37,913 bases of DNA. Origin: an uncultured Ruminococcus sp. Its GTDB lineage: Bacteria > Bacillota > Clostridia > Monoglobales > Monoglobaceae. The DNA lies in contig CADBUP010000186.1 of NCBI GenBank assembly GCA_902797885.1, positions 1 to 37,913 on the forward strand, in the 5' to 3' direction. Position 1 is the first letter of the stretch, and each line of letters starts with the position of its first letter. Below are positions 1 through 37,913 of the stretch, piece after piece. The translations under genes were made by a program, and so were the position numbers. The notes beneath the pieces were generated by a model. The model did no database searches. It was not told the DNA's origin and was given only the letters and a program-made list of their open reading frames with translations.

Positions 1-306
1 AAGGGCGTGAGCAAGGTGCTGGTATCGGCGCAAATGATGGTTTTGGCAAATACTAAAGCAGGGCTTTGTTACATAAGAATTGCTAAAAATAACGGCAATG
101 ATGTGCTGGCTTGGTGTATTCAAACTGTGCCGGCGGGAGGGCGTTCAATTCTTAGCATCGCGCCAACGCTTGTAAATGTGGCCGAGAATGATGTAATAAA
201 TATGTATTACTATGTACCGGATTCTGATGACCACATATATGGTTCGCAAATAAGCAGCGCAACCACCGGCTCGCTTACATGGATGACGGTTGATGTGGCT
301 GGATAA
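1..306 (+). CDS. Tail protein, C-terminal fragment (start outside window)
   Basis: The frame is open from the first base to the TAA at 304-306 and has no ribosome site of its own, so this is the 3' end of a gene that starts outside the window. The 101 visible residues alternate hydrophobic strands with small loops (VLVSAQMMVLANTKAG, then VNVAENDVINMYYY). This is the look of the beta-sandwich, C1q/TNF-like head domain found at the ends of many phage tail-tip proteins. It is followed at once by a holin-like gene, the usual neighbour of the last tail gene. The open DUF859-like tail gene at the right edge of the window is the natural N-terminal partner. Joined base to base the two are out of phase, so bases are missing. 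The family call is inference. Confidence 0.6.
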   Translation, partial: KGVSKVLVSAQMMVLANTKAGLCYIRIAKNNGNDVLAWCIQTVPAGGRSILSIAPTLVNVAENDVINMYYYVPDSDDHIYGSQISSATTGSLTWMTVDVAG

Positions 307-308
307 AG

Positions 309-317
309 TGTTATAAT
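309..317 (+). promoter_or_regulatory. Extended -10 promoter before the holin-like gene
   Basis: TGTTATAAT is a perfect extended -10 (TGnTATAAT) just after the stop of the tail gene. The predicted start of transcription, about 7 bases downstream, falls almost on the start codon at 328, so any mRNA leader would be extremely short. Confidence 0.55.
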
Positions 318-327
318 GGGAGCAGAT

Positions 328-696
328 ATGGAACAGATGCCAGTAGGACAATTTATCGGAATCGCAGTGGCCATTATAGCGGGTCTAGTGGGCTTTATTA
401 AAGGCATTGAGTATTTAGCCGGTAAAATAGGCAAAGCAGCTACAAACTGGCTTCAAAAAGGGCTAGAACCGGTAAATAAAAAGCTCGATGCCATAGATAA
501 AAAAGTAGTGGCAAACGAGCTAGAAAGCAATAAGACTATATTGGTGCGATTTATGGCTGATATTAAAAACGGCGAGAAACTAACCGACATTGAAACCGAG
601 CGCTTGCATGAAACTTATGAGCGATATACGCAGCTTGGCGGCAATAGCTACATTCACACGGAATGGGAGCGGCTAACAAAAGAAGGCAAGATTTAA
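328..696 (+). CDS. Small holin-like membrane protein
   Basis: A 122-residue protein with one hydrophobic segment near the N-terminus (residues about 8-24, QFIGIAVAIIAGLVGFI) followed by a charged, helical tail rich in Lys and Glu. That shape, and the place right after the last tail gene, resemble small phage holin or lysis-accessory proteins, but no family motif is certain. I chose ATG 328 because GGGAG at 318-322 sits 5 bases before it. The in-frame ATG at 316 overlaps the -10 box. A terminator follows immediately. A second holin candidate lies beside the endolysin at 11.9 kb, so this one might instead be an antiholin or a tail-linked membrane protein. Confidence 0.6.
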   Translation: MEQMPVGQFIGIAVAIIAGLVGFIKGIEYLAGKIGKAATNWLQKGLEPVNKKLDAIDKKVVANELESNKTILVRFMADIKNGEKLTDIETERLHETYERYTQLGGNSYIHTEWERLTKEGKI

Positions 697-720
697 GACG
701 ATAAAAGTATCGTCTTTTTT
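695..720 (+). terminator. Rho-independent terminator
   Basis: AAGACGAT and ATCGTCTT form an 8-bp stem with a six-base loop, followed by a T run. It overlaps the stop of the holin-like gene and ends the late tail transcript. Confidence 0.85.
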
Positions 721-721
721 G

Positions 722-730
722 TGCTAAAAT
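722..730 (+). promoter_or_regulatory. Extended -10 promoter (TGCTAAAAT)
   Basis: TGCTAAAAT fits the TGnTAAAAT pattern seen before many genes here. It lies directly after a terminator and about 40 bases before the AGGAGG ribosome site of the next gene. Confidence 0.5.
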
Positions 731-808
731 AAAAATAGTGGCACATTAAAATGCAGGAGGTTTGCACCATGAAAAAAGCTAAAAAACGCAACCGGCAACG
801 CTGCACTA

Positions 809-1171
809 ATGGAAGTCGCACAGACTTCCACCACTAGGCATTTCCTCTATCAAAAACGCCACTGGCAGCAAGGATATGCCAGAGCCTTACGAGAACATTG
901 GTATTGTGGCGCTTATATACCTCAACAAACACTCCACAGAATCATACACAGCAAGCTGCATGATATACCAGTGCCAAACGGCAGAGATTGCAAGCGAGCT
1001 TATGACGAGCTGATTCGGCGGGAGCGGGAAGGGCTTATAACGCGCGATGATACTCCAATGCAAAAGCTAGAATTTCTTGTCGAGATGTTTAAAGACTCAT
1101 GCCACGCAACCACTGCCATGCTATTATGGCAAAAGCAAATCATAGACAAATTCTATAAAAATGTGCCATGA
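809..1171 (+). CDS. Unknown protein, probably frameshifted; true start likely at 769
   Basis: The open frame from ATG 809 encodes 120 residues of no family I recognise, rich in aromatic and basic residues. ATG 809 has no ribosome site. A strong AGGAGG (755-760) serves an ATG at 769 eight bases later, but that frame ends after 22 codons at 835-837, having overlapped this one. Removing one A from the A6 run right after ATG 769 joins the two frames and gives a single protein of about 133 residues beginning MKKLKNATGNAALMEV. The gene may therefore carry a one-base insertion (real or an assembly error), or be expressed by slippage on the A run. It stands alone between two terminators with its own promoter, which suggests an accessory gene. 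Confidence 0.55.
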   Translation: MEVAQTSTTRHFLYQKRHWQQGYARALREHWYCGAYIPQQTLHRIIHSKLHDIPVPNGRDCKRAYDELIRREREGLITRDDTPMQKLEFLVEMFKDSCHATTAMLLWQKQIIDKFYKNVP

Positions 1172-1176
1172 ACCTT

Positions 1177-1203
1177 AAACCCCTCAAAAATGAGGGGTTT
1201 TTC
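1177..1203 (+). terminator. Rho-independent terminator
   Basis: AAACCCCTCA and TGAGGGGTTT form a perfect 10-bp stem with a four-base AAAA loop. It lies just after the stop at 1169-1171 and has T bases at its 3' side. Confidence 0.85.
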
Positions 1204-1385
1204 CATGATAAAGATACCGTCTTTTTTGTTTTGGCTTAATGTCGTAAAATATCTTATTCCACTTTTAAGCCCGAAGTTGGAATAAATGACAACCATATTC
1301 CACGTTTTGTTTACATTCGTGGAAATATGTAAACACTTTTCCACATTTGCACCGAGTTTTCCACAGGACATAAATGTCCTAACCA

Positions 1386-1471
1386 CAAAAAAGCGCCCAC
1401 ATTTCCAAGAATAGGGCGCAGGAGTGACCACAGTTGCTTGGACAACCGTACCCGGTGGAAGGGCTGCCACT
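1386..1471 (-). ncRNA. Candidate small structured RNA A (about 85 nt)
   Basis: A minus-strand transcript is bounded by an extended -10 box (1478-1486) and a terminator (1387-1419). The RNA can fold with an outer stem (AGTGGC at the 5' end with GTCACT), enclosing two hairpins (CCC/GGG, and GGTTG/CAACT), followed by the terminator hairpin: a three-way junction plus tail. The frame on this strand is open by chance, but it would read through the terminator and lacks a ribosome site, so an RNA product is more likely. Function unknown. It lies opposite the intergenic region before the LysM-CAP gene. Confidence 0.5.
1387..1419 (-). terminator. Minus-strand terminator of small RNA A
   Basis: Read on the minus strand, GCGCCC and GGGCGC form a stem around a 15-base loop, followed by six T bases. 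No protein gene points this way here, so it implies a minus-strand transcript ending near 1387. Confidence 0.7.
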
Positions 1472-1477
1472 AACAAA

Positions 1478-1486
1478 ATTATATCA
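1478..1486 (-). promoter_or_regulatory. Minus-strand extended -10 for small RNA A
   Basis: On the minus strand this reads TGATATAAT, a perfect extended -10. It follows directly after the T run that ends small RNA B, so the two RNA units are packed head to tail. Confidence 0.6.
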
Positions 1487-1610
1487 CAAAAAAATGGTGA
1501 GCTGCTGCCAACATGATAAGGCGGCTCTGCTTCTAGAAAGCACGCGGCTCTGCTACGTTTGGCGGTTCAGATTAGCGTTAGCTAGTATAGCTAGTCCTAC
1601 ATGACCAAGT
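1487..1610 (-). ncRNA. Candidate small RNA B (about 124 nt) with a repeated AGCAGAGCCGC motif
   Basis: The extended -10 on the minus strand at 1617-1625 predicts a start near 1610, and a seven-T run at 1488-1494 predicts the end. The RNA carries two exact copies of AGCAGAGCCGC (plus-strand positions 1521-1531 and 1544-1554), separated by a small hairpin-forming GCTTTCTAGAAGC. A weak terminator stem (GAGC/GCTC and GCC/GGC) precedes the T run. There is no open reading frame of note. The core of the repeat reappears in the hairpin at 11579-11600. Function unknown; regulatory RNA is inference. Confidence 0.45.
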
Positions 1611-1616
1611 AACACT

Positions 1617-1625
1617 ATTATAACA
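1617..1625 (-). promoter_or_regulatory. Minus-strand extended -10 for small RNA B
   Basis: On the minus strand this reads TGTTATAAT. It sits just downstream (minus sense) of the hairpin at 1633-1651, which would insulate it from upstream transcription. Confidence 0.55.
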
Positions 1626-1632
1626 CAAAAAG

Positions 1633-1651
1633 CCGTTACAAATTGTAACGG
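1633..1651. terminator. Two-way terminator hairpin
   Basis: CCGTTAC and GTAACGG form a 7-bp stem with a five-base loop. It has A bases on the left (AAAAAG) and TTT on the right, so it can act on both strands. Confidence 0.55.
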
Positions 1652-1733
1652 TTTCTGCGTACTTGATAGGGTCTAATGGGCTTACTAATACATAATAACA
1701 GTTGTGAATATATGTGTCAAATGGGCGCAAAAT

Positions 1734-2405
1734 ATGACTATGAAAAATACACTTTTTATCTTAATCGCTATGTTGTTTTTACTCATTGGAACGCCACACG
1801 CAAAAGCTCAACATTGCGACACGCAAAAGGGCGATAGTATGTGGCGAATTGCTAAACGCTACAAGATCCCATTTCATGTGATTCTGGACTTAAATAGACA
1901 CTATCCTAATCCGGATTTAATTCATCCTAACGATGACATTCAGCTTCCAGATGGCGAGCATGGCCAAAGCACGCTAGAAGCTAATAACGACAAAGGGCTT
2001 GAAATTGCGGAGCAGGCCGGCTCTACCGTGCAAGCTAGTGAAGTGCTGCAATTGGTTAATAAGGAGCGTGCAAAACAAGGATTGAAGGCTCTCACGCTGT
2101 CTAATGAGCTAACAAATGTGGCCACTATCAAAGCCAAGGATATGCGCGACAAAAACTACTTTGACCATACCAGTCCGACTTATGGCTCGCCGTTTGACAT
2201 GATGCGCCGGTTTGGGATTCAGTACACTAGCGCTGGCGAAAACATTGCAGCCGGCCAAAGAAGCGCGCAAGAGGTTATGGATTCATGGATGAATAGCAGC
2301 GGCCACCGCGCCAACATTCTCAATAAAGATTATGAGCAGCTAGGCGTGGGATATGTAGAGGGCGGCAGCTATAAAACTTATTGGGTGCAGATGTTTAAAA
2401 AATAA
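1734..2405 (+). CDS. Secreted LysM and CAP (SCP/PR1, YkwD-like) domain protein
   Basis: About 223 residues. A signal peptide is clear: basic start, hydrophobic run (FILIAMLFLLIG), and an AKA-Q cleavage site. A LysM-like wall-binding segment follows (GDSMWRIAKRYKI ... LIHPNDDIQLP). The C-terminal half is a CAP domain with its signature runs: LVNKERAKQGLKAL, then YFDHTSPTYGSPFDMM, GENIAAGQ, and SGHRANILNKDYEQLGVGY. Bacterial CAP proteins of the YkwD type are exported; their biochemical role is not settled. ATG 1734 gives a compact signal peptide; a GTG at 1704 in the same frame would add ten polar residues. No good ribosome site is seen for any start. The gene is flanked by terminators and is not a phage structural or replication gene, so it is likely a host-altering (lysogenic conversion) gene. 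Confidence 0.85.
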   Translation: MTMKNTLFILIAMLFLLIGTPHAKAQHCDTQKGDSMWRIAKRYKIPFHVILDLNRHYPNPDLIHPNDDIQLPDGEHGQSTLEANNDKGLEIAEQAGSTVQASEVLQLVNKERAKQGLKALTLSNELTNVATIKAKDMRDKNYFDHTSPTYGSPFDMMRRFGIQYTSAGENIAAGQRSAQEVMDSWMNSSGHRANILNKDYEQLGVGYVEGGSYKTYWVQMFKK

Positions 2406-2457
2406 CTATCTGGCAATAATGTTAATGGGGTTGTAGTAGTCTCCTTTGATTTCGTTT

Positions 2458-2481
2458 GGCCGCTCATTTGGGCGGTCTTTT
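2458..2481 (+). terminator. Rho-independent terminator after the CAP gene
   Basis: GGCCGC and GCGGTC pair (one G-T) around an eight-base loop, followed by TTTT. Confidence 0.65.
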
Positions 2482-2510
2482 GCTTGTGGAAAACTATCAG
2501 AAAATTGCGC

Positions 2511-2549
2511 TAAAATACTATTGCAATATATGTAATACTGACATATAAT
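2511..2549 (+). promoter_or_regulatory. Early operon promoter region
   Basis: Two -10 candidates precede the early genes: TAAAAT at 2511-2516 and TATAAT at 2544-2549. The first has a TGTGGAAAA box ending 17 bases upstream (2485-2493). Which one is used is not known. Confidence 0.45.
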
Positions 2550-2575
2550 GGAAATAACAAGATAAACGAAAGGGC

Positions 2576-2725
2576 ATGATGCAAAAAATAGACGAAACCA
2601 AGTACAAAAACGAGCTAATGACTAAGCTCTATACTATTTGGGAAGACAAAACAATACCATTGGTTTATCGCCAATGGGTTCGACAAGTAGCAATATACAT
2701 AATGCGTAAGGAGCGGAACAAATGA
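2576..2725 (+). CDS. Small early protein of unknown function (49 aa)
   Basis: The ORF starts with a double ATG (2576 and 2579) after GAAAGGG and ends in TGA at 2723-2725, overlapping the ATG of the ERF gene in the ATGA arrangement used throughout this operon. The protein is short and charged, with a Trp-rich middle (YTIWEDKTIPLVYRQWVRQ). It is the first gene of the early operon. I recognise no family. The tight coupling and ribosome site are the reasons to call it a gene. Confidence 0.6.
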   Translation: MMQKIDETKYKNELMTKLYTIWEDKTIPLVYRQWVRQVAIYIMRKERNK

Positions 2726-3312
2726 GTACAAATGTCAAAAAGAAAAGCACAGCGAAAGGCACGAAATTTAGCTACAAATACACAGACCTTGCCACCATCC
2801 ACGAGGAACTAGAAGCGCAAGACATTACATACTACCAGTACACCGAGTTTGACGAAAAGGCGAAAGCCGATTACATCTACACGGTCATCATGAAGGATGG
2901 CACGGAATCGAAACCGCTTCGTGGGGTGAAAATTGTAGCTGGCGAAACGCTGGCCGGCGGCAATGCTGCGCAGCAATACGGAAGCGCTTTGACCTATGCG
3001 CGCCGCTATTCGCTACTAATGGCACTTGGATGGGCCACTGAGGACGATGACGGTGCAAGCGCGGGAGTTGCTCCGGCAAAACCACAGAACCAGCACTACC
3101 AAGGTCATGCAGATGGTCGGCTAGACTTTGACTCGCTTAAATCATGGCTTGCCAAATTAAACACGGTTGATGATGCCATGGCGGCGAAAGAAAAATGCTT
3201 AGAAAAATACCCAGATATGACCGAAAAACAAAGCGGAGCGGTAGCACGCATCTTTGCAGAGCGCATAGACCAGATTGAGCAAGAGGGCGGCAGAGTGCCG
3301 AGTAATTGGTAA
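2722..3312 (+). CDS. erf: ERF-family single-strand annealing recombinase
   Basis: 196 residues. The central part matches the ERF family (named after phage P22 Erf): AQQYGSALTYARRYSLLMALG followed by acidic EDDDG is the family hallmark (about residues 85-115). ERF proteins bind single-stranded DNA and anneal complementary strands, serving phage recombination and circularisation. Before this lies FSYKYTDLATIHEEL, also typical (the K-Y-x-x-L-x-x-I pattern). The C-terminal third is a poorly conserved helical tail. It overlaps the preceding small ORF by 4 bases and is followed by RusA, so annealing and junction resolution are paired in one operon, a common phage pairing. Confidence 0.9.
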   Translation: MSTNVKKKSTAKGTKFSYKYTDLATIHEELEAQDITYYQYTEFDEKAKADYIYTVIMKDGTESKPLRGVKIVAGETLAGGNAAQQYGSALTYARRYSLLMALGWATEDDDGASAGVAPAKPQNQHYQGHADGRLDFDSLKSWLAKLNTVDDAMAAKEKCLEKYPDMTEKQSGAVARIFAERIDQIEQEGGRVPSNW

Positions 3313-3328
3313 AAAATAAGGAGGCTTA

Positions 3329-3754
3329 ATGAACGAAATAACACTTACGTATCATGGCGTGATATACAGCAAAAAGAACAGCAAGCGCATTGTGATGAAC
3401 TGGCGGACTCGTAAACCCATTATTGTGTCGAATCGCAACGCTAAGAACCAAGAAGCTGCAATGGCGTGGGAGTTTAGGGAACAAGCGCGTAAAGAGGGAT
3501 GGGAAGCGCTATCAAACCCCAAAGACGGCTCAGAGCGCCAATATCATATAAGCATTAAGCTTTGGCAAAAGGATTTGCGCCGGCGTGATTTAGATAACCA
3601 AGCCACGGCTATTTTAGATGGCTTGGTGGCCGCTGGCGTGATTCCAGATGATTGCTGCGATATAGTGCCGAAGCTATCAATCGAATATCGAGGCGTAAAT
3701 TGTGATGACCCAAGAGCAGAAGTTAAGATAAAGGAAATAGTATGGATGGTTTAG
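3329..3754 (+). CDS. rusA: RusA-like Holliday junction endonuclease
   Basis: 141 residues with the RusA core: YSKKNSKRI near the N-terminus, and RRRDLDNQATAILDGLVAAGVIPDD with the metal-binding Asp residues (DLDN, and the later DD). RusA proteins are dimeric, metal-dependent resolvases that cut Holliday junctions. Ribosome site AAGGAGG lies 5 bases before ATG 3329. The gene follows ERF in the operon and overlaps the next ORF by 13 bases. Length is normal for the family (about 120-140). Confidence 0.9.
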   Translation: MNEITLTYHGVIYSKKNSKRIVMNWRTRKPIIVSNRNAKNQEAAMAWEFREQARKEGWEALSNPKDGSERQYHISIKLWQKDLRRRDLDNQATAILDGLVAAGVIPDDCCDIVPKLSIEYRGVNCDDPRAEVKIKEIVWMV

Positions 3755-3948
3755 AAATTGGCGGTATCTTTTACGGCGGTGATATAGAAAAAGCTATGCA
3801 AGAATCTCACACGATTGTCATGGACTCCGCAAAGAAAGTGTATGGGTATCACGATTTTGGCGGTGAGGTTATGCGCATAATTAAGACAACCATTGAATGT
3901 TATGAGGAATGTCTTATAGAAAGGCTGAAAAATGATAACGGAAGCTAA
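3742..3948 (+). CDS. Small early protein of unknown function (68 aa)
   Basis: ATG 3742 lies inside the 3' end of rusA and follows AAGGAAA, and the TAA at 3946-3948 lies inside the next gene, so it sits in a chain of overlapping genes. The sequence is acidic, with Cys residues (TIECYEECLIERLK) in a predicted C-terminal helix. I see no known motif. The call as a gene rests on the overlaps and intact frame. Confidence 0.6.
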   Translation: MDGLEIGGIFYGGDIEKAMQESHTIVMDSAKKVYGYHDFGGEVMRIIKTTIECYEECLIERLKNDNGS

Positions 3949-4135
3949 TAAAAGAGCATCTAAGAAGTACAACGAAAAAAACACCACCATGCTTTCGCTA
4001 AGGCTCAATAAAAAGACTGATGCGGATATATTGCAGTGCTTAGAGAAAATAGGCAATAAGCAAGGATACATAAAAAAGTTAATCCGTAAAGATTTAATAA
4101 AAGAGGTTATTCGCAAGGATTTAGGAGGAATATGA
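3932..4135 (+). CDS. Ribbon-helix-helix-like DNA-binding protein
   Basis: 67 residues. After a short basic lead (ITEANKRASKKYNEKN) comes a beta strand (TMLSLRLNKKTD) and two helices (ADILQCLEKIGNKQGYIKKLIRKDL). This is the layout of Arc/CopG-type ribbon-helix-helix proteins, which bind DNA operators as dimers. The NKQGYIKxLIRKD run is common in small phage and mobile-element proteins of this type. The last codons overlap the next start (ATGA), and its end encodes the ribosome site TTAGGAGG. Likely a regulator of this operon or of lysogeny genes; the target is unknown. Confidence 0.65.
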   Translation: MITEANKRASKKYNEKNTTMLSLRLNKKTDADILQCLEKIGNKQGYIKKLIRKDLIKEVIRKDLGGI

Positions 4136-4278
4136 GTAGAGCGGAAATAAATAATTGTGCTGCTATCAATGCTAACAGCGCTGGTGATGCTGATTATTTC
4201 AGAGCCAAAAGAGAGGCATACAAAGAAATGGCGGACGCTATTAGAAGAAGAAAGGAAATGCATGAAACTCAAGAATAA
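4132..4278 (+). CDS. Small early protein of unknown function (48 aa)
   Basis: A strong AGGAGGAAT ribosome site precedes ATG 4132, which overlaps the stop of the RHH gene (ATGA). The 48-residue product is polar and mostly helical (YFRAKREAYKEMADAIRRRK). It overlaps the next gene by 17 bases. No family recognised. Confidence 0.6.
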   Translation: MSRAEINNCAAINANSAGDADYFRAKREAYKEMADAIRRRKEMHETQE

Positions 4279-4720
4279 GAAAACTGGGGAGATAATAAAA
4301 GTCGAAAGTTTAGATGTAGACTCCCCAACAGAAGGGATTGTAGGCATTCCAAGCTTTGATAGAAAAGGTAGTTATACTTCCCTCGCCGAACTGAATGAGG
4401 AGTGGGAAGATTACGAAGAACCGAAAGAGTATTGGGCTATTGACCAATTTGGAGAGCCAATAAATGTAACTGGTTTAAGTAGGTTCCAGCTTGAAAAATT
4501 ACGACAATATGGGAATGATTTTGAAACCAAAGAAGAAGCCGAGAAAGCAGTGGAAAAGCTCAAGGCTTGGAAACGGCTGAAAGATAAAGGGTTTAGGTTT
4601 AACCGCAGGTATAAACCTAATTATGGAGAGATTTTCGTTATAGAGTGTAGATTGCCAAAGGAGACACTAATTGTCGATGTGGTTGAAGACCTAGACTTGC
4701 TTTTCGGAGGTGAAGAATGA
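4262..4720 (+). CDS. Phage early protein with KLKAWKRLKDKGFRF motif, unknown function
   Basis: 152 residues from ATG 4262, chosen because AAAGGAA lies just upstream and the protein then starts like related phage proteins (MKLKNKKTGEIIKVESLD). An acidic middle (LAELNEEWEDYEEPKEYW) is followed by the conserved-looking FETKEEAEKAVEKLKAWKRL run. Proteins with this last run occur in many phage and prophage early regions, but I know no function. Its end (LLFGGEE) and the underlying bases GGAGGTGAAGAATGAG match the ends of the two YopX genes that follow, so the same 3' cassette gives the ribosome site for each next gene. Confidence 0.7.
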   Translation: MKLKNKKTGEIIKVESLDVDSPTEGIVGIPSFDRKGSYTSLAELNEEWEDYEEPKEYWAIDQFGEPINVTGLSRFQLEKLRQYGNDFETKEEAEKAVEKLKAWKRLKDKGFRFNRRYKPNYGEIFVIECRLPKETLIVDVVEDLDLLFGGEE

Positions 4721-5085
4721 GTAGAGAAATTAAGTTTAGAGTGTGGGACAAGAATAAGCAAAATTATCTCGTTGACGACAGAGGTTTCCGTTTGATGTAT
4801 CTACGAAACGGATCAACACGGTTTTTTAATCCCGAAGTGTGGGAATTTGAGCAATACACTGGTCTAAAAGACAAGAACGGCAAAGAGATTTATGAGGGGG
4901 ATATTATGCGTTATGACGCTATAGACTACAAAGTTTTGTGGGCAGATTATTACGCTGGATTTGAAACCAAGAGGCTAAACAGCCCATGGAATAACGCCGG
5001 TCTTACTTTGCACTTCCTTGCAAGTGTAGGTAGAGTCATCGGCAACATCCACGAAAACCCAGAGCTATTAGGAGGTGAAGAATGA
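4717..5085 (+). CDS. YopX-family protein, copy 1
   Basis: 122 residues with the YopX signature: SREIKFRVWDK at the start, EQYTGLKDKNGKEIYEGDI in the middle and VIGNIHENPELL at the end. YopX proteins are common in phages of Gram-positive bacteria; their function is not known. It overlaps both neighbours by 4 bases (ATGA). The next gene is a paralogue with a different central region, so the pair arose by tandem duplication. Confidence 0.88.
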   Translation: MSREIKFRVWDKNKQNYLVDDRGFRLMYLRNGSTRFFNPEVWEFEQYTGLKDKNGKEIYEGDIMRYDAIDYKVLWADYYAGFETKRLNSPWNNAGLTLHFLASVGRVIGNIHENPELLGGEE

Positions 5086-5086
5086 G
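5035..5086 (+). repeat. 52-bp direct repeat, copy 1 (end of YopX 1)
   Basis: Identical, base for base, to 5412-5463. It covers the codons VIGNIHENPELLGGEE, the embedded ribosome site GGAGGTGAAG and the next start codon. A shorter form ends the gene before (4704-4722). Confidence 0.9.
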
Positions 5087-5462
5087 TAGAGAAATTAAGT
5101 TTAGAGCTTGGGATAAAGAAGAAAAAGAATATTACTACGATGCAGAATATACATACGATTTTCTGTGTAGTGGCCGTGGATGCTATGCCGATTCGTTTGG
5201 CGACTTATTAGCACATCCAGAGAGATGTGTAGTCGAGCAATACACTGGCCTCAAAGACAAGAACGGCAAAGAGATATATGAGGGGGATATAGTAGATGAT
5301 GGATTTTCCCGTATTTGCGAAATTGGATGGTCAGAGCATTCTGCGTCATTTGAGGCGGCAGACAAAAATGGGTTTTTGTCAAATCTTTGGCTTGCATCTA
5401 AATATGGTGAGGTCATCGGCAACATCCACGAAAACCCAGAGCTATTAGGAGGTGAAGAATGA
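5082..5462 (+). CDS. YopX-family protein, copy 2
   Basis: 126 residues, a paralogue of the preceding gene: same MSREIKFR start, same EQYTGLKDKNGKEIYEGDIV core, same VIGNIHENPELLGGEE end. The first third and the segment after the core differ strongly. The last 52 bases are identical to those of copy 1, whereas the middles are diverged, which suggests recent exchange or strong constraint at the ends. Function unknown. Confidence 0.88.
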   Translation: MSREIKFRAWDKEEKEYYYDAEYTYDFLCSGRGCYADSFGDLLAHPERCVVEQYTGLKDKNGKEIYEGDIVDDGFSRICEIGWSEHSASFEAADKNGFLSNLWLASKYGEVIGNIHENPELLGGEE

Positions 5463-5463
5463 G
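5412..5463 (+). repeat. 52-bp direct repeat, copy 2 (end of YopX 2)
   Basis: Exact second copy of 5035-5086, again spanning the gene end, ribosome site and next start. Confidence 0.9.
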
Positions 5464-5599
5464 TTTAGACTATGATTTATTTGTGATTGACCCCAATAAT
5501 GGTGACACCACACTATCGCAGCTCCGCGATTGCATTAAAGATGCGCTGGAAACACTAGAAAGACGAATAGCAAAAATAGAGGATGATTATAAATTATGA
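5459..5599 (+). CDS. Small helical protein of unknown function (46 aa)
   Basis: ATG 5459 uses the repeat-borne AGGAGG site, overlaps YopX 2 by 4 bases, and its TGA (5597-5599) overlaps the next ATG. The 46-residue product has a C-terminal amphipathic helix (LRDCIKDALETLERRIAKIEDD), perhaps a short coiled coil. No family recognised. Confidence 0.6.
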   Translation: MSLDYDLFVIDPNNGDTTLSQLRDCIKDALETLERRIAKIEDDYKL

Positions 5600-6267
5600 T
5601 AATCGACCACAACTTTTTACCATATCGCCAACTATGGCAAGGCTCAATGAATAAGCATAACGGTGCATTTTACTACTCAAAAGAGATAGTGAAAAACATC
5701 ATCCCCAATGTAAAGACCTACCGCAACTGGATAACCGTGAATGTGCCGCCGCATGGTTGCGATTATGCGGTGGTCTTTATCCACAACAATTTAAACCCTA
5801 CCGAGCGCTATGCTTGGCTGCAACAATATAAAGACTTGGTGCTAGTCTGTGGAGTGCCGGAAACCGTGGAAAAGGTAGCGCACATTGGCAAAGCAATCTA
5901 CTTGCCACTATCGGTAGATGTGGAATACTTGAAAAAGTTTCGCGCCAAAAAGACCAAGAGTGCTGCTTTTGTCGGCAGACCCATCAAGAAATTTTATGAG
6001 GGTGTAAAGCTGCCGGATGGCATAGACTACTTGGAGTACTTACCGCGCAAAGAGATGCTAAAAGAAATGGCCAAATACAAAACTATTTATGCGGTTGGCC
6101 GCTGTGCCATTGAAGCTAAAGTGCTGGGCTGCGAGGTGCTGTTTTATGACCCACGCTACCCAGACACAAACCGCTGGCAAGTGCTAGACAACCACGAAGC
6201 AGCTATAATGCTGCAAAAAGAACTAGACAAAATAGATTATGACATAAGAAAGGAACAATATGAATAA
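5596..6267 (+). CDS. Glycosyltransferase-like protein (GT-B type), tentative
   Basis: 223 residues. The order of elements resembles the second half of GT-B glycosyltransferases: AAFVGRPIKKFYEGVKLPDG (strand, Gly-Arg turn), then YLPRKEMLKEMAKYKTIYAVGRCAIEAKVLGCEVLFYDP, like the nucleotide-sugar binding region where an E-A-x-x-x-G-C pattern is typical. The N-terminal half has DYAVVFIHNNLNPTERY and LVLVCGVPETVEKV. It is shorter than most full enzymes. Its end overlaps the next gene by 8 bases. It could modify phage DNA, host wall polymers or a protein; the sequence does not say which. Confidence 0.5.
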   Translation: MIIDHNFLPYRQLWQGSMNKHNGAFYYSKEIVKNIIPNVKTYRNWITVNVPPHGCDYAVVFIHNNLNPTERYAWLQQYKDLVLVCGVPETVEKVAHIGKAIYLPLSVDVEYLKKFRAKKTKSAAFVGRPIKKFYEGVKLPDGIDYLEYLPRKEMLKEMAKYKTIYAVGRCAIEAKVLGCEVLFYDPRYPDTNRWQVLDNHEAAIMLQKELDKIDYDIRKEQYE

Positions 6268-6616
6268 AATAGGCAAAGGTATACTAATCGCAATTATAGT
6301 GGTAGTAGGATTGGTCTTGATTAAGGCCGCGACAACTCCAATAATCTCCCCAAACAAATACGCAGCCGAAGCGGTACGAGTGCTTGAAAAGTATAAGAAC
6401 TTTGAGATAGACGAGCGCGAAGCCGACAACAGACTACGCAAGCTTATGGATGAAATAAGCGATATAAAAGAAAAGACCAAAGATAAAGAAGAAAAGACCA
6501 AGATGCTCAACTTATGGCTCGAAATTATGCCGGTTCAATCGCAATTACACCATTTTGGCTCGGCTTCCGGTTATGAAGTCGATGAAGCCATAGAAGCCAT
6601 TAAAAAGCACTATTGA
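6260..6616 (+). CDS. Small membrane-anchored protein, unknown function
   Basis: 118 residues: an N-terminal membrane segment (ILIAIIVVVGLVLIKAATT, residues about 8-26) then a charged helical domain (EKYKNFEIDEREADNRLRKLMDEISDIKEKTKDKEEKTK) that may form a coiled coil. Last gene of the early operon, overlapping the glycosyltransferase-like gene and followed by a terminator. The overlap suggests that the two are co-translated; a joint role is only a guess. Confidence 0.65.
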   Translation: MNKIGKGILIAIIVVVGLVLIKAATTPIISPNKYAAEAVRVLEKYKNFEIDEREADNRLRKLMDEISDIKEKTKDKEEKTKMLNLWLEIMPVQSQLHHFGSASGYEVDEAIEAIKKHY

Positions 6617-6642
6617 TACCGACATCAATGTCGGAAGCAAAG

Positions 6643-6666
6643 GCGGAGCAGTGCGCTCCGCTTTTT
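6643..6666 (+). terminator. Rho-independent terminator of the early operon
   Basis: GCGGAGC and GCTCCGC form a 7-bp stem with a five-base loop, followed by five T bases. A second hairpin (CCGACA/TGTCGG) lies just before, at 6619-6634. Confidence 0.85.
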
Positions 6667-6719
6667 CTTGTATAGTCAAATACAGAAGTAGAGTTTTCCA
6701 CAAGCGACACCTCTGTTAT

Positions 6720-8297
6720 TTAGCCTAGATTTCTTTTTATGTCTTGTCGGCTAATTATTAGGGATTGAGCATATTTTGGTTGTCCACATGGCACTTTATC
6801 CCCAACACGAGCAAAAGGAAAGACGATAAGCGTGACTTCAATCCTATCGTCATATACGAGAATCTGGTCTATTAACTTGTCAAAGAGCATTTTTTGAAGC
6901 TCGTCATTTTCTGAGCCATAAAGCGATAAAAGCTCTTGAAGGTATGAATACACGCCTTCGGGCGTTACTGCGCCTTGTAGCGCCGTTTGGAGCGTAATAA
7001 GCGCATTTTCTGTGTCTAGTAGCTCTTGCTTGTATAAAGCACTGTCCGCATCGCCTTGAGCTTCGGTTATTTCTTCTTCATATACTTTCCGGCGAATCTT
7101 TTGGAGTATGCTTTCAATTTTCTCTTTACGCTTCATCAGTTTTTCGCGTTCGGTCTGCATATCATCAACAGAATTGCCGGCAGCGGTTGCAATCTGCGCC
7201 GAAATAGAGCGCATGGCTTCTTCATTTAAAATGTGCTGTTTAATTTCGCGTAAGCAATACGCATCAATCTGGTCTTTGCGGATATTCTTAGCATCGCAAG
7301 TGCCTTTTATCTTTTTGTTAGCGCAGTGATAATATGTGTATTTGTGCTTACTATCTTTGCGGTAGCCTTTGTATGTACCGAACATATGACCGCCACATTT
7401 AGCGCAAGTGATTTTACCGGTCAAAGAGTAGAGCCGTTTGGTGCGCCTTGGCTTCACTAAATTGTTATTGTGGTGACGAATCTGCACACGATTCCACAAA
7501 TCCATATCTATAATAGCTGGCACGCAATTCTCTATTTTAAGCGGCTCATAGCCTTTTACAGAATAATCGCGCGTGCCGATGTAAAACTCATTTTTGAGGA
7601 TGCGCGCAATGGTTTGCTGCCCAATAATATCACCGCGGCGGCCTTTGATGCCCTTAGTGCGCATGGTCGTTTGCACGAAATTAAGAGAAAAGCCATCTGC
7701 ATAAAGCTCAAACATTTCACGCACCACCGCCGCTTCTTCTTCATTAGGGCGGTATTTTTTGCGCTCTTTACCACGCGTCATCTCGCCAGTATTGTAAAGC
7801 TCATAGCCATACGGCACGAATCCACCCAAATAATAGCCTTGCTGGGCGGCAAAATACATACCCGATTTAACATGGGCGGCAATGATAGAAGCTTGCAGCT
7901 CGTGCATAGCAAATAGATTAGTGCCAGAAAACTTGCCATGTGGGTCGCTCATGTCAATCCGCTCGATAACCGACTCAATCATGATACCGTACTTTTCGGA
8001 CAACTCATGGTTATAGTTCAGCGCATCTCTGGTATTACGGAATGACCGCGAGAACGAGAAAACAATGATTTTGTCGAACTTCTTTTGCGCTGCATCTGCC
8101 ATCATGCTGTCAAACGCTTCACGGCCAGCCACTTTGCGGCCAGACTTCGCCTCATCAATATAAGTGCCAACTAGCTCATAGTCCTCAACTTCAATATACT
8201 TTGTACACTCGCTCACTTGATACTCAATAGAGAATGACTCGGCTTGGCGGTGTGAAGAATAGCGGATATAAATAACTGCTCTTTGTTTCTTTTTCAT
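6720..8297 (-). CDS. Large serine recombinase (phage integrase)
   Basis: 525 residues from the start at 8297 (minus-strand ribosome site AAAGGA about 10 bases before). The N-terminal resolvase domain begins AVIYIRYSSHRQAESFSIEYQ, with catalytic Ser at residue 14 or 15, and has YIDEAKSGRKVAGREAF and IIVFSFSRSFRN. The recombinase domain follows (YGYELYNTG ... GDIIGQQTIARILKNEFYIG). A zinc ribbon (CAKCGG ... YYHCANKK ... GTCDA) and a coiled-coil region then lead to the C-terminus. This is the layout of integrases that join attP to attB in one direction, with a separate directionality factor for excision. An in-frame ATG at 8387 exists but has poorer support. It is the only minus-strand protein gene; its presence makes the phage temperate. 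Confidence 0.93.
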   Translation of the reverse strand: MKKKQRAVIYIRYSSHRQAESFSIEYQVSECTKYIEVEDYELVGTYIDEAKSGRKVAGREAFDSMMADAAQKKFDKIIVFSFSRSFRNTRDALNYNHELSEKYGIMIESVIERIDMSDPHGKFSGTNLFAMHELQASIIAAHVKSGMYFAAQQGYYLGGFVPYGYELYNTGEMTRGKERKKYRPNEEEAAVVREMFELYADGFSLNFVQTTMRTKGIKGRRGDIIGQQTIARILKNEFYIGTRDYSVKGYEPLKIENCVPAIIDMDLWNRVQIRHHNNNLVKPRRTKRLYSLTGKITCAKCGGHMFGTYKGYRKDSKHKYTYYHCANKKIKGTCDAKNIRKDQIDAYCLREIKQHILNEEAMRSISAQIATAAGNSVDDMQTEREKLMKRKEKIESILQKIRRKVYEEEITEAQGDADSALYKQELLDTENALITLQTALQGAVTPEGVYSYLQELLSLYGSENDELQKMLFDKLIDQILVYDDRIEVTLIVFPFARVGDKVPCGQPKYAQSLIISRQDIKRNLG

Positions 8298-8310
8298 GAT
8301 ATAACATTCC

Positions 8311-8379
8311 TTTGCTTCAAAAATAACAAAACCGAAGCAAATAACAGAGGTAATTTGCTTCATGGTTGCTTCAAAAATA
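8311..8379. repeat. TTGCTTC repeat cluster in the integrase leader
   Basis: TTTGCTTCAAAAATA (8311-8325), TTTGCTTCA (8354-8362) and TTGCTTCAAAAATA (8366-8379) are direct copies; GAAGCAA (8334-8340) is an inverted copy. Another inverted copy, GAAGCAAA, lies beyond the other end of the integrase gene (6634-6641). The cluster could be regulator operators or part of attP; the sequence cannot separate these. Confidence 0.6.
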
Positions 8380-8411
8380 TAACTCACTTCAATTTAAGAT
8401 ATAACGTTGCG

Positions 8412-8420
8412 ATTTTAGCA
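8412..8420 (-). promoter_or_regulatory. Integrase promoter (-10)
   Basis: On the minus strand this reads TGCTAAAAT, an extended -10. The predicted mRNA leader to the start at 8297 is about 108 bases and contains the TTGCTTC repeats. A TTGCAT lies 19 bases upstream as a weak -35. Confidence 0.5.
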
Positions 8421-8525
8421 TACCTTTGCGCCATAATGCAACCCCAAGAAGAAAAGTCCGAAAATTACATTTTCAAAAATGATGTATTTATAGGAGAATA
8501 TTGACCATAATGAAACTGTGCCAAA

Positions 8526-8708
8526 ATGACACAGCTTAGAATAGAGGTGCTTCATATAGAGGCAAAAGAATACCTTGACCAAATCAGAAAGCTACCAGAT
8601 AGCCGCAAAAAGGTTTATAAGCTTCTAACAGTCCGCGGCTCAAATAAAGTAATGATGGCCGCGGCTAGAGAATACGCAAGGCTAGTGGCGAAAGGCTACC
8701 GGCTTTAG
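8526..8708 (+). CDS. Small protein of unknown function (60 aa)
   Basis: 60 residues, basic and helical (EAKEYLDQIRKLPDSRKKVYKLLTVRGSNKVMMAAAREYARLVAKG), possibly DNA-binding by charge, though no motif is certain. First rightward gene across from the integrase. ATG 8526 has no ribosome site close by. A TAGGAGAA at 8491-8498 better fits a short overlapping reading frame (TTG 8501 or ATG 8510, ending at 8539), so translation may be coupled to it. The next gene encodes an XRE regulator, so this may be part of the lysogeny control module or an excision factor; that is a guess. Confidence 0.6.
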   Translation: MTQLRIEVLHIEAKEYLDQIRKLPDSRKKVYKLLTVRGSNKVMMAAAREYARLVAKGYRL

Positions 8709-8720
8709 AAGGGAGCAGAA

Positions 8721-8933
8721 ATGCAAGTAAATAGATCGTTAAAAGTATTTAGGGCGCGCCAAGGGCTTACGCAAGAGCAAATGGCAGAACGCATGGGATG
8801 GTCGCGCCAATACTATGCCAAAACCGAGAATGGCCGAAGCTCCGGCTCAATTCTATTTTGGACAAGGCTACAAGATGCCTTTAACATTCCAGATGGGGAG
8901 GTTTGGCCGCTTGTCAAAGATACAAAAGAATGA
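8721..8933 (+). CDS. XRE-family helix-turn-helix regulator (Cro/CI type)
   Basis: 70 residues, almost all one helix-turn-helix domain: LKVFRARQGLTQEQMAERMGWSRQYYAKTENGRSSGS, then a short C-terminal part. Proteins of this size bind operators as dimers and act like Cro or a minimal repressor. GAAGGGAG lies 7 bases before ATG 8721. It is divergent from the integrase and upstream of replication genes, the usual position of the lysis/lysogeny switch. No second full-length repressor with a peptidase domain is seen, so the control logic here is compact. Confidence 0.9.
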   Translation: MQVNRSLKVFRARQGLTQEQMAERMGWSRQYYAKTENGRSSGSILFWTRLQDAFNIPDGEVWPLVKDTKE

Positions 8934-9042
8934 GCGCAAGTTTGAAACAAAGCTAAAAGAAGGCAATCCAGATTTAAGACCATTGTGGCTTGAAGTGGTA
9001 AAACGAATTAAACGAGGTGAAAACTATGGCAAGAGATGCTAA
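8911..9042 (+). CDS. Small ORF overlapping the XRE gene (43 aa), TTG start
   Basis: TTG 8911 follows GGGGAGG at 8895-8901, and the frame continues past the end of the XRE gene to 9042, overlapping the next gene. The product is basic (SKIQKNERKFETKLKEGNPDLRPLWLEVVKRIKRG). No family recognised. The well-placed ribosome site and the need to explain the 90-base gap between neighbours are the support; in-frame ATGs at 8893 and 8815 are other starts. Confidence 0.45.
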   Translation: MSKIQKNERKFETKLKEGNPDLRPLWLEVVKRIKRGENYGKRC

Positions 9043-9244
9043 CGCCGAATATATGGCGATATTGGGCGCGCTAGGCGCGGTGCTTGAAAATAACAAGACA
9101 GACCTAGCGCTGGCAAAGTACGACATTGAGAGGCTTCAAGCAAAGCTAGATGAAGCATACAAGGAGATAGATGAGCTTAATGCGTTGTTACCAATATCAG
9201 AGCCAAAAGCTGTGGAAAACTCCGACTATCCATTTAACAAATAG
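9026..9244 (+). CDS. Small coiled-coil protein of unknown function (72 aa)
   Basis: 72 residues from ATG 9026 (GAGGTG seven bases before). Most of it is one predicted coiled coil (LENNKTDLALAKYDIERLQAKLDEAYKEIDELNALL). A GTG at 9017 in frame is less well placed. It sits between the regulator and the replication genes. No family recognised. Confidence 0.65.
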   Translation: MARDANAEYMAILGALGAVLENNKTDLALAKYDIERLQAKLDEAYKEIDELNALLPISEPKAVENSDYPFNK

Positions 9245-9266
9245 CCACTAGTCTTTTGGAATTATG

Positions 9267-9275
9267 TGGTAAAAT
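9267..9275 (+). promoter_or_regulatory. Extended -10 promoter of the replication operon
   Basis: TGGTAAAAT is an extended -10; the predicted start is about base 9282, which is the A of an ATG. Transcription would thus begin directly at the hairpin/pseudoknot element and leader ORF. Confidence 0.6.
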
Positions 9276-9281
9276 TATGGC

Positions 9282-9370
9282 ATGAGCATCGTACTAAAGG
9301 AGTTCAAACGCAGGGTTACCGGGCCGTACGATGCCCATTTAGCCCGGAATCTTGCGTTTGGGCTCTTTTC
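9282..9370 (+). ncRNA. Structured leader RNA: 28-bp hairpin with loop-to-5'-end pseudoknot
   Basis: Bases 9296-9324 pair with 9342-9369 through 28 pairs (five of them G-U) with one bulged A (9318), leaving a 17-base loop. Nine loop bases, GTACGATGC (9326-9334), are perfectly complementary to GCATCGTAC (9286-9294), directly before the stem. The element can therefore form a pseudoknot, or alternate between the two pairings. An SD-like AAAGGAG is locked in the left arm. It is the 5' leader of the replisome organizer gene and may control its expression or act as an origin structure. It matches no RNA family I know. Confidence 0.65.
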
Positions 9371-9401
9371 AGTACCTCATATAAGCAAAATAAGGAGGTA
9401 A
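9282..9401 (+). CDS. Possible leader peptide (39 aa) coupled to the replication initiator
   Basis: An ATG at the predicted transcription start opens a 39-codon frame through the whole hairpin. It ends at TAA 9399-9401, inside the AAGGAGGTAA ribosome site and three bases before the initiator's ATG 9404. Its peptide is basic (SIVLKEFKRRVTG ... ISKIRR). It has no ribosome site, so it would be leaderless. Ribosomes on it would melt the hairpin and stop at the initiator's start, a coupling layout known for plasmid repY/repZ leaders. Real translation is unproven. Confidence 0.35.
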   Translation: MSIVLKEFKRRVTGPYDAHLARNLAFGLFSVPHISKIRR

Positions 9402-9403
9402 AA

Positions 9404-10159
9404 ATGAGCGAACAAAAACGCTACTACTGGATAAAACTTAAAACGGACTTCTTTAACCAAGAAGCGATAGACTTATTGCTTTCGCAGCCAAACGGCTGCC
9501 AGTATGTAGTGCTTTATCAAATGTTATGCTTAAACACAGCAAACAACAATGGCGAGATGACTTCGCGAGTCGGCGAAATGATTGTGCCTTACAATATCGA
9601 CAAGATTGTGCGGGATACCAAATACTTTGACCATGACACCGTAACTGTGGCACTAGAGTTATTTAAGAGGCTAGGGCTTGTTTACCAAGAAGAAAACGGT
9701 GTTCTCAGAATTACGGACTCTGTGAAGATGGTCGGCCATGAAAGCGCAAATAGAGAAGCGGTTAAAAAGCGCGAGTATAGGATGCGTAAGAAGTTAGAGG
9801 ACAAAAATGAGGACAAAGTGGGGACAAATTGTCCGACAGAGATAGAGATTAGAGATAGAGTTAAGAGTATAGATATAAATATAAAAGAAAGAGAAAAAGA
9901 AAAGAAAAGCGCAAAGCGCTTTCTCGCTCCAACAGTAGAGGAAGTGCATGAGTATTGTAGGGAACGCAATAACTTCGTGAATCCGCAAGCTTTCGTGGAC
10001 TTTTACACTGCAAAAGGGTGGAAAGTAGGAAATGCACCAATGAAAGATTGGAAAGCAGCGGTAAGGACATGGGAGCAGCGCGATGCTGAACGGCGAAAAC
10101 CTAAAGATGATGGCAGATTCTATAAATCCGAACCGGTAGAGGATGATTTGCCATTCTAG
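9404..10159 (+). CDS. Phage replisome organizer / replication initiator
   Basis: 251 residues from ATG 9404 (AAGGAGG 5 bases before). The N-terminal half fits the replisome-organizer domain: YYWIKLKTDFFNQEAIDLLLSQPNG followed by YQMLCLNTANNNGEM and a winged-helix pattern (VTVALELFKRLGLVYQEENG). A charged linker follows (KKREYRMRKKLEDKN and a lysine/glutamate-rich run). The C-terminus has the DnaD/DnaB2-like end PTVEEVHEYCRERNNFV ... FYTAKGWKVGNAPMKDWKAAVRTW. Such proteins bind the phage origin and recruit the helicase loader. The DnaC-like loader is the next gene. The structured leader is directly upstream. Confidence 0.88.
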   Translation: MSEQKRYYWIKLKTDFFNQEAIDLLLSQPNGCQYVVLYQMLCLNTANNNGEMTSRVGEMIVPYNIDKIVRDTKYFDHDTVTVALELFKRLGLVYQEENGVLRITDSVKMVGHESANREAVKKREYRMRKKLEDKNEDKVGTNCPTEIEIRDRVKSIDINIKEREKEKKSAKRFLAPTVEEVHEYCRERNNFVNPQAFVDFYTAKGWKVGNAPMKDWKAAVRTWEQRDAERRKPKDDGRFYKSEPVEDDLPF

Positions 10160-10171
10160 GAAGGAGGTAGC

Positions 10172-11008
10172 ATGGATTATAACAAAATGATTGACAACCT
10201 AAACAAAAGAGTGCCAAAGCCGGTGGAAGAAACCTATATAGACGAAGATGGGCTGATGCGCTGTACTAGCTGCCATGGCAAGCGTGAAACGATAATTGAG
10301 ATATTTGGGCAGTCGCGAAAGGTGAGCTGCGTTTGCTCATGCCAGCAAGCCGCTGCACTAGCGGAAGATGAAGCCATAGAGAAGCGCGCAAAAATGCGAA
10401 AAATTGAAGAAATGCGCCGCACTGGGTTTACTGACAAGAAGCTCATGGAGTGTACATTTGAAAATGACGATGGCAGCCAGCCGAAAGTTTTGCACATTGC
10501 GAAAAACTATGTGGAAAACTTCGATAAGATGAAAGAGGGCGGCAAAGGGTTGCTCTTATATGGTGGAGTGGGAACTGGCAAGACTTATGCAGCCGCAAGC
10601 ATAGCCAATGCGCTCATAGATAAAGGCATATCGGCCATGGTCACGAACTTCGCGAGAATATCGAACAAGCTACAAGAGCGCTTTGAGAAAAAGCAAGCCT
10701 ATCTGGACAATCTTAACAAGTTTGATTTGCTAGTGCTGGATGACTTAGCAGCAGAGCGCAGCACCGAGTATATGCAAGAGATTGTTTACAATGTGATAGA
10801 TGCACGCTACCGCGCCGGACTACCAATGATTATCACCACGAATTTAAGCCTAGAAACGATTAAGAACCCACCGAACCCAACCGATAACCGCATCTATGAC
10901 CGCATACTTGAAAAATGCTTTCCAGTGGAGGTCAAAGGCGCATCACACCGGCGCAAGAATATCAAAGCAGAGTTTGAGAATATGAAGGGGTTGCTCGGAT
11001 TAAACTAA
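10172..11008 (+). CDS. dnaC: DnaC-like helicase loader (AAA+ ATPase)
   Basis: 278 residues. An N-terminal zinc-finger-like cluster (CTSC at 31-34 and CVCSC at 53-57) precedes an AAA+ core with Walker A GGVGTGKT at 131-138 and Walker B LLVLDDLAAER at 186-196, then an arginine-rich sensor region (NRIYDRILEKCF). This is the layout of DnaC/DnaI loaders that place the replicative helicase on DNA. AAGGAGG lies 6 bases before ATG 10172. It directly follows the organizer gene. The phage brings no helicase or polymerase in this window, so it must use those of the host. Confidence 0.93.
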   Translation: MDYNKMIDNLNKRVPKPVEETYIDEDGLMRCTSCHGKRETIIEIFGQSRKVSCVCSCQQAAALAEDEAIEKRAKMRKIEEMRRTGFTDKKLMECTFENDDGSQPKVLHIAKNYVENFDKMKEGGKGLLLYGGVGTGKTYAAASIANALIDKGISAMVTNFARISNKLQERFEKKQAYLDNLNKFDLLVLDDLAAERSTEYMQEIVYNVIDARYRAGLPMIITTNLSLETIKNPPNPTDNRIYDRILEKCFPVEVKGASHRRKNIKAEFENMKGLLGLN

Positions 11009-11027
11009 ATCTATCGGACAAAAAGGA

Positions 11028-11288
11028 GTGATTTTTATTAGCGAAGTAGAAATCTGGTCTATGATAGCCAGTTCAGCAATAAATTTCATTGTGGTTTATG
11101 TTATTACTGGCGCAAGCCAAAAAGCAACCGTAAAAGACAACAAAACAGATTTGCGCACGACCAAAGAGGATATAATGACCGAGCTAAAAGATAGCCGTGA
11201 AATATTGATAGCGGAGGTTGAAACAGCTACGAACTCCGCCATAGACATTATTACCGAAGCAATAAAGAACCATGAGGCCATGAAATGA
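11028..11288 (+). CDS. Small membrane protein, unknown function
   Basis: Up to 86 residues: a hydrophobic N-terminus (IWSMIASSAINFIVVYVITGAS, one membrane segment) and a charged helical tail (KATVKDNKTDLRTTKEDIM ... EVETATNS). The only classical start is GTG 11028, but it overlaps the ribosome site AAAGGAG. An in-frame ATT at 11037, eight bases after that site, may be the true start. It lies between the replication genes and two tiny ORFs, all before a terminator. No family recognised. Confidence 0.6.
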   Translation: MIFISEVEIWSMIASSAINFIVVYVITGASQKATVKDNKTDLRTTKEDIMTELKDSREILIAEVETATNSAIDIITEAIKNHEAMK

Positions 11289-11289
11289 A

Positions 11290-11427
11290 ATGGCAAATAA
11301 GGAAATTGAAAAAGAGGCTAAAAAAGCTTATATTGCGCAAATTAAACTTGCCGAGGTAATTAAAGGGGTAGGTAACTGCCAACCGCGTCCTGACTATCTC
11401 GGTCACCTCATACCAAAGGGAGAATGA
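11290..11427 (+). CDS. Small ORF of unknown function (45 aa)
   Basis: ATG 11290 begins two bases after the stop of the preceding gene. The product has a Lys/Glu-rich helix (KEIEKEAKKAYIAQIKLAEVI) and a short end with one Cys. The close packing and the following ribosome site support it; there is no similarity I recognise. Confidence 0.45.
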   Translation: MANKEIEKEAKKAYIAQIKLAEVIKGVGNCQPRPDYLGHLIPKGE

Positions 11428-11429
11428 TT

Positions 11430-11534
11430 ATGCGTAACGAAGATCGCAAACCTCAAAAAGAAACTTCGGAAAAGGCTAAAACACCGGCTAATAACTTAGC
11501 GAAACAAACTGGAGCAAGAGAAGAACGCCAATAA
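11430..11534 (+). CDS. Small ORF of unknown function (34 aa)
   Basis: AAGGGAGA is placed 6 bases before ATG 11430. The 34-residue product is highly charged and probably disordered (NEDRKPQKETSEKAKTPANN). It is the last ORF of the replication operon, and a terminator follows within 10 bases. Confidence 0.5.
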   Translation: MRNEDRKPQKETSEKAKTPANNLAKQTGAREERQ

Positions 11535-11543
11535 CCTACTAAT

Positions 11544-11566
11544 GCCAGCGTAATGCTGGCTTTTTT
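11544..11566 (+). terminator. Rho-independent terminator of the replication operon
   Basis: GCCAGC and GCTGGC form a 6-bp stem with a five-base loop, followed by six T bases. Confidence 0.85.
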
Positions 11567-11569
11567 GTG

Positions 11570-11625
11570 CAAAAAGATAGAGCCGCGGCGCAGCGGCTCT
11601 GAGATAAACGAGGGTAATATTACCC
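11570..11625 (-). ncRNA. Candidate short minus-strand RNA (about 55 nt)
   Basis: The minus-strand extended -10 at 11632-11640 predicts a start at about 11625. The hairpin AGAGCCGC/GCGGCTCT (11579-11600), followed in minus sense by ATCTTTTT, predicts an end near 11570. The first 14 bases after the start are the perfect palindrome GGGTAATATTACCC. The hairpin shares GCGGCTCTG with small RNA B at 1.5 kb. It is too short for a protein. It may be a regulatory RNA, or the whole may be a two-way terminator plus operator. Confidence 0.4.
11612..11625. promoter_or_regulatory. Palindromic operator candidate
   Basis: GGGTAATATTACCC is a perfect 14-bp palindrome placed exactly at the predicted start of the minus-strand transcript and about 30 bases from the rightward promoter, so one bound dimer could affect both. 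Confidence 0.5.
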
Positions 11626-11631
11626 GAAAAT

Positions 11632-11640
11632 ATTATACCA
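11632..11640 (-). promoter_or_regulatory. Minus-strand extended -10
   Basis: On the minus strand this reads TGGTATAAT, back to back with the rightward box at 11656-11664. Confidence 0.55.
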
Positions 11641-11655
11641 CAAAAATAATGCCTA

Positions 11656-11664
11656 TGTTATAAT
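11656..11664 (+). promoter_or_regulatory. Rightward extended -10 of a structured RNA
   Basis: TGTTATAAT; predicted start near 11671. It drives a stretch of about 170 bases that contains no convincing gene and ends in a terminator. Confidence 0.6.
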
Positions 11665-11670
11665 TAAATT

Positions 11671-11838
11671 GCGAGGTACATTTAATTATGATTGGTTAAT
11701 CATTATTACCCCCAAACTCAAAAGGCTAAATAATAACACTCTTATGATTTATAACGCTTTTTACACGCCAATCAGAAATAACACAAAAAATTTCGTGTAT
11801 GACCATATAGCCGGTAAGTCGCAACCGGCTTCTTTTTT
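11671..11838 (+). ncRNA. Candidate structured RNA (about 168 nt) before the lysis genes
   Basis: Bounded by an extended -10 and a strong terminator. Two exclusive pairings share the same bases: a local hairpin ATGATT/AATCAT (11688-11703), and a long-range stem TGATTGG (11689-11695) with CCAATCA (11768-11774). An ACAC/GTGT hairpin lies further on. An ORF can be drawn from 11669, but it reads through two terminators and has no ribosome site. It may be a stand-alone regulatory RNA or a riboswitch-like attenuator. I recognise no family. Confidence 0.45.
11809..11838 (+). terminator. Rho-independent terminator
   Basis: AGCCGGT and ACCGGCT form a 7-bp stem with an eight-base loop, followed by TCTTTTTT. 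Confidence 0.85.
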
Positions 11839-11840
11839 AT

Positions 11841-11864
11841 GCCATCCAAAAGGGTGGCTTTTTT
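11841..11864 (+). terminator. Second tandem terminator
   Basis: GCCATCC and GGGTGGC pair (one G-T) with a four-base loop and six T bases. Two terminators in a row shield the lysis genes from upstream transcription. Confidence 0.8.
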
Positions 11865-11870
11865 GTATTG

Positions 11871-11879
11871 TGATATAAT
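11871..11879 (+). promoter_or_regulatory. Extended -10 promoter of the lysis genes
   Basis: TGATATAAT, 20 bases before the holin start and just after two terminators. Confidence 0.65.
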
Positions 11880-11898
11880 AAAAAAAGGAGGTAAACAA

Positions 11899-12177
11899 AT
11901 GGATATAAACGAATTATTAACATATTTGTTCACGCCAATTGCGCAAGTAGCGCTAATTATGGCGCTGGCGGAGCTAGTCAAACGAGTAGGACTAGACAAA
12001 AGATTTATTCCGCTTGTAGATTTGGCGCTTGGAATACTGAGCGGCGTAGTGATTTACACTATCTACAAAGGGATGCACCCAATAGAAGGTGTCTTAATTG
12101 GCATAGCGCTAGGCTTGTCAGCTTGTGGTCTATTCTCTGGTGTGAAAAATGTAACTGAAAAGATAAAGGAGGATTAA
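11899..12177 (+). CDS. Phage holin
   Basis: 92 residues from ATG 11899 (AAAGGAGG 7 bases before). Two to three hydrophobic segments: LLTYLFTPIAQVALIMALAEL, FIPLVDLALGILSGVVIYTIYKG, and VLIGIALGLSACGLFSGV. The pattern of GLDKRFIPLVDLALGI followed by a short loop and a Gly-rich helix resembles the holin type found with Listeria phage A118 and relatives. Holins form membrane holes that let the endolysin reach the wall; the amidase gene lies 300 bases downstream. It has its own promoter and is insulated by terminators. Confidence 0.85.
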   Translation: MDINELLTYLFTPIAQVALIMALAELVKRVGLDKRFIPLVDLALGILSGVVIYTIYKGMHPIEGVLIGIALGLSACGLFSGVKNVTEKIKED

Positions 12178-12179
12178 AA

Positions 12180-12365
12180 ATGGGGTCTTGGACAATTGAA
12201 GATCATTTGAAAGCAGCACTTAATAGATTGAAAACTAAAAATGCTGAATTACCTTGCAGAGAAAACTCGCTGGCAATAACTAAAATTGAAGAAGCTCTTA
12301 TGTGGCTTGACCATCGAACAAAAGACCGCCAAGCTCGTGGGGTGGAAGGAACAAAGGAGGATTAA
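12180..12365 (+). CDS. Small protein of unknown function in the lysis operon (61 aa)
   Basis: AAAGGAGG sits 7 bases before ATG 12180, two bases after the holin stop. The product is a soluble, mostly helical protein (TIEDHLKAALNRLKTKNAEL ... ITKIEEALMWLDHRTKDRQ). Similar small helical proteins often lie beside phage lysis genes; this run resembles phage Acb2-like or DUF-type proteins only vaguely, so I assign no function. Confidence 0.6.
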   Translation: MGSWTIEDHLKAALNRLKTKNAELPCRENSLAITKIEEALMWLDHRTKDRQARGVEGTKED

Positions 12366-12366
12366 C

Positions 12367-12501
12367 ATGGCTAAGAAAAAAGCGCCTGTGTTAAACAGCG
12401 AAGCCGAAGTAAAAACAAGCATTTTAAACGAAATGGATGAAATCGGGCCGGGCATTATTCCGGATGATGTAAAAGAAAATGCAAAGAAGGAGAGCGAATA
12501 A
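12367..12501 (+). CDS. Small acidic protein of unknown function (44 aa)
   Basis: AAAGGAGG lies 6 bases before ATG 12367, and the TAA shares its last base with the amidase ATG (TAATG). The start is Lys-rich (KKKAP) and the rest acidic (NEMDEIGPGIIPDDVKEN). It is likely co-translated with the amidase. No family recognised. Confidence 0.55.
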   Translation: MAKKKAPVLNSEAEVKTSILNEMDEIGPGIIPDDVKENAKKESE

Positions 12502-13451
12502 TGAGCCATTCACCACTAGCAACTATTTCAGTGCCAGCCAACGGCAATAACTACACTTATGGCCGACCAAATGGCGGTATCACTAAAATCACCGTTCATC
12601 ACATGGCCGGTGTGCTATCAGCGGAGCGCTGTGGCCAGATATTCCAAAACCCAAACCGCCATGGCTCATCGCACTATGGCATCGGCTTAGATGGCGAAAT
12701 TGCGACCTATGTGGAAGAAGAAAACACCGCATGGACAGATAGCAACTGGGATAGCAATATTCACTCGGTCACTATTGAAAACTCGAACTGTGACACTGGT
12801 GGCGATTGGCCAGTATCAGATGCCACCTTTGATTCGCTTGTGAAGCTCGTGGCCGATATTGCAAAGCGCAACGGTCTTGGCACACTTGTAGCCGGTAAGA
12901 ACCTCACATGGCACTCAATGTATGCAGCCACTTCATGTCCGGGCAATTATTTGCGAGATAGAATGAACGAGATCGCTGAGAAAGCCAACGCAATCAATAG
13001 CCAAGCACCGCAACCAACACCAACTCCAACACCAACCCCAAGCACCGGCTTTAATGTAGGCGATGCAGTTACGCTCAAAAACTGGGTTGACTACAACGGC
13101 ACACCACTACGACAAACCCGCGACTTTTATTACATCAGCCAAATAAATGGTGATAGAGCTGTGTTATGCGCCGATAGCGTGGATGGCGCGGTATATTGCG
13201 CCGCTAACACAAATAACCTCGCCAAAGTAGGCGATGCACCAGCACCAGCACCAGCACCGAAAGCATTTGAAATAGGGGATAGAGTGCTGCCTATCAATTG
13301 GGTAGATTTCACCGGTACGCCACTCCGCCAGACGCGCGACTACTACTTCATAAGCCAATTGGCTGGCAATAGAGCTGTGCTTCGTGCAGATGATGCCAAT
13401 GACGGGCCGATTTATGCGGCGGTAAATACAGATAACCTCCGGCTCGTCTAG
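12501..13451 (+). CDS. N-acetylmuramoyl-L-alanine amidase endolysin with two C-terminal repeats
   Basis: 316 residues. The Amidase_2 (T7 lysozyme-like) domain spans about 8-160, with zinc ligands visible as H33 (TVHHMAG), H138 and C146 (WHSMYAATSCPG); the catalytic region includes GSSHYGIGLDGEI. It cleaves the bond between muramic acid and L-Ala in peptidoglycan. A Pro-Thr linker follows, then two homologous segments of about 60 residues (183-245 and 255-316), each with VGDAVTLKNWVDYNGTPLRQ-like starts and a RAVL core. They are separated by a Pro-Ala linker and are likely SH3-type wall-binding repeats. Complete, no signal peptide, so it needs the holin upstream. Confidence 0.93.
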   Translation: MSHSPLATISVPANGNNYTYGRPNGGITKITVHHMAGVLSAERCGQIFQNPNRHGSSHYGIGLDGEIATYVEEENTAWTDSNWDSNIHSVTIENSNCDTGGDWPVSDATFDSLVKLVADIAKRNGLGTLVAGKNLTWHSMYAATSCPGNYLRDRMNEIAEKANAINSQAPQPTPTPTPTPSTGFNVGDAVTLKNWVDYNGTPLRQTRDFYYISQINGDRAVLCADSVDGAVYCAANTNNLAKVGDAPAPAPAPKAFEIGDRVLPINWVDFTGTPLRQTRDYYFISQLAGNRAVLRADDANDGPIYAAVNTDNLRLV

Positions 13452-13470
13452 CCCATAGGTAAGAGCGCCC

Positions 13471-13836
13471 ATGTGGAAAAGCTGTGCAAAATGTCATAAG
13501 ATTCATCCAGCTAACTACCAATGCAACGCCGGTAGGATAGCCCGCAAAGTAACCCCAGACCAAAAGCTAAGAAGCACAAGCAGATGGCAAACAAAGCGTG
13601 AGGAAATAAAGGATGCGAGCAAGTGGCTGTGTGCTATATGTCTTGAAGAAGGTGTGTATAACTACAATGATTTAGAGGTTCATCACATCACTAAACTAAA
13701 AGACGATGCAGAAGGATTGTTAGATAACTACAACTTAATATGCTTATGCAAGCACCACCACGAGCTTGCCGATGCGGGCAAGATAGATGCTGAACATCTG
13801 AGAGAATTAGCGAAGAACCGCGAGAATACCGGATAA
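13471..13836 (+). CDS. HNH endonuclease (packaging-associated)
   Basis: 121 residues. Cys pairs (CAKC near the start, CAICLEEG mid-protein) precede the HNH motif LEVHHITKLKDDAEGLLDNYNLICLCKHHHELA, where the His pair, the Asn and the last His form the active site. HNH nucleases placed near terminase genes help cos cleavage and terminase activity in HK97-like phages. Here a methyltransferase lies between it and the small terminase, which is unusual. It follows the endolysin by 19 bases. Confidence 0.9.
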   Translation: MWKSCAKCHKIHPANYQCNAGRIARKVTPDQKLRSTSRWQTKREEIKDASKWLCAICLEEGVYNYNDLEVHHITKLKDDAEGLLDNYNLICLCKHHHELADAGKIDAEHLRELAKNRENTG

Positions 13837-14027
13837 CCCCCCCTAGGGGTACGATAGGGGAGCAAAGTGACTTCCACACAACTCGCCCACCTTCAAATAC
13901 AAAAATAACGATTTTCCATGAGTTTTTTGGAAAAAGCGTATAAAACTAGGGGAAATCCCTCTAAAACGGTTTAATTTGCGCCAAAACGCGGCAAAACTAA
14001 AAAGAGGGGTGAAAATAAGGAGATAAG
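13837..14027. other. Intergenic region after HNH; candidate cos/packaging region
   Basis: 190 bases without a gene. It begins with seven C bases, then the palindrome CCCCTAGGGG (13840-13849), then ACGATAGGGG. In many cos-type phages the cohesive end lies between the HNH gene and terminase, with C/G-rich palindromes. I cannot identify the cut site from sequence alone. The rest is AT-rich with no clear hairpin or promoter. An AAGGAG just before 14028 serves the methyltransferase. Confidence 0.3.
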
Positions 14028-15342
14028 ATGAATAAATTGCCTGTCAACCCCACGGGGGGGGGGGGGACACTTACAAGAAACTAAAAAGGAGGCGGCCAAG
14101 CTGCCAGAATATCCAAACATACCAATCGCTGACCTCGCGCCATACGAACGAAACGCGCGAACGCACAGCGATGAGCAAATAGAGAAGATTAAAAACTCAA
14201 TTAACGAATTTGGCTTTGTCGCACCGGTCATAATTGACGAAAACAATATGATTCTTGCCGGACATGGCCGTGTGGAAGCTGCAAAGGATGCCGGACTAAA
14301 TGAAGTGCCATACCGACGCATCACAAATTTGAATGAAGACCAGAAGAAAGCCTACATTCTAGCCGATAACAAACTTTCAGATATGGCCGGCTGGGATGAG
14401 GAAATGTTGCGCGAAGAACTGGCCTCTATTTCCCTTGATATGGCGGACTTCGGTTTTGACGAGATTATAGAAGAAAATATAGAGCTAACCGAAGACGACT
14501 TTGACGAAACCGAAGATAAAGTGGAAGCTGTTGCTAAAACAGGGGAACTATACCAACTAGGCGATCACCGGCTTTTATGCGGCGACTCAACCAGCGAGGA
14601 AGACGTGTGGCACCTCATGAAAGACGAAGAAGCCGACCTTGTAGTCACCGACCCGCCGTACAATGTGAATGTATCAAATAGCGAGGGCTTAACTATTGAA
14701 AATGACAACATGGACGAAGTAGCCTTTGTGGATTTCCTAGACGAAGCTTTTGCAAATATGGCTCGCCATCTTAAAGAGGGCGGCGCATTTTATGTTTGGC
14801 ACGCTACTAATAGTGTAGTGGCCTTTAAAACAACACTAGAGGGAAATGGCCTTATAGTTAAGCAGGAGCTTGTATGGAATAAGAGCCAACTTGTAATGGG
14901 TCGCCAGGATTATCAATGGAAACACGAGCCGTGCTTTTATGGATGGAAACCCGGAGCAGCACATTATTTTACCGATAAACGCACTTACACCACCGTTATA
15001 AACGAAAAGCCAATAGAAATAGATAAGCTAACGCGAGAAGATGCCATAAAAATGCTTAAAAAGGTTTATGCGCTAGAAAACACCGTGCTTAATTACGATA
15101 AGCCAAAACATAACGATTTACACCCTACAATGAAACCACTAGACCTTATAGGCCACCAAATTAAAAACAGCAGCAGGCCAGGCGAAATTGTGCTTGACTT
15201 ATTTGGTGGCAGCGGAAGCACTTTGATGGCGTGCGAGCAACTAGGCCGTAAATGCCGAATGATGGAATACGACCCGCACTATGTAGACGTGATTATCGCA
15301 CGTTGGGAAAAAATGACCGGTAAAAAGGCGGTGAAATTATGA
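14028..15342 (+). CDS. ParB-domain DNA methyltransferase, out of frame at a G13 tract (phase-variable)
   Basis: The start ATG 14028 has AAGGAG 7 bases before it, but with 13 G bases at 14054-14066 the frame stops after 18 codons. With one G fewer, translation runs through GGGG-HLQETKKEAAKLPEYPNIP into the full enzyme, 437 residues. The N-terminal ParB-like domain (ADLAPYERNARTHSDEQIEKI ... ILAGHGRVEAAKDAG) is followed by a beta-class N4/N6 amino-methyltransferase: catalytic motif TDPPYNV, target region, and SAM-binding DLFGGSGSTLMACEQLGR near the end. Beta-class order (DPPY before FxGxG) is normal for this fusion. The next internal ATG in frame (14248) would remove most of the ParB domain and lacks a ribosome site. 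No partner restriction gene is seen. It likely protects phage DNA or alters expression when ON. Confidence 0.85.
14054..14066 (+). repeat. Homopolymer tract of 13 G in the methyltransferase 5' end
   Basis: Thirteen G bases in an otherwise AT-leaning region, placed 26 bases after the start codon. Such tracts slip during replication and switch genes on and off. 12 or 15 G would be ON here; 13 and 14 are OFF. Confidence 0.9.
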
Positions 15343-15344
15343 TG

Positions 15345-15353
15345 TGATAAAAT
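15345..15353 (+). promoter_or_regulatory. Extended -10 promoter of the packaging genes
   Basis: TGATAAAAT, about 24 bases before the small terminase start. Confidence 0.55.
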
Positions 15354-15376
15354 AGAAGCATAAGGAGCATAAAACC

Positions 15377-15751
15377 ATGACTAAAAGTCTCAATGAACAA
15401 GCCCAAGAAATTATAAAAATTGCCGAGGATTCCGGCGTTCAATCTAACTTTTTCTTTTTGACAACATTTAAGCGGTACCAAGTGCAGCTTAACATTTTGG
15501 CGGATTTAGAAAAACAGATTAAGTCCAGAGGTTCAACGGTAACAAAAGAATATGTGAAAGGCCGCCAAAACCTGTATTCTAATCCAGCGGTGTCCGATTA
15601 CAACCGCACCACAGATAGCGCCAATAAAACCGTGTCAACTTTGATGAAAATTATTAAAAGCTTTAATGTTGGTGATGATGCCGATAAGGAAAAAGACGAC
15701 TTAATGGCAGCGATAAATGGCGGTGACGATTATGACGAGGAAGATAACTGA
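15377..15751 (+). CDS. terS: Terminase small subunit (P27 family), probable
   Basis: 124 residues. Its middle, GSTVTKEYVKGRQNLYSNPAVSDYNRTTDSANKTVSTLMKIIKSF, has the spacing of P27-type small terminases (a start helix, a short NP loop and a long helix). The protein binds DNA at the packaging site and recruits the large subunit. The place directly before the large terminase supports this. The acidic C-terminus (DDADKEKDD ... DDYDEEDN) overlaps the next gene by 35 bases. AAGGAGC lies 9 bases before ATG 15377. Confidence 0.75.
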   Translation: MTKSLNEQAQEIIKIAEDSGVQSNFFFLTTFKRYQVQLNILADLEKQIKSRGSTVTKEYVKGRQNLYSNPAVSDYNRTTDSANKTVSTLMKIIKSFNVGDDADKEKDDLMAAINGGDDYDEEDN

Positions 15752-17426
15752 TTGTAAAGCATATCAGTTTTGCCAGCGCTCCATAGACCAAGAAACTACC
15801 CCGAAATATGTCAAACTTCAAATGGCCGATTTCATGCGAATTTGCGAGGGCAAAAACGACAAATACATGATAAGCGGCAAGAAGCTCAAACAGCTCGAAA
15901 ACATTTTGAAAATCCTAATAATGCCAAAGGGTTTAAAAGCCGGTCAAACTCTTTATGATTGCACCATGGGCTACCAATGGCTATTCTACACCGCTATTCT
16001 TTGCGTGGTGCATCGCGACAACCCAAACCGCCGCCGCTACGAAACCGGAGTGCTAGAACTATGCCGCAAAAACTTTAAAACTTACACAATTGCCTCCATC
16101 TTTATTTTGTTATTTCTTACCGAGCCAAAGTTTTCAAAGTTTTTCAGTGTAGCGCCAGATGGCACACTGAGCCGCGAGGTGCGCGAGGCTATCACGGAAA
16201 CGCTTAAAAGCTCGCCAATGGTTTACCAATCCGGCGATGGCGTGAGGTTTAAGATTTTGCGAGATAGCATAGAATTTAAGCCACAGCAAACCAAATACTA
16301 CCCGCTATCATACAGCACTAGCCGTATGGATGGTCGTTTGCCTAATGCCTTTATCGCTGATGAGGTGGGCGCGCTGCCAAGCAACTACGCAATAGAAGCC
16401 ATGAGATCTGGGCAGCTTAACATTTTGAATAAGCTCGGCTTCATTATCTCCACCAAATACCCCACAATAGATAACCCATTCGAGGATGAAGTAGGCTACT
16501 CTAAAAAAGTGCTAGATGGTCTTGAAAAAGACGAAACCCGCTTTGCGCTGCTCTATGAGCCGGATGATGTGAAAGGCTGGGAAAGCAATGACCTTATTTT
16601 GCAACAAGCCAACCCAGTAGCGCTAGAAATACCGGAAATCTGGGAAGATTTGATTAAAAAGCGCGCCTACGCCATAGCGGTGGAGAGCGCCAGAGAGAAC
16701 TTTATAACCAAGCACTGTAATATCATTTATGCAAATGATTCAGAAGGCTACATCCAGCTTAACGACTTGCGCGCGTGCAAGGTGGCCAATATAGACTGGC
16801 AAGGCCGTGTGGTTTATTTAGGGCTTGACCTTTCAATGTCTGGCGATAATACCAGCGTGTCAATGCTTGCACTAGATGATGATAACAGCATACTAGCCGA
16901 GAGCTGGGCTTTCATCCCAGAAGGGCGCATAGATGAAAAGACCGTAAGCGAAAAGGTCAATTACCGTGAGCTAATAAAGACCGGTAAGGTGATGGCTTGT
17001 GGCGATAAGATTATAGATTATGGCTATGTGGAAAACTTTATTATGGGCATAGAAGAAAAGTATGGTGTGCAGATACAAGCCATTGGCTTCGATAAGTGGA
17101 ACGCTATGAGTACAGCCCAGAAGCTCGAAAACGCCGGTTATAACATGGTAGAAGTAAAGCAACATTCTAGCGTATTGCATCCACCCACCAAGCTGCTCAA
17201 AGAGAAGGTGTTAAGCGGTGAATTTCAATACTCAAATAACAATCTATACGAGATTAACTTTCAAAATGCGCGCTGCACTTACGATACTAATAAAAATATG
17301 TATGTCAATAAGAAAAAGTCAAATGGCAAGGTAGATATGGTTGTAAGCACGATTATTGCTACTTATTTGCTCGAACAAGACGCTTTACTTGACCAAGCTG
17401 GCGGATTTACCGTGCAAGTGGTTTAA
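15717..17426 (+). CDS. terL: Terminase large subunit
   Basis: 569 residues. The ATPase domain has a Terminase_1-type Walker A variant (CRKNFKT, residues 116-122) and Walker B FIADEVGA (about 212-219). The nuclease domain begins YLGLDLSMSGDNTS (metal Asp 371), then GFDKWNA (457-463) and KVDMVVSTIIATYLLEQ. It pumps and cuts phage DNA. An ATG at 15732 after GGCGGTGA is an equally good start and would save five residues. The CRKN-KT loop lacks the usual second Gly, as in some members of this family. Complete length for the family. Confidence 0.93.
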   Translation: MAVTIMTRKITDCKAYQFCQRSIDQETTPKYVKLQMADFMRICEGKNDKYMISGKKLKQLENILKILIMPKGLKAGQTLYDCTMGYQWLFYTAILCVVHRDNPNRRRYETGVLELCRKNFKTYTIASIFILLFLTEPKFSKFFSVAPDGTLSREVREAITETLKSSPMVYQSGDGVRFKILRDSIEFKPQQTKYYPLSYSTSRMDGRLPNAFIADEVGALPSNYAIEAMRSGQLNILNKLGFIISTKYPTIDNPFEDEVGYSKKVLDGLEKDETRFALLYEPDDVKGWESNDLILQQANPVALEIPEIWEDLIKKRAYAIAVESARENFITKHCNIIYANDSEGYIQLNDLRACKVANIDWQGRVVYLGLDLSMSGDNTSVSMLALDDDNSILAESWAFIPEGRIDEKTVSEKVNYRELIKTGKVMACGDKIIDYGYVENFIMGIEEKYGVQIQAIGFDKWNAMSTAQKLENAGYNMVEVKQHSSVLHPPTKLLKEKVLSGEFQYSNNNLYEINFQNARCTYDTNKNMYVNKKKSNGKVDMVVSTIIATYLLEQDALLDQAGGFTVQVV

Positions 17427-17430
17427 CGCG

Positions 17431-17466
17431 CGGTATAGCGTATATTTTGCGAAATACGCTATACCG
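17431..17466. repeat. Perfect 12-bp inverted repeat between terminase and portal
   Basis: CGGTATAGCGTA and TACGCTATACCG pair perfectly around a 12-base spacer that can extend the stem by three further pairs. No T run follows, so it is not a standard terminator. It may be an RNA-processing hairpin or an operator for the portal promoter 60 bases downstream. Confidence 0.7.
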
Positions 17467-17492
17467 TAAAAAAGTGAAATACCATACAAAAT

Positions 17493-17531
17493 TGTGGAAA
17501 AACCTGTGGAAAAATATTTTTGTAGTATAAT
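17493..17531 (+). promoter_or_regulatory. Portal promoter with tandem TGTGGAAAA boxes
   Basis: TATAAT at 17526-17531 precedes the portal ribosome site. Just upstream are two exact TGTGGAAAA boxes (17493-17501 and 17505-17513) separated by ACC. On the other strand each reads TTTTCCACA, which fits the relaxed DnaA-box consensus TTWTNCACA. The same pair recurs upstream of the capsid gene. Confidence 0.5.
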
Positions 17532-17553
17532 AAAACCAAAAGGATATTAAAAA

Positions 17554-18888
17554 ATGGCACTATTTGACTTCTTAAGAAAACGAGATGACAGCGGCGATGC
17601 GCCAGCACCCGCTCCCACGCCAGCCATCGAGCCACCGGTGGATGATGTGTTATTAAAAGCCATGCTTTCGGGCGAACCTATCACCCGCAAGCAAGCTATG
17701 ACCATTCCGGCGGTAAGCGCCGCGGTGGACTTTATAAGCAACACTATTGCGGCCATGCCAGTGAAGCTCTACAAGTATGTAGAAAGCACCGGAACGGTGA
17801 AAAGCATGGATAGTGATAGCCGTGTGGCGCTGCTCAATGGCGATACAAAAGATACTTTGGATGCGTTCCAAATGAAGAAAGCCATGGTGGAAGATTACCT
17901 CATGGGAAAAGGCGGCTACCTTTACATAAGGCGCTACCGCAACGAAGTAACCGGACTATTCCATGTGAGCGATGACTACATAGCACCCCAAATTATAAAC
18001 CCCGACCCAATTCATAAAAACTACAAGCTTTTCGTATGGGAAAACCAATACGACTTATTTGATTTCGTGAAGCTGCTCCGCAATACCACTACTGGCGCTT
18101 ATGGTGTGGGATTAACCGAGGAAGTGGCGAAATGCCTTCAAACGGCCTATGCAACTTTGGTTTATCAGCTTTATATGGCGCAGAACGGCGGCAGCAAAAA
18201 AGGCTTTTTGAAATCAAAAGGCAAGCTAGACCAGAACGCAATCAATGCGCTCAAGCGAGCATGGCGCAATCTTTACTCTACCAATTCCGAAAATGTAGTG
18301 GTGCTTAATAACGGTCTAGAGTTTCAAGAGGCATCAAATTCCGCAGTGGAAATGCAGCTAGACCAGAATAAAAAGACCCTTACCGATGAAATCAAAGGCA
18401 TTTTCCACATATACGATGATGACTACTACCGCACTTTTAAAGAAGCAATCTATCCCATTGTAAAAGCCTTTGAAACGGCTCTAAACCGCGACTTATTACT
18501 TGAAAAAGAGAAGAAAAGCTACTTCTTTGAGCTTGATGTCAAAGAAATACTGCGTGTGAATATCAAAGAGCGATATGAAGCGTATAAGCTGGCCAAAGAA
18601 ACTGGTTTCATGACCATCAACGAAATCCGCCGTGCCGAGAACATGGAGCGCATTGAGGGCATGGATGTTATCAATGTTGGTCTGGCATCGGTGCTTTACG
18701 ATGTGAACAGCCACAAGTATTACACGCCGAATGTGGATAAGGTCACCGACCCCAACGATGGACACACCGGTACAAGTGATGGCACTGAGCCGGATGCAGC
18801 CACCAAGAAAGAAGATGAGCATTTGATAGAAGAAGATATAAACCACGAAGAATACACCCAAGAAGAAGAAGATGGGAATGTAATTTAA
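17554..18888 (+). CDS. Portal protein (HK97 family)
   Basis: 444 residues. The start MALFDFLRK, a Pro-Ala linker, then SGEPITRKQAMTIPAVSAAVDFISNTIAAMPVKLYK are typical of HK97-type portals. The middle has GGYLYIRRYRNEVTGL and the long-helix region; later PIVKAFETALNRDLL and ETGFMTINEIRRAENMERIEGMD mark the family C-terminus. The acidic tail (EEDINHEEYTQEEEDG) is extra. Twelve copies form the ring through which DNA passes and to which the connector joins. First gene of the head cluster, with its own promoter. Confidence 0.93.
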   Translation: MALFDFLRKRDDSGDAPAPAPTPAIEPPVDDVLLKAMLSGEPITRKQAMTIPAVSAAVDFISNTIAAMPVKLYKYVESTGTVKSMDSDSRVALLNGDTKDTLDAFQMKKAMVEDYLMGKGGYLYIRRYRNEVTGLFHVSDDYIAPQIINPDPIHKNYKLFVWENQYDLFDFVKLLRNTTTGAYGVGLTEEVAKCLQTAYATLVYQLYMAQNGGSKKGFLKSKGKLDQNAINALKRAWRNLYSTNSENVVVLNNGLEFQEASNSAVEMQLDQNKKTLTDEIKGIFHIYDDDYYRTFKEAIYPIVKAFETALNRDLLLEKEKKSYFFELDVKEILRVNIKERYEAYKLAKETGFMTINEIRRAENMERIEGMDVINVGLASVLYDVNSHKYYTPNVDKVTDPNDGHTGTSDGTEPDAATKKEDEHLIEEDINHEEYTQEEEDGNVI

Positions 18889-18910
18889 AAGCCTTGAAAG
18901 GAGGAAACAA

Positions 18911-19621
18911 GTGAAAGTAACAATAAGAGCGGATAGCGTAGAAATAGAAGGCTATGTAAACGCCATAGAACGCGCTTCTAAGCCACTTATGAGCCGAATA
19001 GGTAGATTTATCGAGCGCATATGCACTGGCGCGTTTAAAAAGGCCTTGTCGCGCGCAGAAGATGTGCATATTTTGCTCAACCATGACTGGAATAGGGATT
19101 TAGGTTCAATAAAGCAGGGCAATCTAGAACTAGAAGAAGATAACATAGGTTTGCACGCTCGTGCCACTATCACCGACCCCGAAGTGATAGAAGATGCGCG
19201 CCGTGGGAACTTGGTTGGCTGGTCATTCGGGTTTAAAGACCGTGATGTGGAAAACGCCACGGAAGATGGCTTGCCGCTTCGCAAAGTACGCGACTTGGAT
19301 TTATTTGAAGTGTCGCTGCTTAACCGAAAAATGACACCCGCCTATAATGGCACTCTGGTAACAACTCGCTCGGCTGAAGGTGAGGAAGATTTCCAATTCA
19401 GAGGCGAGCCACTGATGGTCGATGAAGTGGAAATAGAAACTGAAAATACTGTGAAAAACTCTGAGGAAAATGAACGCGCGACAGAGGAAAGCACAGCAGA
19501 AAGTGAAAGTCAAGAGCCAAAAGACGGGGATGTGGAAAAACCTGTGGAAAAAAATGGTAAAATAGACTACAATGAATATAGGAAGATAATAAAAGACATG
19601 AAGGAGGATAATTATGTCTAA
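18911..19621 (+). CDS. HK97-type prohead maturation protease
   Basis: 236 residues from a GTG start with AAAGGAGG 7 bases before. Core: VEIEGYVNAIERASKPL, GAFKKALSRAEDVHILLNHDWNRDLGS (catalytic His in ILLNH), DPEVIEDARRGNLVGWSFGFK and DLFEVSLLNRKMTPAY (Ser region). It cuts the delta domain off the capsid protein during head maturation. The C-terminal third is acidic and not conserved; it contains VEKPVEK, whose codons form the tandem TGTGGAAAA boxes. It overlaps the capsid gene by 8 bases. Confidence 0.92.
   Translation: MKVTIRADSVEIEGYVNAIERASKPLMSRIGRFIERICTGAFKKALSRAEDVHILLNHDWNRDLGSIKQGNLELEEDNIGLHARATITDPEVIEDARRGNLVGWSFGFKDRDVENATEDGLPLRKVRDLDLFEVSLLNRKMTPAYNGTLVTTRSAEGEEDFQFRGEPLMVDEVEIETENTVKNSEENERATEESTAESESQEPKDGDVEKPVEKNGKIDYNEYRKIIKDMKEDNYV
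19531..19563 (+). promoter_or_regulatory. Capsid promoter candidate with tandem TGTGGAAAA boxes inside the protease gene
   Basis: Two exact TGTGGAAAA boxes (19531-19539, 19543-19551), again separated by ACC, are followed by the extended -10 TGGTAAAAT (19555-19563). The first box ends 18 bases before the -10. The boxes encode VEK-P-VEK of the protease tail. An extra promoter directly before the major capsid gene makes sense for a highly expressed protein. Confidence 0.45.
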
Positions 19622-20831
19622 AAAAGCACTAATAGAAAAGAAAAACGAGCTTATCACTCGTGCTGAAGGCATTGTGAATACTGCCGAAGCTGAAAAGCGC
19701 GAACTCACTGAGGATGAAGCGGCGGAAATCGCGGAAATCCGTGACGATGTTCGCAAGGTTAAGGCTAAACTCGGTCTTTTGGATGACATTGACGAGATGA
19801 GCCGCGAAAAGTGTGGCGATGCCAAGAAGCGCGATGAGGGCGAAGCTGCTCCAGCAACCGATGATGACACCGCAAAAGCAGAAGAAAGAGCTTTTGAGGC
19901 CGAGCTTCGCGGTATGTGGAACGAAATGAACGAACGCACAGACAACACCCCACTTACAAAGGGCGCTAACGGTTCGGTTATTCCGGTAACTATCGCTAAA
20001 AGAATCATCCGCAAACTCTACGACATCTCCCCAATTCTTGAGAAGTCCACTAAGTACGATGTAAAAGGCACTTTGGCCATCCCATATTACTCCGAAGATG
20101 AAACCAACAACATCAATGTAGCGTTCCAAGGCGCAGAGTTCAGCAAGCTTTCTGCAAACTCCGGCAAGTTTACTAGCATCAACTTAACCGGCTTTGTGGC
20201 TGGTGCTTTGGCGCTGGTTTCTCGCTCCCTTATCAACAATGTTGACTTTGATTTAGTCGGCTATGTGGTAGATCAGATGGCTTACAGCATCAAGCGCTTT
20301 ATTGAAGGCGTATTGATTAACGGCTCTGGTACAATTTCTGGCCAGACTGGTACTGTTGAAGGTCTTACTGGTGTGACTTTGGCTGTCAACGCCGCTGCTG
20401 CAACCGCAGTAACCGCCGATGAGCTTATCCAGCTTCACGACAAAGTAAAGGATATGTTCCAAGATGGCGCAGTGTGGATTATGTCACCAGCAACTCGTAC
20501 CGCTTGCCGCCAGCTCAAAGACAAAATGGGTCGCTATATGTTACAAGATGACATTTCGCTGCCATTTGGTACAAGCTTACTTGGCAAACCGGTGTTTGTT
20601 TCTGACAATATGCCAGAGATGGCACAAGGCAACGCGGCTATCTATTATGGTAACCTTGCCGGTCTTGCTACCAAGTTCAGCGAGAACATGGAAATCCGAG
20701 TTCTTCGTGAAAAATATGCTGACCAGCACGCTGATGGTGTTATCGCTTGGTTTGAGTTCGATGCCAAGGTACAAGATGCCCAGCAAATCGCGAAGCTCGT
20801 AATGGGCAGCGGCACTCCAGAAAGCGAATAG
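19614..20831 (+). CDS. Major capsid protein (HK97 fold)
   Basis: 405 residues. The N-terminal 105 or so form a coiled-coil delta domain (KALIEKKNELITRAEGI ... EERAFEAELRGMWNEM), which is removed by the protease. The shell domain follows (VIPVTIAKRIIRKLYDISPIL; ISGQTGTVEGLTG; AVWIMSPATRTACRQLKD; LPFGTSLLGKPVFVSDNMPE; ending FEFDAKVQDAQQIAKLVMG), typical of HK97-type phage shells. GGAGG lies 7 bases before ATG 19614. A candidate promoter lies in the end of the protease gene. Confidence 0.95.
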   Translation: MSKKALIEKKNELITRAEGIVNTAEAEKRELTEDEAAEIAEIRDDVRKVKAKLGLLDDIDEMSREKCGDAKKRDEGEAAPATDDDTAKAEERAFEAELRGMWNEMNERTDNTPLTKGANGSVIPVTIAKRIIRKLYDISPILEKSTKYDVKGTLAIPYYSEDETNNINVAFQGAEFSKLSANSGKFTSINLTGFVAGALALVSRSLINNVDFDLVGYVVDQMAYSIKRFIEGVLINGSGTISGQTGTVEGLTGVTLAVNAAAATAVTADELIQLHDKVKDMFQDGAVWIMSPATRTACRQLKDKMGRYMLQDDISLPFGTSLLGKPVFVSDNMPEMAQGNAAIYYGNLAGLATKFSENMEIRVLREKYADQHADGVIAWFEFDAKVQDAQQIAKLVMGSGTPESE

Positions 20832-20841
20832 GAGTAACCAC

Positions 20842-21048
20842 ATGAGAGTAAAAGCCTTAACAAGTTTTGCGGGCGTAATCTCCATGTATGAGGGCGAAAC
20901 GAGGGAGGTCAACGATTCATTTGAAATCCGCGACCTCCTAGCCGCTGGTTACATAGCAGAGGTAAAAACCGAAGCAAAACCAGTGGAAAAGCCTGTGGAA
21001 AACCCAAAATCCACCTCGAAAAAACGAGCAACCAGAAAGAAAAAATAA
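20842..21048 (+). CDS. Small head-associated protein (68 aa)
   Basis: 68 residues: RVKALTSFAGVISMYEGETREVND, then a helix DLLAAGYIAEV and a strongly basic tail (KKRATRKKK). Small proteins with this start sit between the capsid and connector genes in many HK97-like phages; some are head fibre or head-tail proteins. The tail includes VEKPVENP, encoded by a third tandem of near-TGTGGAAAA boxes (20982-21002). The exact role is unknown. Confidence 0.7.
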   Translation: MRVKALTSFAGVISMYEGETREVNDSFEIRDLLAAGYIAEVKTEAKPVEKPVENPKSTSKKRATRKKK

Positions 21049-21060
21049 GGAGTCGGTACA

Positions 21061-21381
21061 ATGAACACAATTGCAAAAGTAAGTGAAATCACCGCGGCAG
21101 ATGTGGCGGAGTACCTTCGATTGCCAGAAGTAACGGCAGCCGATGAGAACACGCTAGGCAACCTTATCGGTGTGGCCAAAACCTTTATAACTAACTATAC
21201 TGGCCAAGCCGATTTAGATAACTTTCAAGACTTTGTAATTGTGGTGTTTATCCTATGCCAAGATATGTGGGATAACCGAACCTTATATGTGGACAAATCG
21301 AACCTTAATAAAGTAGTCGATACTATTCTCGGTATGCACTCGGTCAATCTGCTTCCCGAAGCGGAGGCCGACAATGCTTAA
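21061..21381 (+). CDS. Head-tail connector protein (gp6-like)
   Basis: 106 residues, all helical: VAEYLRLPEVTAADENTLGNLIGVAKTFITNYTG, then DFVIVVFILCQDMWDNRTL. This is the pattern of HK97 gp6-like adaptor proteins, which form a ring under the portal. AAGGAG lies before ATG 21061; it overlaps the next gene by 8 bases. Confidence 0.85.
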   Translation: MNTIAKVSEITAADVAEYLRLPEVTAADENTLGNLIGVAKTFITNYTGQADLDNFQDFVIVVFILCQDMWDNRTLYVDKSNLNKVVDTILGMHSVNLLPEAEADNA

Positions 21382-21727
21382 TGCCGGAAAGTACAACCGG
21401 AAAATCACGATTTATCAGATTGTTGATGGCACGGATGAGCAAGGCTTTAAGAAGCCACAAAAAGTGGTCATCTTAGAGCCATATGCAGCCGTGAAAACCA
21501 CCAAAGGCTTTACTCTAATAGTCAATAATAGCGATTTTGAAAAGGCTTATACCAATTTCACTATTCGCTATTCGGATACGGTCATAAACGCTTATTACAA
21601 CGCAGATGACAGTAACCGAGATTTATTGATTGACTTTAGAGGCAAAACCTACAAGGTGCAATATTTAAACAATGTAGATGAAGCAGATGTGGAAATAGAG
21701 ATGCAAGCCAAGGAGGTGCTGAAATAA
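21374..21727 (+). CDS. Head-tail adaptor / head closure protein (SPP1 gp16-like)
   Basis: 117 residues, mostly beta strands: LNAGKYNRKITIYQIVDGTDEQGFKKPQKVVILEPYAAVKTTKG, then the IRYSDTVINAY ... IDFRGKTYKVQYLNNVDEADVE end that marks head-tail joining proteins. It closes the head after packaging and docks the tail. Fixed gene order around it supports the call. Confidence 0.85.
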   Translation: MLNAGKYNRKITIYQIVDGTDEQGFKKPQKVVILEPYAAVKTTKGFTLIVNNSDFEKAYTNFTIRYSDTVINAYYNADDSNRDLLIDFRGKTYKVQYLNNVDEADVEIEMQAKEVLK

Positions 21728-22221
21728 TGGCGCACTTCCAGCAAGAGCTTCCAACGGACATTCTCAAAGACTTCGATTTTTTGCAGAAAAACGCAATCGA
21801 AATCTTTGGTGGGATGACCAGAGCCGGCGCGAAAGTGGTAAAAGAACAGATTGCCACTAATGCTGGGCGAGTGTTCAACCCAAAGACCGCAGCCAAGCTC
21901 AATAAACGGCTAAAAATCACTAGGACTTACGAAACGCCTTCTGATGGTGGCATCAACACGAAAGTGGCTTACTATGGCTATATACCGCGCGAGAATGGCA
22001 AGCCCTTTAAAATTAAGGGCGGCACTTACAAAGGTGTGCCAGCGCCACTTTTGGCCGCATTGCGTGAGTTTGGTGCAAGTGGTAAAGGTGAAATGCCAGC
22101 CGAGTTACGAAGATACTGGACAAAAGCGCCTTTCGTCAGACCTGCATTTGATAATAAGGGCGCGATAGAAAAAGCCATGTTAAGAGCGCAAAAGGAATTA
22201 AGCGGAGGATTGTTAGAATGA
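21727..22221 (+). CDS. HK97 gp10-like tail component
   Basis: 164 residues. The start FDFLQKNAIEIFGGMTRAGAKVVKEQIATNAG and the centre KRLKITRTYETPSDGGINTKVAYYGYIP are followed by RPAFDNKGAIEKAMLRAQKEL, a common end of gp10-type proteins that act at the head-tail joint. ATG 21727 shares one base with the stop of the preceding gene (TAATG). Confidence 0.8.
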   Translation: MAHFQQELPTDILKDFDFLQKNAIEIFGGMTRAGAKVVKEQIATNAGRVFNPKTAAKLNKRLKITRTYETPSDGGINTKVAYYGYIPRENGKPFKIKGGTYKGVPAPLLAALREFGASGKGEMPAELRRYWTKAPFVRPAFDNKGAIEKAMLRAQKELSGGLLE

Positions 22222-22586
22222 TTGATAACCCCAATACACTCATCGAGCAGATTTTTAACAATTTCGCTGTGGATGGCATTACCATTCCAGTAGCGTTTCT
22301 TAGATACAATGGCAAGAAAACCACCTATATCACCTATCAGCAAACAAACTCGAATGACCCATTTTCCGGTGACGATGAACTACTAAATTATGTGGACTTT
22401 TATGATTTCGATATTTACTCAAAGGGTAACTATATTGAAATCATAGAAGCGGTTAAAACAATATTAAAAGACAATGGGTTCAGATGGCAGCCTGAGCGCT
22501 CATCCGGCGATATGTATGAGGATGACACTGGATACTACCACAAAACCCTAAGTTTTAGCATAGAAAGGAGTATTAACAATGGCTAA
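22218..22586 (+). CDS. Tail completion / tail terminator-like protein
   Basis: 122 residues. TLIEQIFNNFAVDGITIPVAFLRYNGKKTTYITYQQ, then VDFYDFDIYSKGNYIEIIEAVKTILKDNGFRWQP and a closing strand TLSFSIERS. This alpha/beta order and gene place match tail terminators, which cap the tail tube. It overlaps both neighbours by a few bases. The family assignment is from layout and pattern, not a strong motif. Confidence 0.7.
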   Translation: MIDNPNTLIEQIFNNFAVDGITIPVAFLRYNGKKTTYITYQQTNSNDPFSGDDELLNYVDFYDFDIYSKGNYIEIIEAVKTILKDNGFRWQPERSSGDMYEDDTGYYHKTLSFSIERSINNG

Positions 22587-23142
22587 AATTGGTCTTAAAA
22601 ACTTTTATTACTCGGTAGCAACCGAGAACGCGACAACTGGCGCTTTGACTTACGGCGGCGCGACTAAACTTGCAAAAGCTATCAGTGCTTCTTTTGAGCC
22701 TACTGTTAGCGATGCTACGCTTTATGCCGATGATGCAATCGCGGAGCGCGATGCTGGTGTGACCGGCGGTACTTTGACGCTCGGTATTGATCGCTATGAC
22801 CTCACCACCGCGGCTGCTCTCTTGGGTCATACCCTTGGTACTGACGGCGAGATGGTTTCAAACACCACTGATACCGCGCCTATCGTTGGCGTTGGCCGTG
22901 TGGTGACTTTGATGCAAGACGGTGCTTACAAATACCGCGCTGTATTCTTCCCTAAAGTTCGCTTCCAAGAGCCAAGCTCATCTAACCAAACTAAAGGCGA
23001 AACTACCGAATTTGGTACTTACGAAATTACTGGTACAGTTATCCCACCGGTAGATGGCAACTGGCGCAAAGAGCAGATATTCGACACCGAAGCGGCAGCG
23101 GTTGCTTACCTTGTCGGCTTGATGGGCGCTGAATCTGAGTAA
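22579..23142 (+). CDS. Major tail tube protein
   Basis: 187 residues. IGLKNFYYSVATENATTGALTYGGATKLAKAISASFEPTVSDATLYADDAIAE and GGTLTLGIDRYDLTTAAALLGH are typical of phi13-type major tail proteins; later KYRAVFFPKVRFQEPSS and TYEITGTVIPPVDGNWRKEQ. It forms the tail tube hexamers. Codon use looks more even and less AT-biased than the neighbouring genes, as expected for a highly made protein. Confidence 0.92.
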   Translation: MAKIGLKNFYYSVATENATTGALTYGGATKLAKAISASFEPTVSDATLYADDAIAERDAGVTGGTLTLGIDRYDLTTAAALLGHTLGTDGEMVSNTTDTAPIVGVGRVVTLMQDGAYKYRAVFFPKVRFQEPSSSNQTKGETTEFGTYEITGTVIPPVDGNWRKEQIFDTEAAAVAYLVGLMGAESE

Positions 23143-23147
23143 AGCAT

Positions 23148-23229
23148 GGCGGAGAAATCCGCCTACTTTACCTTGATGGGAACATCAAACAAAAGGCAAA
23201 ATCTTTATATATTGACCTCAATATATAAA
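23148..23229. other. Two hairpins between the tail tube and chaperone genes
   Basis: GGCGGA/TCCGCC with a GAAA loop (23148-23163) is a short stable hairpin with no T run. TTTATATATTG and CAATATATAAA (23204-23229) form an 11-bp perfect inverted repeat with a four-base loop. TTGACC lies in its centre and TAAAAT at 23248. These may attenuate transcription between the abundant tube protein and the low-level chaperones, or hold an operator. No gene lies in the 125 bases. Confidence 0.6.
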
Positions 23230-23267
23230 ATGATTTTATAGTAACCGTAAAATAGGAGCTAAATGAA

Positions 23268-23636
23268 ATGAAAGATATAATGGACACGCTCACCTATAAG
23301 GGCAAAGAGTACAAGCTAATCTTTAACTTAAATGTACTTGAACAAATACAAGACAAGTACGGTACTTTGGCGAAGCTGCTAGATGAAGCTTATGGCAAAA
23401 AGACCGGCGAGCCATCTATCAAGGCGCTATCATTTATCATTATGTCAATGGTAAATGAAGCCATTGACATTGAGAACGAAAGCAAGGAAGTGCCAGAGAA
23501 GCCTATTACGCAAAAGCAAGCCAACCGGATGCTTACAGAGTTTATTCAAGGCAACGGCGTGGAAAATGTGGTCAAGCTTGTAGATGACCTTATGGCTAAG
23601 AGCTTGCAGGGCGGCGAAAACTCAAAAAACGAGTAA
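23268..23636 (+). CDS. Tail assembly chaperone, short form (gpG-like)
   Basis: 122 residues: YKGKEYKLIFNLNVLEQIQDKYGTLAKLLDEAYG, then a helical region ending VVKLVDDLMAKSLQGGE. Such proteins coat the tape measure during tail assembly. The gene ends at TAA 23634-23636, right after the slippery site A-AAA-AAC (23624-23630), which allows a longer form by -1 frameshifting. Regulated ratio of the two forms is a fixed trait of long-tailed phages. Confidence 0.85.
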   Translation: MKDIMDTLTYKGKEYKLIFNLNVLEQIQDKYGTLAKLLDEAYGKKTGEPSIKALSFIIMSMVNEAIDIENESKEVPEKPITQKQANRMLTEFIQGNGVENVVKLVDDLMAKSLQGGENSKNE

Positions 23637-23866
23637 TCCAAGAGGATGGAGAAGAACCAGAGCCGATTGACTTCTCTTGGTTCGTGGTAGTAGGACACAA
23701 AATGGGCTTTGCTACCAAAGAAATCGGCAGAATGACATTGACATTATTTAATAAATACTACGACCATTATAAAAACTTATTCGACTTTGAAATGATGTGC
23801 TACAAAACCGGCACTACATATCAAAAAGCATACGAACAAGCGCACGAAAGCGAAAAATGGTTTTAA
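23268..23866 (+). CDS. Tail assembly chaperone, long form (gpGT-like) by -1 frameshift
   Basis: At A-AAA-AAC (23624-23630) a -1 shift enters an open frame that continues RVIQEDGEEPEPIDFSWFVV and ends at 23866, giving about 199 residues. The second half (GHKMGFATKEIGRMTLTLFNKYYDHYKNLFDFE) has no ribosome site of its own and no good start, so frameshifting is the sensible route. Known from lambda G/GT and many siphoviruses; the heptamer is a classic one. The next gene is the tape measure, as expected. Confidence 0.8.
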
Positions 23867-23881
23867 AAGGAGGCGAAAAAC

Positions 23882-26800
23882 ATGAGTGGTTTTGGCGGTA
23901 GCGTAAAATTGACCGGCGAAGCGGCCTATCGGCAAGCTTTGCAAGCAATTGCTGCCGATTTGAAGAATGTGGCGGCACAGCAAAAGCTAACGGCGGCAAG
24001 TTATGACAAAGCCGATACCTCACTCACGGCTCTCTCTAAGCGCTCCGAAGAACTAAAAAATAAGCTTACTGCCCAGCAAGAAAAAGTAAAAACACTCACC
24101 GCGGCTTTAAAGGATTATCAGAATCAGCAAGAGAAGAACAAAAAGACTATTCAAGACCTCCAATCCCAATTAGACAAAGAAAAAGCAACCCTTGAACAAA
24201 TTGGCAAGCAATATGGCACGACCTCGAAAGAATACGAAGCGCAAGCCAAAGTAGTGGATGAGCTTGAACAAGAGCTTAAACAATTAAACACCCAATACGA
24301 GAAAAACGAAACCACCGTTAAAAAGACCCAAGCTGCTTTAACTAGCGCCGAAGCCGATGTGAAAAAGACCGGCGCACAGATGGAAAAGCTCGGCAAGCAA
24401 GCCGAAGAAGCTGGAGTGGGAGCGGGTAAGCTAGGCATTGCCGTAGATGATTCCGGCAAAAAGGCTCAAAACGCCGCAGAGGGCGGCTACACGGTATTTA
24501 AGAATGTGCTGGCTAACTTATCCACCCAAGTCATAACTAAGCTCATAGATGGTGTTAAAAGGCTAGGAAGCGCGGTATTTGATGCCGGTGTAGGCTTTGA
24601 TAGTGCCATGAGCAAAGTGCAAGCCATCTCAAACGCCAGCGCCGAGGATATGGCCAAGCTTACCGCCAAAGCTAAGGAAATGGGCGAATCTACAAAGTTC
24701 AGCGCCAGCGAATCAGCCGAGGCTTTGACATACATGGCGATGGCCGGCTGGAAAACGGAAGATATGCTTAACGGTCTAGAAGGCATAATGCACTTGGCCG
24801 CCGCTTCTGGTAGCGACTTAGCTACTGCTTCCGACATTGTTACCGATGCTTTGACGGCAATGGGATACAGTGCCGGAGATGCGGGCAGACTTGCCAATGT
24901 AATGGCAGCCGCCAGCTCCAATGCAAATACCAATGTAGAGATGATGGGCGAAACTTTCAAATATGCCGCAAGCGTTGCCGGTTCGCTTGGTTATAGCATG
25001 GAAGATGTAGCATTGGCAACCGGTTTAATGGCTAATAGCGGTGTTAAGGCATCACAAGCTGGTACAGCGCTCCGATCTATAATGCAGAGAATTGCAACAG
25101 ACACTGGCGATGCTGCTTCCACAATGCACGCCATGGGCGTAGAAACCACCAACACTGATGGTACAATGCGTCCACTTGGTGATGTGATGATAGACCTTCG
25201 CAAAGCTATGGCTGGTCTTACAGATGAGCAGAAAACCGCCACCGCTAAGACCATTGCTGGCACTGAGGCGATGGGCGGTCTTTTGGCTATCGTAAATGCT
25301 ACCGAAACCGATTATAACAAGCTTTCAACCGCCATAAATAACAGCGCCGGAGCAGCCAAGAAGATGGCCGACACCATGCAGCAAAATGTGGGCGGCAAAA
25401 TGACATTATTGCAAAGCCAACTAGAAGGCATTTATTTGACCATCTGGCAAAAGTTAGAGCCGGTGATTTCTAAAACGATTGACTCTATTTCTAAGTCGCT
25501 AAAAAATGTGGATTGGAATAAGTTTGGCGAACAGGCCGGCAAAGCCTTAGAAGGTGTGACGGCGGGCTTCAAATGGTTGCTAGACCACAAGGACTTAGTG
25601 ATAAATGCAATTAAAGCCATAATTGCGGGCTTTGCGGTTAAAAAGATTTGGGATTTCACTAGCGGCATAAGCGACACGGTGAAAGGGCTAAAAGACATGA
25701 TGGGTATTACCGGTAATGTGACATCGCTTGTTAAAAACTTTACGAGCGCCCAAGGGCTTGCAAATGTAGCAACTAGCGCTGGCACTGCTGCCGTGAAACT
25801 GTTTAATGCGGCATGGGCTGCTAACCCAATTGGGCTAGTAATCACAGCGCTTGGTCTTTTAGCCGGTGGCATTATGGCGGTCACTAGCGCGCTTGGTGGC
25901 CATGACAACAAACTAAGCGAAACCGACCAACATCTCAAAGACTCTAAAAAGCTGCTCGAAGAAAACACCGCCTCATGGGAAGAACTATCAAAAGCCCAGC
26001 AAGACAATGTTAATAAGGGCATGACGGAAATGAAGCACTATGAAAACTTAGCGAATGAGCTAAGGAACATAGTCGATGAAAATGGCAAGGTCAAAGATGG
26101 TTATGAAGCCCGCGCATCTTTCATCACATCCACTTTAAGCGAAGCGCTTGGCATTGAGATCCGGATGCAAGATGGAGTAATTGAAGGTTATCAGGGCATC
26201 CAGCAAAGCATACTAGATACCATTGCCGCGAAAAAGGCTAAAATCCAGCTTGATGCACAAGAGGCTCTTTATACCGAAGCGCTCCAAAAACAAGGTGAAG
26301 TAATATCAACCATCACCCAGCTTGAAAAAGACAGAACTCAAGCCCAAGCAGATTCAGATGAGGCCTTTAAGAATTACACCAATGCTGTGCTAGAAGGCAA
26401 TGATATACTTGCCAATAGCTACTTGAGACAATGGGAAAACTCTGAAAAAACTAAAAACAAAATAGAGGAAGATTTAGCAGCACAAACCGAGCTTTATGGG
26501 ATGTATGCCTACAATATCGCCCAATACGAAGATAATATGGTCAAGTTCTCGCAACAGAATTACAGCGAGATGTCTAATATAAGATGGGAAGATACCAAGG
26601 AATATGAAAACGCCGAGGAATACAAGAAAGCCACTGCAATAAAGGCTACCGAAGATGCGAAAACACAGCTTGACTTACTCACTTCCATCTATGAGAAAAC
26701 TGGCGATGAGAGAATCAAAGCCTTAATAGACGAAGCTAACACGGCATTACAGACTCAGAAAGAGCAGCTTGGCCAGTACAATGTGAACGCGGAAACTTTG

Positions 26801-27520
26801 CTAGATAAGAATGTGGACATTTGGGATGATTCTTTGAGCGAAACGCTTTCTAATATCACCGGCGCAGATGTAGAGTTTAAAGATGCCGGCGATGGCAATG
26901 TGCAAATGTATATTGATGGTGTGGCGAGTGGAGAAGCAAAGTCAAAAGAAGAAATGCGAAGCATTGTAGAAAGTACAATTTCAGAAGTAACAAGGCTAAA
27001 TCCTTCCGCCGACTCTGCCGGTCAAAACCTCATAAGCGGGGTCAATACTGGTATAGCCAACCAAAACCAGCAAAACTCGGTATTTAGGACAATCTCCAAT
27101 TTCGGTAATAGCCTTTTGTCTAGGTTACGCGCATCGCTTCAAGAACACTCACCATCGAAAGCTACCAATGAAATGGGTCGCTTCTTGCTGAAAGGTTTAG
27201 GGCTAGGTATTGATAAAGAAGAAAATGCCGTGATAACGCAAGTGCAAGACTTTGGTGAAACCGTGCTGGACACATTAAGCGGCGCACTAGAAGAAGGTGT
27301 GTCATCAAATGCGCTTAAAAGCCTCCAAAATGCCATACCAACCGAGTTTAATGCCACAATAGGTACAAATACATCTCGCATGGCTGAAACGGCTCAGAGC
27401 GCCGAAAATTCGCTTGTAGGCTATTTCAAACAAGCGCTAAGTGAGATGAAAATAGAAATGGATGACATTGCAATGGGCAAATTCGTGGACAACACAGTAA
27501 CGCGTTTGGTGTATAATTAA
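23882..27520 (+). CDS. Tail tape measure protein
   Basis: 1212 residues. The N-terminal 30-160 is a long coiled coil. The TP901-type core follows at about 225-420 (FDSAMSKVQAISNASAEDMA ... LTYMAMAGWKTEDMLNGLEG ... QAGTALRSIMQRI). A hydrophobic segment lies at about 645-675 (ANPIGLVITALGLLAGGIMA), then more coiled coil. The C-terminus has SLQEHSPSKATNEMGRFLLKGLGLGI, the usual tape-measure end. It sets tail length; at about 0.15 nm per residue this suggests a tail near 180 nm. AAAGGAGG precedes ATG 23882. Confidence 0.95.
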   Translation: MSGFGGSVKLTGEAAYRQALQAIAADLKNVAAQQKLTAASYDKADTSLTALSKRSEELKNKLTAQQEKVKTLTAALKDYQNQQEKNKKTIQDLQSQLDKEKATLEQIGKQYGTTSKEYEAQAKVVDELEQELKQLNTQYEKNETTVKKTQAALTSAEADVKKTGAQMEKLGKQAEEAGVGAGKLGIAVDDSGKKAQNAAEGGYTVFKNVLANLSTQVITKLIDGVKRLGSAVFDAGVGFDSAMSKVQAISNASAEDMAKLTAKAKEMGESTKFSASESAEALTYMAMAGWKTEDMLNGLEGIMHLAAASGSDLATASDIVTDALTAMGYSAGDAGRLANVMAAASSNANTNVEMMGETFKYAASVAGSLGYSMEDVALATGLMANSGVKASQAGTALRSIMQRIATDTGDAASTMHAMGVETTNTDGTMRPLGDVMIDLRKAMAGLTDEQKTATAKTIAGTEAMGGLLAIVNATETDYNKLSTAINNSAGAAKKMADTMQQNVGGKMTLLQSQLEGIYLTIWQKLEPVISKTIDSISKSLKNVDWNKFGEQAGKALEGVTAGFKWLLDHKDLVINAIKAIIAGFAVKKIWDFTSGISDTVKGLKDMMGITGNVTSLVKNFTSAQGLANVATSAGTAAVKLFNAAWAANPIGLVITALGLLAGGIMAVTSALGGHDNKLSETDQHLKDSKKLLEENTASWEELSKAQQDNVNKGMTEMKHYENLANELRNIVDENGKVKDGYEARASFITSTLSEALGIEIRMQDGVIEGYQGIQQSILDTIAAKKAKIQLDAQEALYTEALQKQGEVISTITQLEKDRTQAQADSDEAFKNYTNAVLEGNDILANSYLRQWENSEKTKNKIEEDLAAQTELYGMYAYNIAQYEDNMVKFSQQNYSEMSNIRWEDTKEYENAEEYKKATAIKATEDAKTQLDLLTSIYEKTGDERIKALIDEANTALQTQKEQLGQYNVNAETLLDKNVDIWDDSLSETLSNITGADVEFKDAGDGNVQMYIDGVASGEAKSKEEMRSIVESTISEVTRLNPSADSAGQNLISGVNTGIANQNQQNSVFRTISNFGNSLLSRLRASLQEHSPSKATNEMGRFLLKGLGLGIDKEENAVITQVQDFGETVLDTLSGALEEGVSSNALKSLQNAIPTEFNATIGTNTSRMAETAQSAENSLVGYFKQALSEMKIEMDDIAMGKFVDNTVTRLVYN

Positions 27521-27533
27521 AGGGAGGTAAAGC

Positions 27534-28625
27534 ATGAGAAACACCATAACACTTAACGGAATAGAAAGCACAGATATATCGGGACTTTTGATACAGTCAC
27601 TACCTCCCATATCTAAACCGCTAATGCGTACCGAAATAGAGGAAATAGATGGCCGAGACGGTGATATTATCACGCCGCTCGGCTTTTCTGCTTATGACAA
27701 AGATATAACCATCGGCTTGCTTGGCGATTTTGATATAGATGAGGTCATTTCTTACTTTACCAGCGAAGGCACGGTGATTTTCTCAAATGAGCCGGATAAA
27801 TACTATTACTACCAGATAATAAACCAAATTGATTTTGAGCGCCTTTTGCGATTCCGAACCGCAACAGTAACGCTCCATGTGCAGCCATTCAAATACTCCA
27901 CAGAAGAAAGCGCCAAAACCTTTAATGTGGACAAACTTGAAATACCAACATACACGCAAACCAAAAATGGCGTGACGGTCACGGTGAACAAAGGCTCGCT
28001 TTCGGTATCTGGAACGGCAAGCTCGGCCACGGAGTTTTATGTGCCGATTACAGCGCTTTCGCTTAATGCAGGCGATTATACGCTTACGGCCATTGCTGCC
28101 GGGGATAATGCGGGCAATGTTGCGATTCGCTTAATTAACGATTCGCCATCTAACGCTAACTCTTTTGGCGGCCAAGCAGTATTTCTAGATTCCAGCAACC
28201 CAGCCACCATACAAGCAACACTTGCGGAAACAAAAAGCTATAACTATCTGTGGGTTTACGCAACCACCGGAGCAGCAATAGACATTATTTCCGCAATCTC
28301 CATAGCAAACGATGACACCAATGCGACTATTACAAATAGCGGCAATTATTACTCTCGGCCACAGCTAACCATATATGGCAGCGGCACAATAAACCTTAGT
28401 CTAAACGACAACCAGATTTTTGTGATAAACATGGGCGAAACCGCTACAAATATTACCATTGACACCAACGCCATGGAAGCATACCAAGGAACTCCGGACA
28501 CTTTGATGAACCGGTATGTAGATGGCGATTACAACAATTTCAAATTGAAAGTGGGTAAAAATACTCTCACTTGGAGCGGGAATTTAACCAAAATCGTAAT
28601 AAGCAATTATTCAAGATGGATATAG
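27534..28625 (+). CDS. Distal tail protein (Dit, sipho-tail family)
   Basis: 363 residues. The N-terminal part (LNGIESTDISGLLIQSLPPIS ... EIEEIDGRDGDIITPLGFSAYDKDITIGLLG) and LLRFRTATVTLHVQPFKYS match Dit proteins, which form the hexameric hub at the tail tip. A middle domain of about 130 residues (SLSVSGTASSATEFYVPI ... IDIISAISIAND) looks like an inserted carbohydrate-binding type beta domain, so this is an evolved Dit. The C-terminus returns to the Dit fold (ITNSGNYYSRPQLTIYGSGTINLSLN). GGGAGG lies 7 bases before ATG 27534. Confidence 0.88.
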   Translation: MRNTITLNGIESTDISGLLIQSLPPISKPLMRTEIEEIDGRDGDIITPLGFSAYDKDITIGLLGDFDIDEVISYFTSEGTVIFSNEPDKYYYYQIINQIDFERLLRFRTATVTLHVQPFKYSTEESAKTFNVDKLEIPTYTQTKNGVTVTVNKGSLSVSGTASSATEFYVPITALSLNAGDYTLTAIAAGDNAGNVAIRLINDSPSNANSFGGQAVFLDSSNPATIQATLAETKSYNYLWVYATTGAAIDIISAISIANDDTNATITNSGNYYSRPQLTIYGSGTINLSLNDNQIFVINMGETATNITIDTNAMEAYQGTPDTLMNRYVDGDYNNFKLKVGKNTLTWSGNLTKIVISNYSRWI

Positions 28626-28642
28626 AAAGGAGAACCATATAG

Positions 28643-28969
28643 ATGGAAAAAGTAAAATGGACAATGGTAAGAGGTGACACATTAGCCTTTATCGTTCAAG
28701 TAGAAGGCGAAGAATCCGAACTGGACACCGTAACTTTTAGCTGCAAGACAGATGCCAGTTCCAGCCAGTATGTCTTTAAAAAGACAATTGGGAGCGGCGT
28801 GACGAAAATAGAAGCCGGCAAATATCGTGTGCGGGTAGCTCCGGAGGATACAGAAGATATTGACGCGGGAACTTATGTAATAGACTTAGAAATCGGTGTC
28901 AATGGCGATGTGGCTACTCCAATTTTGGGAACGCTTAAAGTTATCGAGGATGTCACTAGGGAGGACTAA
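28643..28969 (+). CDS. BppU-N-like fibre/baseplate adaptor, copy 1
   Basis: 108 residues, all beta: KWTMVRGDTLAFIVQVEGEESELDTVTFSCKTDASSS, then KIEAGKYRVRVAPEDTEDI and YVIDLEIGVNGDVATPILGTLKVIED. This RGDT ... f-C-K ... G-x-Y ... G pattern resembles the N-terminal domain of lactococcal baseplate protein BppU, an adaptor to receptor-binding proteins. A clear paralogue lies at 31489-31824. Each copy is followed by a collagen-like gene, so the pair is one duplicated module. Confidence 0.65.
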   Translation: MEKVKWTMVRGDTLAFIVQVEGEESELDTVTFSCKTDASSSQYVFKKTIGSGVTKIEAGKYRVRVAPEDTEDIDAGTYVIDLEIGVNGDVATPILGTLKVIEDVTRED

Positions 28970-28972
28970 AAA

Positions 28973-29833
28973 ATGCCGACAGTCACTATTAACGAAAAGA
29001 CTTATACAGTCGAGATTCTCAAGGATGATACTTATAAAGTTAATCTCGAATTTGATACGCAAGGTACAATTTCTATTTTACCGGCGAAAGGCGATAAAGG
29101 TGACAAGGGGGACAAGGGCGATACCGGCCCAGCTAATACTTTGGCTATCGGCACGGTACAAAAAGGCAGCACCGCGGCGGCCACTATCACCGGCACAGCT
29201 CCGAACCAAACATTAAACCTAACTTTGCCGAAGGGCGACAAAGGAGATAAGGGCGAAACCGGACAAACCGGCGCAACTGGCCCAGCCAATACATTGTCAA
29301 TAGGAACAGTCACAAAAGGAGCGGATGCAGCAGCCACAATTACTGGCAGCGCTCCGAATCAAACCCTTAATCTTACACTTCCAAAAGGTGATACCGGCGA
29401 CAAGGGTGACAAAGGCGACAAAGGCGCAACTGGCCCAGCCAATACATTAAGCATTGGCACGGTGCAAGGTGGCAGCACCGCGGCGGCCACTATCACCGGC
29501 ACAGCTCCGAACCAAACATTAAACCTGACATTGCCTAAAGGAGATAAGGGGGACAAGGGCGATACCGGCGACAAGGGCGACAAAGGTGATAAGGGTGACA
29601 CCGGAGCCACTGGGCCACAGGGCGAGCAAGGGCTGCAAGGAGAAACTGGCCCAGCCGGAGCTAACGGCACTAATGGCACAGATGGTTATTCACCGCAAAT
29701 TACGCTAACGCAAACGTCCGCTACCGTGGCGACACTCTCGATTACGAGCAAGGATGCTACGACTGGGCAAATAACAACCCAAACCGCCACTTTTGGTGGC
29801 ACTTATACGGACGGGAATGGAGTAAGCTACTAA
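28973..29833 (+). CDS. Collagen-like tail fibre protein
   Basis: 286 residues. After a short beta lead (TVTINEKTYTVEILKDDTYKVNLEF) come four Gly-X-Y stretches (GDKGDKGDKGDTGP and similar) that alternate with three near-identical 35-residue modules (ANTLSIGTVTKGADAAATITG ... PNQTLNLTLPKGD). The C-terminal end is a beta region (YSPQITLTQTSATVATLSITSK). The chain should form a long collagen triple helix broken by small beta knobs, a typical fibre stalk. The repeats invite length changes by recombination. Its stop overlaps the next ATG by one base. Confidence 0.85.
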   Translation: MPTVTINEKTYTVEILKDDTYKVNLEFDTQGTISILPAKGDKGDKGDKGDTGPANTLAIGTVQKGSTAAATITGTAPNQTLNLTLPKGDKGDKGETGQTGATGPANTLSIGTVTKGADAAATITGSAPNQTLNLTLPKGDTGDKGDKGDKGATGPANTLSIGTVQGGSTAAATITGTAPNQTLNLTLPKGDKGDKGDTGDKGDKGDKGDTGATGPQGEQGLQGETGPAGANGTNGTDGYSPQITLTQTSATVATLSITSKDATTGQITTQTATFGGTYTDGNGVSY

Positions 29834-31209
29834 TGGCAAATAAACTATATGAAGAAAATGATATAGCAGCTATTGCCACGGCGATCCGTAGCAAAAATGG
29901 CAAAAGCGATACTTATAAAGTAAGCCAAATGGCTGCCGCGATTGACGACATTAGCGGAGGCGGCGCTGATGTAGTAAATGGCATCATCAAAAACTTTAAG
30001 GCACAGGCCTCTACTGTAAGCGCTGCCGCTTTTGTGGAGTTCGTGGAGCTAACCGCCAGCAACGACACACAACTCACCACCACGAGCGGCCAATATAACT
30101 ATGCATCCGCCGTGCAAATAGACACTAACAAAATCTTTATTTCTCTGGGCAATTCTCAATATCTCTTTGGTACTGTATGCACCATCTCTGGCTCTACGAT
30201 TACGGCAGGAACGACGACGCAGCTTTCTACCACGGCCAACTCATACGCCTATGCTTCACCGGTAAAGCTTGACACGAATAAAGTCTTTATTGCCCACCCT
30301 AACGGTACTAATTATCTCCACGGCATGATTTGTACTATTTCCGGCACAACCATCACCGTCGCAACGGACACTCAACTGGTAACTTTTGCGAGCGGTTCAT
30401 CGCCGTATGAATATGCCTCATCCGTGCTTATAGACACCAACAAAGTTTTTATCTCTCACCGTAGCGGCACTTTTCTCTATGCTCTGGTTTGTACCATATC
30501 CGGCAACACTATCACGGTTGGTACTGATACCCCTCTTTCGCAAATAACCAATGCATTCCAAAATGCCAACGCGGTGAAGTTAGACACCAACAAAGTCTTT
30601 ATTGCCCACCGTAACGGCAATTATCTCTATGCCATGATTTGCACCATATCTGGCACTACAATCACGGCAGGCACTGATACGCAGCTATCGACTGTGGTAA
30701 ATTCGTATGTGTGGAACTCCGTGGCACTTATGGACACCAACAAAGTCTTTATTGCCCATCGTAGCGGCTTCTATATTAACGCAATAGTATGTACCATATC
30801 TGGTACTACAATCACGGCAGGCACTGATACAGCGCTTCCCGCTATTTGGACAAATTCATATTACTATGCATCCGTAAGGCAAATAGACACCAACAAAGTC
30901 TTTATTGCTCATCAAGGCGAAAATAGCAATCTTTACGGCATAATTTGCACCATTTCCGGCACTAGCATTGCATCTGGCACTGACACGCGGCTTTCAACCC
31001 TAACTACTTCTTGCCAGTTTGCCTCCACGGTGTTGCTAGACACCAACAAAGTCTTTATCTCCCACCGTGGCGGAAATTTTCTATATAGTAAAGTTCTGGA
31101 CATTTACGATAGCCCTCGCGTTATTGAATCCACATCTAAAATACAAGGCCTTACTAAAACCGAGTGTACCGCTACCACATCCGGTCAAGTATGGGTATTA
31201 GATAATTAA
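29833..31209 (+). CDS. Seven-repeat propeller-like receptor-binding protein
   Basis: 458 residues. The N-terminal 45 (LYEENDIAAIATAIRSKNGKSDTYKVSQMAAAIDDI) form a fibre-attachment domain seen in other phage fibres. Then come seven tandem units of about 46 residues, each with DTNKVFIAHR, a short variable loop, ICTISGTTITAGTDT and a variable YxYAS joint. Seven blade-like units strongly suggest a beta-propeller. The cores are almost identical even in bases, whereas the loops vary, the usual sign of a binding surface. It ends TKTECTATTSGQVWVLDN, a run that recurs in a relic at 34473. Likely binds host surface polymers. Confidence 0.75.
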   Translation: MANKLYEENDIAAIATAIRSKNGKSDTYKVSQMAAAIDDISGGGADVVNGIIKNFKAQASTVSAAAFVEFVELTASNDTQLTTTSGQYNYASAVQIDTNKIFISLGNSQYLFGTVCTISGSTITAGTTTQLSTTANSYAYASPVKLDTNKVFIAHPNGTNYLHGMICTISGTTITVATDTQLVTFASGSSPYEYASSVLIDTNKVFISHRSGTFLYALVCTISGNTITVGTDTPLSQITNAFQNANAVKLDTNKVFIAHRNGNYLYAMICTISGTTITAGTDTQLSTVVNSYVWNSVALMDTNKVFIAHRSGFYINAIVCTISGTTITAGTDTALPAIWTNSYYYASVRQIDTNKVFIAHQGENSNLYGIICTISGTSIASGTDTRLSTLTTSCQFASTVLLDTNKVFISHRGGNFLYSKVLDIYDSPRVIESTSKIQGLTKTECTATTSGQVWVLDN

Positions 31210-31222
31210 AAAGGAGGTAAAT

Positions 31223-31462
31223 ATGAAAAAATATGTTATAACGGTGAAAGAAGATAACCGCATATTAGCTATGGGGAAAAAGCTAGACTATATGGATAAT
31301 GGCTATCCGCGGCTAGTAGAAGAAAATGTGGCCTTCCCAATCGACCTCGTGGATGTATATGGGCCGGTAGAAGTGCCGGAAGAAGTAGAGCCGGAAAAGT
31401 ATTGCTATGATGGCACAGACTTCACACTTAACCCGAATTACGAAGAACCAGAATATCAGTGA
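31223..31462 (+). CDS. Small fibre-region protein (79 aa), unknown function
   Basis: 79 residues with AAAGGAGG before ATG 31223. KYVITVKEDNRILAMGKKLDYMDNGYPRL, then a Glu/Pro-rich stretch (VEVPEEVEPEKYCYDG) and a short end. Small proteins with this shape often follow fibre genes in Gram-positive phages and may be fibre chaperones or tail-tip decorations; that is inference from place. Its stop TGA is part of the next promoter. Confidence 0.6.
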   Translation: MKKYVITVKEDNRILAMGKKLDYMDNGYPRLVEENVAFPIDLVDVYGPVEVPEEVEPEKYCYDGTDFTLNPNYEEPEYQ

Positions 31463-31468
31463 TATAAT
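31460..31468 (+). promoter_or_regulatory. Extended -10 promoter within the fibre cassette
   Basis: TGATATAAT; its TGA is the stop codon of the preceding gene. It would drive the second fibre module (31489 onward) on its own. Confidence 0.55.
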
Positions 31469-31488
31469 TAAGCAAAGGAGAAACAAGA

Positions 31489-31824
31489 ATGGCAATAGTC
31501 GCAGACACAAACTTGGCAATGATTAGAGGGGATACCTATGCTTTTGGGGTGGAGATTGAGGGCTTAGACCAAGACCTAGAAACAGCCTTTTTTAGCTGCA
31601 AAAAATCAGCCAATGATACCGGCTACATATTCCAAAAAACTATTACAGACGGCATTTCAAAAGTAAATACCGGCACTTACCGCGTTCGCATCGCGCCAGA
31701 AGATACCAAAGATATAGAGGCCGGTTCATATAGATACGACCTACAAATAGGCGTAAATGGTGATGTTTATACGGTGCTAAAAGGCGAACTGATGATAACG
31801 GAAGATATTACTAGGGAGGTTTAG
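31489..31824 (+). CDS. BppU-N-like fibre/baseplate adaptor, copy 2
   Basis: 111 residues, a paralogue of 28643-28969: NLAMIRGDTYAFGVEIEGLDQDLETAFFSCKKSAND, then VNTGTYRVRIAPEDTKDI and DLQIGVNGDVYTVLKGELMITEDITRE. Conserved positions (RGDT, SCK, TYRVRIAPEDT, GVNGDV) match copy 1 closely, but the bases have diverged, so the duplication is old. The following gene is again collagen-like at its core. Confidence 0.65.
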   Translation: MAIVADTNLAMIRGDTYAFGVEIEGLDQDLETAFFSCKKSANDTGYIFQKTITDGISKVNTGTYRVRIAPEDTKDIEAGSYRYDLQIGVNGDVYTVLKGELMITEDITREV

Positions 31825-31827
31825 GAA

Positions 31828-32100
31828 ATGCCGGAGCAGATTTGCAAAGTAAAACTTACCGAAGAACACAATTACAAGGTTAAAAGAGAAACTCCGACTA
31901 CTGATGTTAAGATTTTAATGGTAAAAGGCGAAAAGGGCGAGAAGGGCGATCCGGGAGAAACCGCGACTGATTATGCAACTTTGACTAACAAACCCCAAAT
32001 TAACGATATTACGCTGGTGGGGAATAAATCATTTGAGGATTTAGGCGCGGAATCGCTCACTAATATCGAAATAGACAATATAATAAATTCAATCGTTTAA
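31828..32100 (+). CDS. Short collagen-like fibre protein (90 aa)
   Basis: 90 residues. The start (QICKVKLTEEHNYKVKRET) parallels the lead of the large collagen-like gene at 28973, and a brief KGEKGEKGDPGE collagen run follows. The C-terminal half, YATLTNKPQINDITLVGNKSFEDLGAE, is a phage fibre motif, and the end ...LTNIEIDNII resembles the end of the next gene. It looks like a shortened version of the same fibre type. Confidence 0.7.
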   Translation: MPEQICKVKLTEEHNYKVKRETPTTDVKILMVKGEKGEKGDPGETATDYATLTNKPQINDITLVGNKSFEDLGAESLTNIEIDNIINSIV

Positions 32101-32114
32101 GGAGGCGATAGAAA

Positions 32115-32783
32115 ATGGCAATAAAAAAGTATTTAGATGACAACGGTTTAACCTACTATCATTCAAAGGTAAAAGCTTTGCTCGGCGGCAAGGTAGATAA
32201 AGAAACCGGCAAAGGGTTATCAACCAACGACTACACCACCACGGAAAAGAATAAGCTTGCGGGAATCGCAGCCGGTGCGGAGGTAAACGCACAAAGCGAC
32301 TGGGATGAAACTGATACAAATTCGGACGCTTATATTCTAAACAAGCCCACTATCCCAACTGTGAACGATGCCGCGCTTACAATTCAGAAAAACGGCACTA
32401 CCGTGGCAACATTTACAGCTAACAGTGCTACACCAACCACCGCAAATATAGCCGTGCCAACCAATAACAACGAGCTTACCAACGGCGCTGGATACCAAAC
32501 AGCCACAGAGGTGCAAGACGCAATCAATGACGCATTAGAGGACATCACCGGTATTGATTTTCAAGTGGTGCAAACCTTACCGGCTACCGGCGAAAAAGGC
32601 GTTATTTATCTTATATCTAACAGCGGTAGCGCACCAAATATCTACGATGAATATATCTGGCTAAGTGCAAGTAGCTCTTATGAAAAAATCGGCACGACAG
32701 ACATTGATTTATCTGGCTATCAGCTGTCCTCGGAACTTATAGCAGTGACAAACGCAGAAATTGACACGATAGTATCAAACTAG
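32115..32783 (+). CDS. Tail fibre protein, YLDxxGLTYxxSK type, copy 1
   Basis: 222 residues. The start KKYLDDNGLTYYHSKVKALLGGKVDKETGKGLSTNDYTTTEKNKLAGI is a widespread phage fibre/head-fibre N-terminus. Beta-rich segments follow (LTIQKNGTTVATFTANSATPTTANIAVP), then TGIDFQVVQTLPATGEKGVIYLISN and the same ITNAEID-type ending as the preceding gene. It is probably trimeric and attached to the tail tip. AAGGAGG lies 9 bases before ATG 32115. Confidence 0.7.
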   Translation: MAIKKYLDDNGLTYYHSKVKALLGGKVDKETGKGLSTNDYTTTEKNKLAGIAAGAEVNAQSDWDETDTNSDAYILNKPTIPTVNDAALTIQKNGTTVATFTANSATPTTANIAVPTNNNELTNGAGYQTATEVQDAINDALEDITGIDFQVVQTLPATGEKGVIYLISNSGSAPNIYDEYIWLSASSSYEKIGTTDIDLSGYQLSSELIAVTNAEIDTIVSN

Positions 32784-32795
32784 GGGAGGTAGGTT

Positions 32796-33872
32796 ATGGC
32801 TAATAAATACTATCTCGACAAATCCGGTTTAACCTACTTTTGGAGTAAGATAAAAGCAAAACTCTCTGACAAGCAAGATACGCTTGTATCTAGCACTAAT
32901 ATCAAGACCATAAATAACACCAGCTTGCTGGGGGCTGGGAACATTTCTATCCCTACTAATTTTCTACCGCTTGCCGGTGGGACAATGACTGGGAATATAG
33001 CTCTCAAGGATTTGAATGGTGCAACTTTTGCTACCAATACTACAAGCTATTACTACCCTGCCGCTAATTCAGTTGGCAACCTGCCTTGCGTGCGTGACAG
33101 CTACCATGATAGGATTGCGTTTTTGAAAATCCAGACAAATGAGCTTACTACCGATGGCACAACTTGGACAGCGGCAACTGATACATCGACACTCAACAAC
33201 TTGTTTATCCAAAAACAAGACCAAACTATTTTAGTTCTTCCGACTACTGCTAAGGCGAGAAGATTCACATTAACTGGTACGCAATATTCACAGACAGAAT
33301 GGTTTGAGTTTTTCGTAACTTATGCGAATAGTGGAGCGGCACAGCAATTCATTTTCAAAATTGAAACTTCTGGAAATGCGACAGATTGGACGACCAGATA
33401 TGAAACCACATTTAGCTCTATAATGGCTGGAGCATATTGCCATACCGGTGTAATCTCTGGTGGGGTAGATACTTATTATCGTTTTACTTTTACAAAAACC
33501 GGAAGCGTTACGAATAGAGAGGTGAGGCTGGCGTTTTTGCGCGGTTTTACAAGACGCAGAGGCAATCAAGGTTTAGGCATAGAACAAGAGCTTCCTTACA
33601 ACTGGGATGCGTCAAAAAACTTCTACTCGGTAGGAGGGTTATACGAGGGAAGCACTAGGGTAGTACGCAGCGTTACGGTAGCTGGTTCTAGTGTATCAAG
33701 TGCTGGTGTAGCAAGTATACCGGCAGCATCTGCTTCAACTTATGGAGCAGTGAAGGTAGATTCTGCGCTAAGTTCAACTTCTACAAACCCAGTACAAAAT
33801 AGTGCAATATATGCAGCTATAGGCGATGTAGAAACGGTATTACAAACATTAAATAGTGGGAGTGGAGTGTAA
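32796..33872 (+). CDS. Tail fibre protein, YLDxxGLTYxxSK type, copy 2
   Basis: 358 residues. The start NKYYLDKSGLTYFWSKIKAKLSDKQDTLVSSTNIKTINNTSLLGAGNISI is homologous to the preceding gene. The centre is a different domain of about 190 residues with beta strands (FTLTGTQYSQTEWFEFFVTYANSG ... FIFKIETSGN), probably receptor binding. The end (STYGAVKVDSALSSTSTNPVQNSAIYAAI) is a common fibre hinge. The stop overlaps the next ATG by one base. Confidence 0.7.
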   Translation: MANKYYLDKSGLTYFWSKIKAKLSDKQDTLVSSTNIKTINNTSLLGAGNISIPTNFLPLAGGTMTGNIALKDLNGATFATNTTSYYYPAANSVGNLPCVRDSYHDRIAFLKIQTNELTTDGTTWTAATDTSTLNNLFIQKQDQTILVLPTTAKARRFTLTGTQYSQTEWFEFFVTYANSGAAQQFIFKIETSGNATDWTTRYETTFSSIMAGAYCHTGVISGGVDTYYRFTFTKTGSVTNREVRLAFLRGFTRRRGNQGLGIEQELPYNWDASKNFYSVGGLYEGSTRVVRSVTVAGSSVSSAGVASIPAASASTYGAVKVDSALSSTSTNPVQNSAIYAAIGDVETVLQTLNSGSGV

Positions 33873-34477
33873 TGAGTATAGCAAGCGAATTAACTAACCT
33901 ACGAACAAACATATCAAACGCTTATGACGCGATAAACACCAAAGGCGGCACAATGCCGACAAACAAAAACACCGCGAACTTGGCGAGCGCTATCTCTAGC
34001 ATCGCGGGCGGACTTGACTTGTCTGCAATCTACAATTTTACAAAGGCTGTATCTGGTGAAATTACAGACTTGCAAATGCAATTTGTAACCATTCCCCATA
34101 ATATGGGAGTGTTGCCGAGGCTTGTTTACTTTGTTAAAGAAACTCCGGCTAATACTGCGCCTTCTTATCCCTTAGAACTCTTACTAGCTATCCAAACTGG
34201 AAATATGGATGAAAACAATCGGCCATATATGGAAAGCGGTATTTTATTTCAGTATTGGTATGCTGGCAAAGTAGGTAATGAAAACCACATAACCTTCTTT
34301 TCAAGTAAAAATGTTACTTCCGGCACTAATGCCACTATCACCAGTATGTATGATAGCACCAGAGTTTCGATACCTTACGCCGTAGTTTATGGAGGGACGA
34401 CCACCTCCGTCTCTCTCTCATTTTCTGGTGCTACTTGTGGTTATGGTTCGAAATATAAGTATTTAATTATGGGGTAA
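33872..34477 (+). CDS. Fibre protein with truncated or altered C-terminus
   Basis: 201 residues. The N-terminus (SIASELTNLRTNISNAYDAINTKGGTMPTNKNTANLASAISSI) is an attachment domain like that of the propeller protein. The rest is a beta domain (TDLQMQFVTIPHNMGVLPRLVYFVK ... YWYAGKVGNENHITFFSS). It ends at TAA 34475-34477. Right after the stop, in the +1 frame, lies a stretch encoding KTGCTTTTAGEVWVLNP, very like the end of the propeller protein. So the original C-terminus has been cut off by a shift or recombination. Confidence 0.65.
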   Translation: MSIASELTNLRTNISNAYDAINTKGGTMPTNKNTANLASAISSIAGGLDLSAIYNFTKAVSGEITDLQMQFVTIPHNMGVLPRLVYFVKETPANTAPSYPLELLLAIQTGNMDENNRPYMESGILFQYWYAGKVGNENHITFFSSKNVTSGTNATITSMYDSTRVSIPYAVVYGGTTTSVSLSFSGATCGYGSKYKYLIMG

Positions 34478-34529
34478 AACCGGATGCACCACCACAACGG
34501 CTGGCGAAGTGTGGGTGCTAAATCCATAA
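34473..34529 (+). pseudogene. Relic of a fibre gene C-terminus
   Basis: In the frame +1 to the preceding gene these bases encode GKTGCTTTTAGEVWVLNP and a stop. The end of the propeller protein reads KTECTATTSGQVWVLDN, so this is a homologous 3' end left behind without its gene. Confidence 0.6.
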
Positions 34530-34531
34530 AG

Positions 34532-34540
34532 TGCTATAAT
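34532..34540 (+). promoter_or_regulatory. Extended -10 promoter before the last tail genes
   Basis: TGCTATAAT, about 22 bases before the start at 34563. Confidence 0.6.
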
Positions 34541-34562
34541 TTAGTAAAGGAGCTTGCGAAAA

Positions 34563-34931
34563 ATGAAAGGTTTAAACTATCCGACAAATGACGAAATGGG
34601 ATATAGCACCAGCGAGGTAGAAACTGGCCTCACATGGATTGACGGCTCTACTATATATAAGAAAACTATTGACTTCGGCGCTTTACCAAATGCCGCTGAC
34701 AAAAATGTAGCGCATAATATATCTAATCTTGACAAAGTAGTCAAAATAGAAGGTATAGCGCTAGCCGGTAGCCGTGCATTTCCTTTGCCTCATGTTGACA
34801 ATGGTGATGTGATAACCTGCATAAGGATTACGGTGGAGGGCGCTGAAATTCAGATTCGGACTGGGATAGATAGGACTGCTTGGCACGGTTATGTGACACT
34901 TTACTATACAAAGGTGGCAAGTAATGATTAA
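34563..34931 (+). CDS. Small fibre-type protein with TGLTWIDGSTIYKKTI motif
   Basis: 122 residues from ATG 34563; a TTG at 34554 is too close to the ribosome site AAAGGAG. MGYSTSEVETGLTWIDGSTIYKKTIDFGALPN and a closing WHGYVTLYYTK are features of a phage host-contact domain often found at fibre tips. Usually this domain is the end of a longer fibre; here it stands as its own gene, next to a gene relic, which suggests it was split off by recombination. It overlaps the next gene by 8 bases. Confidence 0.7.
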   Translation: MKGLNYPTNDEMGYSTSEVETGLTWIDGSTIYKKTIDFGALPNAADKNVAHNISNLDKVVKIEGIALAGSRAFPLPHVDNGDVITCIRITVEGAEIQIRTGIDRTAWHGYVTLYYTKVASND

Positions 34932-36600
34932 GTTATTCGGCCAAACAGATACGACATTCACCAGCAACGGCGATTTAGTGATTTTGCCACTTCGGGCAGT
35001 AATTCATAAGGCCGATAACTCCGACTTTTATTTAGACTTGACCACTTCCCTAAAATACGCCGATGACCTCACCGAAGGGCGAATTATAGTAGCGCCAACC
35101 CCACAAGGCGAACAAGCGTTTCGGGTGGGAAATGTGCAAAAGACCAAAAGCAAAATTACTACTCGATGCTGGCATATTTTCTATGACACCGAAAATTATT
35201 TAATTGAGGATTCTAGGGCGGTAAATATGAACTTGAACGCCGCGCTTGACCACTTTAATAGCTCCACAACGCCAGAAAGCCCATTTACAACGCTTTCGGA
35301 TGTGGAAGGCACAAATACCCTTTATGTCATACGAAAATCGTACTACGAGGCCATACAAGAGGCCATAGAGCGATGGGGAAGCGGCCATTTGGTGCGGGAT
35401 AACTTTCAGATTGAAATTCGTGAAAATATCGGGCAGGACAACGGAGTAGAGGTGCGCTATGGCAAGAACCTCAAAGAAATAACAGTGGATTATAACTGGG
35501 ACAATGTAGTAACGCAGATGATGCCGGTGGGCTATGATGGCATTATGCTAGAAGATAAATATATTTATGGGGATGTAAGCTATGATATACCCTATACAAA
35601 GTGCATACATTTTGACCAGAATATAGACCAAGATGCATATAAGGATGAAAGCGGGAATGTTGACCAAGAAGCCTATGCAGCGGCGCTCCGAGCGGATTTG
35701 TTTGCGCAAGCGCAAGCCTACATACAAATAAATCAATATCCGCAAGTGAACTACCAATTAGCGGCCAATCTCGAAAAGATAACTGATATTGGTGATACCA
35801 TTTATGTGGATGATGAGCGGCTTGGTGTGAAGATCACGACCAATCTTATCTCTTACGATTATGACTGTATTCTCGGCAAATACACTAATCTAGAGTTTGG
35901 GAACTTTAAGAAGCAGCTTTCAAACTTAGTAACCAACATCACGACTCAAACGGAGCAGATGATACAAGAAAGCACCCAAGCTATACAAATCGGGCTAGAA
36001 GCCGAGCTAAATTTAGCACAAGAGAAGATATGGGGAGCGCTAGGGAATAGCTATGTAATCTATGAAGGCGATAAAATTCTAGTGGTGGACAGCTTGCCAA
36101 AAGAAACCGCTACTAATGTGATAATGATAAATAATGGCGGCATTGCCTTCTCTAATACTGGCATCAATGGCAACTTTGCAAGCGCTTGGACAATAGACAA
36201 TGTGCTAAATATGCAGCAAATCAATGTCATCAACCTTACGGCTGATTTAATCAAAGGCGGCACGCTAAAACTCGGCTCAAAACTCAATCAGAGCGGTCTT
36301 TTGCAGCTATTTGACGAAGCTAACACGCTAATAGGGCAGATGGACAAAGATGGCCTTAAAATGTATGGGCAGGATGGCAGCTATGTCATAATGAACGAGC
36401 AAGTAGGCTTCGCCGGATATGACCGCAATAACAATAAGATTTATTGGGTAGATAAAGATGAGTTTCACATGAAAAAAAGCGTAGTAGAGGAAGAAATCAC
36501 GCTTTGTAACAAGCTCCGGTTTATCCCGATAACTTTGACGGATGGCAATAATAATGTAACAAATGACGGCATTGGTCTAGTGTCGGTAGGAGGTGAATAA
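34924..36600 (+). CDS. Tail-associated protein (Tal), prophage endopeptidase tail family
   Basis: 558 residues. The N-terminal 330 have the gp44/Tal hub fold: IKLFGQTDTTFTSNGDLVILPLRAVIHK, LVRDNFQIEIRENIGQDNGVEVRYGKNLKEI, TQMMPVGYDG, and VNYQLAANLEKITDIGDTIYVDDERLGVKI. The C-terminal part is helical then beta (IWGALGNSYVIYEGDKILVVD ... IALSNTG-like repeats) and may hold host-specific domains. No clear peptidase motif is seen. In most siphoviruses it directly follows Dit; here it is 6.3 kb away. Confidence 0.85.
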   Translation: MIKLFGQTDTTFTSNGDLVILPLRAVIHKADNSDFYLDLTTSLKYADDLTEGRIIVAPTPQGEQAFRVGNVQKTKSKITTRCWHIFYDTENYLIEDSRAVNMNLNAALDHFNSSTTPESPFTTLSDVEGTNTLYVIRKSYYEAIQEAIERWGSGHLVRDNFQIEIRENIGQDNGVEVRYGKNLKEITVDYNWDNVVTQMMPVGYDGIMLEDKYIYGDVSYDIPYTKCIHFDQNIDQDAYKDESGNVDQEAYAAALRADLFAQAQAYIQINQYPQVNYQLAANLEKITDIGDTIYVDDERLGVKITTNLISYDYDCILGKYTNLEFGNFKKQLSNLVTNITTQTEQMIQESTQAIQIGLEAELNLAQEKIWGALGNSYVIYEGDKILVVDSLPKETATNVIMINNGGIAFSNTGINGNFASAWTIDNVLNMQQINVINLTADLIKGGTLKLGSKLNQSGLLQLFDEANTLIGQMDKDGLKMYGQDGSYVIMNEQVGFAGYDRNNNKIYWVDKDEFHMKKSVVEEEITLCNKLRFIPITLTDGNNNVTNDGIGLVSVGGE

Positions 36601-36601
36601 A

Positions 36602-37913
36602 ATGGCGAGCAGCGGAAGCATTACATCAGGCCCAGCAAGCAGTTATTATTATAATCGAACAATAACATTGAGCTGGTCGGTGGCAAGTCAAAGCACGGCG
36701 AATAATACCACCACTATTAACTGGAGTTTAACCGGTAGCGGCGGCGATACTGGCAACTGGGTCACATCTGGCAACTTTTATGTATCTATTGATGGTGCAG
36801 AAGTTTATTCTTCGGAGGATAGAATCAATGTATATAATGGCACGGTGATTGCTTCCGGCTCTTTCACGATGAGCCATAATAACGAAGGTGATAAGTCATT
36901 TAGTGCTTACATAGAGGCGGGTATTGGCTATTATGCGGTTTCTCAATCCGCGAGCGGTTCATGGTCATTGCCGAAAATAGCAAGGAAAGCCAATATTACA
37001 TCAGCTCCCAACTTCACCGATATGCAAAACCCTACCATTGGCTACTCGAATCCAGCCGGAAACAGCGTTGCTTCTCTGCAAGCCGCCATTTATGACTCGA
37101 CTGGCAACCAATCTTATGCGCCTTATAGAAATATCTCTAAAACTGGTTCATCCTACACTTTTGAATTAACCGAGCAAGAGCGACAAAACCTTAGATATGC
37201 CACTATTAACAGCCCTACATTAACAGTGCGCTTTTATATCAGAACAATCATAGGCAATAACACCTTTTATTCGTATGCCGACAAGATTTTAACCATAGTA
37301 GATGCCAACCCAACCTTTACCGCTTCTTATGCTGATGACAACGCCACCACGGTTGCCATTACCGACAATGACCAGCTCATAGTGAGAAATCAAAGTCAAC
37401 TCGAATTAAATGTGGCCAATTTATCAGCAAAAAAGGGCGCATCCATTAGAAGCGTGGTGGCTAATATAAATGGCACAGATTACAACGGCACAATATCCGG
37501 CACAGCTTGCACCATAAATGTGGGCGCTTTAAATGTTTCAAGCAATACCACCGCAAATCTTACAGTGACAGATAGTCGCGCTTACTCCACGAGCCAAACG
37601 CTAAATATTACGGTGCTAAACTGGGAGCTGCCAAACGCTATTATTACAAAGCACCGCGAGAATAACTATTATAGCAATACCACCATAAAGGTAGATGGCA
37701 GCTATTCGAGTGTTGATGGCAAGAACGCCATGACCATCAAGCTACGCTACAAAAAGACCACTGATAGCACATGGTCATCTTATGTGACGATGCAAGATAA
37801 TGTGGCACAAACCTTTAACCTAGACAATACCTTTGCTTGGGATTTGCAAGTCGTAGTATCAGACAAATTCGGCAGCACCACTTATAACGATATGGTGAGC
37901 CGCGGGATGCCGA
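36602..37913 (+). CDS. DUF859-like tail protein (partial, runs off the right edge)
   Basis: 437 codons are visible, with no stop. The start ASSGSITSGPASSYYYNRTITLSWSVASQSTANNTTTINWSLTGSGGDTG is typical of DUF859-type tail proteins of Gram-positive phages, with several beta-sandwich repeats after it (FTMSHNNEGDKSFSAYIEAGIGY; LPKIARKANITSAPNFTD; LRYKKTTDSTWSSYV). The visible end, GSTTYNDMVSRGMP, is the usual point just before the C-terminal head domain. That domain is probably the fragment at 1-306. AGGAGG lies before ATG 36602. Confidence 0.8.
   Translation, partial: MASSGSITSGPASSYYYNRTITLSWSVASQSTANNTTTINWSLTGSGGDTGNWVTSGNFYVSIDGAEVYSSEDRINVYNGTVIASGSFTMSHNNEGDKSFSAYIEAGIGYYAVSQSASGSWSLPKIARKANITSAPNFTDMQNPTIGYSNPAGNSVASLQAAIYDSTGNQSYAPYRNISKTGSSYTFELTEQERQNLRYATINSPTLTVRFYIRTIIGNNTFYSYADKILTIVDANPTFTASYADDNATTVAITDNDQLIVRNQSQLELNVANLSAKKGASIRSVVANINGTDYNGTISGTACTINVGALNVSSNTTANLTVTDSRAYSTSQTLNITVLNWELPNAIITKHRENNYYSNTTIKVDGSYSSVDGKNAMTIKLRYKKTTDSTWSSYVTMQDNVAQTFNLDNTFAWDLQVVVSDKFGSTTYNDMVSRGMP

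Follow-up and report, generated by a model that had tools for sequence, protein, structure and literature searches.

A DNA methyltransferase (MTase) gene carried by a temperate phage is probably an ON/OFF contingency locus, in which slipped-strand changes in the length of a homopolymer, a run of 13 G residues (G13) close behind the start codon, decide whether the protein is made. This reading is drawn from the anatomy of the locus and from comparison with related sequences; the strongest comparison is with a sister phage that retains the tract at a different length.

Phage context and the methyltransferase frame

The window, by which we mean the whole 37,913-nucleotide stretch of DNA that was analyzed, is a near-complete temperate siphophage, with both contig ends falling inside tail genes. 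Its gene set includes an amidase endolysin, an HNH endonuclease, the MTase, the small and large terminase subunits, portal, protease, capsid, tape measure and tail genes, and a serine integrase is encoded on the reverse strand (6720–8387). The MTase gene lies on the forward strand, as do the HNH endonuclease gene beside the cos/terminase module (13471–13836) and the genes for the terminase small (15377–15751) and large (15717–17426) subunits. It is preceded by a forward-strand 5′ untranslated region (UTR; 13890–14027) that runs from a probable cos end and is common to tract-free relatives. When the UTR of the window was aligned with those of four related contigs (L022, L023, L024 and L048), all four were found to begin or end at one aligned column, at about position 13890 of the window, and the UTR aligned up to the MTase start in each of them. 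The shared contig-end column suggests a cos end and, since this putative end lies about 140 nt before the ATG at 14028, the MTase would be the first gene of the late module. The G tract was rejected as a required part of cos, because relatives with a homologous UTR and cos are tract-free.

The MTase frame (14068–15342, forward strand) is intact to its TGA stop. It matches two Pfam families, ParB_N (PF02195; about 14116–14346) and, over the full length of the family, N6_N4_Mtase (PF01555; methylase domain at about 14635–15294), and belongs to phrog_498 (E = 4.6e-156). The motif order, with DPPYN (motif IV) before FGGSGST (motif I) and both after ParB_N, is that of the ParB-N6/N4 class, and the nearest solved chain by sequence is CcrM (6pbd, E = 5e-12). 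An earlier note on this DNA had described the frame as otherwise intact with DPPY and FGGSGST motifs, and the motifs and both Pfam domains are indeed present. The PADLOC models matching the MTase are type II-like or orphan, and the only neighbouring nuclease tested was the HNH endonuclease; on these grounds, a type III phasevarion, in which a Mod protein has a Res partner, was rejected.

The G tract and its length in a sister phage

A Shine–Dalgarno (SD) sequence, AAGGAG (14017–14022, forward strand), serves ATG 14028, which opens an 18-codon leader ORF (14028–14084, forward strand), which with G13 reads MNKLPVNPTGGGGTLTRN-stop, the OFF frame, and ends at TAA 14082–14084. Within the leader lies the G13 homopolymer (14054–14066, forward strand), the proposed switch. 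The earlier note had singled out this ATG with its ribosome site and early stop, and had claimed that loss of one G would fuse it to the MTase frame; both statements were borne out. By frame arithmetic, the ORF from ATG 14028 reaches 437 aa as an MTase with G12 and 438 aa with G15, and stops short at 50 aa with G11, 18 aa with G13 and 51 aa with G14, all three being OFF lengths. A change in tract length toggles an otherwise intact MTase ORF, as at a contingency locus. The pure tract is longer than chance would give: in dinucleotide shuffles, the expected number of G9 runs for the window is 0.05. Across the 2.58-Mb assembly there are just two runs of G9 or more, each of them closely following an SD-ATG and lying out of frame.

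In the UTR alignment, ATG 14028 pairs with the codon at which the MTase starts in tract-free relatives. Because these relatives start at the aligned ATG, the leader with its G tract is probably an insertion downstream of the native start. With an alternative placement of the gap, the CTG at 14101 could be a remnant of the old start. No closer relative was found in the host's family, where the best reached 46%, and a search of isolated phages for this stretch gave weak partial DNA matches only.

The nearest relative, L022 (IMG/VR 3300029305_000050), encodes an MTase with 89% amino acid identity and is, among the relatives compared, the only one with the tract. Its leader reads ATGAATnAAnnGCCTGTCAACCCCAC followed by G10, so that the tract is kept but differs in length and phase from the G13 of the window. 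The element CCTGTCAACCCCAC plus G run is identical between the two phages, and the linker after the tract is slightly different in L022. The L022 MTase is also OFF, in the other phase, and needs G8 or G11; the window and L022 are the two known copies, and both are OFF. In their ON forms, the N-termini of the window and L022 proteins align (MNKLPVNPTGGGGHLQETKKEAAKLPEYP and MNQAPVNPTGGGADLEKIKKGAGKLPDYP, respectively). Synonymous sites in the two MTase genes are near saturation (pS 0.74), and dN/dS is about 0.02 over 418 codons, with zero stops or indels, which points to strong purifying selection on the MTase.

Because L022 keeps the tract at G10, in another phase, and because dN/dS is so low, an artefact, a pseudogene and frameshifting in a fixed direction are all disfavoured. 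If the MTase had been inactivated by the tract and were decaying, both copies might well be out of frame, as they are, but 418 codons free of stops and indels at near-saturated synonymous divergence make a pseudogene most improbable. It is also very unlikely that an assembly or sequencing error conceals a true length of 12 and an MTase that is always ON. Amplification and sequencing are prone to errors at long G runs, but L022, which comes from another assembly and has the shorter tract, is out of frame in the other phase, so that two independent errors would be needed. Moreover, the terminase, portal, capsid and 1212-aa tail tape measure genes are intact, giving no sign of general indel error, and even at 12 G the run would be a slippery tract of the contingency type. 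Programmed ribosomal frameshifting in a fixed direction was rejected, since the window needs +1 (or −2) and L022 needs −1 (or +2).

RNA polymerase, on the other hand, slips both ways, and transcriptional slippage would fit both the window, which needs −1/+2, and L022, which needs +1/−2. According to this explanation, mRNAs with one or two G more or fewer would provide a constant low MTase output, with the tract serving to attenuate it, and purifying selection on an apparently OFF MTase would be accounted for. However, homopolymers of this length are subject to slippage in DNA as well, which makes it unlikely that a fixed setting would persist, and other loci with the same layout occupy the ON frame. 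We therefore consider transcriptional slippage an unlikely explanation for the tract.

The earlier note had also claimed that the MTase frame has no start near its N-terminus. This is correct for ATG, GTG and TTG, the first of which in the frame is ATG 14248, within the ParB domain, but a possible leaky start was overlooked: on the forward strand (14086–14103), a perfect SD-like AAGGAGG (14086–14092) stands 8 nt before an in-frame CTG (14101–14103). Related phages, which the note had proposed as a check, agree to the same extent, in that the tract-bearing L022 lacks ATG, GTG and TTG near the MTase N-terminus downstream of the tract. Translation might begin at the CTG, with ribosomes perhaps reinitiating once they have read the 18-codon leader ORF, and the G tract would then belong to the leader and be no switch. 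The spacing is good, the CTG is retained in L022, and third-position-dominated substitution between the two phages sets in at about the CTG. Over the 11 codons that separate the tract from the CTG, differences fall mostly outside third positions, unlike in the MTase body, and since substitutions there show no third-position concentration, a protein-level role for this stretch is unsupported. Nevertheless, CTG initiation is rare, the SD-like sequence has weakened to AAGGGGG in L022, and a pure G run of 10 to 13 residues would be left unexplained. In tract-free relatives the normal start is an ordinary ATG at the corresponding position, and RNA folding around the G tract is unremarkable (z = −0.79), a result by which a stable RNA structure at the tract was rejected as well. 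An MTase start at the CTG in place of a switch is thus unlikely.

The leader contains a 25-nt run that is identical between the window and L022. We claim no extra DNA-level function for it, because another identical run in the 4.4-kb alignment is longer and because, with the amino acids fixed, chance alone would produce such a run about 2% of the time. The longest identical run, of 34 nt (15372–15405), extends across the beginning of the gene for the terminase small subunit.

The proposed switch and known systems

In the slipped-strand switch that we favour, translation would start at the native ATG 14028, with its AAGGAG, and pass into the short leader with its pure G tract, where slipped-strand errors during replication would add or remove G residues. 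Tract lengths that are multiples of three (12, 15) would fuse the leader to the ParB-MTase, giving an ON protein of about 437 aa; other lengths would stop within 18–51 codons and be OFF, which is the state of the sequenced copy. A leak through RNA slippage or CTG initiation may coexist with the switch. Because the MTase is the leftmost gene of the late operon, beside cos and the terminase genes, ON phages would be expected to methylate their own DNA before it is packaged, and OFF phages would not. The role usually proposed for orphan phage MTases is to protect progeny DNA from restriction by the next host. One lineage would accordingly yield both modified and unmodified virions, a hedge against whatever restriction systems the next host has. 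Slippage in vivo, methylation and benefit are the parts of this reading that we infer. If it is correct, a single infection would place a heritable bet on the next host's restriction; methylase switching by slippery tracts is already known from bacterial chromosomes.

Poly-G/C phase-variable genes in Campylobacter, Helicobacter and Neisseria include restriction–modification and methyltransferase genes (PMC6321876, PMC5135748, PMC3711429), and poly-G phase variation of bacterial methyltransferases is classic (PMC6321876, PMC3711429). The window locus resembles these loci in having a pure G tract near the 5′ end of the coding sequence, a frame set by tract length and a methyltransferase as target. 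It differs in belonging to a temperate phage of another lineage and in controlling an orphan, ParB-fused MTase in a packaging module, and the switching here is a predicted one. As in phasevarions, where simple sequence repeats occur in type III mod genes, repeat length would switch the frame of a DNA methyltransferase; unlike them, the window MTase is phage-borne, is not a type III Mod and has no restriction partner in view. Among phages, the closest counterparts are other phrog_498 MTases (such as those of Streptococcus phage EJ-1, Javan phages and Lactobacillus prophage Lj771), which share the domain order, about 45% identity and a position near the terminase; unlike the window, the relatives inspected in IMG/VR, L022 excepted, have ordinary starts with neither leader nor G tract. 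Phages are also known to switch host range or surface by inversion of the Mu G segment and by diversity-generating retroelements. The window would be like these in that a programmed DNA change would create variant phage particles, but its mechanism would be tract slippage, and the switched product would be a DNA methylase rather than a tail protein. No poly-G phase-variable phage methylase was described in the literature searched, which leaves out most subscription papers and is weak evidence for that reason.

Poly-G loci in the host lineage and in other phages

When 51 genomes of the host's order were scanned for an SD and ATG followed by at least nine G residues, six loci were found, compared to none with a reversed control. 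These are the window, a second contig of the same assembly (C203), a truncated locus from the same genus that is OFF (L318), and three chromosomal acyltransferase genes from the host's family (L315, L316 and L317). The acyltransferase genes have an SD-ATG-leader-G9 layout in the ON frame, with an SD and spacing much like those of the window. Acyl_transf_3 was detected in the two that were scanned, the third being a near copy, and the three are likely to represent phase-variable surface acylation. Also in the host's family, a glycosyltransferase-like frame is broken at a G11 run (L067). On account of the acyltransferase G9 loci and this broken frame, surface genes of the host lineage seem to be subject to poly-G switching. 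The locus on C203 (1432–2062; L063/L214) has an SD-ATG followed by eight codons and G9, OFF relative to a 200-aa ORF, and its frame is interrupted again at a T7 run near 2057; this small contig resembles phage tail genes, with no family match.

A scan of IMG/VR for an SD and ATG followed after 5–35 nt by at least 10 G residues returned at least 120 stretches. We refer to a locus as leader-type if exactly one tract phase yields a long ORF. Together with a complete scan of IMG/VR for ATG-G12, this gave at least 28 such loci; among the matches listed, 4 were ON and 24 OFF, the latter split 12 and 12 between the two OFF phases. In the ATG-G12 scan, 5 of 32 matches were leader-type, compared to 0 of 17 for an ATG-C12 control and 1 of 9 for a GTA-G12 control, both also complete. 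Most of the leader-type genes look virion- or receptor-like, although only a few could be assigned, among them a Kelch-repeat virion gene (L112) and a virion structural gene (L164).

One leader-type locus, L180, is a second phage adenine MTase with this layout (PF01555, E = 2.5e-28), reading MMVDINKSPNQL, G10 and then the MTase, and is OFF. Its relatives (L223, L224, L225 and L283; 80–85% identical) are tract-free, with a plain start at the homologous place, which suggests that phage methylases acquired a G cassette on two or more occasions. Taken more broadly, phages may have a phasome of their own, made up of poly-G ON/OFF cassettes behind native starts that arose independently in at least two methylase lineages and in virion-like genes, such that a lysate would contain differently methylated particles; we put the chances of this at about even. 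Such phage contingency loci would be directly testable through tract lengths in virome reads.

Four other phage MTases were rejected as leader loci, since the apparent SD-ATG is coincidental and the tract lies within the gene. In three C5-methyltransferases (L130, L132 and L154), G10–G11 directly follows motif IV (GGFPCQ...GGGI), two being in frame and one out of frame; in an N6-MTase (L148), a G12 run lies in mid-gene.

Two large phage contigs carry several tracts each. On a 110-kb contig (IMG/VR 3300011977_000007), four paralogous-looking genes (L104, 6870 and 8083; L204, 990 and 2649) share the leader MPxINRLPIGGGAS, with tracts of G11, G11, G11 and G14, all OFF in the same phase; the set has the appearance of a receptor gene array subject to switching. 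On a 221-kb contig (IMG/VR 3300013947_000021; L129 and L133), several paralogous genes have an NIGGG leader and G10, and all share one out-of-frame phase.
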